From positions 2,034,940 through 2,098,939 of the forward strand of contig JARUPZ010000019.1 of NCBI GenBank assembly GCA_031213475.1: DNA of 64,000 nucleotides. The letters are read 5' to 3'. The translations under genes and the position numbers were made by a program. Each line of letters starts with the position of its first letter. The stretch's first letter is position 1. Below are positions 1 to 64,000 of the stretch, piece by piece. Under the pieces are notes generated by a model. The model ran no database searches. It was not told the origin of the DNA and saw only the letters and a program-made list of their open reading frames with translations. Source of the DNA: Nereocystis luetkeana (taxonomy: Eukaryota > Sar > Phaeophyceae > Laminariales > Laminariaceae).

Positions 1-121
1 AAGGCTGTTTGCTGGTATGATCAGTCCTAGGATACGTTCAGCCGATGGGCCAACATGAGGACGTCACAAGGAAACCAGATGGAAGGCAACAAGACAAAAA
101 GAGGGTAGAGACAAAAAGCTA

Positions 122-225
122 TTACGGGGGACCATAGTTAACAGGACCTATGGTACACATAAAAACCTATATTTTAACCATTTTTACTAACAATATTTGG
201 TCCTGTTAACTATGGCCCCCCGTAA
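122..225. mobile_element. MITE-A (TTACGGGGGACC family), copy 1
   Basis: This palindromic element begins TTACGGGGGACCATAGTTAA and ends with the complement ...CCCCCGTAA, flanked on both sides by TA. It has no coding capacity. The TA duplication and short length suggest a Tc1/mariner-type non-autonomous element. Confidence 0.8.
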
Positions 226-565
226 TAATAATAGAACAAAAAACGAGCAGCCCCATGTTCAGCTGGTGAGTCAAGGACGACACAACAGACTCATAGAGGA
301 CAGAGACAGACGGACCAGCTGGGGCTATAGACAAAACGGAGTCAAAATCAGAAATGTAAAAAATAGCATGGGGGTCACACAAATTTACCAAATTCGAACA
401 GAATAAGGTGACGCATAATGGCAGGGTACAAGGGGGGGGGGGGGGGTACCATCGACTTGGTAGGGAATAGGGAAACACAACTAACTTAAATACATAAAAT
501 AAAACAGGGATTGCAGCACAGCAATAGGCAGTAGTCACTGGGCGTCTCAACTACAAAGACGGCCA

Positions 566-1330
566 GTGCCACGTTTCGGCGGGTGCCTTCATTTTCTTAT
601 CCGGCCTAGCTGCTGTTGCTACGCCTGTTTCAACGCGGCTCCTCTTCCTCCCCCCCTCGGGCTTTGGGCCAAACGGCGTCTTAAGGCGCTACGCATTTTC
701 CCCCCCAGGCGCTCATCGTTTTGCTACACTCTCCCTCTTCTTGACGAACCAGCGCTTCATGCACAGCTCTGCCGCTTCCTCAACACGTCTGAACCACTCG
801 CCCGATTTCTTCGCTGCCAGCGTCCATTTGTTTCTCTTCGGTGGGCAAGCTATGCAACGATGCAACGACAGGTCGCGTTCGAGACAACCCATCCAACCCT
901 GCTGCTGCCCTCCCCAGCAACTCCTTTTCCCCCCCCCTCCAGTTCCCCAAACATCCATCACTCGTTGTCGGGTTATTCTCTCGCTTTACCCGTACGAGCC
1001 ACGAGCCTCGCGAAAAGTATCCTCGGATTTCGCACCGTCATCTCTCACAGCCAAGTCTTGGGGCGAGTGCAGGGCGTCTGCGTGTGAAAGCATGTGGTAA
1101 CCGTCGCGAGGTATTCTCTACCAGACGATGCAGCGGACGAGCAATCGATGGTAAGCTGTCCGCAGTACGGCGAGATGGGCCACGGTAGCGCTCCACGTGA
1201 CACACCCGTATAGCACGGTCTCCAGTACCTCGGCTTTGAACATCTCTACTTTGAGCAGGAGCGGTGCGGTGGGCCGGTCGTACAGTGGCAAACCATACCG
1301 TCTGAATATGCATATCAGGGCGGTTCCTAA
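566..1330 (-). mobile_element. LINE relic: 3' end of a reverse transcriptase ORF
   Basis: Read on the minus strand from about 1330, the sequence encodes LYDRPTAPLLLKVEMFKAEV and then LYGCVTWS and LRTAYHRLL. After stops and at least one frame change come LSHADAL, ILFARLVARTGKAR, MFGELEGG, GWMGCLERDLSLH and KSGEWFRRVEEAAELCMKRW, with a stop at 713. The block order matches the C-terminal part of a common algal and oomycete-type non-LTR RT. It differs from the LINE at 19.9-23.3 kb. Everything 5' of about 1330 is missing. Confidence 0.7.
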
Positions 1331-1502
1331 CCAACCAGAAAAAAAAAAAAACACGATTCATGAAATTTTGGCATCGATACGTGACTTTTTGGCAAGACTA
1401 AAAATCCCGATCCGTGACATTTCAGTTCGAACGAAAAAACTGCAAAACGTCACATTTGGTGATGGTGTCGAATTGTGACCGATATGTCAAATACAACGTT
1501 TT

Positions 1503-1685
1503 GGCGGGTAGAGCACGGCCAGGCCGGGCTCGGCCGACCGACCGCGCCTGACCCGGACCGTGATATGTTCAAATCACCGGCCGAAGCCTGACCCAGTCTG
1601 CGAGATTCCAATCTCACCCGCCGTCGGCCAACCCCGGTCCGCGAGATTCCAATCTTCCCGGTCGTCTGCCCGGCCTGGCCCGTGA
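1503..1685. repeat. Self-complementary short-period array S1 (GGCCGGG/CCCGGCC type)
   Basis: The stretch has GCACGGCCAGGCCGGGCTCG and later CCCGGTCGTCTGCCCGGCCT, plus two similar segments containing GCGAGATTCCAATCTCACC and GCGAGATTCCAATCTTCCC. It has the same layout as S2 and S6. Confidence 0.55.
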
Positions 1686-2081
1686 AATGATTAGATTGTT
1701 TTCGCTTTTTTTCTTCGCAGTGTGGTTCTTCCTCCTCGAGATTTCGAGCCCACAATGTGCTCCTTAGCCGGCGCCCAGCAGTGTCTTTGGGCAGCCGCTG
1801 GTCGTCCACAATCGACACACGAAGCAGAGTCGTCCATGCCCCTATACCGGCCTTCGGGTTCCATTAGTGCGCGTAGGTTGCGTAGTACCTTGAACAGGCG
1901 AATTTCGAACCACGACAAAATGTCACGAAGCGTAGTTTTTTTTTTCTTTTGGCAAAAGCTAAAAAAAAATGGCGTCATGGTTTGTGAGGCTTTCGTCGTG
2001 AATCGTGACATGAACACATCACGATTCATGACAAAAAAAAACTCCCAAATCGTGTCTTTCTTGTTCGTGAAGAAGTGCCCT

Positions 2082-2188
2082 TTAACCCTTTTAGAACTCC
2101 AGTCCCGTTTTGGGGACAAACGAGTCAAGTTCCAAGTAGTTTGTCCCCAATTGTCCCCAAAACGAGACTGGAGTCCTAAAAGGGTTAA
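2082..2188. repeat. Family B hairpin repeat (CAGTCCCGTTTTGGGGACAA), copy 1
   Basis: The arms TTAACCCTTTTAGAACTCCA and GGAGTCCTAAAAGGGTTAA are complementary, and inner arms carry AGTCCCGTTTTGGGGACAA. The whole unit can fold into one long hairpin. No coding capacity. Confidence 0.75.
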
Positions 2189-2237
2189 AACCGATGACAA
2201 CGGGAACACTAAGATTCAACAAAGAATTCCACAAAGA

Positions 2238-2800
2238 GTTTGAATTTCAAAGATACCCGCCATAATTTTTCAGTACAATTTGCTAGGAACAAGATTATTC
2301 AAACCAAAGATTCCAAACTTTAACTTTGATACAAAAAAAAACGAAAAAGATCCTGGTGTGCACAAAACAGATCACGAAATTTCTTGAATCGTCTCGATTG
2401 ACAAAAAAGGTATTTTTTAGGTTTGGGAGAACAGCGCAGCAAGCCGCCGGCAAACTCTCGCCTTTTAGACCATGGATCCACCTGATGTCTTCGAGTTCAT
2501 CATCTACATTCGTTGGCCTTGCCCGGCATCAAGCGCGTTGGCCGTGGACTGAGTCCATGTCGAGATCGACGGTCTGTCGTCGACCGAGCTGATTTTTATC
2601 AGCGCGTTGACAATTTACAACGAAAACCAAAAAAAAAAATGCGCCGCCCGCAGCCATGTGAAACAATAGGGAAAAAACGAGCATTCGTTCCCATTCTTCC
2701 GACAGCGGCGGTACGATAACATGTTCGGCTGTTTCTCAAGGCCACGCTGGCACCCAAGCGTCCCTTCATCCCCGGGTGTCCGGTCACTCTAGTCTCTACC
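2238..2800 (+). repeat. Family I repeat, copy 1
   Basis: From GTTTGAATTTCAAAGATACC through GGTTTGGGAGAACAGCG, TTAGACCATGGATCCACCTG, TCCATGTCGAGATCGA and GCGCCGCCCGCAGCC this matches, in inverse, 47200-47996. No coding frame survives in both copies. Confidence 0.6.
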
Positions 2801-3518
2801 AGTAGATGTTTTATCGGAGCAGAAAAAAACACCGCTGCTCGTACTGTAACACGCTCCGTTTAGAACTTCGGCTACTTCGCGCTTACCGGAGAGCGGTCGT
2901 GACTTGGAACAGGTTCATCACAGCAGCTAGGGTTCCTCTCGAGATGTATTCCCCGTCGATTCTCAACAGAGGCCTACACCTCGACTTAGTGGTGCTGTAA
3001 GTGGTCGGAATTGGTCGAAAAATGGGGTGCACAAAAGAGCACAAAAAAACCACACCAACTGAACGTGTGCACTTCACTTGCGTATAGCTGCAGCATCTCA
3101 AACACGAAACTACAGCCCGCGAATGGAGGGATGCTCCTGATGGGGCGTGTGAGGGATTCGAGTACGCCAGACCACAGGCGCAGGCGCCCAGAAACGACTC
3201 ACAAGGTGTTCTCGTGTACTCGAAGCTGCGAGCGAGCAGCCACAAAAAAATTATACGGTAGTCCCTTAATGTATAGGCCCAAAAACGGGGAGTGCCATAG
3301 ACCACGGCGGCGTTGAAGCTGACCCGTCAAAATGGCCACGGCGGTGATGGAGCCTGCATATCGATCAAGTTGTCGGTCCGACGGCTCCTCCTCGACCGGG
3401 CGCTCGCGAAAAAGATGCGGTTCGCCACCGTTTAGTGAGCGAGCGACGGGTTATCGGACCCCCCAAGTCCCAGCACCGGTGTGGAAGCACTACAGCAGTA
3501 TACGCAAAGGAGGCGCTA

Positions 3519-3642
3519 TTACGGGGGACCATTTCAAATAGGACCAGATACTGCTGTTGGTGAAAAACAGCGAAACATGCAGGTTTTTGTCTGTACCGTA
3601 GGTCCTACCTGGTACCAGGGTATTTAATATGGTCCCCCGTAA
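3519..3642. mobile_element. MITE-A, diverged copy, with a terminal remnant to 3680
   Basis: The termini TTACGGGGGACCAT and ATGGTCCCCCGTAA are kept; the interior differs and contains TACCTGGTACCAGG. A second right terminus (ATGGTCCCCCGTAATAG) follows at about 3664-3681, which suggests a fragment of another copy. Confidence 0.7.
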
Positions 3643-4321
3643 TATTAATAGTCAACGTATCGATATGGTCCCCCGTAATAGTCAACGTATCGATACATCC
3701 CTTTTTATCATACTTTTGTGTGTGTAAAATTAAGCCATACCAGGTACCTGGTACCAGGTATAGCGCAAGTTTTGCCTCCGGCGGGCCCTCCGGGAGCGCC
3801 CCCAAGAGGGGTCCCCTCGGTCAGGGGGGCGGTACAGACCTTACAATAACATCCCAAGTATAATAATCTAGACCGATATCCGTTCAATCATCTCATCAAA
3901 CATCCAACATCCCCCCCGCGGGGAAACCATGGTGTTACGGTGTAACCGTGTTCGATCTCATTTCCGCAGTCACATCGGGTCTCTCTGCGAACAGCAGCAT
4001 CGAAAGGTTGGGACTTCTTGTGATTGATCTGTCTCCTGGCCCATGATGAAGTAGGGCCGCTTACGCTGGTAAGCGCACCATGCGTGTCGCGTGTTATACG
4101 AAGGCAGGGATTGATAGGATTTCTCTCTTTTCTTGGTCTGTACGAGTAGTCTGTACGGTCGAGAGGCGAGAATCTAGGGTTCTCGGTTCTCAGTCAGACG
4201 GGGGGCGACACGACGACGTACTGCCATCTGTTGTTTGTTGTCTTCATAGGTGGAGGTACTGGTGTACTGCTGTAACGGTTTCCACATTAATAATTAAAGA
4301 ATTATAGATTTAAAACCTGCG

Positions 4322-4495
4322 CACGGGTCGACCCCAACCCGCGGGTCGGGTCAGGGAATTTTCAGACTACCACGGGTGGGGTTGGGTCGGGTCGATCGGG
4401 CCAGGAGATGTTCAAACTCTCACGGAACGGATCGGGTCACCGTTACCCGACCCGACCCGACCGGCGAGGTCATCTCCGACCCGTGAACAGCCCGC
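4322..4495. repeat. Self-complementary short-period array S2 (GGGTC/GACCC)
   Basis: GGGTTGGGTCGGGTCGATCGGG lies toward the left and TTACCCGACCCGACCCGACC toward the right, so the halves can pair. The spacers GAATTTTCAGACTACCACGG and GAGATGTTCAAACTCTCACG are degenerate repeats of each other. Confidence 0.65.
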
Positions 4496-4612
4496 GGACT
4501 ATTTTTTAGTGTCGGTCATTGCGGTAGAAGAGACAGGTCAGAGGCTCACAGAGTACTTACTGCTGTTTACCAGGCACATGACATACCAGGTACAACAGAG
4601 GGCACTACTCAC

Positions 4613-4801
4613 CTGGGCAACCTTGTACGCCAAAAAAAGACCCAGGAGCTGCCCGGCGTACGTCGCATGGAACGCCGCGTCCGGGACCCCCTCTAGGAAC
4701 GCCCTGTGCGCCAAAGGCTCCGCGTCTCCTCCTTGCAGCAGGTGGAGCGAGCAGCGGATGAGGGCCAAGCCGCAAATCAGAAGGAACCCGGAAAAGACGC
4801 G
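4613..4801 (-). CDS. Unrecognised membrane-protein gene, downstream exon
   Basis: The minus-strand exon has a strong acceptor (CTCTTCGCGCACTCTGTCTGCAG) just before 4801 and a perfect donor (CAG before GTGAGT) after 4613. It encodes 63 residues in phase 0 at both ends: RVFSGFLLICGLALIRCSLH, then a Gly/Asp/Glu turn, then a second hydrophobic stretch YAGQLLGLFLAYKVAQ. Two transmembrane segments are likely. The next exon should lie to the left of 4613; I could not identify it with confidence. Confidence 0.5.
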
Positions 4802-5046
4802 CTGCAGACAGAGTGCGCGAAGAGAGAATGGGGCAGCGACATAACATGTTGAGGAGGCAACGGTAACGGGTGCTTGCGTGTCGGTCGCCTGGTTGTGCTT
4901 GCGGCTCGCGTGAGCCGTGAGCGTGCGGAGAACCCGTGAGAGTGAGCACACACAGGCCAGCGCACTCATCGTGTTGTATACGGTATTGCAGTTTGCAGTG
5001 TTCACTCAAGCAGCGAACTATGAATGCTTTCGAGTCAGCCGCTCAC

Positions 5047-5439
5047 CGTGAAGAAGGTCGTTTGTCTCCTGGCTTCTTGCGCAATGGTCATGAGCACCTT
5101 TTCCTGCTCGTCGGAATCGAGAGGGCGGGGTGCTTCCGCCGCCGCCGAGGCAGAGACATCTTCTTTCCGTTGTCGGAGCATTGCCTCTCTGTCTTGAGAG
5201 ATGCAAGAGGTGATGTGCGAGATGCAGCACTTACGAGGCGCAGTATGCACACCAAGAACCAACGTCGACCGGCGGACGCTATATATATGGGATAAGGTAT
5301 ACACTGCACTATAGTAGTACTCGTAGTCGTACTCGTAGTACAGACAGCAGACTTGCAGTGCAACCTGCAGCACACGCAGCACTGCCCACACCCAGCGATT
5401 TGGCCTTTCCAGTGGTCCCTGGGAAACAAGGCCTTCCAT
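5047..5439 (-). CDS. Unrecognised membrane-protein gene, upstream exon
   Basis: The minus-strand frame is open from ATG at 5439 to 5047, ending TTCTTCACG before GTGAGC in phase 0. The best-looking part begins at an internal ATG (5181): an acidic segment (APRPLDSDEQEKVLMTIAQE) and then QTTFFT, which joins in frame to the hydrophobic exon at 4613-4801. The segment from 5439 to 5181 is rich in Tyr and Val and might be non-coding, so the start is uncertain. The gene lies head to head with the RING-LON gene, 171 bases between start codons, so the two may share a promoter. I do not recognise the family. Confidence 0.45.
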
Positions 5440-5610
5440 GTCACTATACTAATATCGAGCATCCGATATCCGATTTTTGGCGTGGAGTGACTCACAACAT
5501 CAAGAAAAAAAGTACGCGAGACAACCCAATATACGCTTAGTCTACAGAGCAACGACTATCCACGCTAGGCGGTGAGACAAGGGGTGCGTCCCCAGCAGAA
5601 GGGGGGGGCT
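5440..5610. promoter_or_regulatory. Putative divergent promoter
   Basis: This 171-base interval separates the starts of the minus-strand membrane-protein gene and the plus-strand RING-LON gene. No clear TATA box, dispersed repeat or ORF is visible in it. A bidirectional promoter is inferred from gene orientation only. If the minus-strand start is really at 5181, the interval is about 430 bases. Confidence 0.3.
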
Positions 5611-5810
5611 ATGGACGAGAAGCCGGAGCACCAAACTTCGCTTACCGACCTCCTCCCGCGAGGCTTCCTCGACTGCGGCATCTGCTTGAGCTTGATATGT
5701 CAACCTGTTTCTATCAGCTGCGGGCACACGTTTTGCAGAACGTGCCTGGTGAAGACGCTGCAGCGAAGTGCCAAGAGGTGTCCCTGCTGCCGAGCGGTCT
5801 GCCACGCCAG
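5611..5810 (+). CDS. RING-LON gene, exon 1 (RING finger)
   Basis: This exon carries the start codon and the whole C3HC4 RING. The spacing C-x2-C-x11-C-x-H-x2-C-x2-C-x11-C-x2-C is canonical. It ends in GCCAG before GTACGG, leaving two bases of a split Arg codon. The following intron (5811-17544) is 11.7 kb and filled with repeats. Confidence 0.9.
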
Positions 5811-8800
5811 GTACGGAAAGGTCGCACCATAGCTTTTTCCTCGAGCTTCTTCGCGCTTGCGGACGGAGTCATTCACAGGCGCGTTCGCTTCCAGGCTTGA
5901 CCGTCAGAGGCCCTCTCTGTGTTGCTGTAGTGAGTAGACATCGCAGAGCGTTTCTGAATTGCGCGGCGGAGCAAGTGCACGTGTCTTTTTTTGTTTCCCC
6001 GACGCGTATGTTCTCGCGACACTGCTGCTGCTGCTGCTGTTTGCTGCTGCCCCGAGGTCAACAACAGCAGCTCTCGGCAGTCGGGTCGAGCAGCGCCGAT
6101 CGACGTATATACACATAATACTTGGTCTCCACTCGGGAAATGTTCCTCACGCCAGACAGATGTGTCGGCGGGCTCATGACGCTGTTGATAGATACGATGA
6201 TGCGGTGTTCACGTACCAAGGTACACAATACCTGGTACAAACCCAAATAAACAGACGTACGAGTACGTACATCCTCGGGTATGCGCAACAAACCAAACAA
6301 AGGCACACTTTAGGGCTGCAGTCCCGTCTTCGGGATAAACGCGTCAAATTCTGAGTAGTTTGTCCCCAAAACGGGACTGCAGCACTATTAATAACAAGGG
6401 CTTACCTGGACAATAGGGGGGTGTCTTCTCTTTTCGATACGCATACCTGCGGTTGGCATGACAATAAGCTGTTTTCGAAACAGCAGCTCAACAAGGTGTG
6501 CTGTAGCCCTAAAAATATCCGAAAAACCGTACAAAATCAAAATTTTGCTGGGAAGCATGTATGTTGAGTACGGACTACTGCTGTGAAAGAAAACCAGACA
6601 CATTTATTTGCGTTGCAGTTGCAGAACTGGAGTGCAGGGGGGGAAGGGGTCGAGCTTGCAGAGCTGTCATGGGCTCGTATCGTACTCTGGTGTAGATTTT
6701 TACGACGTAACCGTTCCGGCTTTTGAAGAGATCGAATGTTGTCACGGCGTTGATTGGTTGTACTTTCTGTTTCTGTGCCACCACGCCATCACCCGCACCA
6801 TCACCGATGTCTGTTGCTTCAAATACCCCCGTGGGTCGTGTTCGTACGTTGGTACACCTCGCACCTGTGGTACCGTCATATGTACCAGGTATACCGTTAT
6901 GAACATCGCCCCCATCGTCAGATGTGCTCACCAAACAGCAGTAGTATATATAACCTGGTACCAGGTACCTGGTACCAGATATCTGGTGTACACCATCTGA
7001 ATCAGGCTACTCGTATGATACGTATGATTTGTTTGGGTTCGGGGTTCTGTTACTATTAATACTGCTGCTGTATGCTCCTATTAAATATTAACCCCTTTAG
7101 AACTCCAGTCCCGTTTCGGGGACAATCCACTCAAATTCCAAGTAATTTACCCCAATTGTCCCCAAAACGAGACTGCGGTCCTAAAAGAGTAATAGGTTAT
7201 CGCACGTATCCTTAACCCCTTTATAGCTCCAGTCCCGTTTTGGGGGCAATCCACTCAAATTCCAAGTAATTTGTCCCCAATTGTCCCCAATACGAAACTG
7301 CAGTCCTAAAAGGGATAAGCGGGATTTGAGCTTTGGGTGGGGCTACGGCTGCTATTGTGTGCTGGTGTACTATTAAATATTAATAATGTACTGCGATCAA
7401 GTCTTCTTCTGCGCCAGGGACATTTGTACCGGGTCCCGGGCTTGGCTTTGTCGGCGTATGGGGGTCGTCTAGGGCTTCGGGCCGACGACGCCCTGTGGTG
7501 GAAGACGTCTGCTTTTCGTGCTCCGGTGTGTCAAATGCTGGAGCGCGCGTCGCCGCCCTCGCCCAGTGATTTCTTCTGCTGTGTTGCTGACTGCCTTCGC
7601 TGCAAATTTTTTACCAGGTACCGGTACGCATCAGTACCTCTCTGTCCATGTGTGTGTGTGTGTGTGTTCTTCACATTAAACCGTTCTTTCTACCCGTCGA
7701 CATCCAGCACAACCAGTGTCCGTGCCGATTCTTCCATCCTAGAAGAGATACAAGTTCTGTGGTCACAAAGCTACGCCACAGAGATACTACGTTGCCACGT
7801 GTGCAGTGTGAACTGCAGTGGGCAATGCAAAGCCATGTCATCATACTAGATACGACAGGCACGACATACGCAATCTATGAAATAGTGAAACGAAAAGAAA
7901 CAATCAAAGAGAAAACAAAACAAGGTAGACAAGTCGAAAAAGAAAAAGAAGAAAAATGAAAGCAAAATCTAAGAGAAACAATCTGTCGTGCCCTGGGTAA
8001 GGATCGTTCTGGTATTATTGACATTACGGGGGACCACATTAAATAGGACCTACGGCGGTACAGACAAAAACCTGTATATTTCACTATTTTCACTATTAAT
8101 ACTATTTAATGATATTTTGGTCCTATTAATAGTAACTATGGTCCCCCGTTATGGTATGAATATTCTAAACATTCCCTAATTTTCCGGGCATAATGTAGGT
8201 ACTCTGTACGTAGCATACGCGTAACCCTTTTAGAACCGCAGTCCCGTTTTGGGGACAAACCAGTCAAATTCCAAGTAGTTTGTCCCCAAAACGGGACTGC
8301 GGTGCTATAAGGGGTAAGGGAGACACTTGCTTGGTGTCCTCTCTGAAGACAAGCGTAGTATACCCGGTGTACCAGGTATATAGCGCGCAAGATAAGACAC
8401 ACACACACCCTTTGGGACGAATTTCAGATCCGATTTCCTCCAAAGCATGGGGGGGAGGGGGGCACACGGCACACACAACGGAAATGGTGGCGTTGGAAAG
8501 TTTTTTTTCGATAAGGTTGCATTGATACGTGTCGCTGGTCGTATCCAGTACGCCCTCCCAGTTGTCGAGAAACCCAGCTTTGAAACCGTCCGAGGGGGTG
8601 TGCGTGTTGTCTTGCGTGTTAGACGGCGGTACGAAGTTAGGACATCAGTACTTGGTTCTATTTTCATACTAGGTACCACTCTGTCCCATAATATAAGCAG
8701 CGGTTTACACTAATTATTAAACCAAAATTTGATTGTATTTCGGGACAGAGTGGTAGTGATTGTCGAATATATTCTACACAAATATGCCTGGGATGCATCA

Positions 8801-11800
8801 CCAGCACACGTCAATTTGGTCTGCGTATAGACTCACACACTTTTGTCTTTTTCCTGCGCGGGCTCGGTTGGTACATCCCTGGCCTCTCCGAGGTCCCACG
8901 TGGACACCACCGTCTTCCATTACTTGCCGGCGAGAACCTTTTTCGTTTTTTTTTTCGTTCTTGTGTGCGTGCGTGCACCCAGCGCACGGCAACGCGGGCG
9001 AGCACAGCGCCATCGCGGGTGTCAGCAGGCGCTGGCGGGTAGAGGGGGGGTTGGAAGGAACGCAGTCGCCGCTTTTGTGGCTAGGCGTCGCGGGTGCATC
9101 GAGAAACGAGGGAAGCATGAATGGGCTCTTGTCCGGCCTCCTGATCTTGAGTTGGTCATAACATGTGCGAGTCTAGGCGGGTCGTTTCGGTGTGAAAGAG
9201 AATACTCGAGCGATTCTTATTTTTGGGGACAAGCTGGAGTTCAGAGAGAGAACCCCGTGGTCTGAGCACCAACATTGCCGAGCTGGCGAACGAGGACCTT
9301 GGTGAGCACCGGGCTTTACGCGAGGCGGGCGACGGGGCTCACTGCGGCAGTGAGGGAGGAAAGCTTTACCCGGACCGAGTTGGTGGCGAGGTTGTCGCGA
9401 GAGCGGCGGGCAGAGTACGAGGCTGAAAGAAGCTCTGCTGTTCGTTTTTTTTTCACCGGCACAAGGATTTCAATCAGGCGGGACCCGAGTTCATCAGAGA
9501 GGACGGGGATTTTTTTAGAATTGTCATTTTCGTTCTTGATTCCAACTATCTGTATTGCACTGCCCACAAAACACAAAAATAAACTCCGGATCACAAAAGA
9601 CTGGAACCACGTCTGCCCTCGTGTTTTTTCCCTGTAGGACATTCCGTTACTCTGCACTCTAAGGGCCCATCTTAACGGGGAACGCTATTTTGGAGTAAAA
9701 TTTTAATTTCAATGAATTTTAATTTGATTTCGGAAACAAAACGTGTTTGTGTCCTATCGGGGAACAGCGCACTAGTTGTCAATCAAAAAATATTTCTGGA
9801 AGAACGCGCCGCGTCACACAACGCCCAGCAGACAAACAGCGACGAGCGTAGACGAGAGCGAAGGTTTGCGCTTCCGCGTGCGCGCCGCTGCCAAGCGCTT
9901 TCTCTTTTTGGTCGCGCAGGATAGGAAGCTGTCACTCTCAGGGTGTCTTGGGTGGGCGGAGGAAGGCCTCAAGCGCCACGTGCGGAACAGCAGCGGTGTT
10001 GCAGCTTTCGAGGTCCCGAGCGTATCCTCCGTTTTTTTGCTCATTTGCTCGGTTTTCGCGATTGTTGGCCGATCGAGCAGGCCGAAAAAATGGGATTGCG
10101 GCCGCCATGATTACTTTTGAGGCGCCACCGCCGGGGTACGATGTGCTATGGTGTGTGGGCGTGGGCGCGGCTATTGATCCGGTCACCTCTCGTTGAGGTT
10201 CGCGTTTTATCGCCTCGATCGTGGTCGCCGAAGCGGCCCAGAATCGCCCCAGACTCCACCGAGGGTGTTGGCCCACCATTAACATGCTCCGTCAAGTCCG
10301 AGGAACTCCCAAATTCCAAATTGGAATTCGAAAAATCAGACGAAAAAAGTCCCAAAAGACTTTTCGCTCAAATTCATTTTTTCTAATTTGCCTGCTTGGT
10401 CGTTCACTCTTCGGCCAATCAGGTGCAAATTAAATTAGAAAAAGAAACAAAAAAAACAAATTGAAAAAAATAAAAATCCCCGTTAAGATGGGCCCTAACA
10501 GTAGCTTCGAACTTTCCCAGTCGTCCATAATTTGGCAGGGCAGATACGAGCTCCTTGGTCACTTCTGTGAGTGCCAAAATCGACGGCATTGACCGTGTTT
10601 TCCAACTAGGCTGAACTTGTCGCTGAAGTTTGAAAATGTAGTTCCAGGCGCGTAAAATTTCGGTTTCTCTTATATACTCTAGCCAAGTGTTTTTTTCTGC
10701 AGTAGATTGAGCAGGAGGAGCACAGGAGGAGCTACTGCTGTATATACTCGCACATACCACTGTAAAAAATATATGCTCCGTAGTTCTCTAGCTTTTCTTT
10801 TCAAGAAGACAGGCAGTCTACAATATCAAGGCCAGCGCACTACGTGTTTTCTGTGTGGGCATCGGTAGAGAAAACGGGATTTAGTTGCCATATTTCTATT
10901 GGCGTACGCGAGGGCACGCGAGCCGAATGGTGCACTCGTACAGCATATTGTGAGCAGCTTCCGCGTTCCTTCTTCTGCGTTCTACACCACAAAAGAACGA
11001 TGATACCTGGCTACAGTACAATAAACGAAATTCCAGCGCCTGGAACCACCTTTTCAAACTTCAGCGACGAATTCCGCCTCGAAGGAGGACGTGAAAAGTG
11101 CTGCCGCTTTGGCACACTCATGGGAGTGCACGGAGGAGTTAAAATCCGCCCTGCCAAATTATGGACGACTGGGCAAGTTTACTGTAGGGTAGAGTAACGA
11201 AATGTCCTACAGGAAAGCGAACGGGTGCAGACGTGGTTCCAGTCTTTTTTGTGTCAAGAGATTCGTCAGTATGTTTTTTTTGTGGGCAGTGCAACATAGG
11301 TCTTTGTTTTTTTTTCTTCATATTTTCGCGGTGCTGTGCCATGCTGTGCTTTCTTTTTCGTACATGTGAATAGAAGTATGTACATACATGCGGCGTCCGG
11401 GTTGTTTTCCTGGATGGAGCATGGAGCTCTTGGCATTTTCTAGTCGCCTGTTTGGGCCTATTTTTTTTGCGTCATCCCTTCCGCTCATTTGTCCCTCGTG
11501 AGCGAGCATAGCGGGTGAAACCGCCCGCTACGCAAAGCGCCTTTTATATTATATCCTAAAGTTCAGCTCAAAACGGCACTACTTGTTGCAACCAGGATTG
11601 TACATTAGCTCGGGCCGAGGCAGTTAGCTGAACTTCAGAATATATCATGTAAACCAACGTGACGTGTGCTGATGATAAACATATTCAAGGCTATGTTCTG
11701 TCGTAGAGTCTGTGGGCCCCGGGTAAGGGTATGGAAGTTTCGAAGAACTTGCAGAAGTTCCGGGGACGGGTATGGAAGTCTTCCAGAACTCACAGGAGTT

Positions 11801-13410
11801 CCGGGGTGTTGTATGGAAGTATTACAAAACTCTCAGAAGTTCCGGGTGGGTACACGAATGTTCTACCCGTACCCGCACCCCGGTATGCTACAAATCGTCG
11901 AGTACCGAGTATATACCCCGGTACTTACCCTATTTCCCGGGTATTTACCCTACACAAAGGCCGGGCACGGGTATGGGATGTTGTACCCGTACCCCGGGTA
12001 TTGTGGCACGGGCGTACAGAATTTGCAAATCTTCGGGTACGGGTATGAATGAATGTCGTACATAACTTACAGAAGTTATTTGTAGGGTAATACCCGGGTA
12101 ATCACCCCGGGTATGGTGTTGCATGTACCCTACAGAACATAAGCTTGCATCTGTATTCGTGTCATCTATAGCACTTTATTACATCTACCTCAAACAAGTA
12201 ATTTGTCCTGTACACACTTGATTAAAATGCCTTGTTGCGCTCTCAGAGCTCCCGCTCGGAACACGCCTGCCTAACTCCGGAACACTCCTTCCTTTCCTTT
12301 TTTTTTTTTTCTTTTTCTTTTCGTTTCTTCGAAAATCATACTCCCGGCTCAGCTCAGCCCACACTAAATCCAAGACAATAAATCCCGCAGTAGTTTTTTC
12401 AATATATAGATGTATGTATCACCATGATATTGCGCGTCATGAGTAAATGTCGACGTTTATAGTCAATACAAGTGAGTGTTGATACGTACCAGGGATGTAT
12501 TTAACTGTCGCGCTATTGCGTTGGCGCAACATGTTGGTCTAAAAGGACCGTTTCCCGCAGCAGCCGAGGAGGGCCTGGTTGCGCGCAGCACAACACGCGA
12601 TTGCGGGCTTTTTTGTTTGCCGTAGGCGATTTTTTCAGGTATCTTTACGGTTATCCGTCCGTGCACGGTGCGGTTTTGTTCAAATCGAAAATCCCACGGT
12701 GCGGTTCGGTGCGGTTTTAAAAAATCGGAAATCTTACGGTTCGGTTCGGTGCGGTTTTCAGGTTTTGTAAATCCTACGGTGCGGTTCGGTTTTGAGATAT
12801 ATCCTACGGTGCGGTTCGGTGCTGTTTTTAAAAAATAGGAAATCCTACGGTGCGGTTCGGTGCGGTTTTCAGATATTGTGCGTCCTACGGTGCGGTTCGG
12901 TGCGGTTTTAGATAATCGTAAATCTTACGGTGCGGTTCGGTTTAGTGATTTATCATACGGTCCGGTTCGGTTCGGCTCCCCGTTGAATCGGTTTTTATTC
13001 GGTGCGGTTCCAATCCCCGTAGGGAAAACCGTTCAACACACGCTTTTCTCTACGGTGCACCGTATATATAAACCGTACTAAACCGCGGTTTCGTACGGTT
13101 CTCAGGCTTTTATCGGGGCACTATAACGAAACCGCTGTTTCTCTACGGTGCACCGTACGAATGAAGCGTACAAAACCGCGATTTCGTACGGTTTCTGACG
13201 CTTTTTGCCGGGGCTCTACGTAACGCAAGCGAGCGCTGCTGCGCAAGCAAGCTCTGCTGCAAGCAAGCGCTGCCGCAAGCAAACGCTGCTGCAAGCAAGC
13301 GCTGCCCCAAGTAAGCGCTTCTTCAAGCAAGTAGTGCTGCTGCAAGCAAGAGAGCCACCTCAAGCAAGCGCTACTGCACGCGCTGTTGCAGGCGCTGCTA
13401 TACTGCTTGC

Positions 13411-13458
<48 letters not shown>

Positions 13459-16400
13459 AAGCGCGCGCACCCTTGCCGCCACGCTCCTGTGATCTTCGCC
13501 GCTCCGATCCCTTCTCGGGCAGAGAGGACAACAAAGAAGAAGGTGGGCCGATATTCTCGTTGTGGCGGCCTTGCTAGCACGGCGAGTATCGAGGAGCGCA
13601 AGTTAGAGCGCATGTCTGCCTGGTGGTGCTGGCTGCTGCTCACTGCTTCTGCAGCTTGCTGCTGTTGCTGTTGCTGTGCTGCACAGACAGGTAGGTACTG
13701 CTGCCTGCACGCCTTCTGTTCTGCTCGTTGGATGCTGCACAAGTGCTGCCGCTGCTGCAAGTGTTTATTTTTCAAACATAAGAATGCAATAGTAAGCAAT
13801 TTTTCGTCTCCGATTCTGCGCATGACGGAAAAGGCTTTCGATTTTGACTGTCTTTCCGACGGAAATCCTTGATGCACAAAAATATTATGCACAGGCACTC
13901 TAATGTTTCGGATAATTTTTTCAGTTTTCACAGATACCCTATATTTTCTTGTATTTTAGTATGTCCTACCAGGTATTTCCTATTTTCCGGCAGGTGTACT
14001 TCCGGAGACTCGGAGTATATCAGGTATACACATACTTGAAGTTACCTTTTTCCTAAAATCACTTGATTTTAATATAGGCACCTGCCTCACGCTCAGCGAG
14101 TCTCCCACGATTTTTTGTCGCTTCTACGATCCTTGCTTTCTTCGCGTTCTTCGCTTTTTCTTTGCGTGCTTGCTTGTCGTGCCACACTTTTTTTCCCGGA
14201 ACAAAAGAAAAAAAAATCTCGGAAAAAGAAAAAGTCGATTTTGTTTTTCCAGCGGTTTGGGAGGCTCTCTTTCGCTTTTTTTCACCGGCTGGTTGAAATT
14301 TCTTTCGCACTTTCAGTTCGTTTTTCCTTTTTTCTTTTTCCGTTTCGTGTGCGTGTGTGTAGTCGGAGCACTGCGACGCGGGTGAGCCCGGCGCCGTCGC
14401 GGGTGTCGGCGGATGCTGGCGGATAGAGGGGGGGTTGCAAGGAGCGCGGTCGCGGTTTTCGTGGCTAGGCGTCGTGTGTGCCTCGAGACACAAGGGAAGC
14501 ATGAATGGGCTCTCTTTTGCCTCCATCTGAAAAATTAGACTGAGTATGTACGAGTCCATAAGGGTCGTTCGGGATGCAAGCTAACATTCAAGCGGTGCTT
14601 ATTATTGCGACCACGCTGAACTATACACATAGACGAACGCCTGTCTGACAATCGAAATCGTCGAGCTGGCAGACAAGGGTCACGGAGAGCACCGGGCTTC
14701 ACGCGGGGCGAGCAACGGGGATCACTGTGACAGAGAGGGAGGAAAGCTTTACCCGGACCGAATCGGTGGCGAGGTGGTCGAGAGAGGGGCGGGCGGCGTA
14801 CGAGGCTGAGAGAGAAGCTCTGTTGCCCATTTTTTTCTCTTCTTCTTTGACTGGTGCAAGGTGTTCCAGGGGCAGACAATTATTACATGAGAGGGGACGG
14901 GGATTTTTTTCTCTTTCCATTTTTTTCGGTTTTATTTTCATTGTTTTTGCGGTGCTGCTGCTGTGCCATGCTGTGCTTTCTCGCACGTTCATACTGATAC
15001 ATGCCAGGTACATATCATACAGCATATCGAAAGAAGAAAATCAGTACCCTACCTGGGGTGTGTACGTATGTATGTACGTACGTAGACTCTTGGCATTATC
15101 AAGTCGCCAGTTTGCAACTACAACAAGAATCATAAAAATATGTGTTCAATGATCGACCTTCTGTCCGCTTCGCGTAATTCGATGTACTTTTTCTTCCAGA
15201 GCGAGCGTAGCGGGCGGCGTAGGCCGCCCGCGGAGCGAAGCGCCCTGTAATATATCAGAAATAAATAAATATAAACAATTAACCTTCAACCATACTTTTT
15301 TTTTTGGTGTCTCAACCACAAAAATATTCAAAATATGAAATACCATAAGATCAACCAAGCCAGGGGGGTCACTTTTGACTCGAAACCGTGCCGAACCCGT
15401 CATGAGCCGTGCGAAGCCGTGACCCTGTTGCTCCGTTCCGCGACCGATGAAACGGCGGGTTTTTCTACCGTTTCAAGTTAACCACACCGTTAAAAAACCG
15501 ATCTAACGGTTTTTGGCACCGTCTCTTGACGCACACGGTGCGGTTCGGTTTTGTGATATTTCCTACGGTGCGGTTCGGTGCGGTTTTCAGATATTGTGAA
15601 TCCTACGGTGCGGTGCGGTGTTGTGATAAATCGTACGGTGCGGTTCGGTGCGGTTTTCAAACATCGGAAATGTTACGGTGCGGTTCGGTGCGGATTTAGA
15701 AACTCGGAAATCTAACGGTGCGGCTCGGTTATTTTTGAAATCCCACGGTGCGGTTCGGTGCGGTTTTCCTATTTCGTAAAACCTACGGTGCGGTGCGGTG
15801 CGGTTTTCCACGAGGCAAAAGTCCTACGGTGCGGTGCGGTGCGGTTAACCGCACCGAACCGACAGGAAAAACCGCACCGTAAAGAACCCTGGAAAATTTT
15901 AAACACTGTTTTCCAAATTCGACTTTCGCGAAAATAACTTGGGACGCCTTTTTGAATTCGCTGCAGGTGGTCTTTTTTTTCCAGTCCCTTTTTCTATAGT
16001 ATTAATAGAGCAAAAGGAACTTAGATTATGATCCCGATACACGCCTTTTCGAGGTTCGGGAGGCGTTTAAACGCACTTTGTCACTTGGTTATCGGGCATA
16101 CATTCGCGAATATATCGCAATTTTTGGCCTCCGGCGGCCCTCGCGCGACACGCCTTGCGTCGCCTGTTCCACGCAGCGCATCAAACGCCGGACCACTAAT
16201 TATATCCCTGGTACATACCGTACACGTCATGCAAAGTGATTATTACGGGGGACCATAGTTAATATGACAAATATTGTTAGTAAAAGTGGTTAAATATATA
16301 GGTTTTTATGTATACCATAGGTCCTATTACGAGGGGCCATAGTTAACAGGACCAAATATTGTCAGTAAAAATTGTTAAACATACAGGTTTTTATGTATAC

Positions 16401-19400
16401 CATAGGTCCTGTTAACTATGGCCCCCCGTAATAGTAACTATGGTCTCCCGTAATAGTGGTCAGTATAAAGAGATACCTGGTACCGGTATCCTTTTATCCC
16501 CATCAAGAAATAGATACTTTCGGCCAACGGGTTAGTTGGATCCTCTCCGTGTTTTCACCTTATGACCCTGGATTACACCCCGGGGAGTTGCTTGCCGTAC
16601 CTGGATTGGTGATGCGTTGGTTTTTATTGCTGCCGATTCGGAAATAAACCCTCGGCCAGTTGACTTTATGTCGACGGCTGTTGTTATGCTTGTTTCATCC
16701 CAGTGATAATATTAATAGTAAGTATTATCAATTGTCGTATGATATAGCGTATGATAGCTCGAGTACTGCAAGTACGTACTCGTATACTTGTAGCGAGCGC
16801 CAAACCCCCGTGTTCTGTGTTAGTCAGTGGTCTTTGGCGCCGCCTCGCGTTCTGCGTCAGTGGTCGTCGGCACCGACGTTGTCCCCCTTGATGCGATTGT
16901 TATGATTCGACGATGATTGCGATGGCACCAACTGCCGTGGACCGTGGACGGCACCTGTCCTGCGGCCTGCGGCTCCTAGTCGATGTAAATCCTGTACGTG
17001 GTACATCTGTACATGCCTGGCCGGGAGACTCAGGCTTCGTTTCGCAATCGACCATCCAGGGTGGATTTTTTATCTGAAACTTGAAACTACTGCTCGTACA
17101 GGGTGGATCTCTATCTGATACCTCGTACCTGGTACTTCAAAACCATGCACTTGGTAATGGTATCCTGATAAAACCATATACATCTATGCTGCTACGGTTG
17201 CACGTGTTATAGGTAACTTGGTATATGCTATAAATACGAACCCTCTGGTATATTCTAAATGTTAACACCAAAGCCTCAGATCCACGTGCCGCCAAACTCT
17301 CTACTCTGGGGTAACTGTTGTTCAATGGTATTTAATAGATCGACAGTTCCCACACTAAGATGTACGCGCGAGTTATAAAAGTACGAGGTGTGGAAAAAGC
17401 CAAATACGTAGAACTCCGTACATCGCGCCTGCTCCATAATACCCATGCTGTAGTCATGAACAATACCAGGCATAATTTTCTTTCTGGCTCGTGCCGCCGC
17501 CGCGTGGCCCTTTTTTTGTTGTTGTTGCCGTAATGGACTCGCAGGGCGGAAGATCAACCACAAAACGTGATGATCGCGGACATCGCGAAGGCGCTGTTCC
17601 CCGAGCTGCTGGAGCGACGGATGCGCGAGACGGCGGCGGAGAAGCATAAGTTCGAGCTCTGCCTGCCCGCGTTCTTCTACAACCAGCCCATGTTTCCCGG
17701 CGAAACACTCTGGTTGCACTTCTTCGAGCCGCGCTACAAGCTCATGATGAAGCGGATCATCGACACAAGCCAAAGGTGTGCCCCCCTGTGTATCAAAGCG
17801 CGTATGCGGAGGCGTTATTTTTTATTTTTAAGGGCTGTTCACGGCTCGAGTGAAACCTCGCGGGTCAGTTTCGGCGGCCCGACCCGACCGACCCGTGAGA
17901 GTTCGAAAACCTCCTGACCTGGCCCGACCCGACCCGACCCGACCCGTGCGATTTCTCTCACGTCCATGACCCGACCCGTGGTCATGGCCAGTGAAGAGCC
18001 CTGGTTATTGAGACTCATCGACATCCAGCGAGACGTTTACGTACGACATGTGTCCATGGTTTTCCCATCTAAAAAACCTCCCCGGGCCAAAGCTGTCCTC
18101 CCCCCCCTTTCATGTGCGTACGTAGACGTTTGTTGGTTGAACCTACTGTAATACCGATTCCGAAGCTTTCCTCTGTATGTCGCGAAACCTCTCCTCTCTC
18201 TCGTTTCCCCCCATTTCGTGCCCATTGTGTACATGTGTGAGGTGTGCCCAATGTTTGTGTCTCTCCAAAGCCTCGGGGTGTGTGTATACCGGGTACCTGG
18301 TATATGCTACGACCTGCCTGGCGGGTGTTTGTGCTCGTGCAGTGTGCCTCTGTGAGCACAGATCGATTGGGTGGCTCGGCCAAGAGGGCAAAATTCTGGG
18401 TGGCCGATTCTTGTTTTGACACGTCAAGGCCTCTTTCGGCGTGTCTCTATACTGGTGTTTGTGTGGAGCAGCGGTCATTCAAGGCGTCTCACCGCGGTCG
18501 CCTTGAAATAATGTTATATTTTAGCAGAGAGTATCCGCGGGAGATTCGTCTTGTCCCGATCGACCCCTTTACTTTTCCGGTATAATTTCCAGTGTTGACC
18601 GTACCCTCCCGTCGTCCCCCCCCTTTCCCCCTTTCTCTTGTTCTCGCCCGCCCCCGTGGCTCGTTACCCCAGTCCGCCCCCCCCCCCCCCCCCACTATTC
18701 CGCCTCCGCCCCCAGCCACCCGGCCATGCCCTCGCGTGTGTTATTGCGCTGCTCGAATGGTCTAGTATACATGGTGCTCACCATGGCCCGTGTCGCATGC
18801 GTAGCAGGAGTTTGAAGTCTTGGGTCTTGCGGCTCGCGTGTGGTTCGAATGTAGGATTAGACAGGAGGGCGGATATGTCTGTCAGAGCGCGCTGTGGCGC
18901 TTACGCGTACATTGCACGCTGTCATCTCGCGTCTCCACCTCGCCGCGTACGGCGGAACTTTTTTTTCGCGCTGTTTGAGGCATCTTAAGGTATACGCCGG
19001 CGCCGCGTCTATACCACGAGTGAACACCGTTTGTGTAACAGCAGTGTACCAAACCCTACGCATCGTGTATTTTCTTCCGTATGCCTTCCCCCCCCCCCCA
19101 TCTCCCTCCTACTCCTTCACCTTATTCTCCTCCTCCTCCTCCTCTTCTTCCTTTTCCCCTTGCTCCTCCTCCTCCTCCTCCTCCTCCTTCTCCTCCTCCT
19201 CCTCCTTCTCCTCCTCCTCCTCCTCCTACTCCTCCTCCTCCTCCCCCTCCTCCTCCTCCTCCTCCTCCTCCTCCTCCTCCTCCTCCTCCTCCTCCTCCTC
19301 CTCCTCCTCCTCCTCCTCCTCCTCCTCCTCCTCCTCCTCCTCCTCCTCCTCCTCTTCCGGTGGCGGCGGCTGCGACAACCACTATCAGATTCGCGTACGT

Positions 19401-22400
19401 ACCGAACTACTCCAAGAATGTGGCGGCGAAAGGGGACATCGCTCTGGTCGCACAAGTGGTGAGCTACCGACGAACGGACCGACCGACACCGTACGTGCTG
19501 CACAACAAAACGTACGACCCAGCTCTGAAATGATAGTATCCATAGTGTTTCATTTTACCAGGTGACCAGGTTTATATATACCAGGATACCAGGTATTTGG
19601 AAAACTGCCGTTGACGACGAGAAGCGATTTTCTTCTCCTGAGATTCCAGAAAAAAATGATATCTAGTTCTCGGAAATTTTAGACCCGAGAAGGGTAGTTG
19701 TGGCGATTACGGCGTCGACCGCACACGAAAGCATCGAAAGGAGAAGTAGGGGGTGTCCCCGAATTGTAACGGAAGAAGATGGACGACAAGACGCGCGCAG
19801 GCAGCAGCAGCAGCAGCACACTTGACCGTTTTTGTTTTTTGTTCTTCCCCCCCCCGCCCCCCCCCCCCCCCCCCCCCGGTTGAGAGTACGCATGGATAGG
19901 GAAGAAGAGGAAGGGACAGAATAGCAAGAATAGGGGGGGCGGGGGGCGAGGGGTTCCTAGTCAAAGAATACCTGTGTGGCATAGTAGAGGTGATCAAAGA
20001 CACTAAATTCGACGAAAGCATATGGATTAAGATACCGGGGGAGCGGGGAGCGAAAGATTACCTCTTAGGAAACATCTATATGCCCCCAGAGTCGAAGACT
20101 ACGATAAAATACATACAGATGAAGTTCGGAGAAGTAGCAGTAGATGGACAGAAGTATAAGAGGCAAGGAGAAGTAGTACTAGTGGGAGATTTTAATTCAA
20201 GAATTGGGAAGGCAAGCAAACTGAATGAGAGCATTGGACAGTATGGGGAAGTAACAAAAAATAGGAATGGGGAAGAGATGTTGAAGTTCCTCAAACACAA
20301 CGAGATGAAGACGTTGAACGACAGAGTAAAAAAGGCAGAACCGGAATGGACTAGACAGTGCATACAAAAAGGAGAAAGCTCTATCCTTGACTTTATAGGA
20401 GTAGAACGCGGAAGTGGGAAGGAAACAGAACTACATGTATGCGCAGCGGACGTAGGAACTACGGATCACTGTCTAATATGGACAGGCAGTCGACAGACAA
20501 GAGTTATCAAACGAAGACGAGGTAGGAAATTACACAAATGGAGAATAGGTAAACTAGAAGTAGAAGAGAAACGGGAAGAGTTCCAAGAAGAGATGGCCAA
20601 AAATGCAGAGCAATTTTCCGAGCTATTGGAAAGAATAGGTACAACAAGGAACGATATAGAGAGGGATGATGCAGGAGCTAGGATAATAGGAGGATGGGAG
20701 AAGTTGGTCAAGACCACAGCAAGTAAAGTATTAGGGAAAAAGTTGATAGTATGCAACAGACCAGTAAAATGATGGGAGGAAGAAGTGAAAGAGGCTATAA
20801 CAGTAAGGAGAAAGGCACAAGCAAGGTATACATCGAGCAAAACTACGACAGGATGGGAGGAATATGATACAGCTAGAAAGAAAGTAAAAGAGATGGTAGA
20901 GAAGAAGAAAGGGATATGGAAAGATGTAGTAAATAAAACGAATGAAGACTTTGAGGGCGGGATGAAGCAGATGTGGATAGGGATAAAAGGGATACTGGGC
21001 AAACAAGCAGGAGAGGCTGACACGGGAATAACTACCTTAAGAGCACAGCACGGTAAAATGGTTAGTAGTTCGAAGGGAAAAAGGGAAGCACTTGTCGAAC
21101 ATTACCGTAAGCTAGGAACACCCACAGCCAACAAAACGTTCGACGCAGAATTCGAGAAGGAAATCAACGCGTGGGCAGAGGCGAACGTAGATGCATCAGA
21201 AAGGGAAGACAGTGGTTCGGAAGGGTTACAGAGAGAGTTCACAAGGGAAGAGGTAAAAAAATGTGTAGCTAAACTTAGGAATAGAAAAGCAGCAGGGGCA
21301 GACCAAATAGTGAATGAATTTATGAAGTACGGGGGAGAAGGAGTGCTTACCATGCTGGTTATGTTGTATAACTGGATATGGAAAAACGAGTACGCACCCA
21401 GGAGGTGGAGAGAAGGAGTAGTAGTAAACTTATTCAAGAAAGGAGATAAGGCTGACCCGGGGAACTATAGAGGGATAACGCTACTAAGCACAGTAGGCAA
21501 AACATTTTGTGAGATTTTGAACGATAGAATGGGAACGATGATGGAGAAGGAAGACAAACTAAGCGAAGGGCAAGCAGGGTTTAGGCCAAACCGTAGCTGC
21601 GTAGACCATGTGTACACTCTAGGTAAGATAATCCAAGGTAGGAAAGACGCGGGACTACCAACGTACTGTTTCTTTCTAGATGTACGGAAGGCCTACGACA
21701 CAGTATGGAGAAATGGATTGATGGAAAAAAAAAGGGAAATAGGAATCAGAGGAAAGATGCGGAGAATGATGAAAAAGATTACGGAATGAGAAGTGCTGTG
21801 ATGCTGGACGGGGAAATATCGAAGTATGTTGATATTTTACAAGGAGTTGCACAGGGATGTACGCTGCCACCCAACTTATTCAAGATATATATTAACGACC
21901 TGATAGTAGCAGTTGAAGCAGCAAGGCAGGGAGTCACGGTAGGGGAAGATACAGTGTCGGGATTGATGTTTGCTGATGACTTCGTGGGGATATCAGAAAC
22001 ACCTGAAGGATTGCAGAAACAAATAGAGAACGCGGTAGAATACACTAGGAAATGGAAGGTGACGGCGAACGTCAAGAAATGCGCAGTAGTTGTTTGTAAC
22101 GAAGATAAGGTGAACCCGATAAATTTCAGTTGGAAGTGGGGAGAAGATGAATTGCCGATCGTAGACCAGTATACGTACCTTGGCGTAGAGATCTCAAAAT
22201 ACTGCTCTTGGGATACACATATAGCAAAAGTAATAGGATAGGGTAAAGCACACATAGGCAAGATGGATGCGATCCTAACAGACTCGCACCTTGACACCAG
22301 GATTAAGACATGTATATATCCTGATGACTGTGATAGTACCAAAGCTAGAATATGCAGGAGAAGTATGGGAAGGGAATGCGAAACTCGTAAAACAGTTCGA

Positions 22401-25400
22401 AACAGTACAGATGGCAGCAGCTAAAAAAATCCTAAGATGCTCAAGTACGACTAGTAATACCGTATTAAGAGCAGAACTGGGAATGCACCCACTCAAGACA
22501 AACGGATATGAGAAAGTTGAAATGGCAACATAAAGTAAGGAACATGCCACAAAAGAGGTTGCCGGCCATAGTTGATAGAGCTGTATGGGAGAAAGTAACA
22601 AAAGGGCGAACTGGAATAAGGTGGGATATCGTAGTTGAGAAAGTATGGAAGGATATAGGGGGAAACCAAGAAGAGGCGATGTTCGCCGGGAAGTTTGGGA
22701 AGTACAAGGCAGAAGTAGAAGAAAGGATAGAAAGAAGGGAAAGGCTAGCGCTACGAAACAAGGTGGAATCGGAAAAACACCTAGAGATATACGGGAGATT
22801 GAGGGAAGGAATAGGACTGAAAACGTATCTGAACGGCCCAATGGACTTCGCGAAAACGCTGAAGCTGCGTTTTCGTGTAGGCGACCTGGACTTGCCAGAA
22901 AGAAGAAAGAGGTATACCAGTAGCCGGGAGGAGGAGGAAATAGATGCACAGATGTGCCCGTGTGGCAAAGCGATAGAGAGTAGAACTCACATAGTAGGAG
23001 AATGTGAAATATACAAGGAGGAACGGGATGTGTTAGAAGAGGAGATAAGGGAAATAGACGAGTGTGACATGGAGGAGTTTGACACACTAGATAGCAGCGA
23101 GAAAACGATCGCTATCCTAGGAGATAAACGGTTGCCACAGGCGGCCAAACAGGAAGGGGATAAGATTAGCAAAAAGTTTCTATGTAATATATGGAATTAC
23201 ATGAGCGCCCAATTGTTGGAGGTGTCTCTATTAGGAGTAGGAACGGCGCTCCGTCTCGAAAGGGATGCGTGGTCAATGGTCAAATGACTAAGGCAAGCAA
23301 CAAATGAGTACCCCCCCCCCCCCCCCCCCCCCCCCCGCCCCCCCGCCCCCGTTCTGTCGCGACCCACCTCCATTAACAAATGCATTACATTGAATTAATC
23401 GTAGTGCGACGCGGAGTTCTTGGTTGATGGCCGAGTGATGGTGAAGAGCAAGCTTGTCGGCAGGTATCACATCCAGGTGAGTTCGCTAACTAGCCCCCTC
23501 CCCACAACCGGCTGCGCCCTCGTGTTCGGGACGTGCGCTTGCCTTGTTTGAAGGGTCGCACCCGATACTTTCTGAGGCTCCTCCGCTCGAGAAACTCTCC
23601 ACGCCTCCATACCTGCAGTATCCCCGAAACGAAACCGATTTTTAGAAAACGTGGGCGCTCGAACTCGGCCCGTACTGCATAGGTATGGGTGTTGTCCGAA
23701 TTATATCGTGAGACAGAAATGGATCAGCGATAAGGCATGCCTCGTCGGGCAATTTCTCGGTGCCCTTCAAGGAGCCCCCGTGAGTCGGAAGTGTTTGCCT
23801 TGGAAGGCAAAAAAAATGATGCGATCCCTACCGTAGAACGCGTCTTTGCGTATACATTTGCTTAGGAGGTCCGAGTGGGAGAAATGGTTGGAGAGGAAAG
23901 AGGGGGTTGAAAAAAGAAGAAGAAAAAAAGAAGGCTCCTCCCCGCCTGCGCCGCGCCGCCGCGTATTTATCAACGCTCCGCGTTTGTTTCTGCGTTACGA
24001 GGTGTGTGCGTGTGTGTGTATACCGCCCGCTCTGCGTTGCGCGTGCAGCGGGTTTTGCATGTGCGGCGTTTTCGTGTTGGGCGGGGGTGCCGCCGCGAAA
24101 AGGAACCGATCGCTTGCGGTGGCGGTATGTACAGTATGTTGTTGTTTTTTTTCGTTTGAACGGCGGCACCCTGACAGGGAAACAAACCTCTACAATAGTC
24201 CGATGACGCCGCGTGTTTTAGTTTATGTTGCTGGGAGTTGGTTGCTGTAAGTTGGCGTGCGGTGGTGGAAATGTTTTGTTGCGGGCGGGCGGGCGCCAGC
24301 CGAGCGAGCGGCTGCATAAAAAAGTTAATCTACGTGTACTAAAAGTAGCTGGGTTTATTTCGACGGCTGATGCTATGTTCCGAAGTAGTTCTTTGATGAC
24401 AACCTCAACATTTGCGCTTTGCACGACTGTTCGCCCGCAGACCTCGGACAGGATGCAATTTCACCCCCCAGGGTTGCGGCAGCTTGTGCGATATACTTGT
24501 AGCACGATAGCAGTAAGTATAGCGCGCGCACCTTTCCTTCGTTGGCGTGCCGTGGAGCGAAGCCCCCGCCCCCACCCCTCTCCCTCCCCTCTGCTCGCTT
24601 GCCCGCCATGTCGCTTTGCTTACTTATTTGCTTGTTGGGCTGCTTTCTCCTCTGTCTTGGATCGTATTTGCGATGCGATACTCGCGTACAGGACGACTTC
24701 GTGGAGGACGGTACACAGGGGTTACACTACTGCCAGCTGGAACCGTACGAGGACACGGTTTTGGGAGGAAGGGACTCTGGGGAGCTAGAGGAACTCCATG
24801 CGAAAGCCAGGGCGTTATGCCACGGATTTCTCGGCCCTTTCAAGGTATGCCCCCCCCCCCCCCCCCCCCCCCTGCTCGTAGGTTTTTTGTTTTTTCAGTG
24901 AACGCCAGTCGTTTTTGTGTGACCCCCCCCCCCCCAAGTCAATGATCGTCCAATGATTTAATGAGAGTGTGTACCAGTAAATTATGTAGGTCGTGTTTAC
25001 ATGTATTGCTTTTGTGGCGTCCGTTCGCGGTGCTCGAGGTACATAGAGAAGCCATGGTAATAGTGTAATAGTATTACGGGGGACCATAGTTAATAGGACC
25101 TGTGGTGTACATAAAAAACTATATATCTAACCATTTCTACGAACAATCTTTTGTCTTATTAACTATGTTCCCCCGTAATAGTAGCAGGTGATGAGTCTCA
25201 CGACGCCCTCGGTCGGAATACAGCTCGAGGATTAATAGTATACCAGGTGTATCCTATTGATTGATACTATTACGGGGGACCATAGTAAACAGAACCAAAT
25301 AGTGTTATTACGGGGGACCATAGTTAATAGGACCTATGGTATACATAAAAACCTATATATTTAACCATTTTTACTAACACTATTTGGTCCTATTAACTAT

Positions 25401-26464
25401 GGTTCCCCGTAATAGTAAAAATAGCGAAATATTCAGGTTTTTGTGAGTACTGTAGGTCCTATTAACTATAGTCCCCCGTAGTAGTAGACGCGCAAAGTTC
25501 GAAAGTTACGCTGGCTAATTCGCGGACGGCGGTGAATATCGGTCTAGGACTGATTTTTTTCGGCGGGACGTTGCGCCTGGACACCGGACAGGCAGCACAA
25601 ACGTATCCCTAGCTGAATAGTGGGCGCTTCCAACACCGTGCCAGAGAGGCGGCGACGCTAATCAGCCAATCGTTATCCTGCAGAGCGACACCCCCCTTCT
25701 CTCCAGTTGTATCAACAGCACTCAAGACCGTGCACAGCTCAACTAGTGTCATTGGGGAAAATTTTCATACCGGGTGCGAGGTGTAGATTGTACCTGGTAT
25801 GTGAGCTGTTCATGTAGGAAGTATGCTGCTGTGGATGGTGACTACGGGGTAAAAGCTCTGGCGCGCGCAAGGTTTTGCACGTTTTTGTCGCTTGTGGTTG
25901 CATGCTCATCACCCCTTGCTCCTCCTCCTACTCCTCCTCCTCCTCCTCCTAAAGGTTTGCCCCCTCCATCTATCCCCCCCTCCATACCATTTCCTCCTCT
26001 TTCTCCTCCAGAGCCAGCTCGTGGAGACGCACGGGGATATCCCGATGGGTGCGGTAAACCTATCGATGTGGATGGCGTCATTCCTCCCGTTTTACGTTGC
26101 CGAGAAGCACGCCCTCCTGCAGACCACGTGCACCCGAGAGCGGCTGCGCGCATGCCTCCGATGCGTGTCGTCCATGGAGGCGGTAGCGAAGGGGGTCGTC
26201 CGGCAAGCGGAGGGATCGGGGGCGGAGGGTCCACCACCACAAGCACAAGCGCCGCCGCCGCCACCACCACCACCACCACCACCACTATCAAGCGCGCAGC
26301 CTTCTGATGAGGCGGCGAGGGCACAAGGAACGGCGGCGGCGGCGGCGCAAGCGGTGGCAGGTACCGCCTCGTCGGCAGCATTGGGGGGCTCGGTTGGCGC
26401 GGCAGAGGCCGGGTCATCGGCCGAGGTTGGCGTACCTGTAAGCGCGTGGTGGGACGGACCGTGA
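5611..26464 (+). CDS. RING finger plus LON substrate-binding-domain protein (LONRF/CrgA-like E3 ubiquitin ligase), 6 exons
   Basis: Joining 5611-5810, 17545-17775, 19389-19458, 23405-23476, 24692-24844 and 26012-26464 gives 392 codons. All junctions are GT..AG and in phase: introns 1 and 2 split an Arg codon after its second base, introns 3-5 are phase 0. A C3HC4 RING lies near the N-terminus (C22, C25, C37, H39, C42, C45, C57, C60), followed by the usual RING-distal motif PQNVMIADIAKALFPE (residues 72-87). A LON N-terminal domain spans about residues 105-300 (FEPRYKLMMKR, GDIALVAQV, VEDGTQGLHYC, LSMWMASFLP). The tail is low complexity with a poly-Pro run near 323-333. In this family RING recruits E2 and LON is a binding module; the protein should be cytosolic or nuclear. 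Vertebrate LONRFs also carry TPRs and a second RING; neither is present here. The start is the ATG at 5611; the only upstream in-frame start is a GTG. A GTAAGC donor at 26437 could add a further 3' exon. Confidence 0.88.
6309..6390. repeat. Family B hairpin repeat, copy 2
   Basis: A shorter member reading TTTAGGGCTGCAGTCCCGTC to AAAACGGGACTGCAGCACTA. It lacks the central duplicated GTCCCCAATTGTCCCC part. Confidence 0.7.
7088..7318. repeat. Family B hairpin repeat, tandem copies 3 and 4 (7088-7193, 7212-7318)
   Basis: Two complete members lie in direct order, 18 bases apart. Both have the TTAACCCCTTTA left arm and CCCAATTGTCCCCAA in the right arm. They differ from each other, so this is not a very recent tandem duplication. 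Confidence 0.75.
7662..7725 (+). repeat. 64-bp segment duplicated inversely at 31247-31310
   Basis: GTGTGTTCTTCACATTAAAC through CCGTCGACATCCAGCACAAC to CAGTGTCCGTG is repeated as an exact reverse complement 23.5 kb away. The flanks are unrelated apart from the GT run. Confidence 0.75.
8024..8150. mobile_element. MITE-A copy in RING-LON intron 1
   Basis: Termini match the family (TTACGGGGGACC and GGTCCCCCG), and the interior 'AAAAACCTGTATATTTCACT' is shared with other copies. The right end has lost its last bases (GTTATGG instead of GTAATAG). Confidence 0.75.
8222..8317. repeat. Family B hairpin repeat, copy 5
   Basis: It runs AACCCTTTTAGAACCGCAGT to ACTGCGGTGCTATAAGGGGT and is 70 bases from a MITE-A copy. 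Confidence 0.75.
8676..8753. mobile_element. 78-bp TIR mini-element (CCACTCTGTCCC ends)
   Basis: CCACTCTGTCCC at 8676-8687 is matched by its complement GGGACAGAGTGG at 8742-8753, with TA immediately outside both. It looks like a very small Tc1/mariner-type MITE. Only one copy was found in this window. Confidence 0.55.
9555..11294. mobile_element. Foldback element X with about 270-bp inverted arms
   Basis: The element begins TTGCACTGCCCAC and ends GTGGGCAGTGCAA. The left arm (9555-9661 plus 10499-10663) is the inverted complement of the right arm (about 11024-11294). Matching landmarks include GACTGGAACCACGTCTGC, CCTGTAGGACATT and GTCGCTGAAGTTTGAAAA. The single-copy centre (10664-11023) codes for nothing evident. 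It sits inside family D; the copy at 14.9 kb lacks it. Without its own insert it is about 904 bases. Confidence 0.75.
9663..10495. mobile_element. TIR element Y (GGGCCCATCTTAACGGGGA ends), TAA target duplication
   Basis: A 19-base perfect terminal inverted repeat, GGGCCCATCTTAACGGGGA, bounds 833 bases. TAA occurs at 9660-9662 and again at 10496-10498. A 3-bp TWA duplication fits the PIF/Harbinger group. No transposase is visible, so it is non-autonomous. The other arm of foldback X is uninterrupted at the equivalent place (about 11188-11196), giving a paralogous empty site. Confidence 0.8.
11715..12120. repeat. Short-period array S3 (about 42-bp units, then GGGTAC/GTACCC)
   Basis: Three degenerate units carry GGGTATGGAAGT...CTCACAGGAGTTCCGGGG with a spacing near 42 bases (11725-11860). 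They pass into a zone of ACCCGTACCC and GGGTACGGG motifs in both orientations (to about 12120). Confidence 0.65.
12660..13225. repeat. Short-period array S4 (TACGGTGCGGTTCGGTGCGG units, about 40 bp)
   Basis: At least eight units with the core ACGGTGCGGTTCGGTGCGGT recur about every 40 bases from 12697 to 12960. A two-copy repeat of about 94 bases (GTTTCTCTACGGTGCACCGTA at about 13045 and 13139) follows. Some frames are open across the units but encode only repeated Arg/Phe/Gly peptides. Confidence 0.75.
13220..13490. repeat. GCAAGCAAGCGCTGCTGC minisatellite and (GCT)n microsatellite
   Basis: Degenerate 15-18-base units of AAGCAAGCGCTGCYGC run to about 13390, then a pure GCT tract of about 50 bases (13408-13458). 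The long Ala, Leu, Ser or Gln ORFs here come from the repeat. It is in RING-LON intron 1. Confidence 0.75.
14340..15245 (+). mobile_element. Family D repeat, copy 2
   Basis: It shares the blocks GCCGTCGCGGGTGTCGGC, GAAAGCTTTACCCGGACCGA and GGTGCTGCTGCTGTGCCATG with the other D copies. It ends in the hairpin GCGGGCGGCGTAGGCCGC at 15207-15230. It has no foldback insertion, so it is the empty-site reference for copy 1. Sequence from about 14080 may be a diverged 5' part. Confidence 0.7.
15535..15885. repeat. Short-period array S5 (same unit as S4, with an inverted end)
   Basis: Nine or so units of CCTACGGTGCGGTTCGGTGC are followed at 15842-15885 by the complement GCGGTTAACCGCACCGAACC ... AAACCGCACCGTA. 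The array therefore ends in its own inverted repeat. Confidence 0.75.
16243..16453. mobile_element. MITE-A outer copy interrupted by a second MITE-A (16327-16431)
   Basis: The outer element starts TTACGGGGGACCATAGTTAA and ends ACTATGGTCTCCCGTAA. Inside it lies a complete second copy starting TTACGAGGGGCC and ending GGCCCCCCGTAA. Removing the inner copy and one TA restores a continuous family sequence. The pair is in intron 1 of the RING-LON gene. Confidence 0.75.
17545..17775 (+). CDS. RING-LON gene, exon 2 (RING-distal helix and start of LON domain)
   Basis: The acceptor is GACTCGCAG after a T-rich tract. The first base completes the Arg codon opened in exon 1, and the frame then runs without a stop into LELCLPAFF-type LON strand 1 and the hallmark FEPRYKLMMKR. 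The exon ends CCAAAG before GTGTGC, again splitting an Arg codon after two bases. The minus-strand ORFs over this exon are shadows. Confidence 0.9.
17835..17990. repeat. Short-period array S6 (GACCC), directly after RING-LON exon 2
   Basis: TTCACGGCTCGAGTGAAACC is followed by CCGACCCGACCGACCCGTGA and GACCCGACCCGACCCGTG. The layout mirrors S2. It starts 60 bases after the exon 2 donor. Confidence 0.65.
18419..18505 (+). repeat. Family H (CACGTCAAGGCCTCTTTCGG) copy 1
   Basis: It shares CAAGGCCTCTTT and a later GGTC / CCGCGGTC block with copies at 41.3, 60.2, 60.6 and 61.3 kb. Here it lies in RING-LON intron 2. Confidence 0.5.
19127..19358. repeat. (CCT)n polypyrimidine tract before RING-LON exon 3
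   Basis: About 230 bases of almost pure CCT lie 30 bases upstream of the exon 3 acceptor. All ORFs over it are homopolymeric (poly-Ser, Leu, Pro, Arg, Gly) and are rejected as genes. Confidence 0.85.
19389..19458 (+). CDS. RING-LON gene, exon 3 (LON core)
   Basis: This 70-base exon encodes FAYVPNYSKNVAAKGDIALV and ends in AQV before GTGAGC. It matches the LON position that reads FGxVP...GDIGxVxEI in relatives. The acceptor CTATCAG lies only about 30 bases after a CCT tract of more than 230 bases. The frame joins exon 2 exactly. Confidence 0.87.
19990..20772 (+). pseudogene. LINE ORF2 part 1: endonuclease C-terminal part
   Basis: The frame is open upstream of 19990, and a GTG is the first start-like codon, so this is a truncated reading frame rather than a real start. 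It carries VVLVGDFNSRIG and the terminal SDH-like TDH triad residue. It ends at a premature TGA (20770-20772), after which the same frame continues. Confidence 0.75.
20773..21789 (+). pseudogene. LINE ORF2 part 2: RT fingers and palm (blocks 0-3)
   Basis: This is the same frame as the endonuclease fragment. It encodes a Lys-rich linker and RT blocks up to FLDVRKAYDTVW, the first catalytic Asp being in that motif. The frame is lost at about 21785, where the sense continues one frame over (RSAVMLDGE). Confidence 0.8.
21783..22241 (+). pseudogene. LINE ORF2 part 3: RT catalytic FADD block and thumb
   Basis: After a frame change this segment holds ILQGVAQGCTLPPNLFKIYI and GLMFADDFVGIS (catalytic pair AD-D). 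The thumb includes DQYTYLGVEISKYCSWDTHI. It ends at an in-frame TAG at about 22239, beyond which the same frame still reads sensibly for about 20 codons. Confidence 0.8.
22300..23287 (+). pseudogene. LINE ORF2 part 4: C-terminal domain with zinc motif
   Basis: Two overlapping frames join near 22515. The first reads VPKLEYAGEVWEG and VQMAAAKKILRCSS, the usual LINE connection region. The second is 259 codons to TGA at 23285-23287 and carries CPCGKAIESRTHIVGEC, the CCHC knuckle found at LINE C-termini. Confidence 0.75.
23311..23351. repeat. C-rich tract at the 3' end of the LINE
   Basis: A run of about 25 C, then CCGCCCCCCCGCCCCC, begins about 24 bases after the LINE stop codon and ends about 50 bases before exon 4. 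A similar C run (19847-19877) and a G run (19931-19950) precede the element. Confidence 0.7.
23405..23476 (+). CDS. RING-LON gene, exon 4 (LON core)
   Basis: This 24-codon phase 0-0 exon encodes FLVDGRVMVKSKLVGRYHIQ near its 3' end. It is the LON element with the pattern DGR-x-(L/V)V-x3-G-xRF that must sit between exons 3 and 5. It ends ATCCAG before a consensus GTGAGT. The acceptor ATCGTAG has only a modest pyrimidine tract. The exon begins about 50 bases after the C-tract that ends the LINE in intron 3. Confidence 0.82.
24692..24844 (+). CDS. RING-LON gene, exon 5 (LON core)
   Basis: This exon encodes 51 residues beginning DDFVEDGTQGLHYCQLEPYE, typical of the LON strand following the RF(R/H)V motif. 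It then enters the predicted helix ELEELHAKARALCHGF. The acceptor is GCGTACAG and the donor AAG before GTATGC, with both boundaries in phase 0. The donor is followed directly by a C run of about 22 bases. Confidence 0.88.
25074..25178. mobile_element. MITE-A copy in RING-LON intron 5
   Basis: A TA-flanked 105-base palindrome with the standard termini and the internal phrase ATAAAAAACTATATATCTAA. It lies about 200 bases after exon 5. Confidence 0.8.
25270..25481. mobile_element. MITE-A outer copy interrupted by a second MITE-A (25308-25412)
   Basis: The outer copy is split after AATAGTGT. The inner copy runs from 25308 to 25412 and is flanked by TA at 25306-25307 and 25413-25414. Excising it with one TA gives AGTGTTAGTAAAAAT, the normal interior of the family. 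The right terminus of the outer copy is mutated (CCCCCGTAGTAG). Confidence 0.8.
26012..26464 (+). CDS. RING-LON gene, exon 6 (LON C-terminal helices, low-complexity tail, stop)
   Basis: The acceptor TTTCTCCTCCAG has a strong pyrimidine tract. The exon encodes the C-terminal LON helices (NLSMWMASFLPFYVAEKHAL, then RERLRACLRCV). A Gly, Pro and Ala-rich tail follows, made of poly-Pro and GCG repeats, up to TGA at 26462-26464. A 322-codon ORF on the opposite strand is a GC-rich shadow. A GTAAGC at 26437 might be a real donor, in which case the last eight residues would differ. Confidence 0.85.
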   Translation, partial: SQLVETHGDIPMGAVNLSMWMASFLPFYVAEKHALLQTTCTRERLRACLRCVSSMEAVAKGVVRQAEGSGAEGPPPQAQAPPPPPPPPPPPLSSAQPSDEAARAQGTAAAAAQAVAGTASSAALGGSVGAAEAGSSAEVGVPVSAWWDGP

Positions 26465-26493
26465 AAGAAAGGGTGGAGAAAGAGAGGAGAAGG

Positions 26494-26522
26494 GAGGGAG
26501 GGAGGGAGGGAGGGAGGGGGAC
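26494..26522. repeat. (GGGA)n tract after the RING-LON stop
   Basis: Seven GGGA units and then GGGGGACG start 30 bases after the stop codon, followed by GAGA-rich sequence. If transcribed, the 3' UTR RNA could form a G-quadruplex. Confidence 0.6.
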
Positions 26523-28019
26523 GAAGAGGGAGAGACAGAGAGAGATGAAACCGCAGAGGCGATGCAGTTGCCCCTTTCTGGTGGCGATTGGGTCCGTGTT
26601 GTGCTTCGTGGCATCTTCTTGTGGGTCTAGTTCTTTTTCTTCTTGGAATGAGTGCTCTTGTTCTTCTTCGGACGAGCAACGAGATGTGGCTTCGTATGCC
26701 GACTTATGAGGACGGTAGTAGCACGCCGTGGAGCTCGGCGCGCATATACTCGGCTGCCGCGGGTGCCGCGGCAGCCCGCGGCTGCCATGAGGGGCGAGAT
26801 GAGGCCACACGAGGCTCGAGGAACAAAACGAGCGAGGTGGTAGGTCCCAGAACCAAGGAGCCTCGCTCTCTCTCTATCGCCTGTATCCTCTGGTCGGGTC
26901 GCTTCTGTTTTGTGTGGAGAGACTATCCGCTGCTGCGCCCCGTGGCACGATGCTGCCACGACCCCCCGGTGACGCAGGCAGTGCAAAGAGGGATAGGACT
27001 CTTTAGTTGGTGCCCGCGTGTGTTTTGCTGTCTGTCTGGACGCTCGGTGGGTCCTTCTTGGTTGCTCTGCCTCGAGCGTTGGCGCCAGAGCACTGGCGCT
27101 CGCTCTCGCACCTGCGCGCGCGTCCTTCGTCTCGTTCGAGACGTTTTTTGTTTTTATTTCTATCAAGGAGGCCTTCAAGACACGACGCGTGGAAGACATG
27201 TTTTCTTAATTCTTCTTGTAATTGGAGAATTTCCCGTTTTTTGTAGGGGGCGTGTTGCATGCGTGCGTTCGTTCGTTCGTTCGTTCGTGCGCGCGTGTGC
27301 GACGATGAGCGACCTTGCCTGCCCCCTGTGCCCGCAAACCTGGAGCATGGGTGGGTAGGTACCTTGCACTATATTGTACCGGCGTGAAGAAGTGTACATA
27401 TTCCCGAAAATGTGGTGGGAAACACTCTGTAGTCTATTTAGAGTTTGCGTGTTCTGGCTGCGGCGGTGGTGCTGCGCTCTACAAACTCCTGAAAAAGTGC
27501 CGGTATGTTTGCACGCACTCCATGGGTTTTTTAGCTTTTGTATATTGTGGCGGAAGCGGCCGTGGTGGCGGTGGTGGTGGCGGCGGCGGCGGCGGGTGGT
27601 TGCGGCGTCGCGCTCTTTTTTCGTCCTTAGGTGTGTGCTTCGTGTTGGGTGTGGCCTGATGATGGCGGCGGCGACACCGCGCTTTTGTTTTGTCCTTCCA
27701 TTACATGTAGCTACTCTTTTTTTTTTCTTCATATTTCCGGTGTAGCCTTTTCGGTTGTTTGACCTTTTACCGGATCTCGGTTCAACCGGCGAGCGTTTTT
27801 GTTTCGTTTCTCCTGGCTTTGGATGGGAAGAGCACCAGGTGGTGTGTTGCCCAGGCTTGGCACCGGGGGGTGGCGTTTTGCGTGAGCCCTGGAGCGAGAA
27901 GGGTATGGCGAAGGTTGCTGAGTGTGCAGGAGGGGGGGGGGGGGGGCGAGTAGCGTCGATTGTAAAGTCCTGCATTTCCTAAAGGCGGCGGTGCGAGTGA
28001 GAGGTGGGGGAGGTGGTGG

Positions 28020-28192
28020 GGGGGGGTGTACTCGATATCATGCATATGGCCAGAGTCATTTGACCATGGACCCTCGCATCCCTACAATGCTGAGACGGAG
28101 CACGTCGGGTTTTCACCGACCAGGCAGGCAGACATTGCTTGCACCAAATGCGAAGCGCCGTGAGGTGTTCGGCGAGTCGCATAAAGGTAGGG
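28020..28192 (+). repeat. Family E repeat, partial copy
   Basis: It shares TACTCGATATCATGCATATG, CGGGTTTTCACCGACCAGGC and GCGAAGCGCCGTGAGGTG with the longer copies at 39.4, 52.5 and 59.2 kb. Only the 5' third is present. Confidence 0.7.
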
Positions 28193-29486
28193 AGAGGGGG
28201 GGGGGGGGGGGGTCATCTAGCGAGTAGGCGTCTTGATGGTGCTGTGCTCTCGCGTATATACCGGGGATGGATGTATTTTTCTTGTGTTTTATTCATCTTT
28301 CCGAGCCACAGAACTGTTTTATTAATCTTTCCGAGCCACAGAACTTGGTTTGATGGCCCGGACTGACTGCACCCACCCGACAAGTACAAGGCACCTCTCG
28401 AGTGAACGAAGGTACAATCATTTTGTTTTCTGAGGCAACGCGATTCGAAGGTGTTTTTTTATTCTCCTCCTCCAACCTTCGGAGGTGACACATCTCTATC
28501 GGGTGTTTCATGGTAGCATCTCCACGTCCTGTTTATTATGTCCTCAGCAGCTCGTCGTCGCCGGACACGAAGCCTAGCGGGAACGAAAGCGCAACAAAAG
28601 ACCCCACCTCGACCCTTTTTTTCAAATGTTTCTGTACCCTTGTTCTCACGGAGTGGGCATGGACTGGAGTCGATAAACACACGCGCGCGACGCAAAACCT
28701 TTTCTTGGATTGCTCGCTCTGCGCGATGATAGCCCGGAGGGGGTCATCGGCGCTCACAGACCCGGATGATAGGGGGTACGGACAGGCAGGCCTCGGTATA
28801 TACATGGCGTCGTTTGGAGAGATGGTGGACTTACGGCCGACTCTGAGTGCTCTTAACAAACTGCAGGCAGGCGTGCAGCTTGCAATGCAAAGCTGACGTC
28901 TACCAAGAATACAAAAAATATGTACTCGACGTATACAACTAACTCTTCCTTTAAGTAGTCTGCGCCTTGAGCGCTCGGCGGGACAGCGACTTTGAGCGAA
29001 TACCATCCACGCAAGGAAAGTAAGCGCTTGCAGCGCATGTGATGCGTAGCATGTATGTGTTGGTGGAAGGAGAGAAACGGCCCAGTGCCGCTTTTAGGCC
29101 AGCGTCCGGCCTTTTTGCAGAGGGCGCGTATCTACTCTATTCGTCTGTTTCTCTCTCTCTCTGCCTGTATCCGCTCATCATGATGTGTCACGATGCATAT
29201 ACAAAAGTACTACCTGTTAGTACCAATCTGTTCGTAAACGCAAGGAACGTTTCGTTGTTTGTATTATGACGGAGGCCCGTAGTATGTAGGCCCAAAGAAA
29301 GCTCCGAGTCGCCCACTTTTTGTGCGTTGTATCTCAAGAACCACCAACCAACCACGTGGATCGAAAATGCTGTCGGTTTCAAATACGCGGTCGAGGATGG
29401 GCTTTCCATCGATGCCTCATTCATATTCTTCATGAATACATTTGGGGAGCCTCTCCCCCCCCCCCCCGTTTTGGGCCTACCAGGTA

Positions 29487-29590
29487 TTACGGGGGCCGTA
29501 GTTAATAGGACCTACGGTACACACAAAAACCTATATATTTCGCTATTTTTGCCAACAATATTTAGTCCTATTAACTATGGTCCCCCGTAA
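29487..29590. mobile_element. MITE-A copy inserted in a CCAGGTACCAGG palindrome
   Basis: The element runs TTACGGGGGCCG to GGTCCCCCGTAA and is flanked by TA at 29485-29486 and 29591-29592. Flanks read ACCAGG-TA and TA-CCAGGTAT, so the pre-insertion site was ACCAGGTACCAGGTAT, a copy of the window's dispersed palindromic motif. Confidence 0.8.
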
Positions 29591-29877
29591 TACCAGGTAT
29601 ATATTAGGGACCACCGTGAATAATAATATTATAACAACCATCCTTGAAGTTACATGAAGCCCGGACAGAGCGTGCACCATCATCTGGTCCTCAGTATTCG
29701 CCTGTGAAATGGGGGTCGGCAAAATACGTGGCAACGGAGATAAAGGTTCGTTGGAGTCGGGTTATGGTGTGTCTCGTCGCGATGAGGGAGTGGCGAAGCT
29801 GAGGGGAGACATCGATTCGAGCACTAACACATACCTGGTACCTGGTACCAGGTACCAGGTACTTACATACTAGTATT

Positions 29878-30003
29878 AGGGGCAACGCCGGGCTAGCGCC
29901 ACGGGCGGATCCGTGTCCGTATCGCAAGTCTAAAAGCTAAAAGTCTTGGTAGCGTTTGTTGTTCATTTTTTTATTAGTCTACTTTCTAGAGCTGCACCCC
30001 ACC
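29878..30003 (+). repeat. Conserved 5' leader of the membrane-protein unit, copy 1
   Basis: GGGGCAACGCCGGGCTAGCG through GGATCCGTG, CTTGGTAGCGTTTGTTGTTC and AGTCTACTTTCTAGAGCTGC lies upstream of the ORF. The same order is found at 43196-43286 plus 43929-43960, and a shorter version at 41577-41620. Confidence 0.65.
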
Positions 30004-30165
30004 TCTATTATTAAAGATGAAAAGATTGCACCCGTTGGCCCCTTTCTTTACAGCAGAGGATATCCAGACCTCCATCGGACACCCCTGCCCTCAGCACCCA
30101 CACGCTTCGAGGGCAACCAGGCAACAGCGCCAGCAGCCAAGAGCAGCCAGCAGCGGAAGGAGAAC

Positions 30166-30209
30166 ATGGCGGACGATGCAGCAGCAGTAGCTGCAGCAGC
30201 GGCAGAGAC

Positions 30210-30248
<39 letters not shown>

Positions 30249-30915
30249 GCAAGGCGGAGGACATGGGCTCATCATCGGCCTGGCCGGCCACGTCCTCCGC
30301 AGTGGAGTAGACATGTTGAAATGGGCTGGAGACACGATCGGCGAGCCCATCGAGCAGGGTGGGGGCGGGCAACAGGAGGACGGGGCACCGCCCCAGCAAG
30401 CGGAAGTCGAACCGGCCCCATCATCGTCACCATCATCATCCTCGTCATCAGGAGAAGAACCAGGAAGCGCGTCTGATACTGTCAAGCTGGTGGATGGTGC
30501 ATCATCAGCGGACAATGGCTTGGCGGTGGCTCCGCGCCAACTCGGAGCAGGAGCAGGCCCTGTGGACGGAGCAGAGCCTGCTGCGAAGGTGGGGGGGGAG
30601 GAAGGGGGGCGTGTTCCTGCTGGAGCGATGGGCAGCACGCACGGCCGCGCCGCCGCCGCCGCCGCCCTCATCCATCCCTTGGAGTCCCGCTGCCTCTGGG
30701 GACTGATCCTGGCCCTGGTTTTGGCAGGGGTCGTCCTGGGTGTCGTGGCATGCCACTTCTTCCCTGTTTTGGCTGGGGTGTCAGCTGGTGGAGCTAGGGT
30801 ATGCACCGGCAGGGAACCAGCACTCGTGCGCGAAGGGAACAGGTGCGGCGGTGGTTTGTGTTGCAATAATATTGTTGTTGTTTTGATAAGTAGTACTCAT
30901 GGGCACAGTACGTAG
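30166..30915 (+). CDS. Hypothetical single-pass membrane protein with poly-Asn N-terminus
   Basis: ATG at 30166 (AACATGGCGGAC) opens 249 codons to TAG. The N-terminus is MADDAAAVAAAAAET followed by 12 Asn, then GLIIGLAGHVLRSGVDMLKW, which may be amphipathic. A Ser/Glu-rich linker follows, then one strong hydrophobic segment at about 177-205 (LWGLILALVLAGVVLGVVAC) and a Cys-containing tail. I know no matching family. The frame stays open upstream to 29956 but without an ATG. A second, broken copy exists at 43.9-44.9 kb with the upstream leader also conserved, so the ORF could belong to a mobile or segmentally duplicated unit. Confidence 0.5.
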
Positions 30916-31246
30916 TCTTCTTCTGAGGCAGCGGGGCGGCTTTGTGATTTTTTTTTGTCTCGTTCCTGGTACCCTGGTACATCTACATCATCACAGCGTG
31001 AACCCGAAAAATCTGAAATGGATGGGGATGTGTGTGTGTGTGCTCGTCGTGCCGCGTCGTGTGCTGTAGTTTTTTCTCCCCATCGTCATCCAGCCTCGCA
31101 CAGCAGTACAGGATGGTGATACAGCAGTACATCGGTTTATTGCAGCAGCACATACCGAAGGTTAGGTTTGGGCGGTGTTTAGGTTTGCACGTGCAACGGA
31201 CAATAGCTGTAGGCTACTACTATCAATGTAGAGTAGCGGGTACATA

Positions 31247-31310
31247 CACGGACACTGGTTGTGCTGGATGTCGACGGGTAGAAAGAACGGTTTAATGTGA
31301 AGAACACACA
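31247..31310 (-). repeat. 64-bp segment, inverse copy of 7662-7725
   Basis: Its reverse complement is identical to 7662-7725 by eye. It lies in a gene-free stretch downstream of the 30.2-kb ORF. Confidence 0.75.
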
Positions 31311-31859
31311 CACTACTAACTGTTGTGCTACGACTACTGCTGAGCTGCGTGTCAAAGTAAATACCAGGGTATTCCTCATCATGATGTTGGGCAGAATACA
31401 ACAATAGTATTATAAGTCGGTTTTACACGGTGTGGTGTTCACTATTATTTACACGATTATGTACCTGGTACACTTTACTTTATAGAGTACGAGCTGTAAA
31501 ACCGACTGCAAACAACCACTCTGTTCGACACCATGTCTGCCTCGGGTATGCGCATACATGCACGTGTATATTTTGTACCTGAGACGGATCCTCAAAAGTG
31601 TACGAGTACATACGTACTCGTACTGCTGTATTTCAAACAGGAGAACCCCGCCGTGTTCGATGGGTACAGGTTATCATGCACGTACGTCATCTCCGCCAGT
31701 AGATGTACCGGTACAACACCAGATCGTCAGGTCGTCGTGCACGTCATCCTGAATGAGGAAACACGGGGCAAAATAAATCATCTGATGTCCTCCGTACAGG
31801 TATTATTGCAGCATATACATACTGCTGCACAGCGGGATGTACATTGTTGTCCTTTTTCG

Positions 31860-32230
31860 CGACATGCCGTGGCATGCCGTGGCAGTACCTGCGGCAAAAC
31901 CTTCCACGGCATCTTCCACCGCATACCACCGAACCCTCCACGGACCTCCACGGCATACCATGTAACCCTAACCCTAACCCTAACCCCAACCTACAGGTGC
32001 CGTGAAGATTGTGGTGTGCCGTGGTGGTTGACATGACATTCCGTGGGGTTACTATGGAGTGTCGTGGCGGTTGCCGCGGGGGTTGCCATGGTACTCACCA
32101 GCCGTAGCATGCCACGGCACCTCCCACGGCGTGCCATGAAATCCTATCCCACACCATGGGATGCTGTGGGGATGCATGGGGGGATGCCATGTGGGGATGC
32201 CGTGGTATGCCATGGGTGTTACCATGGCCA
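31860..32230. repeat. CATGCCGTGG/CCACGGCATG palindromic cluster with telomere-like core
   Basis: About a dozen CATGCCGTGG, CCACGGCAT and related words occur in both orientations. Near the centre is (CCCTAA)-type sequence at 31963-31987, four units, matching the TTAGGG telomere repeat of brown algae and many eukaryotes. The cluster has no convincing ORF. Confidence 0.7.
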
Positions 32231-32559
32231 AGCCACGCAAAATTCAATTAGTGTAGAACCCTGTCCTGCCTGGTGGGCATGTTTCAGCTCCTTCCTACAC
32301 ATATCTCGTATCTATCCACTACTCTTACGATGTACGAGTACCAGGTACAGTACCGGGTATCCGTCCAAAATGGTACAGATGTGAAGGTCCATATCTATCT
32401 ATAGGGACGGAGATAGATGTTATGTCCGACGTGTGAAGTGTTTCTGAACATTGACTGAATACTACAGCAGTGCAGTGGAGGGATGTTTGTAGTGAATGGG
32501 ATCGGATGCATGGATGTGGATATCGAACGAGAATCGAGTCGAACTACAGCTTCCTTTTT

Positions 32560-32642
32560 TTAGGACCGCAGTCCCGTTTTGGGGGCAAACTACTTGGAAT
32601 TTGACTGGTTTGTCCCCAAAACCGGGACTGCGGTTCTAAAAG
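32560..32642. repeat. Family B hairpin repeat, copy 6
   Basis: It runs TTTAGGACCGCAGTCCCGTT to GGGACTGCGGTTCTAAAAG. Its centre is in the opposite orientation to copy 5 (ACTACTTGGAATTTGACTGG). Confidence 0.75.
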
Positions 32643-32999
32643 CCGTGCGATACCGGTACAGCACCGATAAAGCAGTACTCAAACGACACGATTTCCATTC
32701 GCAGTAGATCAGTGGAATCTTGCACTTTCAAATTTCTGTTCAATATCGTCAGCATACATACGTGTACGTATACACGTAAAACAATCAATACTGGATGTCG
32801 GGGGGTGGAGCGCGAAAATGCGTTCGATACGATACGTTTATCGAGACAGTTTCGACATATATATACGAGGAACTTCCGACGATGTATACATCTACACATA
32901 CATCTACGCTATGTTGTCGGAGGGCAAGCGGCAAGCATAGGTTTTCAATTAGGTTTGTACTCCACTACGAAAAACTCGGGTACCCGCTGTTTCACCCGG

Positions 33000-33610
33000 C
33001 CGGAAGCCCCGAGGGGTGCAACTTATCGTGCCCCCCGGGGAGCTTTAGCAATATGGTGCCCCCCAGGGTACTTAGGCTCTTTTGCCCCCGTAATTGGGGG
33101 TAAAGTACACTAAAATTGCCCCCGGAAAAAAGAAACCTGACACCGCTCGCGATGAAAGCGACCGCAGGATACTAGATCTGCGTGAGGGTTGTCTACGGCA
33201 TCTATCTGCTGCCGGGGCGTGTGAAGCAGTTCCGCCAGCTATCGCTTCTTGCTCGATGTACAGACGGTTTCGTGTTCCCAACATTCATGATCTCCCCAGG
33301 TATTTGTGTGGGGGCACACTAAGCTAAAAAGGTGCCCCCGGATATAGACAACATGAACCACCCCACCACGAGCGATCAATGCGACCGTAGGATACTAGAC
33401 AGCACCGTGGTGGCGTGCTTCATGTATATACCATATATATATATATATATATATATATATGGGTTTTCTAATTTCGGAGGCGGTTTTAACTTAATACGAA
33501 GTATGCCCCTAAACAATGCCTGGAGAGATCATGAGCAGGGAACACGAACAGCCCACCAAGCTAAACTGGAGCGTCGCTAACTAAAGTGCCCCCCCCGGGG
33601 GCACTTTTTT
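33000..33610. repeat. GTGCCCCC/GGGGGCAC repeat region
   Basis: GTGCCCCC words recur (33029, 33057, 33334) around two similar segments containing GCGACCGYAGGATACTAGA (33160, 33382). The stretch ends in a hairpin, AAAGTGCCCCCC facing GGGGGCACTTT (33582-33608). A (TA)n run of about 30 bases lies at 33430-33461. Confidence 0.55.
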
Positions 33611-33919
33611 ATGACTTCTGTGATGCAGACGATCGGCATCGTTTCACGGTGTGCCAACAAAAATCTTGCTGCGCGGTTCGGTGCTGTTCGGCTTTGCGCA
33701 AGCAGCGACGAACCACGCCGAACATCAACCAGGAGCCTACACTAAAACCTATGCGAATAATAGCCGGGATCGGGGGGGGGTGTACGCCTACTCTAAAGCC
33801 TGCCGTACACAGTATTACTAAAAAAGACGGGGTGGGATAAGAAAAGGCCGACCCACGGCCTTGAGAGTTGCACCCTGAGTTGAGTGGTCGCTTGAGCTTT
33901 GGTCAATAATAGCCATATT

Positions 33920-34560
33920 TTTTGCTTGACGTTTTCCTGGACTCTGGGGGGTGTTTTTCAACTTATTGGCGTTTTCCGAGTTTTCGGTTCGGGGTTTTTC
34001 TGCCAGGTGTGTTCCTGGGTTGTTTGTTTGTTTGGTTGTTTGTTTGTTTCTTTCTTTCTTGGGCTTGGTTGGGGATGGTTTTTGCGTATTCTGTCCTGCC
34101 GACCCCCCCGCTCAGTGTCAGGGCTGGTCCGGGTAATCGGGCCACTCATTTGTGGCACAGGACACGTTTCCCGAGTTGCAGGCTGGGTTTCCTGTGTGGT
34201 TCTTGACATCTTCCGTGTTATTTTTTCTTCTCGTTTTTTTTGTTCACTTTTCACTTTTCCCTGCATCTCCCTCACCCCCCCCCGTCGCGGGTGACATGGC
34301 GATGATTTTTCGTTGACGATTTTTTCCTGCCCTTAAGGCTACGTCTTCCTTTTTTTTTTTTTAACTTACTCTGCCGGCTTCGTTGCCTTGCCGTTGAGAG
34401 GTGTGGGAGTAGGTTTTGAGGAGCCGCATCTTCGACTCATGTTCTACTTCGTGGAATTGGGGTTTCCATGAATTTCCCATAATTCTGCATATACCGCTCA
34501 TCAGAGTGGGCTAGTGTTGTGATACTGCTTTGTATGAGGTTGAAGGCCCCGTGATTACCT
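33920..34560 (+). repeat. Family F repeat, copy 1
   Basis: It contains CCCCGCTCAGTGTCAGGGCT, TTTTGAGGAGCCGCATCTTC, TCATGTTCTACTTCGTGGAA and GGGCTAGTGTTGTGATA, shared with the 37-38 and 40-kb copies. The Phe/Leu-rich ORFs are artefacts of T-richness. Confidence 0.55.
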
Positions 34561-35125
34561 GGGTTCTGGCACTGGACTCGTATTTGTAGTACTTGAAAGG
34601 CGTATATTCGGTGGAAAACCAGGGGTTTTCCAAAGGAGGCACGAGCATGGTCTCAGTCTCCGTCGTGCATGAAAGGAATGAAGTAGCTCTTCTATCTCTA
34701 AGCAAGCAACAACGTGAGTACCAACGAGTACCGACTTAGTAAGCAGACCTGTCCAGGGATACAAAGTGTCCCGCTGTCCGTGATCTTGACACCACCCAAA
34801 TGGTCTGCACTATCACGGAACACGGTCCAATAGCCCTGTAGTGGTGGTCTATACGCTATACGTCTGCTCCTTCACCCCTTCACAGAACACTATTAATAGC
34901 GTATTCTGTACTACTGCTGTACTGTCTGTATGTAAGGTCAACTGCTCTTCACGGCCCGCACCCGCTACATGCGGCATAGTAAAAACAGCACTCGCGAACG
35001 CTACACATATTGTACAAGTAAACAGGCGTTTGGGTGCTTCTCGAACAAAAACGCCTTCATCTCTTTCCCGCTGTACCGCTGCGCAGGGACTTCCGCCCTG
35101 GGGAGAGCTGCCGTCTCGCTCTCAG

Positions 35126-35606
35126 CACCGAGCAGTGCGGCTTGGCGGGGTTAGAGTTTGACGTGCACCTCCCAACGGAGGTGGTCAAGGCCGCCTGGCG
35201 TGACGCGACGCGTGCCGAACGCAGGCGCGTTGCCCAAGAAAACTACGACGCACGTGCCGACCGCAAGAGCGGCGCCCACGACAACTACGCTGCGCGTGCC
35301 GAGCGCAAGCGCCGTGGTCTCCGCTTCTGGAAGGGCAACACCGGCAGCGAGGGCAGCGGTGGCAGCGACGACAGCAGCAGCAATGACAGCAACGGGGGTA
35401 GCAGCAGCAGCAGCAGGGGCAGCGGCGGCGGCGGCGGCGGCGGCGGTGGCAGCAGCAAGACAGGGTTCGGTTCGGGTTCGGGCTCGGGCTCAGGTGCAGG
35501 GCGGGACGGGAGGGGGGCGTTCTCCAAGGCCTTCCAGGCGTTCTCCGCCTGGAGGGAAAAACACCGTGCCGCCGCCCAGGAGCTTCTTGACGGCCCCTGG
35601 GTTTGA
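35126..35606 (+). CDS. Terminal exon of an unrecognised gene (charged repeats, Ser/Gly linker)
   Basis: A good acceptor (TGCCGTCTCGCTCTCAG) precedes an open frame reading CGLAGLEFDVHLPTEVVKAA. A charged segment follows with two similar motifs (NYDARADRKSG, NYAARAERKRRG), then a Ser/Gly low-complexity linker and AFSKAFQAFSAWREKHRAAA before TGA at 35604. No ATG lies in frame upstream within the ORF, so earlier exons are required and were not found. An overlapping ORF in another frame is Arg/Ala repeat and rejected. Confidence 0.35.
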
Positions 35607-36169
35607 TATACCCTGGAGAGCTTTTCATATGTTATTTTTTATCTTTCTTGTTTTCGGCGGTCATCGTCCACGGGGAGTGAATGAATGAGTTCGCATCGCA
35701 GTCTGGGTGAAATAACGTGGGTGGGGTGGGATGTTACTTTTTGGGTGGTGGGGAGAGACATTTGTTGGTGCTGTGCTGTACCAGTACACTGCATATCAGA
35801 AGTGCACCGGTATACACACAGTGTTGAAGTATTGTACACTGCGATAGTAGGGATTTGTCAAAGAAAAAGCGCCTATCTATGGATGTACACGACCTTCGAG
35901 TTTTTTTTTATATATTTGTGTATGTAGATGTGTACAGGTAAATGGCCAATAAGAGCGCGAAGAGTTTCTTTCGTTACACGAGAGGTTCGTAGTAATGCGC
36001 TTATCATCCAGAGGAAAAATGCGTACCTCGACGTTGATTTACGTCTTCTTACCCGTCAGTTGATTCATACCGTCCATGCAGGCGACGAAGGGCGATGTCG
36101 GCTGATGGTCGGCATGGACCTGCGGAACACGTCAAAAACCTTGCACGCCTTGGTAGAGCCTCTCTCCTG

Positions 36170-38045
36170 TGGGTGGGGTGAGCGGGGTAACCGTAAAGCG
36201 CGCGCTGTTGGTGTCTCACAGAGGTGCGGAGGTAGGTGCGCTCGTTTCTCGGCGCTCGTTTTCTGGTCTGTGGGGGGGGGTGCCAACGTTGAACAGTACA
36301 TATCTTCGTAAGGCTCTCGACCAGATCTTTCCGGAATCAACCTGTTCGGCATTGGCAACCCCCCCCGTTCTGGAAAAATCAAGCGCTGAAAAACGACCGC
36401 AAAAACACTGCTGCTGTTATTGTGCGAAACCTAGAGTAAGCTACGGTAGCCTCAGTGTCCTGTACGCTGTGTCGCCCCTCGCTTGGTTTTGCTTTCCATG
36501 TTTGGTTTTAGTTTTTTTCTTGTTTCTTCTTGATTTTGTTTTTATTTTGTATCCCTATTTTTCTTTTTTTTCTTTCTTTTTTTTTCTAGTTCTTGTCGCT
36601 CTGGTTGTTCCTTTTTCTCTGTTGTTTCTCGTTTTTTTTAATGGGTTTTCTTGTTTTGTCTAGTTTTTTTTTTATGTTTTCCTTGTTTCCTCATTTTTAT
36701 TTCTCTTTTCGGTTGTTGTTTTTCTTGCATTCCTGTTTTTTTTCTCGCGCTCCTATTTTTTTTTTTTTTTCTTCACATCTTGGTCTACTTGGCCTTCTTT
36801 CCTCTGGATTCAAGTCGCGCTCTTTTTTTCTTCTTCTTCTTGGCGTTATTGGTTATTGGTTGTGTTGATTTTCGTTGTTGTGTTGATGTTTTCATTTTCT
36901 TGGCTTTCTCGTTTCCTTTTTCTTCATGTTTTGTCTATATTTGTCCGGTATTGTCGGCCCCCCGGCCCTCTGTAGCTGACCCTGGGATTACCAGGAACCC
37001 CGACGTTTTAGACGTGCACCCCGCCGTTTCTTTTCGTTTGTTGAATCCCTGCTACTGCGAACTTTCATTTTTTTCCGGGTTGAACTTTTTTCATGTGTGA
37101 TGGGCTCGTAATCGTTTGTATGCTTCTTGGTTTCCAAGTGTTTCGGGGTGGTGGTGTTATGGTGTCGCCACGGAAAGCCTGCAAAGGCCCAGGTTCCAGG
37201 ATTTGGAAATACGTTACCGCAGGGGTGCGAACGATGCCCACCCCGGCGCGCGCGCATACTTCTACACGTGCAGTTCTTGCAGCGTGCAGATAACTTTTGC
37301 GACCGCTGCGGGTTGAGTGACCAGGTTTTCGACTGTGATGCCTAGTGTTCAACCGACAACGCGTTTTTTCCCGTTACCGCTATGTGATCACACGCGATCG
37401 TCCATTTCTTTGTATTCTGCCGCCCTCCCCCCCCGCTCAGAGCCGGGGGCGGTCTGGGGTCTGCGCAACCTGGCTAAACTCATATTGTGGCACAGAACCG
37501 TGGAAGTTTGGTGATACTTCCTCCTTCGTTCGGCTGAACACCCCCCTCGCTTAGAGCCGGCGGCGGTCTGGGTATTGTCGCTGCCCGTTCCGCAGCGGCA
37601 CAGGTCTTCACGATGTGCTCTGCCTCTTTCCACGCAGCATTTCCGCCCCCCCCCCCCCTTCCTTCTCCCTCGTTGGGCATGTCGCGGTGCGTCACTTTCG
37701 GTTCGGAGGGTTACATCTTCGCCGCCGCCCCCACCCCCATCTCCCGGGACTGAGGCGGTAGCTTTTACGCCTGACGACCCCGCCCTTACGGCTGGGTTAG
37801 CCGTTTGTTTCCTTTTTAGCGTTCCTTTCTGGGGATTCGTAGCCTACACGAGCGAGGTGGGAGAGGTGTGGGAGTGGGTTTTGAGGAGCCGCATCTTTGA
37901 TTCATGTTCTAGTTCGTGGAAAACCGACGTTTCTCCGAAATTTCCATTCTTCTGCGTCCACGGCTGATCAGGGCAGGTTAGTGTTGTGGTATTGCCTTGG
38001 AAAGTCTGACAAGGTCCAGGTTCCAGCATTTGGTATATGCGGGAG
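36170..38045 (+). repeat. Family F repeats, copies 2 and 3 (36170-37240, 37290-38045)
   Basis: Copy 3 has TTTTGAGGAGCCGCATCTTT, TCATGTTCTAGTTCGTGGAA and CCTTGGAAAGTCTGACAAGG. Copy 2 has the late block CCAGGTTCCAGGATTTGG but is dominated by a T-rich stretch (36480-36950). CCGCTCAGAGCCGGGGGCGG recurs at 37434 and, altered, at 37547. Confidence 0.5.
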
Positions 38046-39379
38046 AGGGTTGACGTAGTATTTTTAGCTGGCGCTTGTTTGCATATACAAACAAAAATAC
38101 GGGGGATGAGTCATGAGATGAGCCCCCCCCCCGTCCGTTCGGACCTTTCATCCGCTGAATAGTGACACTATACAGCAACAGCGCTCTTCGAAATAAAACA
38201 CGAGTGAGTAGGTATCGCGGGATCAGCTTAATTGGCAAAGCTGGAAGGGGGTACGTGTGTGTGCCCCAGGCATGTCTTTGCAACACCACCAGCAGTTTCC
38301 CACGTACTACTACACAACACTGAGGCGATCCCGAACGCGAAGCACAAGGCCGTTATTTTAATTTGTGCAAAATATCTTGTTAGTTGCGGGATGTGTGCAG
38401 GCTCCCTCTGCGGCACTGAAGTAGTCTGTCCGCTGTTGACTGCTGTCCGCCGTCGCTTGCATCTTTGTCTGCGAGACCCTCACATCACCAATTTCCACAA
38501 ACAAAACCTGGCACATACAAAATCGGGCGAGCTAGCAGCTTGCTCTAGCTCGTGGGATTGGTTTTGTTGCAAGCAAGCCGTCTCGAGTTGGCCGTGGTTC
38601 ACCCTTTTACAGTGCGTATTTCGAGCTCCTGTGTTTCGTGGTTCGAGTGTTCTCTTTTTTGTCTCGTGGAAAAAACAGTTGTTTGCAGACGTTGTTTTTG
38701 TTGCTTCGTACCTATTTCTTCTCCCGTGACTTGGACCGCGCGTGACCTACTGCAAGTACGATACAGCCTAGCCTCGTGAGCCCTCGTCTAGTAATGACGT
38801 CGTTTTCGGCCTTTGGGCGATCAGCCTCGCCATTGGTTTATCAGAAAGACACCCCCGGAACGCGTCAATCAGGACGACGTTTCGATTCCACTTCATGGCC
38901 TCGAAGTGGAGAAGATGTCACAGACCATTAATCGGTTCGCGGTCGAGGCGTGGTCATCGGGGTGATGTACAAGACGCGTTGGGCGGGACTCTCTCATCTA
39001 TCTCGGGAACGGAAAATGGACCTCCAGCTCTCTCGCGCCTCCAGATCTTGCTCTTCTACTGGGCCCGGCACTCCGAACGAGCACAACCGAAGCCAACCGC
39101 TTGTACCGCGGAAGGCGAGTTGGCGCTGCCCAAATGGACTATATACTCGAAGTAGGGTAATATCGAAGTTTTTTTGGTTCCCGGCTATACGGCCACGGCT
39201 GCGTCGCGGGCTGGGATTGGCTTCACCGCTACAGCACCACGCTGCCTCCCAACGGTGCTCACGTTCGATACAAGCTCGACGACGGTTCATGGTTGCTCAC
39301 AAGACGTTTTCTGTCGGTTGGGTTCAAGATTCTTCGTTTCCTACTATATATTTTTCCCTGCCGATTATCATCCGCCCAT

Positions 39380-39920
39380 GGCCGAGGGGAGGTGTACTCG
39401 ATAGGAGAGATGTACTCGATCTCATGCATGGGCGTAGTCGTAAGACCATAGACCCCTCGCATTCCTTCAATGCCGGGACGGTGCATGTCGGGTTTTCACC
39501 GACCATGCAGGCATTTGCTTGCTTGCACCAAGCGCGAAGCGCCGTGAGGTGTGTGGCGAGTCGCATGAAGGGTGAGCTGCATCCTACCAAGAACTGCTTG
39601 TGAGGCGGACTTGCATATGGACTACAGCTACAATGAGGTAATTTATTTGCCGGTGTAGGCACTTCCAGAGACACCAATGGGAGTACTATGTAACTGCCTC
39701 TTGGGTGCCCTACCTTGAACACTGCGTGATACCATCACTTCCCTTGTGCGGAGGAGTAAAGGTTCTTCACCTCGCACAAAGGATCTAACTCTACAACCAG
39801 CTTTAAGCGACCGCAAAAAAAACAAAACAAACAAAAACGGTACCCTGGTTGTCTATTAGCTCACGTAGTGAGCGGCGTGTTTTATAGTGTCGTTGCCAAC
39901 CGACGCCAACCCAACCTATA
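39380..39920 (+). repeat. Family E repeat, copy 2 (full length)
   Basis: It starts GTACTCGATAGGAGAGATGT and ends CGACGCCAACCCAACCTATA. Internal landmarks are AAGCGCGAAGCGCCGTGAGG, TGTAACTGCCTCTTGGGTGC and ACGGTACCCTGGTTGTCTA. No ORF is conserved between copies. At about 540 bases it could be a SINE-like or other non-autonomous element; I see no pol III box that settles it. Confidence 0.7.
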
Positions 39921-40040
39921 TAAGATAGGGGGGGGATGGGGGATAGGGTAACGCGGCCGCTCATATTGCGGCGGCACGGGACCATGCGTTCGTGTAATAT
40001 ACCCTTTTCAACGTCAGAGGCGGAGAGGGCAATCTGGCTA

Positions 40041-40145
40041 TTACGGGGGTCCATAGTTAATAGGACCAAATATTGTTAGTAGAAATGGTTAAATATATAG
40101 GTTTTTATGTACACCATAGGTCCTATTCACTATGGTCCCCCGTAA
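40041..40145. mobile_element. MITE-A copy near 40 kb
   Basis: A 105-base palindrome with termini TTACGGGGGTCC and GGTCCCCCGTAA. The left flank is CTA and the right flank TAG, consistent with TA target duplication. It lies between a family E copy and a family F copy. Confidence 0.8.
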
Positions 40146-40199
40146 TAGTGATGCTGTGGCACAGAAGGACGCGAGAAAGAAAATCGAGTTTTACCATTT

Positions 40200-40745
40200 C
40201 AGCGATACATTTTCGCCCATTCCCCCCCCCCCCTCGCTGGAGATGTGGCGGAAGCGTCGGTTTCCCGTTCTTCGCCGACACATTACCGCTCCCCATACTG
40301 GTGATGCGGCGGTGCTTTGAGGCGCTTGACGTTTCTGTGGCCCCTTACGGCTAGACTTCCTTGACTTTCCGCTCGTTTCTTGGCGTTGATTCGGGTCTTC
40401 GTAGCCTCGCCGTTTACACGTGTTTGTTTCAGTGGGCTATGATGAGGAGTCGCAGCTTCGGTTCATGATCTACAGTATTTCGTGTAACCTGTATTTGCTC
40501 GAATCTCCCGAATTTCTGAGCATAACAGGTGTAGCTTGGACAAGTTTTGCGTTTTGGCATTGCCCTGGAAGGCCGGACAACCCCCCAGGAATAACATCCG
40601 GATACGGTTTACATTTTGCTTGGCTGGTCTTATGTTCGACAGGAAAACAGGGGTCCAAGGCGAGGCTGCCCGAGCCCTTTGGTCATACTCCAATCGAGTG
40701 GCCTGGATTTGGATAACAAAGCTGCTCTTTCATTTTCGAGCCACC
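40200..40745 (+). repeat. Family F repeat, copy 4
   Basis: It has GATGAGGAGTCGCAGCTTCG, TCATGATCTACAGTATTTCG and GCATTGCCCTGGAAGGCCGG in the order of copy 3. A MITE-A lies just upstream. Confidence 0.5.
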
Positions 40746-41344
40746 TGTGCGAGTCAGTGAATGACAAACGAGGGCCTGCTCACAGTAGGCAAACCTGGCA
40801 GGATATACTGTGTGCCCCCGGTCACAGTCACCCTGACCTAGCAGGTGCCATGATTATACGTATTTCACGTGCATATGTGGAAGGTGGATGCGTAAATAGG
40901 ACCCCGCGCCCCCGTTTGTTTGAGATGCCAAACGCGGGGTCCGGTCCTGAGAGAAGGTGGAAACTCGGTGGAAACGGTGAGGAGGGAAAAAGTACACGTT
41001 CCAAAGTTCCATACAAGACACCCTGAGCGCACATACTGTGTGCACATGTGTGTGTGCGCGATTTGCTGTGTGTTGTAGTAGTGTACATCATGTTGAATCA
41101 CGTGAATGTGTAATCCACACATAAATCTGCAAACACGCACGTGTATTTGCTTCACTCGTTGACGCGAACCTGCTACGTACGTACGGTACGTGTTACGCGG
41201 CGCACTTTTTGTCGTCATTGCTGCATTACGTCCTGTGCTCCCATCGCAATGAAACCCTACCACCGCGGAACCGAAAGTTTTTTTTTTTTTTCTGGGTACA
41301 AATACTGTATGATTAAAATATGAGACCGGTCTAAAATCTTGTTG

Positions 41345-41430
41345 GGCACATCAAGGCCTCTTTTGACCTTAGTATGATATTTTTGGCATATGAAGCGGCC
41401 ATTGAAGGGTCAAACCGCGGTCTTCTCCTC
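41345..41430 (+). repeat. Family H copy 2
   Basis: CACATCAAGGCCTCTTTTGA, then GGTCAAACCGCGGTC. It is about 200 bases upstream of the 77-codon ORF at 41622. Confidence 0.5.
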
Positions 41431-41621
41431 GCGGTTTACTCATTGTGCCTGTTCGGGATTGAGTCTGGATTTCGAATTCTCCTCCGCTAGACAACCGCCT
41501 CCGCCAAGTTATAAACTCTAGTGTACCCCTGTGGTGGTGGTGGAAGTCGACTTCAAATGTCGATTAACAAAACATCCTGGTAGCGTTTGTTGCTCAACAT
41601 TTCAAGTCTACTTCCCTTACG

Positions 41622-41855
41622 ATGGCGTCGACGGCAGGCCGTGAGATTGTGAAGAGCGAGGTCCGCGATTCGATTCTCACCTCCATGCCCATAAAAAATC
41701 ATAAAAGATACCTGGTAGGTAATATCTCAAGTTTCAAGTATGCCTGTATAAAGTCACTCACTGACTTAGAAAACACCCAGGAAATATTTATTAGAGCAAT
41801 GCGATCATTGCATGCTGAGTCCGGTATACCGAGAAAGCCGGAGGACGAAAAATGA
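41622..41855 (+). CDS. Small hypothetical ORF (77 codons) behind the shared leader
   Basis: ATG at 41622 opens MASTAGREIVKSEVRDSILT, ending SGIPRKPEDEK and TGA. It has mixed, non-repetitive composition, which is unusual for random ORFs here. The 45 bases before it (CTGGTAGCGTTTGTTGCTCA, AAGTCTACTTCCCTTACG) match the leader of the membrane-protein ORF. No family is recognised. It could be a first exon. Confidence 0.35.
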   Translation: MASTAGREIVKSEVRDSILTSMPIKNHKRYLVGNISSFKYACIKSLTDLENTQEIFIRAMRSLHAESGIPRKPEDEK

Positions 41856-42414
41856 ATACAAATAATATTCAGATTATTATCGGGGTTCCTGACATATTCA
41901 GGAGATGTGCATGTCAGGTTTATTAGAGGTGGATAATGTATGTGGGGGAAATCGTTTAGTTTTATATCCTTTCGTTGTTAAATTCTGCCATTGTTAGGTC
42001 CGTCTGTCGTCTGTACTTGAGTACTCGTGGCGCAATCCAGAGAGCTTCAACCCCGCCTTGCCCCTTGGGTATAGACAGGCTGAGTGCCACAACCAGCAGA
42101 ACACAGGGCCCAATGCCGCGCCAAGCCGTGCCCGCGTGACACAATCCCGAGGTAGTCCTGGCAGCTATATATCCATCTAGCCAGCCTAGCTGTTGACTTA
42201 AACATTCGCGAGTCACAATTAATATAATGGTGAGTGATCAATGTAGAAGATCATGCTGCACATTGTCGGATGGCAAGGGAAATACTAATATATATATATA
42301 TACTTCTGGTAGTACTCGTAGCTGATTGGTTGACCTGATCCACGCCAAAGGTCTCTGGCTCTTTCTAGAAGAAAATTGGCGTTGAATAGAGCCATCGAGG
42401 TTACGCTACACCCG

Positions 42415-43110
42415 GGGGAGATAGGTTACCATTCCCGAATCATACTTCCATGCACAAATCTATAACTCCTACCAGCCGGGGACTAAAACGGTGATCCCTC
42501 AGGTCGAAACAGCCCCGCACGGTGTGGAACAACCCTACCCCCATTCGTTGATCACTGATTAGCTGATGCTCAAGGAACTAGCGGCACCCGAGGACGACAA
42601 GGTCCCATTCCCGAGTCAGAAATCCTTCCATATACATGTGCACTTCCAAAAAAACTAGGACGAAAACGGACACCCTCCGGGTCGATACTGCTCCGCCAGA
42701 TGCGGAAACCCCAACCCACTGGAAAGGTGTGTCCGAGTCTCATGGACCGAACGCTTGGCGAGATCTCCCCCACGGTACAAAGTCGAGCGCACCCGGGGAC
42801 GACAAGGTCCTACCCCTTGAACAGAAATCCTTCCATGTAACTATTAATACAACTCGAACAAAAACCCGGGAACAAAACGGACACCCCCCGGGTGGATACC
42901 ACCCCGCAAGGTGTGGAAACCCCAACCCCACATTGCTGATTTCAGGTTTGACTTTTGGCTGGGGCTCATTGTCGATGTCCCGCCGCACCCGGGGTTTAGA
43001 AGGCCCCATATCCGGATCATAAATCCTTCCATTAATGTACAACTCCAATAACCCAGGGACAGACGGACACCGCCCGGGTCGATACTACCCGACACAGTGG
43101 TCCTTACATT
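42415..43110. repeat. Diverged tandem repeat, about 4 units of 180-205 bp
   Basis: AAATCCTTCCAT or its variant recurs at about 42441, 42620, 42825 and 43021. Each is followed by AAAACGGACACC, GGGTCGATAC and GGTGTGGAAACCCCAACCC-type blocks. The ORFs in both strands repeat the same peptides and are rejected. Confidence 0.7.
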
Positions 43111-43195
43111 TCCGTCCAGAGTCGTATATCCCAGCATACTATCAGTACTACCATACATGCTAGGTATTTACATGCTACTATTAATACTATCAGCA

Positions 43196-43960
43196 GGGGC
43201 AACGCAGGGCTAGCCCCACAAGCGGATCCGTGGTCGTACTCCTAGTAAGTATCAAAATTAGAACTCTTGGTAACGTTCGCTGCTTATTGTATATCTTTCG
43301 AACCGGATTATCGTTATCGTTTCCTGAGTCGTGGGAGAGATAGATTCCTCCCCTCGGCCAGACCCCTCTATCGCAGCTTCCTGCAATACCCTGAGTATCT
43401 CGACCACCCTATTTTCCCCGTCTCTCCCTACTATGATATCGGCCGGGTTCCTAACTAGTACCAGGTACGGCCTACCGTTGTCTCGGGTGGCCAAGCCTCC
43501 GAATGGTACGGTACCATTCGACTCCTCCTATCTAATCCCAGTAAAACCATAACGGAAGGGAAAAACATTTTCCTCCGTAACCCCAGCTACTCGTGCCCCC
43601 CACCCCCCCCCCCTCCCTCGAGAAATAATAGGGGGGGGGTGGGGCGGCAGAAAAGAAGGCACAAATTCCTGGCTTGAATCGACAAACCAGCGACTACCTC
43701 ACGTCTGCCCGTGCTCGTCACAGGACCTCGTGCTTGCTCGTGCCCGGCGTGGGGATATGCTGACCTATACGCTCGATGCCTTGCTTGAAAGGACTGCAAG
43801 CGAGGCCTTCCCTTCCAAACCAAACTTGCTTTATCCCAGTTCCCGATACAAACATGCCCTGCTTTGGCCGTTACTTCGTTTGCGGAGGCCGTTACTTCGT
43901 CTACGGACAAAACTTCCCTTTATGTTTTTTAGTCTACTTTCTTGCGCTGCAGCGCACCTT
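43196..43960 (+). repeat. Leader of the pseudogene copy, split by about 640 bp
   Basis: The left part (43196-43286) reads GGGGCAACGCAGGGCTAGCC ... CTTGGTAACGTTCGCTGCTT. The right part resumes near 43925 with TTTTTTAGTCTACTTTCTTG. The intervening 640 bases (43287-43924) have no counterpart in copy 1. No clear terminal repeats were seen, so whether this is an insertion here or a loss from copy 1 is open. Confidence 0.5.
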
Positions 43961-44952
43961 CATTATTCAAGAGGAAAAAATTGCACCCTTTGGCTACTTT
44001 ATTTACAGCAGCAGTGGATACCCAGACCTCCATCCGACACCCCTGCCCTCAGCATCCACACACGCTTCGGAGGCAACTAGGCACCAACAGCTGGTAGCGG
44101 AAGGAGAATATATGGCGGACGATGCTGCAGCGGCAGTAGTAGTTACAGCAGCAGCGGCAGAAACAATCATACATCATCATCAACAACAACAACAATAAGC
44201 AAGACGGAGGAAATAGGTTTACCATCGGCTTGGCCGGCAACGTCCTCCGCAGTGGAGTAGACACATTGAAATGGGCGGGGGATAGGATCGGCGAGCCCGT
44301 CGATCAGGGTGGGGGCGGGCAGCAGCAGGAAAACGGGGCACCGCCCCAGCAAGCGGAAGTCGAACCGGCCCCATCATCGTCATCATCAGGAGAAGAACCA
44401 GGGAGCGCATGTGCTCACACCACCAAGCTGGTCGATGGTGCACCGTAAGCAGACGATGGCTTGGCGATGGCTCCGCACTAACTCGGGGCAGGAGTAGGCC
44501 CTGTGGACGGAGCAGAGCCTGTTGCGCAGGTCGGGGGGGAGGAAGGGGGGCGTGTTCCTGCTGGAGCGGAAGGCAGCACGCACGGCCGCGCCGCCGCCGT
44601 CATCCATCCCTTGAGTCCTTTTCTCGCTGCTTCTTTTCTGGGGACTGATCCTGGCCCTCTGTTTTTTTAAGGGGTCGTCCTGGATGTCGTGGCATGCCAC
44701 TTCTTCCCTGTCTTGGCTGGGGCGTCAGTAAGTGGAACTAGGGTATGCACCGGCAAGCAACCCGCCCTCGCGCGCAAAGGGAACAGATGCGGCGGTGGTC
44801 TGTGTTTCAATAATATTGTTGTTTGTTGTGTTTTTAGTGTTTGTTATTATACTCATGGATCAAGGTCTTCTCCCGCGGTGGCGGGGCGGGTGTGTCAGAT
44901 TTGTCTGCTGCACCCGAAAATCTGAAATGGACGGGGTGTGTGTGCTCACATC
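43920..44952 (+). pseudogene. Degenerate duplicate of the 30.2-kb membrane-protein ORF
   Basis: The corresponding start (ATATGGCGGACGATGC) is at about 44112. The poly-Asn tract has become His/Gln codons and runs into TAA at about 44196. Homology continues in another frame with NVLRSGVDTLKWAGDRIGEP, is stopped at about 44446, and ends with shifted remains of the hydrophobic domain. The 3' flank is also duplicated to about 44952 (AAAATCTGAAATGGACGGGG). Confidence 0.7.
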
Positions 44953-45378
44953 ATACCCTACACACACAGAAAGGGGGGCCCCGGCTTTCAGACCTCCTCA
45001 CATAGATATTTTCCGCGACAAACAAATAGATGCTACAGAGTTGTGCTATGCTTTTAATACCACCACTGCCGCAGCTGCTGTACGTACAGAAGATATCAGA
45101 TGATCTGTTTGTCTGCCAGCTACCGCCATCGGCGTCTTGATTGCAACCGTGGTGGCCTTCACCTTTATCCCGCTCTGTAGACTTTTGACCTTTCAAACAG
45201 CAACTGACAACACCATCGTGAGGAGCAGCGGCCATGAGCAACATTATGGCGAGGAGGAGAGATGTCATGTCATCATGCCGCGCGCGAGTACCCGGTAGGA
45301 TATATTACCCCAATCCCCGCCTCCGCATGAAGTAAAACATGCCATCATCCATGTTGCAAACTCCTGATTATCGATTCG

Positions 45379-45544
45379 ATGGCTCATTCCCTGCGAGCAG
45401 AGTGCGAGCACACGTTGCTCCGCACCCCTCGTCACAAGTACAAGCACAGCGTGCAACATGCCGTTACCCAGGTACACAAGGCGGCACTCGCACCCATTTC
45501 CGCATACGGGAAGGCGGCCACGATTCCGGTATGGCGCGTTTCAG
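45379..45544 (+). CDS. Possible exon, unrecognised
   Basis: From ATG at 45379 the frame reads MAHSLRAECEHTLLRTPRHK and later SVQHAVTQVHKAALAPISAY, ending TGGCGCGTTTCAG before GTGAGG, a consensus donor. Composition is protein-like, but no downstream exon was identified and the start is not supported by anything else. Confidence 0.2.
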
Positions 45545-46142
45545 GTGAGGAGGGAGGCTTGCAGTGAACACCTTGCCTCTCTGTCGTTGCTGTTGTTTTT
45601 CGGAGCCGAAGTGCTTCTCATGTACATCAGTTTTTGGTTGATCTCTCTTTTCGCCCGGCGGCCGATCAAGTACTATTAATAATAGTAATGCACTGCTGCA
45701 CTGCTGTAGCTGAACCAAGCCTGTCCTCCCTCCCCTTCTTGCTTTCCAAACCAGAACGGAATGCAATACTCGTACGTATAATTTGTACAGCCCAGAACCC
45801 GATCTTGCTCAGCAGGTTCGAGGCAGCTCGCTGTGCAACAGCAGTACGAGCAGTTCAATTAATTGCACGATAAAATACGGCCGTACGTACGTAGAGTCGC
45901 GTGGATCCACCCGGAACACCGCTGCGACTGCTGCTGCTACTGCTACCGCTGTCGTGTCGCACCTTCTTCTGCGCGATGGGGAGATGCTGAAACCGCGCTT
46001 GGCGGTGTCACGGCGGCTGCACTATTAACGGAGAGCCAGCTGTGCAAGAAATACATCGGCTTCGTTCAATTGAACGGTCATACATACCCATACGGCAGTC
46101 GTACCTGGTACCTGGTACCAGTATGTAACATGCCTATAGCCG

Positions 46143-46219
46143 GTCGCCCCGGTGGTTCAAGTGGTTAACCTCGAATTCTACTTGTTTGAGTCCTGGGTTC
46201 GAGCCCCAGGTGGGTCGGA
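46143..46219 (+). tRNA. tRNA-like sequence (probably a pseudo-tRNA or SINE head)
   Basis: The sequence folds as a D arm (GGTT-CAAGTGGTT-AACC), an anticodon-like arm (CGAAT-TCTACTT-GTTTG, with G-U pairs) and a perfect T arm (CTGGG-TTCGAGC-CCCAG). The A and B box regions are recognisable. The seven bases after the T arm (GTGGGTC) do not pair with the 5' end (CGCCCCG or neighbours), and loop position 33 is C, so a functional tRNA is unlikely. Downstream are TTTGCAAAAATAAAAAAGG and a T-like end, as in some SINEs. Confidence 0.4.
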
Positions 46220-46799
46220 CTTTGACTTTATTTGCAAAAATAAAAAAGGATTCAATTATTGAGAGCGCCTTGCAGCGTGGGTAGGCACAATTCGATGCGA
46301 GTCGACGAGGGAAGAAAAGGCTGAAATCTTCTCGCGATAAAAATGAAGGCACGTACCGTAGCGGGAAAGGGGGTAGAAGAGCCTGCTATGTGACCCCGGA
46401 TCTGAGTTACGAGTTGGAAGGAGAGAGAGAAGAAGATGTGCGAAGATAATGAATGGGATGAGAAAAAAAAAAAAAAAAAAAAAACGAAAGTACACCTGTT
46501 CCATCGTACTGTCCCTGCGTCGTTCCTACCCGCAGTACTGCTACTGCTATAGTACTGCTGCTACTGCTGTTACTTACTGCTGTCGTGTCGCACCTTCGTT
46601 CTACGCTGAGGGAAGGTGTCGAAACAGTCTGGGCGGGGCCATGGCGGCTGCGTGCCGTCGCTCGCGTGGTGGGGTGTCACGCCTGCGGGGCTGAGGGCAT
46701 TGAGACCGCGGGAGTTGCCAACTCTGTCGAGTCCGTACCCTGGGCTCCCTCGTTTTTGCACTCCTGCACGAGGCACAACAAGTACTCTGTACAGAGTAA

Positions 46800-46885
46800 A
46801 GGTGTTACCCTTTTGGTATTTACCCGGGTACTCGCGGGTATTTCCCGACTTGCCAATACCCGTCACGGGTACGAGTACGTACCAC
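46800..46885. repeat. Short-period array S8 (TACCCGGGTA/GTACCC)
   Basis: Short GGGTA and TACCC words alternate (TTTACCCGGGTACTCGCGGG, CCGTCACGGGTACGAGTACG). It resembles the right part of S3. Confidence 0.4.
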
Positions 46886-47199
46886 TTACACAAGAGAGTG
46901 CGCCAGCGAAAAAAACACAAGCGAATACCTGGTACACGGACTTGCGTACTCGCAGGCAAGTAGGCAAGTAGGCGGGGGGGGGGGGGGAGGGGGGGGGGGG
47001 GGGAGGGGGGGGGACCCAGATAAGCAAAAGACCGAACTAATCACAGCCCATCAACAGGGAGAGAGCTACATTAGCGATGAATACGTACACGACTTCAAGA
47101 AAATCAACAACAAAAAAGCGAAAGAGTTGCCACGCAGGAAAAACAAAGGGAGTAAAGAGGGAAGAAAATAAAAAGAACAGAAGAAGAAAAACACTATTA

Positions 47200-47996
47200 T
47201 AAGACCTATGCCAATGGAAACGCGAAGTTCAAAAGTTTTTTTTCAAATATATCGCTTTAAAAAAACAGCCGAAAATTTTCTCGTATCGCCGCTGTGGGAA
47301 AAAAAGAGAAAAATGTTTGATTTTTTCTTTTTTTTCCCCCAACGGCTGCAGGCGGCGCAATTTGTGTTTTTCTGGTCACAAATTGTCAACACGGTGATCG
47401 AAACCAGCTCGTGCCACGATCGACGCTCGATCTCGACATAGACTCAGCCCACGGCCAACCCACTCGGTATCTGGCAAGCCCAACGAGTATAGATGGCGGC
47501 CTCGAAGATATCAGGTGGATCCATGGTCTAGGGGGCGAGAGCTTGCCGGCGGCGTCCTACGGTACCCTCCCAAACCTGAAAAAAAGACTATTTTTTGCCG
47601 TTCGAGACGGATGGAGAAGTTTTGTCTTCTGTTTTGTGCAAACCAGCGGCCAAACGTTTTTTTATCACACGCCTGGTCAGCTCCCGCCCCATGCCACCGG
47701 CCATGGTGTGAAGACGGTGACCCTAGGGTGGGTCGGAGCCCCTAACGAGCGCACTCCGTTCAGAATTCATGACGCAATCGTTGGTTTTGTTGATCGATGT
47801 CTGTCGAGGACTCGGAATCTCGCCGCTTCGAACCAAAGATCGGCCTGAGTTTTTCTCAAGCCGATGTTGGCCCAACATCGGCCCCAGATTTGCTTTTTTT
47901 GGGCTTTTCCAAAAGTAAGGAACTTTTTTTTTTTAGGTGGCCCATAGGAAGCGTGTTCTGATTTTTTTTGGCGGGTATCTTTGAAATTCAAACTTT
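47200..47996 (-). repeat. Family I repeat, copy 2 (inverted)
   Basis: On the minus strand it reads GTTTGAATTTCAAAGATACC, CAGGTTTGGGAGGGTACC, CTAGACCATGGATCCACCTG, TCTATGTCGAGATCGAGC and GCGCCGCCTGCAGCC in the same order as copy 1. A 145-codon ORF on the plus strand (47411-47848) is therefore unlikely to be a gene. Confidence 0.6.
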
Positions 47997-48611
47997 TTAT
48001 TGCAACTTCGCTGTACCATTGGCATAGGTCTAAGGAGTGAAAAAAAGGGGAAAGCGAAAAGCAGGCAAGGGCGGCATACAGAGGGGAAGGAGCCCCGGAC
48101 GGCCTTATGCTATCTACGCCGGTACTGGAAAGGCACACGTCATGAAGATGATGACCGTACCCAGTCTTCAGTCTTTTGGGCAGGCCACCCCCCTTTTCCC
48201 ACCGCCCTCTCCCCCCAACCCCCTGCCCCCGCCGCCGCCCCTCCCTGGGCGCATTGGTGTCAGCGGTCCTTGTCGCAGTTGCAGCCGCAGCCGTCGCGTG
48301 TCCGCTTCGCCTCATCGCTCCTCTCCGCGTCATGCCATTTCCGCACGCGAGCCTTGACCCCTTCCTCGACCAATCGGAGCCATCTGCCGCGGCCTACTAC
48401 TGTGCTGCCTCGTGCCACCCTTCGGACCTAATACCGAACGCGTTGAGGCCCCTCCTTGACGCGCCCATCCGATCGGTGTGGGAACATATGGAGGGATACC
48501 TGGTTATTTGGGCACAACGTGGGTTATGATCCACCATGCCTCCAGTAGTACCTGTTAACGGTATTAGTGTATGGTAGGGCTATATATAGAACCAATTCCT
48601 TAGATATAAAT

Positions 48612-50046
48612 CCCTGAGCGTGCTCGGTTGGTACATCCCTGCCCTCTCAGAGCTCCCACTTCGAAACCGCCTCCTTTTATTACTTGCCGGACCTTTCCGG
48701 CGGTTCTTTGTTTTCTCGGTCCTTTCTTCTTGTTTCTTCTTTCGTTTCGTGTGCGTGCGTGTACTCCGAGCACGGCATCGCGGGAGGGCCCGGCGCCGTC
48801 GCGGGTGCCAGCGGGTGCTGGCGGGTAGAGAGGGAGTTGCAAGGAGCGCAGTCGTCACTTTCGTGCCTAGGCGTCGCGTGTGCCTCAGGACACGAGGGAT
48901 GCAGGAACGGGCTCTGCCTGGCCTCCATATTTTATTTTTGATAGAGTATGTACGAGACAGACCTTTCCAGCGGTTCTTTGTTTTCTCCATTTCTCTTGGC
49001 ACTCTCGTCCTTTCTTCTTTTTATATTCTTTTGTTTCGTGTGAGTGCGTGTACTCTGAGCACGGCACCGCGGGAAAGCCCGGCGCCGTCGTGGGTGTCAG
49101 CGGGTGCTGGCGGGTAGAGGGGGGGTTGCAAGGAGCGCGGTCGTCACTTTCGTGCCTAGGCGTCGCGTGTGCCTCGAGACACGAGGGATGCATGAACGGG
49201 CTCTGTTTGGCCCCCATTTGTGATTTTGGATAGACTATGTACGAGATATAAGGGTTGTTCGAAATTGCAAGATAATATTCAAGAGGTGCTTATTTTTGCG
49301 ACGGGGCTGAAAATCATTGAGGGAAGTACCCGGTCTGAGTAGTGTAGTACTGTCGAGCTGGCGAACGACGGCCACAGTGAGCACCGGGCTTGACGCGAGG
49401 CGGGCGACGGGGCTGACTGTGGCAGAGAGTAAGGAACGCTTTACCCGGTCCGAATCGGTGGCGAGGTGGTCGCGAGAGGGGCGGGCGGCGTACGAGGCTG
49501 AGAGCGAAGCTCTGCTGAACGTTTATTTTTTATTTTTTGACCGGTGCAAGGTGTTCCAATAGACAGAAGTTATTTCAGGAGGGGACGGGGATTTGTTTTT
49601 TTTTCCATTTTTTTCGGTTTCATTTTCATTGTTCTTGCTGTGCTGCTGTGCCGTGCTGTGCTTTCTCTTTCACCAAGAGGAAAAGGCTGTGTGTCGTTCA
49701 GCATTACATACAGCAAGCATGTCTAAAGAGCAAAATGATTACCCTACCTCGGGTATGTACGTACGTACGGCATATGAGCGAGCGTGGAGGGCCACATACG
49801 TCCGGCAACCGCCCGCGAAGCGAATATGGCGTCCGAGCTGTTTTCTCCTGAAGCGTGGCGGCGGGACTATTGGCATTCTTAAGTCGCCGGTTTGCAACTA
49901 TTACTGTACGATCGATCATGAAAAAAACTACCATGGTATATTCAATCATGGACCTCTGTCCGCTTTGCATAGTAATTTGGTGTATTTTTCCTTTCTGAGC
50001 GAGCGGAGCGGGCGGCGTAGGCCGCCCGCTGAGCGAAGCGCCTTGT
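48612..50046 (+). mobile_element. Family D repeat, copy 3, with an internal duplication
   Basis: It starts TGCTCGGTTGGTACATCCCT and ends in the hairpin at 50002-50040. The segment from about 48695 to 48955 is repeated at 48960-49240; both contain GCGGGTGCTGGCGGGTAGAG and GGCGTCGCGTGTGCCT. The copy points toward copy 4, which is inverted about 1 kb away. Confidence 0.75.
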
Positions 50047-50689
50047 AAACCGTACCAATCTGACCGGAAATATAGTCACCGTTAATTGTTGACCCCAGAT
50101 CCCGAATGGGGCTAATATTTCCGGTCAGATTGGTATGGTATAAATCGTCTCCAAAGTTTCGGTATATGGAAAATGAATGTCGAGCTTTCGGTAGACTCTG
50201 GCCGACAATGTTATACACGTTTTATGTTCACATTGGGGTCCAAACGGGGTTCATGAGTCCGGCCAGCAGTGGTAAATGGTACGTATCAAAAGCGTTTTGC
50301 TCCCCCCCCCATCCCCTGACGTACCCCCCCATATCAATATTTTTCGTGCTATTTTTTCGAACGAAAAATATTCGACGTACAGTCAGTAGGTATGCACCTT
50401 GTGTCATAGATACATCTATATATATATATACATGACATAATACGATACCCTGATATGGTTATATCATGCCCCCGTATTCAGTTGGGTTTGTCAAAGCATA
50501 TATAGATGGGTGTGTCGTCGTGCCGTACAAGTGCTGCTTGCTGTAGAACTTAAGCGAGCGTGTCGGATCGTACCTTCCGGCGCAGCAGCAGCCGCAGGCA
50601 CGGCAGGAAGACTGCGTGGCACCATGCGATCATGTTGTCAAAGTAATACCAGCGCATGCATACCGAACCCTTCGAAGCTGTTGATGCTT

Positions 50690-50805
50690 TGTCTGGTTTC
50701 GCCGAGAAACCGACCGAGAAGTGTTCGGTTTCGGTTTCGTTTGGTTTAGTTATGTGTTTTTAATCCGACCGAAACCGACCGAGCCATTTTAGGTTTTCGG
50801 CTCAC
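50690..50805. repeat. Short-period array S7 (CGGTTTCGGTTT / AAACCGACCG)
   Basis: CCGACCGAGAAGTGTTCGGTTTCGGTTTCG faces ATCCGACCGAAACCGACCGA across a T-rich centre. It has the same inverted layout as S2 and S5 but a different word. Confidence 0.6.
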
Positions 50806-51057
50806 AAATGTTGCCCCAAGACATTTTAGTTTGTTCAATCTATGTACGTGCCTTGTGGCCGATAACACAACACGGCGCCTCATCTATCAAAAATGGTTGT
50901 CGGCAGCAGACCGCAGCTTGTTCAATAATTCAAATAGTACGCAACCCCTCCCTCCCTCCCTCATCCTACCCCTTATGTAGCGCCCACCCCCCACCGCTGC
51001 TGCAGCTGCCTCTCCCCCCCCCCCCCCCCCATCTACCTGGTATATATATTATATGTA

Positions 51058-52160
51058 TATACAAGGCGCTTCGCTCCGCGGGCGGCCTACGCCGCCCGCT
51101 ACGCTCGCTCAGGAAGGAAAAAAGTACATCAAATTATGCGAAGCGAACAGAGGTCCACGATTGAGCTTAGTTTTTTCAAGGATCGTAATTGCAAACCGGC
51201 GACTTGATAATGCCAAGAGTACCGCCGCCGTGCTTCAGGAAAAAACAGCTCCGACGTCAGCTTGGATCCCACATATACGCTTCGCGTCGCGGATGTCGTA
51301 CGTACGTACATACCCCAGGTAGGGTACTACTGTCTGTACTTATTTTCGTTTTTCGATATGCTCTATGTCTGTACTGTATGTACGAAGAAAGCGAAAGCAC
51401 AGCACGGCACAGCAGCAAAAACAATGAAAATGAAACCGAAAACTCGGAAAGGAAAAAAATCCCCGTCCCCTCTCGTGTAATATTTTTCTGCCTGATTGGA
51501 ACACCTTACACCCGGTCGACAAGAAGAAAAGAAAAAATCGCACGGAAGAGCTTCTCTCTCAGCCTCGTACGCCGCCCGCCCCTCTCGCGACCACCTCGCT
51601 ACCGATTCGGTCCGGGTAAAGTTTTTATCACTCTCTGCCACAATCAGCCCCGTCGCCCACCTCGCGTGAAGCCCGGTGCTCTCCGTGGCCGTCGTTCGCC
51701 AGCTCGATAACGTTGGTGTTCAAACTGCACACCTCCCTCTTTCAACTTTAGCGTGGTCGCAAGAATAAGCACCGCTTGAATATTATCTTGCCCTCCCGAA
51801 CGACCTTCATAACTCGTACATAGTCTATCAACAATCATAAATCGAAGCCAGACAAAGCCCGTTCATGCATCCCTCGTGTCTCGAGGCACACGCGACGCCT
51901 AGGCACGAAAGCGGCGACCGCGCGCCTTGCAACCCCCCCTCTACCCGCCAGCACCCGCTGACACTCGCGACGGTGCCGGGTCCTCCCGCGATGCCGTGCT
52001 CGGAGAACACGCACGCACACGAAACGAAAGAAGAACAAAGGAAGGAAGGAAAGACCGAGAAAACAAAGAACTGCTGGAAAGGTTCGGCAAGTAATGAAAG
52101 GAGGCGGTTTGGAAGTGGGAGCTCTGAGAGGCCAAGGATGCACCAAACGAGCACGCTCAG
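51058..52160 (-). mobile_element. Family D repeat, copy 4 (inverted)
   Basis: On the minus strand it starts at GAGCGTGCTCGTTTGGTGCA near 52160 and ends in the hairpin at 51062-51108. It is closest to copy 3 and lacks that copy's internal duplication. Together they form a large inverted repeat (48612-52160). Confidence 0.75.
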
Positions 52161-52189
52161 GGGTTGTGATCTAAGTATGTAGTTCTATG

Positions 52190-52695
52190 TTGGGTTGGTG
52201 TCAGTTGGCGACGACGCTGTAAAACACGCCTCTCACTGCGTGGGCTAGACAGCCAGGGTACCTTTTTTTCTCTTTCTTTTTCGGCGGTTACCACGGCTGG
52301 CGGTCAAGTTAGATAATTTTTGTGCGGTGAGAACCTTTACTCCGCACAGGGGGGATGATCGTATCACGTAGTATGCATATGGCGAGGCACGCCCGAGGCA
52401 GTTACATATTAACCCCATTGCTGTCTCTGGAAGTGTCCACACCAGAAATAAAATCAATTCATTGATGCTGTCATCCAAACGCAAGAAAAGCCGCCTCTAA
52501 AGCGGTTCTTAGTAGGATGCCGCTCACCATTCATGCGACTCGCCCAACACCTCACGGCGCTTCCCGCTTGGTGCAAGCAATGTCTGCCTGGTCGGTGAAA
52601 ACCCGACGTGCTCCGTCCCGGTATTGTAGGGATGTGAGGGTCTATGGTCATACGACTACGGCCATGCACGATAATGAATACCCCCCCCCCCTCCC
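52190..52695 (-). repeat. Family E repeat, copy 3 (inverted)
   Basis: Read on the minus strand it begins at the CATGCACGATAATGAATACC end and finishes at the CCAACCCAACATAG end near 52190. It abuts the inverted family D copy (ends at 52160). The block GTGAGAACCTTTACTCCGCA is the complement of the GGTTCTTCACCTCGCA block in copy 2. Confidence 0.7.
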
Positions 52696-52739
52696 AATTA
52701 CTCCCCCTCCCGCCCCACAATTTCCCCTATCGCCCTGTC

Positions 52740-53100
52740 AACTATACGTGTACCCCACCCCACTTTACCCTACCTTACCATACTCGACCCTAACCCACCC
52801 CTACCCTACCCTACCCTACCTGACCCCACACCACCCTACCGCACCCCGCCCCGCCCCGCCCTGCCCCACCCCACCCTAAACTACCCTACCCTACCCTACC
52901 GTGCCCTGCCCTGCCCTACCGCACCCTACCCTGCTCTACCCTACCCTACCCTACCCTACCCTACCCTACCCTACCCTACCCTACCCTACCCTACCCTACC
53001 CTACCCTACCCTTCCCTACCCTACCCTACTCTACCCTACTCTACCGCACCCTGCCCTGCCCTGCCCTACCCTACCCTACCGCACCCTACCCCACTCCTGG
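52740..53100. repeat. (CCCTA)n pentameric satellite
   Basis: About 350 bases of CCCTA and variants (CCCTG, CCCCA, CGCAC), purest at 52930-53030. It resembles a telomere repeat lacking one A. It lies next to an inverted family E copy. Confidence 0.85.
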
Positions 53101-54019
53101 AACCAACACCGAATAAACGCGTTATTTCGCCCTATCTGACACCCAGCACTCATGCCCAACTGACAACGGTAAACCACGAAAGGTGCTGGTCTTGCTTTGC
53201 TGCGGGGCCATGCTGATGGTGATGCTATTGTGGTACTCGGCGGAAAGGCAGCTCTCGACGCCAAGGGGGGCAGGGGGGGGGGGGGGGGGGAGCTGTAGAA
53301 GGTGAGGGGCGAGGATGTTCGCCGCCCGTGACCGGAGAATCATGTTGTAGAGTTGCTGTTGCTGCTGTTGTTGTAGGCAGGCTTGGGGTGTCTGTTTGGC
53401 CATGAGTTGATCAAGCGGGGGCTTGTTTCGGTTTAGGTGTTGGTAGTGGGAGAGGAAGGGAAGGGGGGGGGGGGGGGGGGGAGTCGTCGCCCTTGATTGA
53501 AGGTAGTGCGTGAGGTGTTCGCCATGACTTGAGCACGCTGGGCGTTAGTTGGAGGGGGGTAGTGGGGGTGGGAAAAGAGAAGTGGCAGTAATGGTGGTGT
53601 TTGTGTTGGTATTGGTGTTGATGTTGGTAGTGCTGGTGTTGAAATATGTCTGGGCAGCGTGATCATCGTGATTGTCTACACCGCTGCACGTAATGCCACA
53701 GGGGCAACCACCAGTTGTCTTGCGTAAAGGGCTGGGGGGCAACCGCATCGAGTGACTGCAGACAGCGCACGGCAAAGTTGGTCATGCTGAGATGTTTTCC
53801 CTCACGAAGGTCTGGATGGGGGGGGGGGAGATGACACACGTCACGCGGTCGGACAAATCTCACAGAAAACTGGATTTCTCTGGGGTGGGGGGAGGGGGGG
53901 GGGCTTGTCCCCCCACGTGCATGTGTCCGTCCGTCTTTCGTTTCATTTTTAGTTTTCGGACACCTGGTGTAATATTTTGCTGCACAAACATTTTTTTGTG
54001 GATTGTTTTTTTTCGCCTC
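53101..54019. other. Stretch with weak minus-strand coding signals
   Basis: On the minus strand 53122-53403 reads MAKQTPQACLQQQQQQQLYN and then ILRSRAANILAPHLLQL. A segment at 53673-53789 reads TNFAVRCLQSLDAVAPQPFT and QDNWWLPLWHYVQRC. C runs (53276-53290, 53464-53480 on the complement) separate them. They could be exons of one unknown gene or a decayed element; splice junctions could not be fixed. Confidence 0.25.
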
Positions 54020-54535
54020 GGCGGTCTCCGTTGACACCTCTCTGGCCTCTGAAAGCTCCCAGTAGAACAATGCCTTCTTCTAGTAGTTGCCGGCAACTAT
54101 TTTTTCCTCTTTCGTTATGTTTTCGAAGACGAGCTTTCTTTTTCCAGTCGTTTGTTGTTTTGGGCCTTTTTTTCATACGCCGTCGAGTATCTACCGCAAA
54201 CAGAACACGGCACAGCGCAGACCCAACATTGCTCGAAACAGCAAAGCAAATACATACCGATCATATAGCGCGGTAATGCAAACAAACAAACAAACAGAGC
54301 TGGCGAGAGCCAGCGTTTCGTCGAGCAGCTCGCTGTGTTCTCAAAGCGCGCGAAGAAAATCGAAACCTGCCGGGCCTGCGAAGCGTTTTGTAGCGTGGAG
54401 AGCTCTTGACACTTGCAAGTCTCGCCAGTTTGCACATAAAGTGGTGGAGATATAAGTACGCTTTTTCGTGTTTTCCCTTGTATGCGAGCGTAGCGGGCTT
54501 CGGTGGCGGCCGCCCACGGGGCGAAGCGCCTCGTC
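54020..54535 (+). mobile_element. Family D-like repeat, short diverged copy 5
   Basis: It contains the family start-like CTCTCTGGCCTCTGAAAGCT, the late block CAAGTCTCGCCAGTTTGCAC and a variant of the terminal hairpin at 54484-54530 (GCGAGCGTAGCGGGC to GGGGCGAAGCGCC). Internal sequence is mostly missing. Confidence 0.5.
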
Positions 54536-54769
54536 GTATTACATAACCACTACGTAAATCTACAGATTTTATTACGGGACAAGGAAAAAAAACACACGCA
54601 CACACACAGAATTGCTGCCATCACACTGTAGTACGAGGGTGCCCTCATGTTGTGCTGACGGTAGGGAGCCTGGCCCTCGCCCGCGCCCGCTGCTGCCGCT
54701 CCCAAAGATGCCACGCGAGGGCACCAGCTCCCGTGGCGATCGGACCATGGCGGCGACAGCGCCGACCCC

Positions 54770-55612
54770 ATGGAGGAGGGGCTCGGAGGAGGTAGTGGAG
54801 GAGTAGGAAGGGCGGGAGGGGGGGGAGCAGGAGGAGGAGGGAAATGGGGAGGAGGAAGAGGAGGGGGAGAAGGAGGAGGAGAAGGAGGAGCAGGCGCAGG
54901 AGGAGGAGGAGGAGGAGGGGTTGGTGGTGCCGATGTCGGCGGCGGCGCCGACGCTGGCGATGAGGTGGACGGGGTGGGGCCGCCAGTGGTGGCGGGGATG
55001 CCGACTGAGGAGGAGGAGGAGGAGGAGGAGGAGGAGGAGGTAGAGAAGGCCAAGAAAAGGGACGAGGCGTTCCAGACCCTTTTGACTCGTCGTTCGGACG
55101 ACGACGACACTTCCAACGACGATGACGATGATGAGGAGGCGAGCGGGGGGGGTGGTAGTATCGGAGGCGACACGGGTGATGATGGGGAAGAGACGACGGA
55201 TGACCCGGACGACACGTTTGACGATGCGAATGGCGCGTTAACGCAAGCCGTCGCGATGTTGGGGGGGGGGCGGAGTCCCTCGGGGGCAAAGGGGGTGCGC
55301 GGGGTGGGGACGGGGGCGGAGGGGGTGGTGGGGGTGGGAGCGGGGGATGGGGTGGAGACGGGGGTTGGGATCGAGGTGGGGTTGGGAGTGGGGGGGCGAG
55401 AGGAGCGCCGGCGGAGGCTTAACGGCCTGGTGGACGCCTCGGTAGCGAGGGAGGAAGGGCGACGGTGCAACGTGGCGTTCGTGAAGACCCACAAGACCGC
55501 GTCTACTACGCTGACGGCGGCGCTGTACCGGTACGGTCTGCGGCACGGACGGAGGGTGGCAAGGTTTGACGTGGAAGGGACCGCGGTGACGCTTCAGCAC
55601 GCTGCGGAGCAG
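54770..55612 (+). CDS. Sulfotransferase gene, exon 1 (acidic N-terminus and PAPS loop)
   Basis: This exon has 281 codons and ends CTGCGGAGCAG before GTGCGG. About 230 residues of Gly, Glu and Asp low complexity precede the catalytic start at NVAFVKTHKTASTTLTAALY. An in-frame TAG lies at 54662, so the coding start is between there and 54770 unless an upstream exon splices in. The 314-codon ORF on the other strand is a shadow of this GC-rich exon. Confidence 0.8.
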
Positions 55613-58600
55613 GTGCGGTGGTGTCGTTTGATTCGATTGGTTGCTTGTTTGATTGGTCAAGTGGTTGGTGGGTGGGTTAGTTGGTTGGTTGGTTGATCTG
55701 GTTGGTTGATCTGGTTGGTTGATCTGCTGGTTGGTTGGTTGGTATGTTGGTTGGTTGATCTGGTCGGTTGGTCTGCTGGTTGGTTGGTTGGTGGGTTGGT
55801 TGATAGGTTGGTTGGTTTGGGTCGTGTGGTTGATTGATTGAATATTTTGGTTGTTGGTTGTTTGGTTGCTTGCCTGCTTGTTTGTTCGGATCCTTTGTTT
55901 GTTTTGCTTGCCTACTTGCGTGTTTGTTCGTTCATATGTTATACGTCAAGTTTTTGTTTCGTGTTTAATCCGCTTCTCTCGGGACGAAGGGTCCCAATCT
56001 CGAGCTCGGCCTGATGTGGCTTCACCTACCCGGCGTTGTTTTTTCGTCATTTATTTTCCGTCAATTAGTTTACGACCTGTGGTTTTGCGCCGACGATGCC
56101 CATCGCTTACCCCACTGCCCTCCCCTCTCCACCCCTCTCCTCCCCTCCCCCCCTCCCCCCTCCACCGCACCCCACCTGCCTATGGCGCTCGCCCCACAGA
56201 CGAAAGAACGTGGGAAGCGCGTGGACGTGTTCCACTACCACCATGTGTGGGATGGGTACTTTGAGTCGACGTGGGGCGAGGCGAGGCGGCTGTTTGGCGA
56301 GATAATGGCGGAGCCCGCGAGCGAGATCAACTACGTGACGGTGCTGAGGGATCCCGTGGAGCACTGGCTGTCGTACTTTTACTTTTACTTTCAACCGGAG
56401 ATGAAGGTTGGGTTTGTTTTTCTTCGGGGCAAAACGTTTCAATGATGTATACGTGTGCGTAAAATTGTAATGTTAGTAAAGTCGATTTTTCTAATGTTTT
56501 TGTTGCTTTCTACAAAACTGCTGCTGCTGTGTGCAGCGCCAAAATATAATGTTTTTCGAGCGTTTGTTTGTTGTTTCATTTTAGGCCAGTGAGGTGTGTA
56601 GATGCGACGACATTATTGAGGCCACCACCAGAAAACGCGCTCGGAATGTACGCCTTGCCGGCTCCTTTGTTATATTTTGTTTTTAGTCTTTTAAGTATTT
56701 TTTTACCTTTTCTCTCATCTCGCCATTTTGTCTTGCATCTATATCTGTTTTGTCTATTTTGCTCTTTTTCGCTCTTGCGGTCTTGCTCTTTGGCTCTTTT
56801 GATCTTCCTGATTCGTTGCGGGGCGGCGCGTTGCGGTGCGCTGCAGAGCGGTGAGGCGAGGAGGTGGGGGTTGTCTCTTCGTCCCTGTCTCTTGTTCCCT
56901 CCTCTGTCTTGTCTTACAAACTGTTCGTAGTGCTACTGTTCCCCCTCCTTTTCTCCTCCGCTCCTTTCCTCTTCTGTTCCAGTACCTTGTAATGCATTTT
57001 TGTTTTCTTTGGCTCTTTTATTACCTTATTCTTTCGTCGCGATACGGTGCGGCGAGAAGCTGGAGGTTTTGTCTCTCGTGTCCTGTCCTCGCGTGCGTTT
57101 TTTTTTTTCGCTTGTCTTTACTCCTTTTTAGCATATATACCGGTATCCTTTTATCAATGGGCATCAAGCTTTTACTTGCTATTTTCGCTTTTTTGTCTCG
57201 TTCTTTCTCGTCGCGGTTTCGGTGCACGGTGCGGCGAGAAGATGGAGGTGGACGAGTACTTCCGCACGCCGAGGTCGGAAAGCCGTCCGCTGCACAACCC
57301 CCTCGCGGCGGAGTTCGGCGTCTACGACCAGCACCATCTCGACGAGTTCATCCTCGACTACCTCCCGACCTTTTCGCTGGTGCGGTTTGTTTTGAGCCCT
57401 TACGCTCGTCTCGTACGTGTAACAGGACGCCGATACAAAACAAAAACAGCAAGTTATTTTCCTGTAAATATTTATTATTCAATGGCATGCCTTTTTTGTC
57501 ATGGTGTGTTTTGTCTTTTGTTTTTGCTCGTTTTTATTTCTATTCATTTGGTGTCCTGTACGTTTAAGTATACACGAAGTACCCTGGTATATGGCTTGTC
57601 CCAACACTGCGGTTCTCCGATGATTATCTTGCTTGTTGGGGTCTGTTGGCGTTTGTTGGGACCTGTTGGGACCTGTTGGGACCTGTTGAGGCCTGTTGGG
57701 ACCTGTTGGGACCTGTTGAGGCCTGTTGGGACCTGCTGGGACCTGTTGGGACCTGTTGGGACCTGTTGGGGCCTGTCAGGTCCTGTTGGTGAGCCGAGTT
57801 CACAACTGCTGTGTAGAACGAGATATTTTTACAGGAATATTCCTCCCCGCTGTATTATATATGCTTGTACGTACACGTACTAGCCGTATGGCCTAAAACT
57901 AAGGTGGGGGTGGGGGGGGGGGGGTGACGTAGCTCCGCGGTCTATCGTGCCCAGCACCATGATTTTGATGCTGGGTGCTGTTCCCTCTTTGAGACTTTTT
58001 TTTTCCATGCTTTCGACGACTTCTGACCTTTTACGGTTCGCGCTTCCCGCTCACGGCCTCCGGCGGCTACATTTTTGCACCTTGTGGATTGGGAGCAGGG
58101 TGCCGAATGGGATTACAAATGGGTCGGATTAGGTCCGGGTGGGATCAGGAGAGCCTAGCAGGGGCCTGTTGTGTTTTGCCGCTTTTTATGGAGATAATTT
58201 CCCAGAAAATTATTCATATACAACATGGAGAATTCAAATGCTGCTGGGGCCTGTTGAGGCTTGCTGAGGCCTCTTGGTACATGCTGGGGCCTGTTGAGGC
58301 CTGTTGGGGTATGGTATGCTGAGGCCTGTTGGTGTCTGCTGGGGTATTTTGGGGGCTGTTGGGGCCTATGGGGGGCATTCGTTTTGTTGTACGGGTATCA
58401 ACGGTTAAAATTGTGCGTTTTGTTTGCTCTCCCTCGTCCCCGTCTGGTCCGCTCTGGTCTGACCTGGTTCTGTCCCATCCTGTGGGATCTGGCCTCTCGT
58501 CTCTCCTCCCCCCTCCGCCCCCATCCTTTTCCCAAACACCCCTTCCAGCCTATGCTCACCGAGGAGATGGACGAGGGCTTGGTGTTGCTGGGTAGAATCC

Positions 58601-61210
58601 TGGGGTGGGACCCGATCGACCTGACGTACGCCTCTTTGTTGGAAACCGGGGACGGTATTATTCGGTGGGACGACAAGCCGGTGAAGAGGGCGCCGAAGCC
58701 GAAGGATCTCGACAACCACGTGAGCGCCGCCGCCAGTGAGAGACAAATGCAAGAGATGACGAATGGGAATATATAGACAGGGATATGTAAGGAGGGAAAA
58801 AGAAAAAACAAGAACGATGGAGGAAAATACCGAAAAGAGATGAACGGTAGCGACCATGACGACCGATACGTTTTTTTTTACGTTCAGTTTGGTTCGATTC
58901 GGTTTTTGATTTGGTTGGGTTTGTAGTTGTTTTTTTCTTCTCTGACTAGGTTTTTGGGTGTTTTTTGTTTCATTCGGCTGGGTGTGGTTTTGCGACGTCT
59001 GTCTTTCTTTCGTTTCGTGTTTTGGTGTTCAAAGCTCCGTTTGCGGCCGCCGGCTTTTTGCCGGGCGAACATATCGCGACCGGGAGGTGCGAATTTTCGC
59101 GACAATTGCGAGGGGCCAGCAGCAAAAAAAATGTGGTTCCGGCGAAGGTGGCGGTGGCGACGGCGGGGAGGGGGGGGCGTACTCGATAGGAGAGATGCAC
59201 TCGATCTCATGCATGGCCGTAGTCGTATGACCATAGACTCTCGCATCCCTACACTCCCTACAATGCCGGGATGGAGCTTGTCGGGTTTTCACCGACCAGG
59301 CAGGCATTGCTTGCACCAAGCGCGAAGCGCCGTGAGGTGGAGGGCGAGTCGCATGAAGGGTGTGCTGCATCCTACTAAGAACCGCTTGTGAGGCGGTCTT
59401 GCACATGGATGACAACTTCAACGAGTTGATTTAATTTCCGGTATAGCCACTTCCAGAGGCAGCAATGGGAGCACTATGTAACTGCCTCTTGGGTGCCTTA
59501 CCTGGAACACTACGTGGTACGATCAATTCCCTTGTACGGAGTATAGGTTCTTCACCTCGCACGAATGATTTAACCCGACGACCAGCTGTGGGCGACCGCC
59601 AAAAAAAATAAAAAAAACGGTACCCTGGTTGTCTAGCTCTCACGTAGTGAGCGGCATGTTTTACAGTGTCGTTGCCAGCCGACGCCAACCCAACCTATGT
59701 ATAATAGGGGCGGGGGGGGGGGGGTTCAGTTTGTTTCGCCGTCGGGCCGTGGAATGTGGAACCGAAATCGAACCGTGACGGTGCGGCTCAAGCAACATTT
59801 CCTCAACCTTGCAGCTGTATTCTGTCAGCGATCGCTCACGTTAATCCGCACTCATGCGGAGCAACGGCTGTTCGCTCGCGGGTCATCACAGGAAAGGTTT
59901 TCTTTGGACGATACTTACCCCCCCCCCCCTCCCTCCCCGTCTCTCGGCCTCCCCCCCATCACCCCGCCTCTTCCCTCCTCCTCTCCCCGAAATCGGTTCT
60001 CCATTTTGCCTCATTTTTTTACTAAATATGGCGGTGTTGGCTCGCCTGCCGGTGGGGTCCCTCCCCTCTTGCGTTCAGACGCTATCGGAACTGGCACGGG
60101 TGACAGTGCTGGATGCCCAACTGTATCAAGCTGCCAAGGAGCGCTACAACGAGGTAAAGAAATGGTAGGGAATATAGGTTCTCGTATAGAAAGACCGGCG
60201 TTTGACTTTTTGGGCTCTCCAAGGCCTCTTTTCGGGCTCTCTTATTGTACCGTTTTTAGTGTATATGCGGTATCCTATAGATTTGTAATATCTTTTTGAG
60301 ACCCCCCGAGATAAAGCGTCCAAAAAAACAATGACAATTTTGATGTTGTCAGCCGTCTACGAGCCGCGTGAGCGCCTGTTAATATTAACAGTAGCACGCA
60401 CGTACGGGTGTGTAGGATCACGCTGCGCCCGTGTCGTACGGCTCTTTTCGTTGCAACTCGGACACCGTGTCACAGAATATCATCCTCCGATCACGCGGTG
60501 GTCGTTGCTGTAACCGTCAGTCTTTATCGCCAGATTTCCCCCCTCTCCCGAGAGGAGTTAATAAGCCGATGCTGCGTAGCGTAGCAGACCCTTTTTTTTT
60601 TTTTTTCAACTTTTTGTGCACGCCAAGGCCTCTTTGGGCCTTTTGTTTAGCTGGTTATGGCGTATAGGAGGCGGTCGGTGGAGGGGTCAGAGCTTGGGTC
60701 TCATTTTTCCTCTACATAGGGGAAAAAGTAGGGAGCAGCACAGGAATATCCACGCTGATCATCTCGAGAACTGGGGGAGAAGGGGGTGCCAACGCCGAGC
60801 GGTGTGCCCACGGAAATATCTCGACGAGATCTTCCCGCCGCCGCGATTTGTAATGTCGTATTGCCGGCACGTGGTGTACCAGGTATATTTTTTTGTGACC
60901 CTGAGTAACATAGCAATATGCATGTATCCTATTAATAGATCTATCTGTTTGCGGGTAGATCATCAAGTAAACATGAACATAAACGCTCGCTGTGCCACGG
61001 CCACAGGTCAGAGAGTTGCACTCGGACGGCCTGGAGGAGGCGGTGCGGGAGTTCCGCGCTCTGCAATCGGACGTGCTCTCTTTCCTGGACGAGGAGCCCA
61101 TGGACTCCCCGGCCCGAGACTGGTACATGCCGGAGTCAGACTACTACTTCTACAGCACCGATAAGACGACTTGGTGGCAGGAAGATTACTCGCCGGTCTT
61201 GCCGTTTTGA
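54770..61210 (+). CDS. PAPS-dependent carbohydrate sulfotransferase (galactose-3-O-sulfotransferase-like), 6 exons
   Basis: Joining 54770-55612, 56200-56406, 57242-57379, 58549-58719, 60079-60153 and 61007-61210 gives 545 codons with every intron in phase 0. The 5'-phosphosulfate loop is KTHKTASTTL (residues 239-248) and the 3'-phosphate motif is VTVLRDPVEHWLS (327-339). LTEEMDEGLVLLGRILGW (399-416) matches the conserved 'D-E-SLVLL' region of the Gal3ST family. These enzymes transfer sulfate from PAPS to sugar hydroxyls in the Golgi; in an alga the acceptor could be a fucan, galactan or glycolipid. The first 230 residues are unusual: poly-Gly, an 11-Glu run (80-90) and Asp blocks. No signal anchor is visible, so an upstream exon may be missing or the start may be wrong. 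Confidence 0.85.
55620..55870. repeat. (GGTT)n / TTGGTTGATCTG repeat in sulfotransferase intron 1
   Basis: GGTTGGTTGGTTGATCTG units fill about 250 bases of the 587-base intron, beginning just after the donor. Confidence 0.85.
56200..56406 (+). CDS. Sulfotransferase gene, exon 2 (3'-phosphate-binding motif)
   Basis: The acceptor GCTCGCCCCACAG opens 69 codons in phase 0. They include VDVFHYHHVWDG and VTVLRDPVEHWLSYFYFYFQ, the PAPS 3'-phosphate binding segment with Arg, Asp-Pro and Ser. The donor is GAGATGAAG before GTTGGG. Confidence 0.88.
57242..57379 (+). CDS. Sulfotransferase gene, exon 3
   Basis: These 46 codons begin MEVDEYFRTPRSESRPLHNP and end LDYLPTFSL before GTGCGG. The acceptor is GCGGCGAGAAG after a T-rich tract. 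A neighbouring AG three bases upstream would add one Lys. The region corresponds to the family's segment between the 3'-phosphate site and the conserved Asp-Glu block. Confidence 0.82.
57639..57795. repeat. 10-bp minisatellite (CTGTTGGGAC) in sulfotransferase intron 3
   Basis: About 15 units of CTGTTGGGAC, some CTGTTGAGGC. A related degenerate block (GGGCCTGTTGAGGC) recurs at 58225-58380 in the same intron. Confidence 0.85.
58225..58380. repeat. Second CTGTTGRGGCC block in sulfotransferase intron 3
   Basis: Degenerate 10 to 15-base units of CTGCTGGGGCC and CTGTTGAGGCC related to the array at 57639-57795. Confidence 0.7.
58549..58719 (+). CDS. Sulfotransferase gene, exon 4 (conserved Asp-Glu block)
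   Basis: A strong acceptor (CACCCCTTCCAG) opens 57 codons beginning PMLTEEMDEGLVLLGRILGW, the most recognisable Gal3ST-type block, followed by DPIDLTYASL. The exon ends GACAACCAC before GTGAGC in phase 0. Confidence 0.87.
59165..59702 (+). repeat. Family E repeat, copy 4, in sulfotransferase intron 4
   Basis: It is near-collinear with copy 2 (GTACTCGATAGGAGAGATGC to GACGCCAACCCAACCTATGT). It lies wholly inside the intron between exons 4 and 5 on the coding strand. Confidence 0.75.
60079..60153 (+). CDS. Sulfotransferase gene, exon 5
   Basis: This 25-codon exon encodes TLSELARVTVLDAQLYQAAK and then ERYNE. It matches the family's helix with the 'L...N..D..LY..A...F' pattern. The acceptor is TTGCGTTCAG and the donor GAG before GTAAAG, phase 0 at both ends. 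Confidence 0.83.
60206..60290 (+). repeat. Family H copy 3, sulfotransferase intron 5
   Basis: GGCTCTCCAAGGCCTCTTTT followed by GTACCGTTTTTAGTG. It begins about 50 bases after exon 5. Confidence 0.45.
60608..60700 (+). repeat. Family H copy 4, sulfotransferase intron 5
   Basis: GCACGCCAAGGCCTCTTTGG, a TTTAG block, then GGAGGGGTCAGAGC. It follows a 17-base T run. Confidence 0.5.
61007..61210 (+). CDS. Sulfotransferase gene, exon 6 and stop
   Basis: The acceptor GGCCACAG opens 67 codons and TGA at 61208-61210. They include a helical segment (VRELHSDGLEEAVREFRALQ) and a Tyr, Trp and Asp-rich C-terminus ending YSPVLPF. The frame follows exon 5 in phase 0. Confidence 0.82.
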   Translation, partial: VRELHSDGLEEAVREFRALQSDVLSFLDEEPMDSPARDWYMPESDYYFYSTDKTTWWQEDYSPVLPF

Positions 61211-61284
61211 TTTTGTCAAGTCATGGAGTCATCTCATCCCCGAGCGCAAATGCCGCTGTTGTAGGAAACCCGTCTTACGGGGCG

Positions 61285-61350
61285 CGTCAAGACCCCCTTT
61301 GGCCTCGAAATACATGTTTTAGTCTAGCGTAGGGGAGGGGTCAATCAAGG
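61285..61350 (+). repeat. Family H copy 5, just after the sulfotransferase stop
   Basis: GCGTCAAGACCCCCTTTGGC, TTTTAGTCTAG, GGAGGGGTCAATC. It begins 75 bases after the stop codon, so it probably lies in the 3' UTR. Confidence 0.5.
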
Positions 61351-62394
61351 GGTGTGTGTCCCGAGGTTGCTTACGTACTGGTAGCATTTTGTTTCTCTTT
61401 GTCTAGCTTCTTCTCCTTGTGTGCTGCTGGTTTTTTGTTTTTCTTCTTTTGTTTTCTCTTGTTTTTTTTCTGTTTTAGTGAAAATTGTTCGTTTTTCATG
61501 TTTTAGTATAGATACATACATGTACACACCAGATACATAGATCGTTGTGTTATGTGTAGCCATCGTTATTTGTGTGCTCTCTCCTTTTGGCGCTGTCTTG
61601 TTCGATGTTTTATCAGACGGCAACCGCGGTTGGGTACCCGCACACGCACGCACACAAACACAAATACGCACGCGCGCCCAGCAGCGGTGATGGTGACGGT
61701 GTTGGCAGATTTGATTGTGGTGGTTGCTGGTGGGGGGGGGGGTTGGGGGTGGATGTGGGGTTGTGATGGCGGTAGTGGAGGTATTAATAGTGGCTGTGTC
61801 GACGGCAATACATGGCGGTGATGCTCCTGCAGCCCTCCGGCAACGAGGTCTTACTCCACGGAGGAGCGCAGCTTTGACGTGCAACGCCGCCGGCACCACC
61901 GCAGCGACATCACGCGCGCGTTTTCCGAGTAACCGGTTGACGAGAAAAGAAAACGGAGGAGAGGGGGGGGGGGGGGGGGGCGGGGGCAATTTGCGGTTGC
62001 GCGATGGGCGGTGGGAGAGCAATCTTGAACCACCAGGTTTTGGTTTTTGGTTTTCGGATGGTATGATGTAACTGGGTGAAGTGTTCATTGTAGTGCCACA
62101 ATCGTACCAGGTACAGCAGTGTCGGTCGGTTCTAGTCGTGTTGTCGTAATTGTTTTGTGTTGTTGCTGTGTTGTGTTGTTTTTGTGGAGGAAACGAGGAG
62201 CCGACGCAACGAACAGCGTCTCGGATGTCGACCCTAACTGCTGTGGAGGGAGTGTGAGGGGGAAGGAGTGGGTGGGCAGGGGTAACGATGGCAATGAACG
62301 CAAAGAGTATTCGCTAGCCCCACGCGAGACACGTTTCTCTTTACTCGCGTTGCTCTACTTTGGGTTGGTTGCTGTGCTCGGCTTGGTCGCTTTG

Positions 62395-62560
62395 CTTGTA
62401 CGCCGGCTTGCTTGCCTTGATTGCCTTGCTTGCTTGTTTGATCGACTTGCTTGTCTTGTTTGCTCGCAAGCTTCCTTCTTTCCTTCCTTGCTTGCTCGCT
62501 TGCTTGGTTCCTTGCTTGCTTCCTTGCTTGCTTGCTTCCTTGCCTCCTTGCTTTACCTAA
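62395..62560. repeat. (CTTG)n/(CTTC)n repeat
   Basis: CTTGCTTGCTTCCTTGC units extend over about 165 bases. The Leu/Ala/Ser-rich ORFs here are translations of the repeat. Confidence 0.75.
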
Positions 62561-63516
62561 TTTCCCTGTTGTGGCTTAATTAATTCCTTTTTTTCATGTG
62601 TAAACGCTCGGGGGCTCTGCTGTTGAAGTGGAGGCAAGACCTCGGTCTCATGAAACCGCGACTACGCACCCCGTGCCCGAAGTTTGCGACACTCCTCGGC
62701 TAGCAGCCCTCATTACACGGTAGATGGGTCAGACACCTACCTTTCGCCCCCTTGTGCGGCGCCAGGCATGCCACCATATTTCCTACCAGGTACTCGTTAG
62801 TCTGTCAGTAATATTACAGCAGTATTGCAGTTTCGAATCAGCATCTTTCTTCTCTTTCGTCGTCAGTGTTGGACTTTTTTCTTATATTTCCCATCTTCTC
62901 CGTCCTTGACCGCCATTACAGTCCGCCACAACAGTCAAGGATCTCCTATTTTGGCCAAGGCTCGCGGCTTATTCTATTCTCAGTTTGTGAAACTGAGTCT
63001 CTATCTTGGTAATTGTAAATCTGTCTGTCTGTCCGCTCCAATGATCGATATATAGGGTCGTTACAGATGATATTTGCATTCGACTCTTACGGACCTTGCA
63101 TACTGAAACACACTATACCACTCGGAAATATTTTGCCATAAAAAACATCCACCACACCGTACCATCATACCATACCACGAACGTACCATATCACATACCG
63201 TGATTTTTCCTTGTAGTGTATCCACCAAACAAACCGTACCAATATACGATATCACATACCGTGCCATACCACACACCGTACCGCACCACGTGTCATCCCT
63301 TACCCATACTGTACCTACACCACCCGAGAGGCTCAACCATGCAAGGACACGAGAAGAGCATGCCCAATATCAAGGATAATGCTGTTGAACCGAGGGGCTC
63401 AACCATGCGAGCACAACTCTGCAGCAGCATATGCAGCAGGAGCGCGTATATATAGCACCGCCTTATAATCCTAATCTCCTACCCAACCAAGTGCAACTCG
63501 CTTCTCGGTGTATAGT

Positions 63517-63789
63517 ATGAACTCGCAGCCATCACCCTGCAACCGAAGCAATGCCGGCGGCGTTGAGAACAACAGTAGTCAGGGTGCGCAGGCTGAACAA
63601 GAGAGCAGTCACTTGACGAGCGTGTCTAGTCTCTGGGACCGCAGAGTTCGCCGGGTGGGCCACCATCGTGTGAACGCTTACTATCCGCTGGTTGGCCTTG
63701 AGTTGAGTGGGGCGTTGGAATCACGGTTTACGTGTCGGGTTCTGCGGTGCAGTGTGGTGTTCGTTGTGTTGCGTGTGCTCGATATATAG
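63517..63789 (+). CDS. Possible small gene or first exon near the right edge
   Basis: ATG at 63517 opens 90 codons (MNSQPSPCNRSNAGGVENNS ... HRVNAYYPLVGLEL) to TAG at 63787. TATATATA at 63447-63454 lies about 65 bases upstream. The first 60 codons look protein-like; the last part is Val/Arg-rich and may be intronic. No family is recognised. Confidence 0.25.
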   Translation: MNSQPSPCNRSNAGGVENNSSQGAQAEQESSHLTSVSSLWDRRVRRVGHHRVNAYYPLVGLELSGALESRFTCRVLRCSVVFVVLRVLDI

Positions 63790-64000
63790 TCGGGGAAATA
63801 TTGTGGTCGATCGATCATTTCCGGTTCCTACGAGAGGCTGTCGGTAGAGCCACGAGTCACGAGTGCTGGATGCCCCTCAACGCCGCCGACATTGCTGCTG
63901 TTGCATGGTGAGATGGCTGCGAGTTCATACTGTGCCGAGAGGCGGGTTGTACTTGGGATGAAGGTTCGGATTGTATGGCGGTGCTATATATGCGCTGTTT

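Follow-up and report, generated by a model that had tools for sequence, protein, structure and literature searches.

Probable four-level nest of mobile elements in Nereocystis luetkeana, ordered by the intact arms of its own inverted repeats

Architecture of the nest and order of insertion

In a 64,000-nucleotide stretch of the Nereocystis luetkeana genome (G000:C19:2034940-2098939; hereafter designated the window), we found a locus that very probably represents a stack of mobile elements on four levels, with the insertion order Z → D → X → Y as read from the sequence. An inverted repeat, Z, would have been present first, as the oldest layer; a Helitron-like repeat, D, would then have inserted into one of its arms, a foldback element, X, into D, and an element of the PIF/Harbinger type, Y, into one arm of X. 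The initial annotation had described a three-level nest of Y in X in D. The nesting of these three elements proved real, and their order D → X → Y was upheld by joined alignments and by relatives of D that lack X, whereas the depth had to be revised because a fourth, older level (Z) was found outside D. Searching the genome (465 Mb, 1987 contigs) for each element alone, as had been proposed, revealed copies of Y, X, and D elsewhere. The coordinates of the elements shifted slightly, to 9663-10495 for Y, 9547-11302 for X, and 8830-11544 for D (this copy hereafter designated D1).

All the layers belong to known kinds, and nested MITEs, foldbacks, and Helitrons are already known; the distinctive points are the double internal control and the superfamily of X. 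A foldback is its own control, in that an insert in one arm leaves the pre-insertion site preserved in the other arm. At this locus the internal control works twice, Z serving for D and X for Y, and it provides the insertion order without a second genome. The nest may thus be used as a teaching case and as a way of ordering element families in poorly annotated genomes; knowledge of transposition itself is unchanged by it.

Insertion of Y into one arm of X

Y is an 833-bp element on the forward strand whose two termini carry the 19-bp terminal inverted repeat (TIR) GGGCCCATCTTAACGGGGA, identical at 19/19 positions. The first part of the X left arm (9547-9662, forward strand; consensus positions 4-111 at 86%) ends in TAA (9660-9662) immediately before Y, and a second TAA (10496-10498) follows it, so that the reported combination of a 19-bp TIR and a TAA duplication within one X arm was reproduced. 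The identification of Y rests on its other copies, on its TIRs, and on the duplications in eight fetched loci (L001-L008). Downstream of the second TAA, the remainder of the X left arm, the centre, and the whole right arm (10499-11302, forward strand; consensus positions 111-905 at 83%) constitute the uninterrupted control for Y. Indeed, after removal of Y and one TAA, the X left arm could be aligned across the insertion site with the reverse-complemented right arm, with 234 of 280 aligned columns identical and a 6-base gap a few bases beyond the site, in agreement with the earlier claim that the other arm is uninterrupted there. The longer arms matched in 330 of 403 columns with a joined score of 324, the best of 300 shuffles reaching 59.

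Since the two pieces alone scored 122 and 206, which together about equal the joined score, what matters is that they occupy directly adjoining stretches of the intact arm. The same holds for the other two joints, where the joined score was again not above the sum of the pieces (1079 versus 870 and 237 for X in D; 72 versus 48 and 32 for D in Z); the proof is therefore given by the pieces lying end to end, not by a gain in score.

The genome search with Y yielded 1001 first-look candidates, 40 of which, including this copy, were scored; the other 39 showed 93–95% identity. The target duplication was exactly TAA or TTA in five of the eight fetched loci and one base off in three, as judged by eye, and none of the seven other loci (L002-L008) matched X, D, or Z. 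These features fit PIF/Harbinger, which is recognized by a 3-bp TAA/TTA target duplication, here TAA, and by TIRs of 14–25 bp, here 19 bp and identical at both ends. As in PIF/Harbinger MITEs (mPing-like), Y combines a 19-bp TIR starting with GGG, a 3-bp TAA/TTA duplication, and many copies, and no Pfam domain was found in the two frames tested. Unlike the plant PIF/Harbinger groups, whose TIR motif G(N)5GTT is given in PMC2213677, Y has a TIR that reads GGGCCCATCTTAACG and lacks this motif. The genome contains 57 matches to PF13359 (DDE_Tnp_4).

X as a foldback family

The search with X gave 604 first-look candidates, of which 40 were scored, with 119 matched stretches, and 30 loci were fetched. 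Both ends could be set in 18 of these 30; one copy with a misplaced end (L028) was omitted from the consensus and retained for duplications and ages. At its two ends, X carries CACCTGTGTTGCACTGCCCAC and the complement of this sequence. From 17 of the 18 aligned copies, a consensus of 906 bp was built that is an inverted repeat almost from one end to the other: its halves are complementary in 391 of 411 aligned columns (463 when gaps are included), which span 426 and 448 of 453 bases. Long inverted repeats taking up most of the length characterize foldbacks, and X possesses them. Its previous description as two arms of about 270 bp around a 360-bp loop could not be maintained, as this structure reflects a worn copy and, in the consensus of the family, the "loop" is included in the inverted repeat.

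The X end motif, with at most two mismatches, occurred at 600 places in the genome (287 + 313), compared with 0 for the reversed control, and some hundreds of X copies are therefore expected. In a check for larger X-like elements, opposite-facing neighbours among the 100 perfect end motifs listed from these 600 places were 490–961 bp or at least 25 kb apart. A 4-bp target duplication was exact in 6 of the 18 copies, agreed at three of four bases in 5, and matched in neither way in 7, the copy in the window (CAAC / TTTG) being one of the latter.

X resembles foldback elements (FB, Galileo, and Tetris) in that inverted repeats form nearly the whole element. What sets it apart is its CACCTGTG termini and its 4-bp duplications, the target duplications of Galileo and Tetris being longer. 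Elements of the Chapaev/CMC superfamily have CAC...GTG ends and a 4-bp duplication, and the X termini CACCTGTG...CACAGGTG and the duplication that is exact in 6/18 copies were set beside this pattern, a comparison of ends and duplication only. X was also considered as the end of an autonomous Harbinger, three copies (L078, L079, and L080) being located no more than 1 kb from a PF13359 match; this kinship was rejected, as each of these X copies retains both of its own ends outside the gene, and L078 and L079 are one unit. In three further loci (L023, L026, and L028), X copies are interrupted near consensus positions 78-128 by inserts of about 40–220 bases; Y in the window lies at position 111.

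Insertion of X into D

D1 flanks X on both sides on the forward strand. Its 5' part lies at 8830-9546, with the 5' boundary taken from four fetched D loci (L069-L072) and from the copies at 49 and 52 kb, and its 3' part, with a terminal palindrome, lies at 11303-11544, as aligned with L069, L070, L072, and the same two window copies. Three D copies without X were recognized in the window by sequence match to D: one of a younger subfamily at 14029-15247 (forward strand), which is the X-less copy previously noticed near 14.9 kb, one with an internal partial duplication at 48589-50045 (forward strand), and one at 52185-51062 (reverse strand; 51062-52185). In the second of these, the 5' part is itself partly duplicated, 48622-48926 and 49009-49530 matching overlapping parts of D1, and an inverted repeat (ACCGTACCAATCTGACCGGAAATAT and its complement) is seen by eye directly at its 3' end (50046-50145).

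With X removed, D1 aligned as one block with its closest relative, L069 (769 of 907 columns), as expected from the earlier placement of X in D, but the joint is worn, with about 15 extra T-rich bases relative to L069 as judged by eye, and the case is weaker than that of Y in X. The X site is crossed without interruption in L069 and L070, and also in L071, which breaks off further 3' and is followed by an inverted D. In L072, the T-rich spot of D that holds X in the window is occupied by a different insert, about 350 bases long, indicating that this spot is unstable; the T-rich stretch may be a favoured target. Because the X/D junction of the window copy is worn, the clean proof of insertion of X into D comes from L017, where a different X, flanked by the duplication CCTG, interrupts the 5' end of a different D, and the flanks, once joined, give continuous D sequence. 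This is the one locus among the 29 other fetched X loci in which X sits in D. Overall, the empty-site argument holds well for Y in X and less well for X in D.

D as a Helitron-like repeat

Judged from its sequence features, D is probably a non-autonomous, non-canonical Helitron. This reading rests on the lack of TIRs, a 3' hairpin, and the terminus CCTTG|TA, which is also that of an intact Helitron in this genome. The search with D1 gave 2726 first-look candidates, 40 of which, including D1, were scored, the other 39 showing 77–82% identity, and four were fetched; for the type represented by the copy at 14.3 kb, the 30 loci analysed were the best of 40 scored among 4121 first-look candidates. 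These 30 loci have a common start, …AT|ACACATACTT, and most of them end with GCGAAGCGCCTTG followed by TA. The 5' starts of D are TA|CACATACTTA or TA|GAACTACATACTTAG. In 29 rows, the two bases before the start, as placed by script, were A in 28 and T in 27; after the end, also in 29 rows, T was found in 25, A in 25, and both in 24. In the latter counts, L059, lacking a 3' end, was dropped, TA is missing in L039, L050, L052, L053, and L062, and the first four of these, whose 3' match fell on an incorrect or degraded position, were kept. These counts do not distinguish a duplicated TA from an A|T insertion that leaves no duplication.

Helitrons in the broad sense have a 3' palindrome and no TIR, and both features were found in D. 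Near the 3' end, a 9-bp stem stops 16 nt short of the terminus (centroid, −14.9 kcal/mol; z, −2.19), 5 of 200 shuffles being as good, and no TIR was detected, the end-to-end complementarity of L045 not being above that of shuffles. Canonical Helitrons end in CTRR. The canonical ends (5'-TC and 3'-CTRR) are absent in D, which has TA|CACATACTT or TA|GAACTACAT at the 5' side and CTTG at the 3' side, and D as a canonical Helitron was ruled out accordingly by its ends. HINE/DINE-1 was likewise ruled out, as no subterminal inverted repeats above chance were found in two copies: the best score was 13 in L045, compared with 17–24 for the ten best of 200 shuffles, and 11 in the 52-kb copy, which was scored without shuffles.

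Among 58 genomic matches to PF14214 (Helitron_like_N), 11 lie inside a stop-free frame of at least 1634 aa; these include G000:C27:3654213, C6:1557901, and C10:4793467. Downstream, three intact Helitron copies differ by one base over 1200, up to …GGGGAACCTTG, where they part, each with TA. The 3' end CCTTG|TA is common to D and 3/3 fetched intact Helitron ends, the comparison covering this short 3' end. The fetched Helitron parts are 99–100% identical between copies in each 100-base block, which suggests that the intact family may have been active recently.

Non-canonical Helitron ends are known in fungi, as described in PMC5148889. With non-canonical Helitrons (Helitron2, FoHeli, and HINE/DINE-1), as portrayed in PMC5148889 and PMC4067079, D shares the 3' palindrome, the absence of TIRs, head-to-tail neighbours (by eye in four loci: L042, L056, L061, and L072), and an AT-rich target, and also first-look candidates numbering in the thousands; it differs from them in its CTTG end instead of CTRR and in having no asymmetric or subterminal inverted repeat. 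The deviating ends and the want of HINE/DINE-1-type subterminal inverted repeats in two copies, together with the TA-rich runs that end several copies, would also suit a repeat of another kind, such as a SINE-like repeat or an element with a TA-rich tail. We consider such an origin rather unlikely, because the 5' end is untruncated and identical in 29/29 rows (drawn from the best 30 of 40 scored, in which truncated copies are under-represented) and because of the 3' palindrome, the end shared with the intact Helitron, and the head-to-tail arrangement.

A more far-reaching view would be that X represents a DNA transposon lineage so far placed in no superfamily (nearly palindromic, 0.9 kb, with CACCTGTG ends and 4-bp duplications) and, at the same time, that D is moved by a Helitron lineage using CTTG|TA in place of CTRR|T. 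We regard this combination as quite doubtful; if both readings were true, half of the layers in the nest would represent variants not seen before. Two D copies (L045 and L058) appear by eye to lie within another hairpin element, an intact-looking copy of which is seen in L070.

The outermost inverted repeat Z

Z is an inverted repeat at 8773-11707 with D in one of its arms. The part of its left arm that precedes D (8773-8829), as delimited by alignment to the intact Z arm, has as its last two bases the TA that is the D target site; the same dinucleotide as at 8828-8829 recurs at the D1 3' junction (11545-11546), and TA occupies the matching place in 24/29 D copies. The remainder of the left arm, the centre, and the intact right arm (11547-11707), defined by alignment and one partial relative, provide the uninterrupted control for D. 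When D was removed, the Z arm matched the reverse complement of 11600-11707 in 68 of 81 columns with a score of 72; none of 500 shuffles exceeded 39, nor did any of 1000 random pieces of the window, in which the region's own pieces were zeroed. The score of the 3' piece by itself (32) is also reached by shuffles; on the intact arm, the two pieces directly adjoin each other.

The genome search revealed no full second Z and one partial relative only, and in the 73 fetched sequences (window included) Z had no relatives besides pieces of this locus. By eye, no target duplication is obvious around it, and Z thus differs from MITEs, which form multi-copy families with a target duplication. It might accordingly be supposed that the Z arms are due to chance or to a local inverted duplication, not to an older transposable element, so that the nest would comprise three levels. 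The joined score, above both controls, and the end-to-end fit of the pieces argue against this, as does a diverged relative of the Z centre elsewhere (L074; 66 of 77 columns), and we judge it unlikely. Even with a local inverted duplication as the origin of Z, the order Z before D still holds.

Close to Z, at 8674-8755, lies a short hairpin element with 26-nt arms that are 85% complementary and 30 nt apart, flanked by TA; our guess is a mariner/Stowaway-type MITE.

Ages of the layers and probable formation of the nest in place

Ages were expressed as K2P distances to a leave-one-out consensus. The Y copy in the window is at 0.029, the highest value in a range of 0.016–0.029 among eight copies, whose loci are the nearest of the 40 scored and lean young. 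The X copy is at 0.197, third highest of 18 (0.095–0.239), and D1 at 0.183, fourth highest of eight (0.129–0.263). Y is clearly the youngest layer, and D1 and X are not separated by divergence; that D1 preceded X follows from the nesting. For the 14.3-kb type of D, 26 copies (L052, L053, L059, and L060 being left out) ranged from 0.033 to 0.069, and the 14.3-kb copy is from a younger wave than D1.

Nested insertions involving several superfamilies are described for the giant DNA transposons of Ectocarpus, where nested inserts are fixed among many copies (PMC12477816). The present nest is similar in that several superfamilies are nested and both Harbinger and Helitron occur in the genome, and it differs in being a single locus of non-autonomous elements with no unit that kept moving. 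By analogy, X and D, or Z and D, could have moved or been copied as one composite unit, the nest having formed elsewhere and arrived whole, and an X copy travelling with a PF13359 gene does exist here (L078 and L079 share flanks); this is very improbable, given that D lies beside X in only one of the 7 other Y and 29 other X fetched loci, at a different place in D, and that the Z pieces match only this locus and one 42-base stretch.

Putative host gene and surroundings

The nest is situated in the gap between a RING-finger exon upstream (about 5593-5802; zf-C3HC4_2, E 1.7e-08, above the curated cut-off) and a LON-domain exon downstream (about 17534-17821; PF02190, E 9.7e-05), both on the forward strand, and this gap is a putative intron. 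The LON match corresponds to the start of the LON substrate-binding domain and, at 22.8 bits, is below the Pfam curated cut-off of 28.7. Five frames in X, Y, and D matched no Pfam family, one match (E 0.074) being below its cut-off, and no Rfam family reached its gathering score between 5000 and 18500 of the window. Two minisatellite arrays (12666-12990 and 15535-15846) consist of 30-, 40-, 70-, and 110-base units around ACGGTGCGGTTCGGTGCGGTTTT. Downstream of the LON exon, at 19900-23287, there are frames resembling those of a non-LTR retrotransposon, one of which contains an RVT_1 match (E 2.6e-13).
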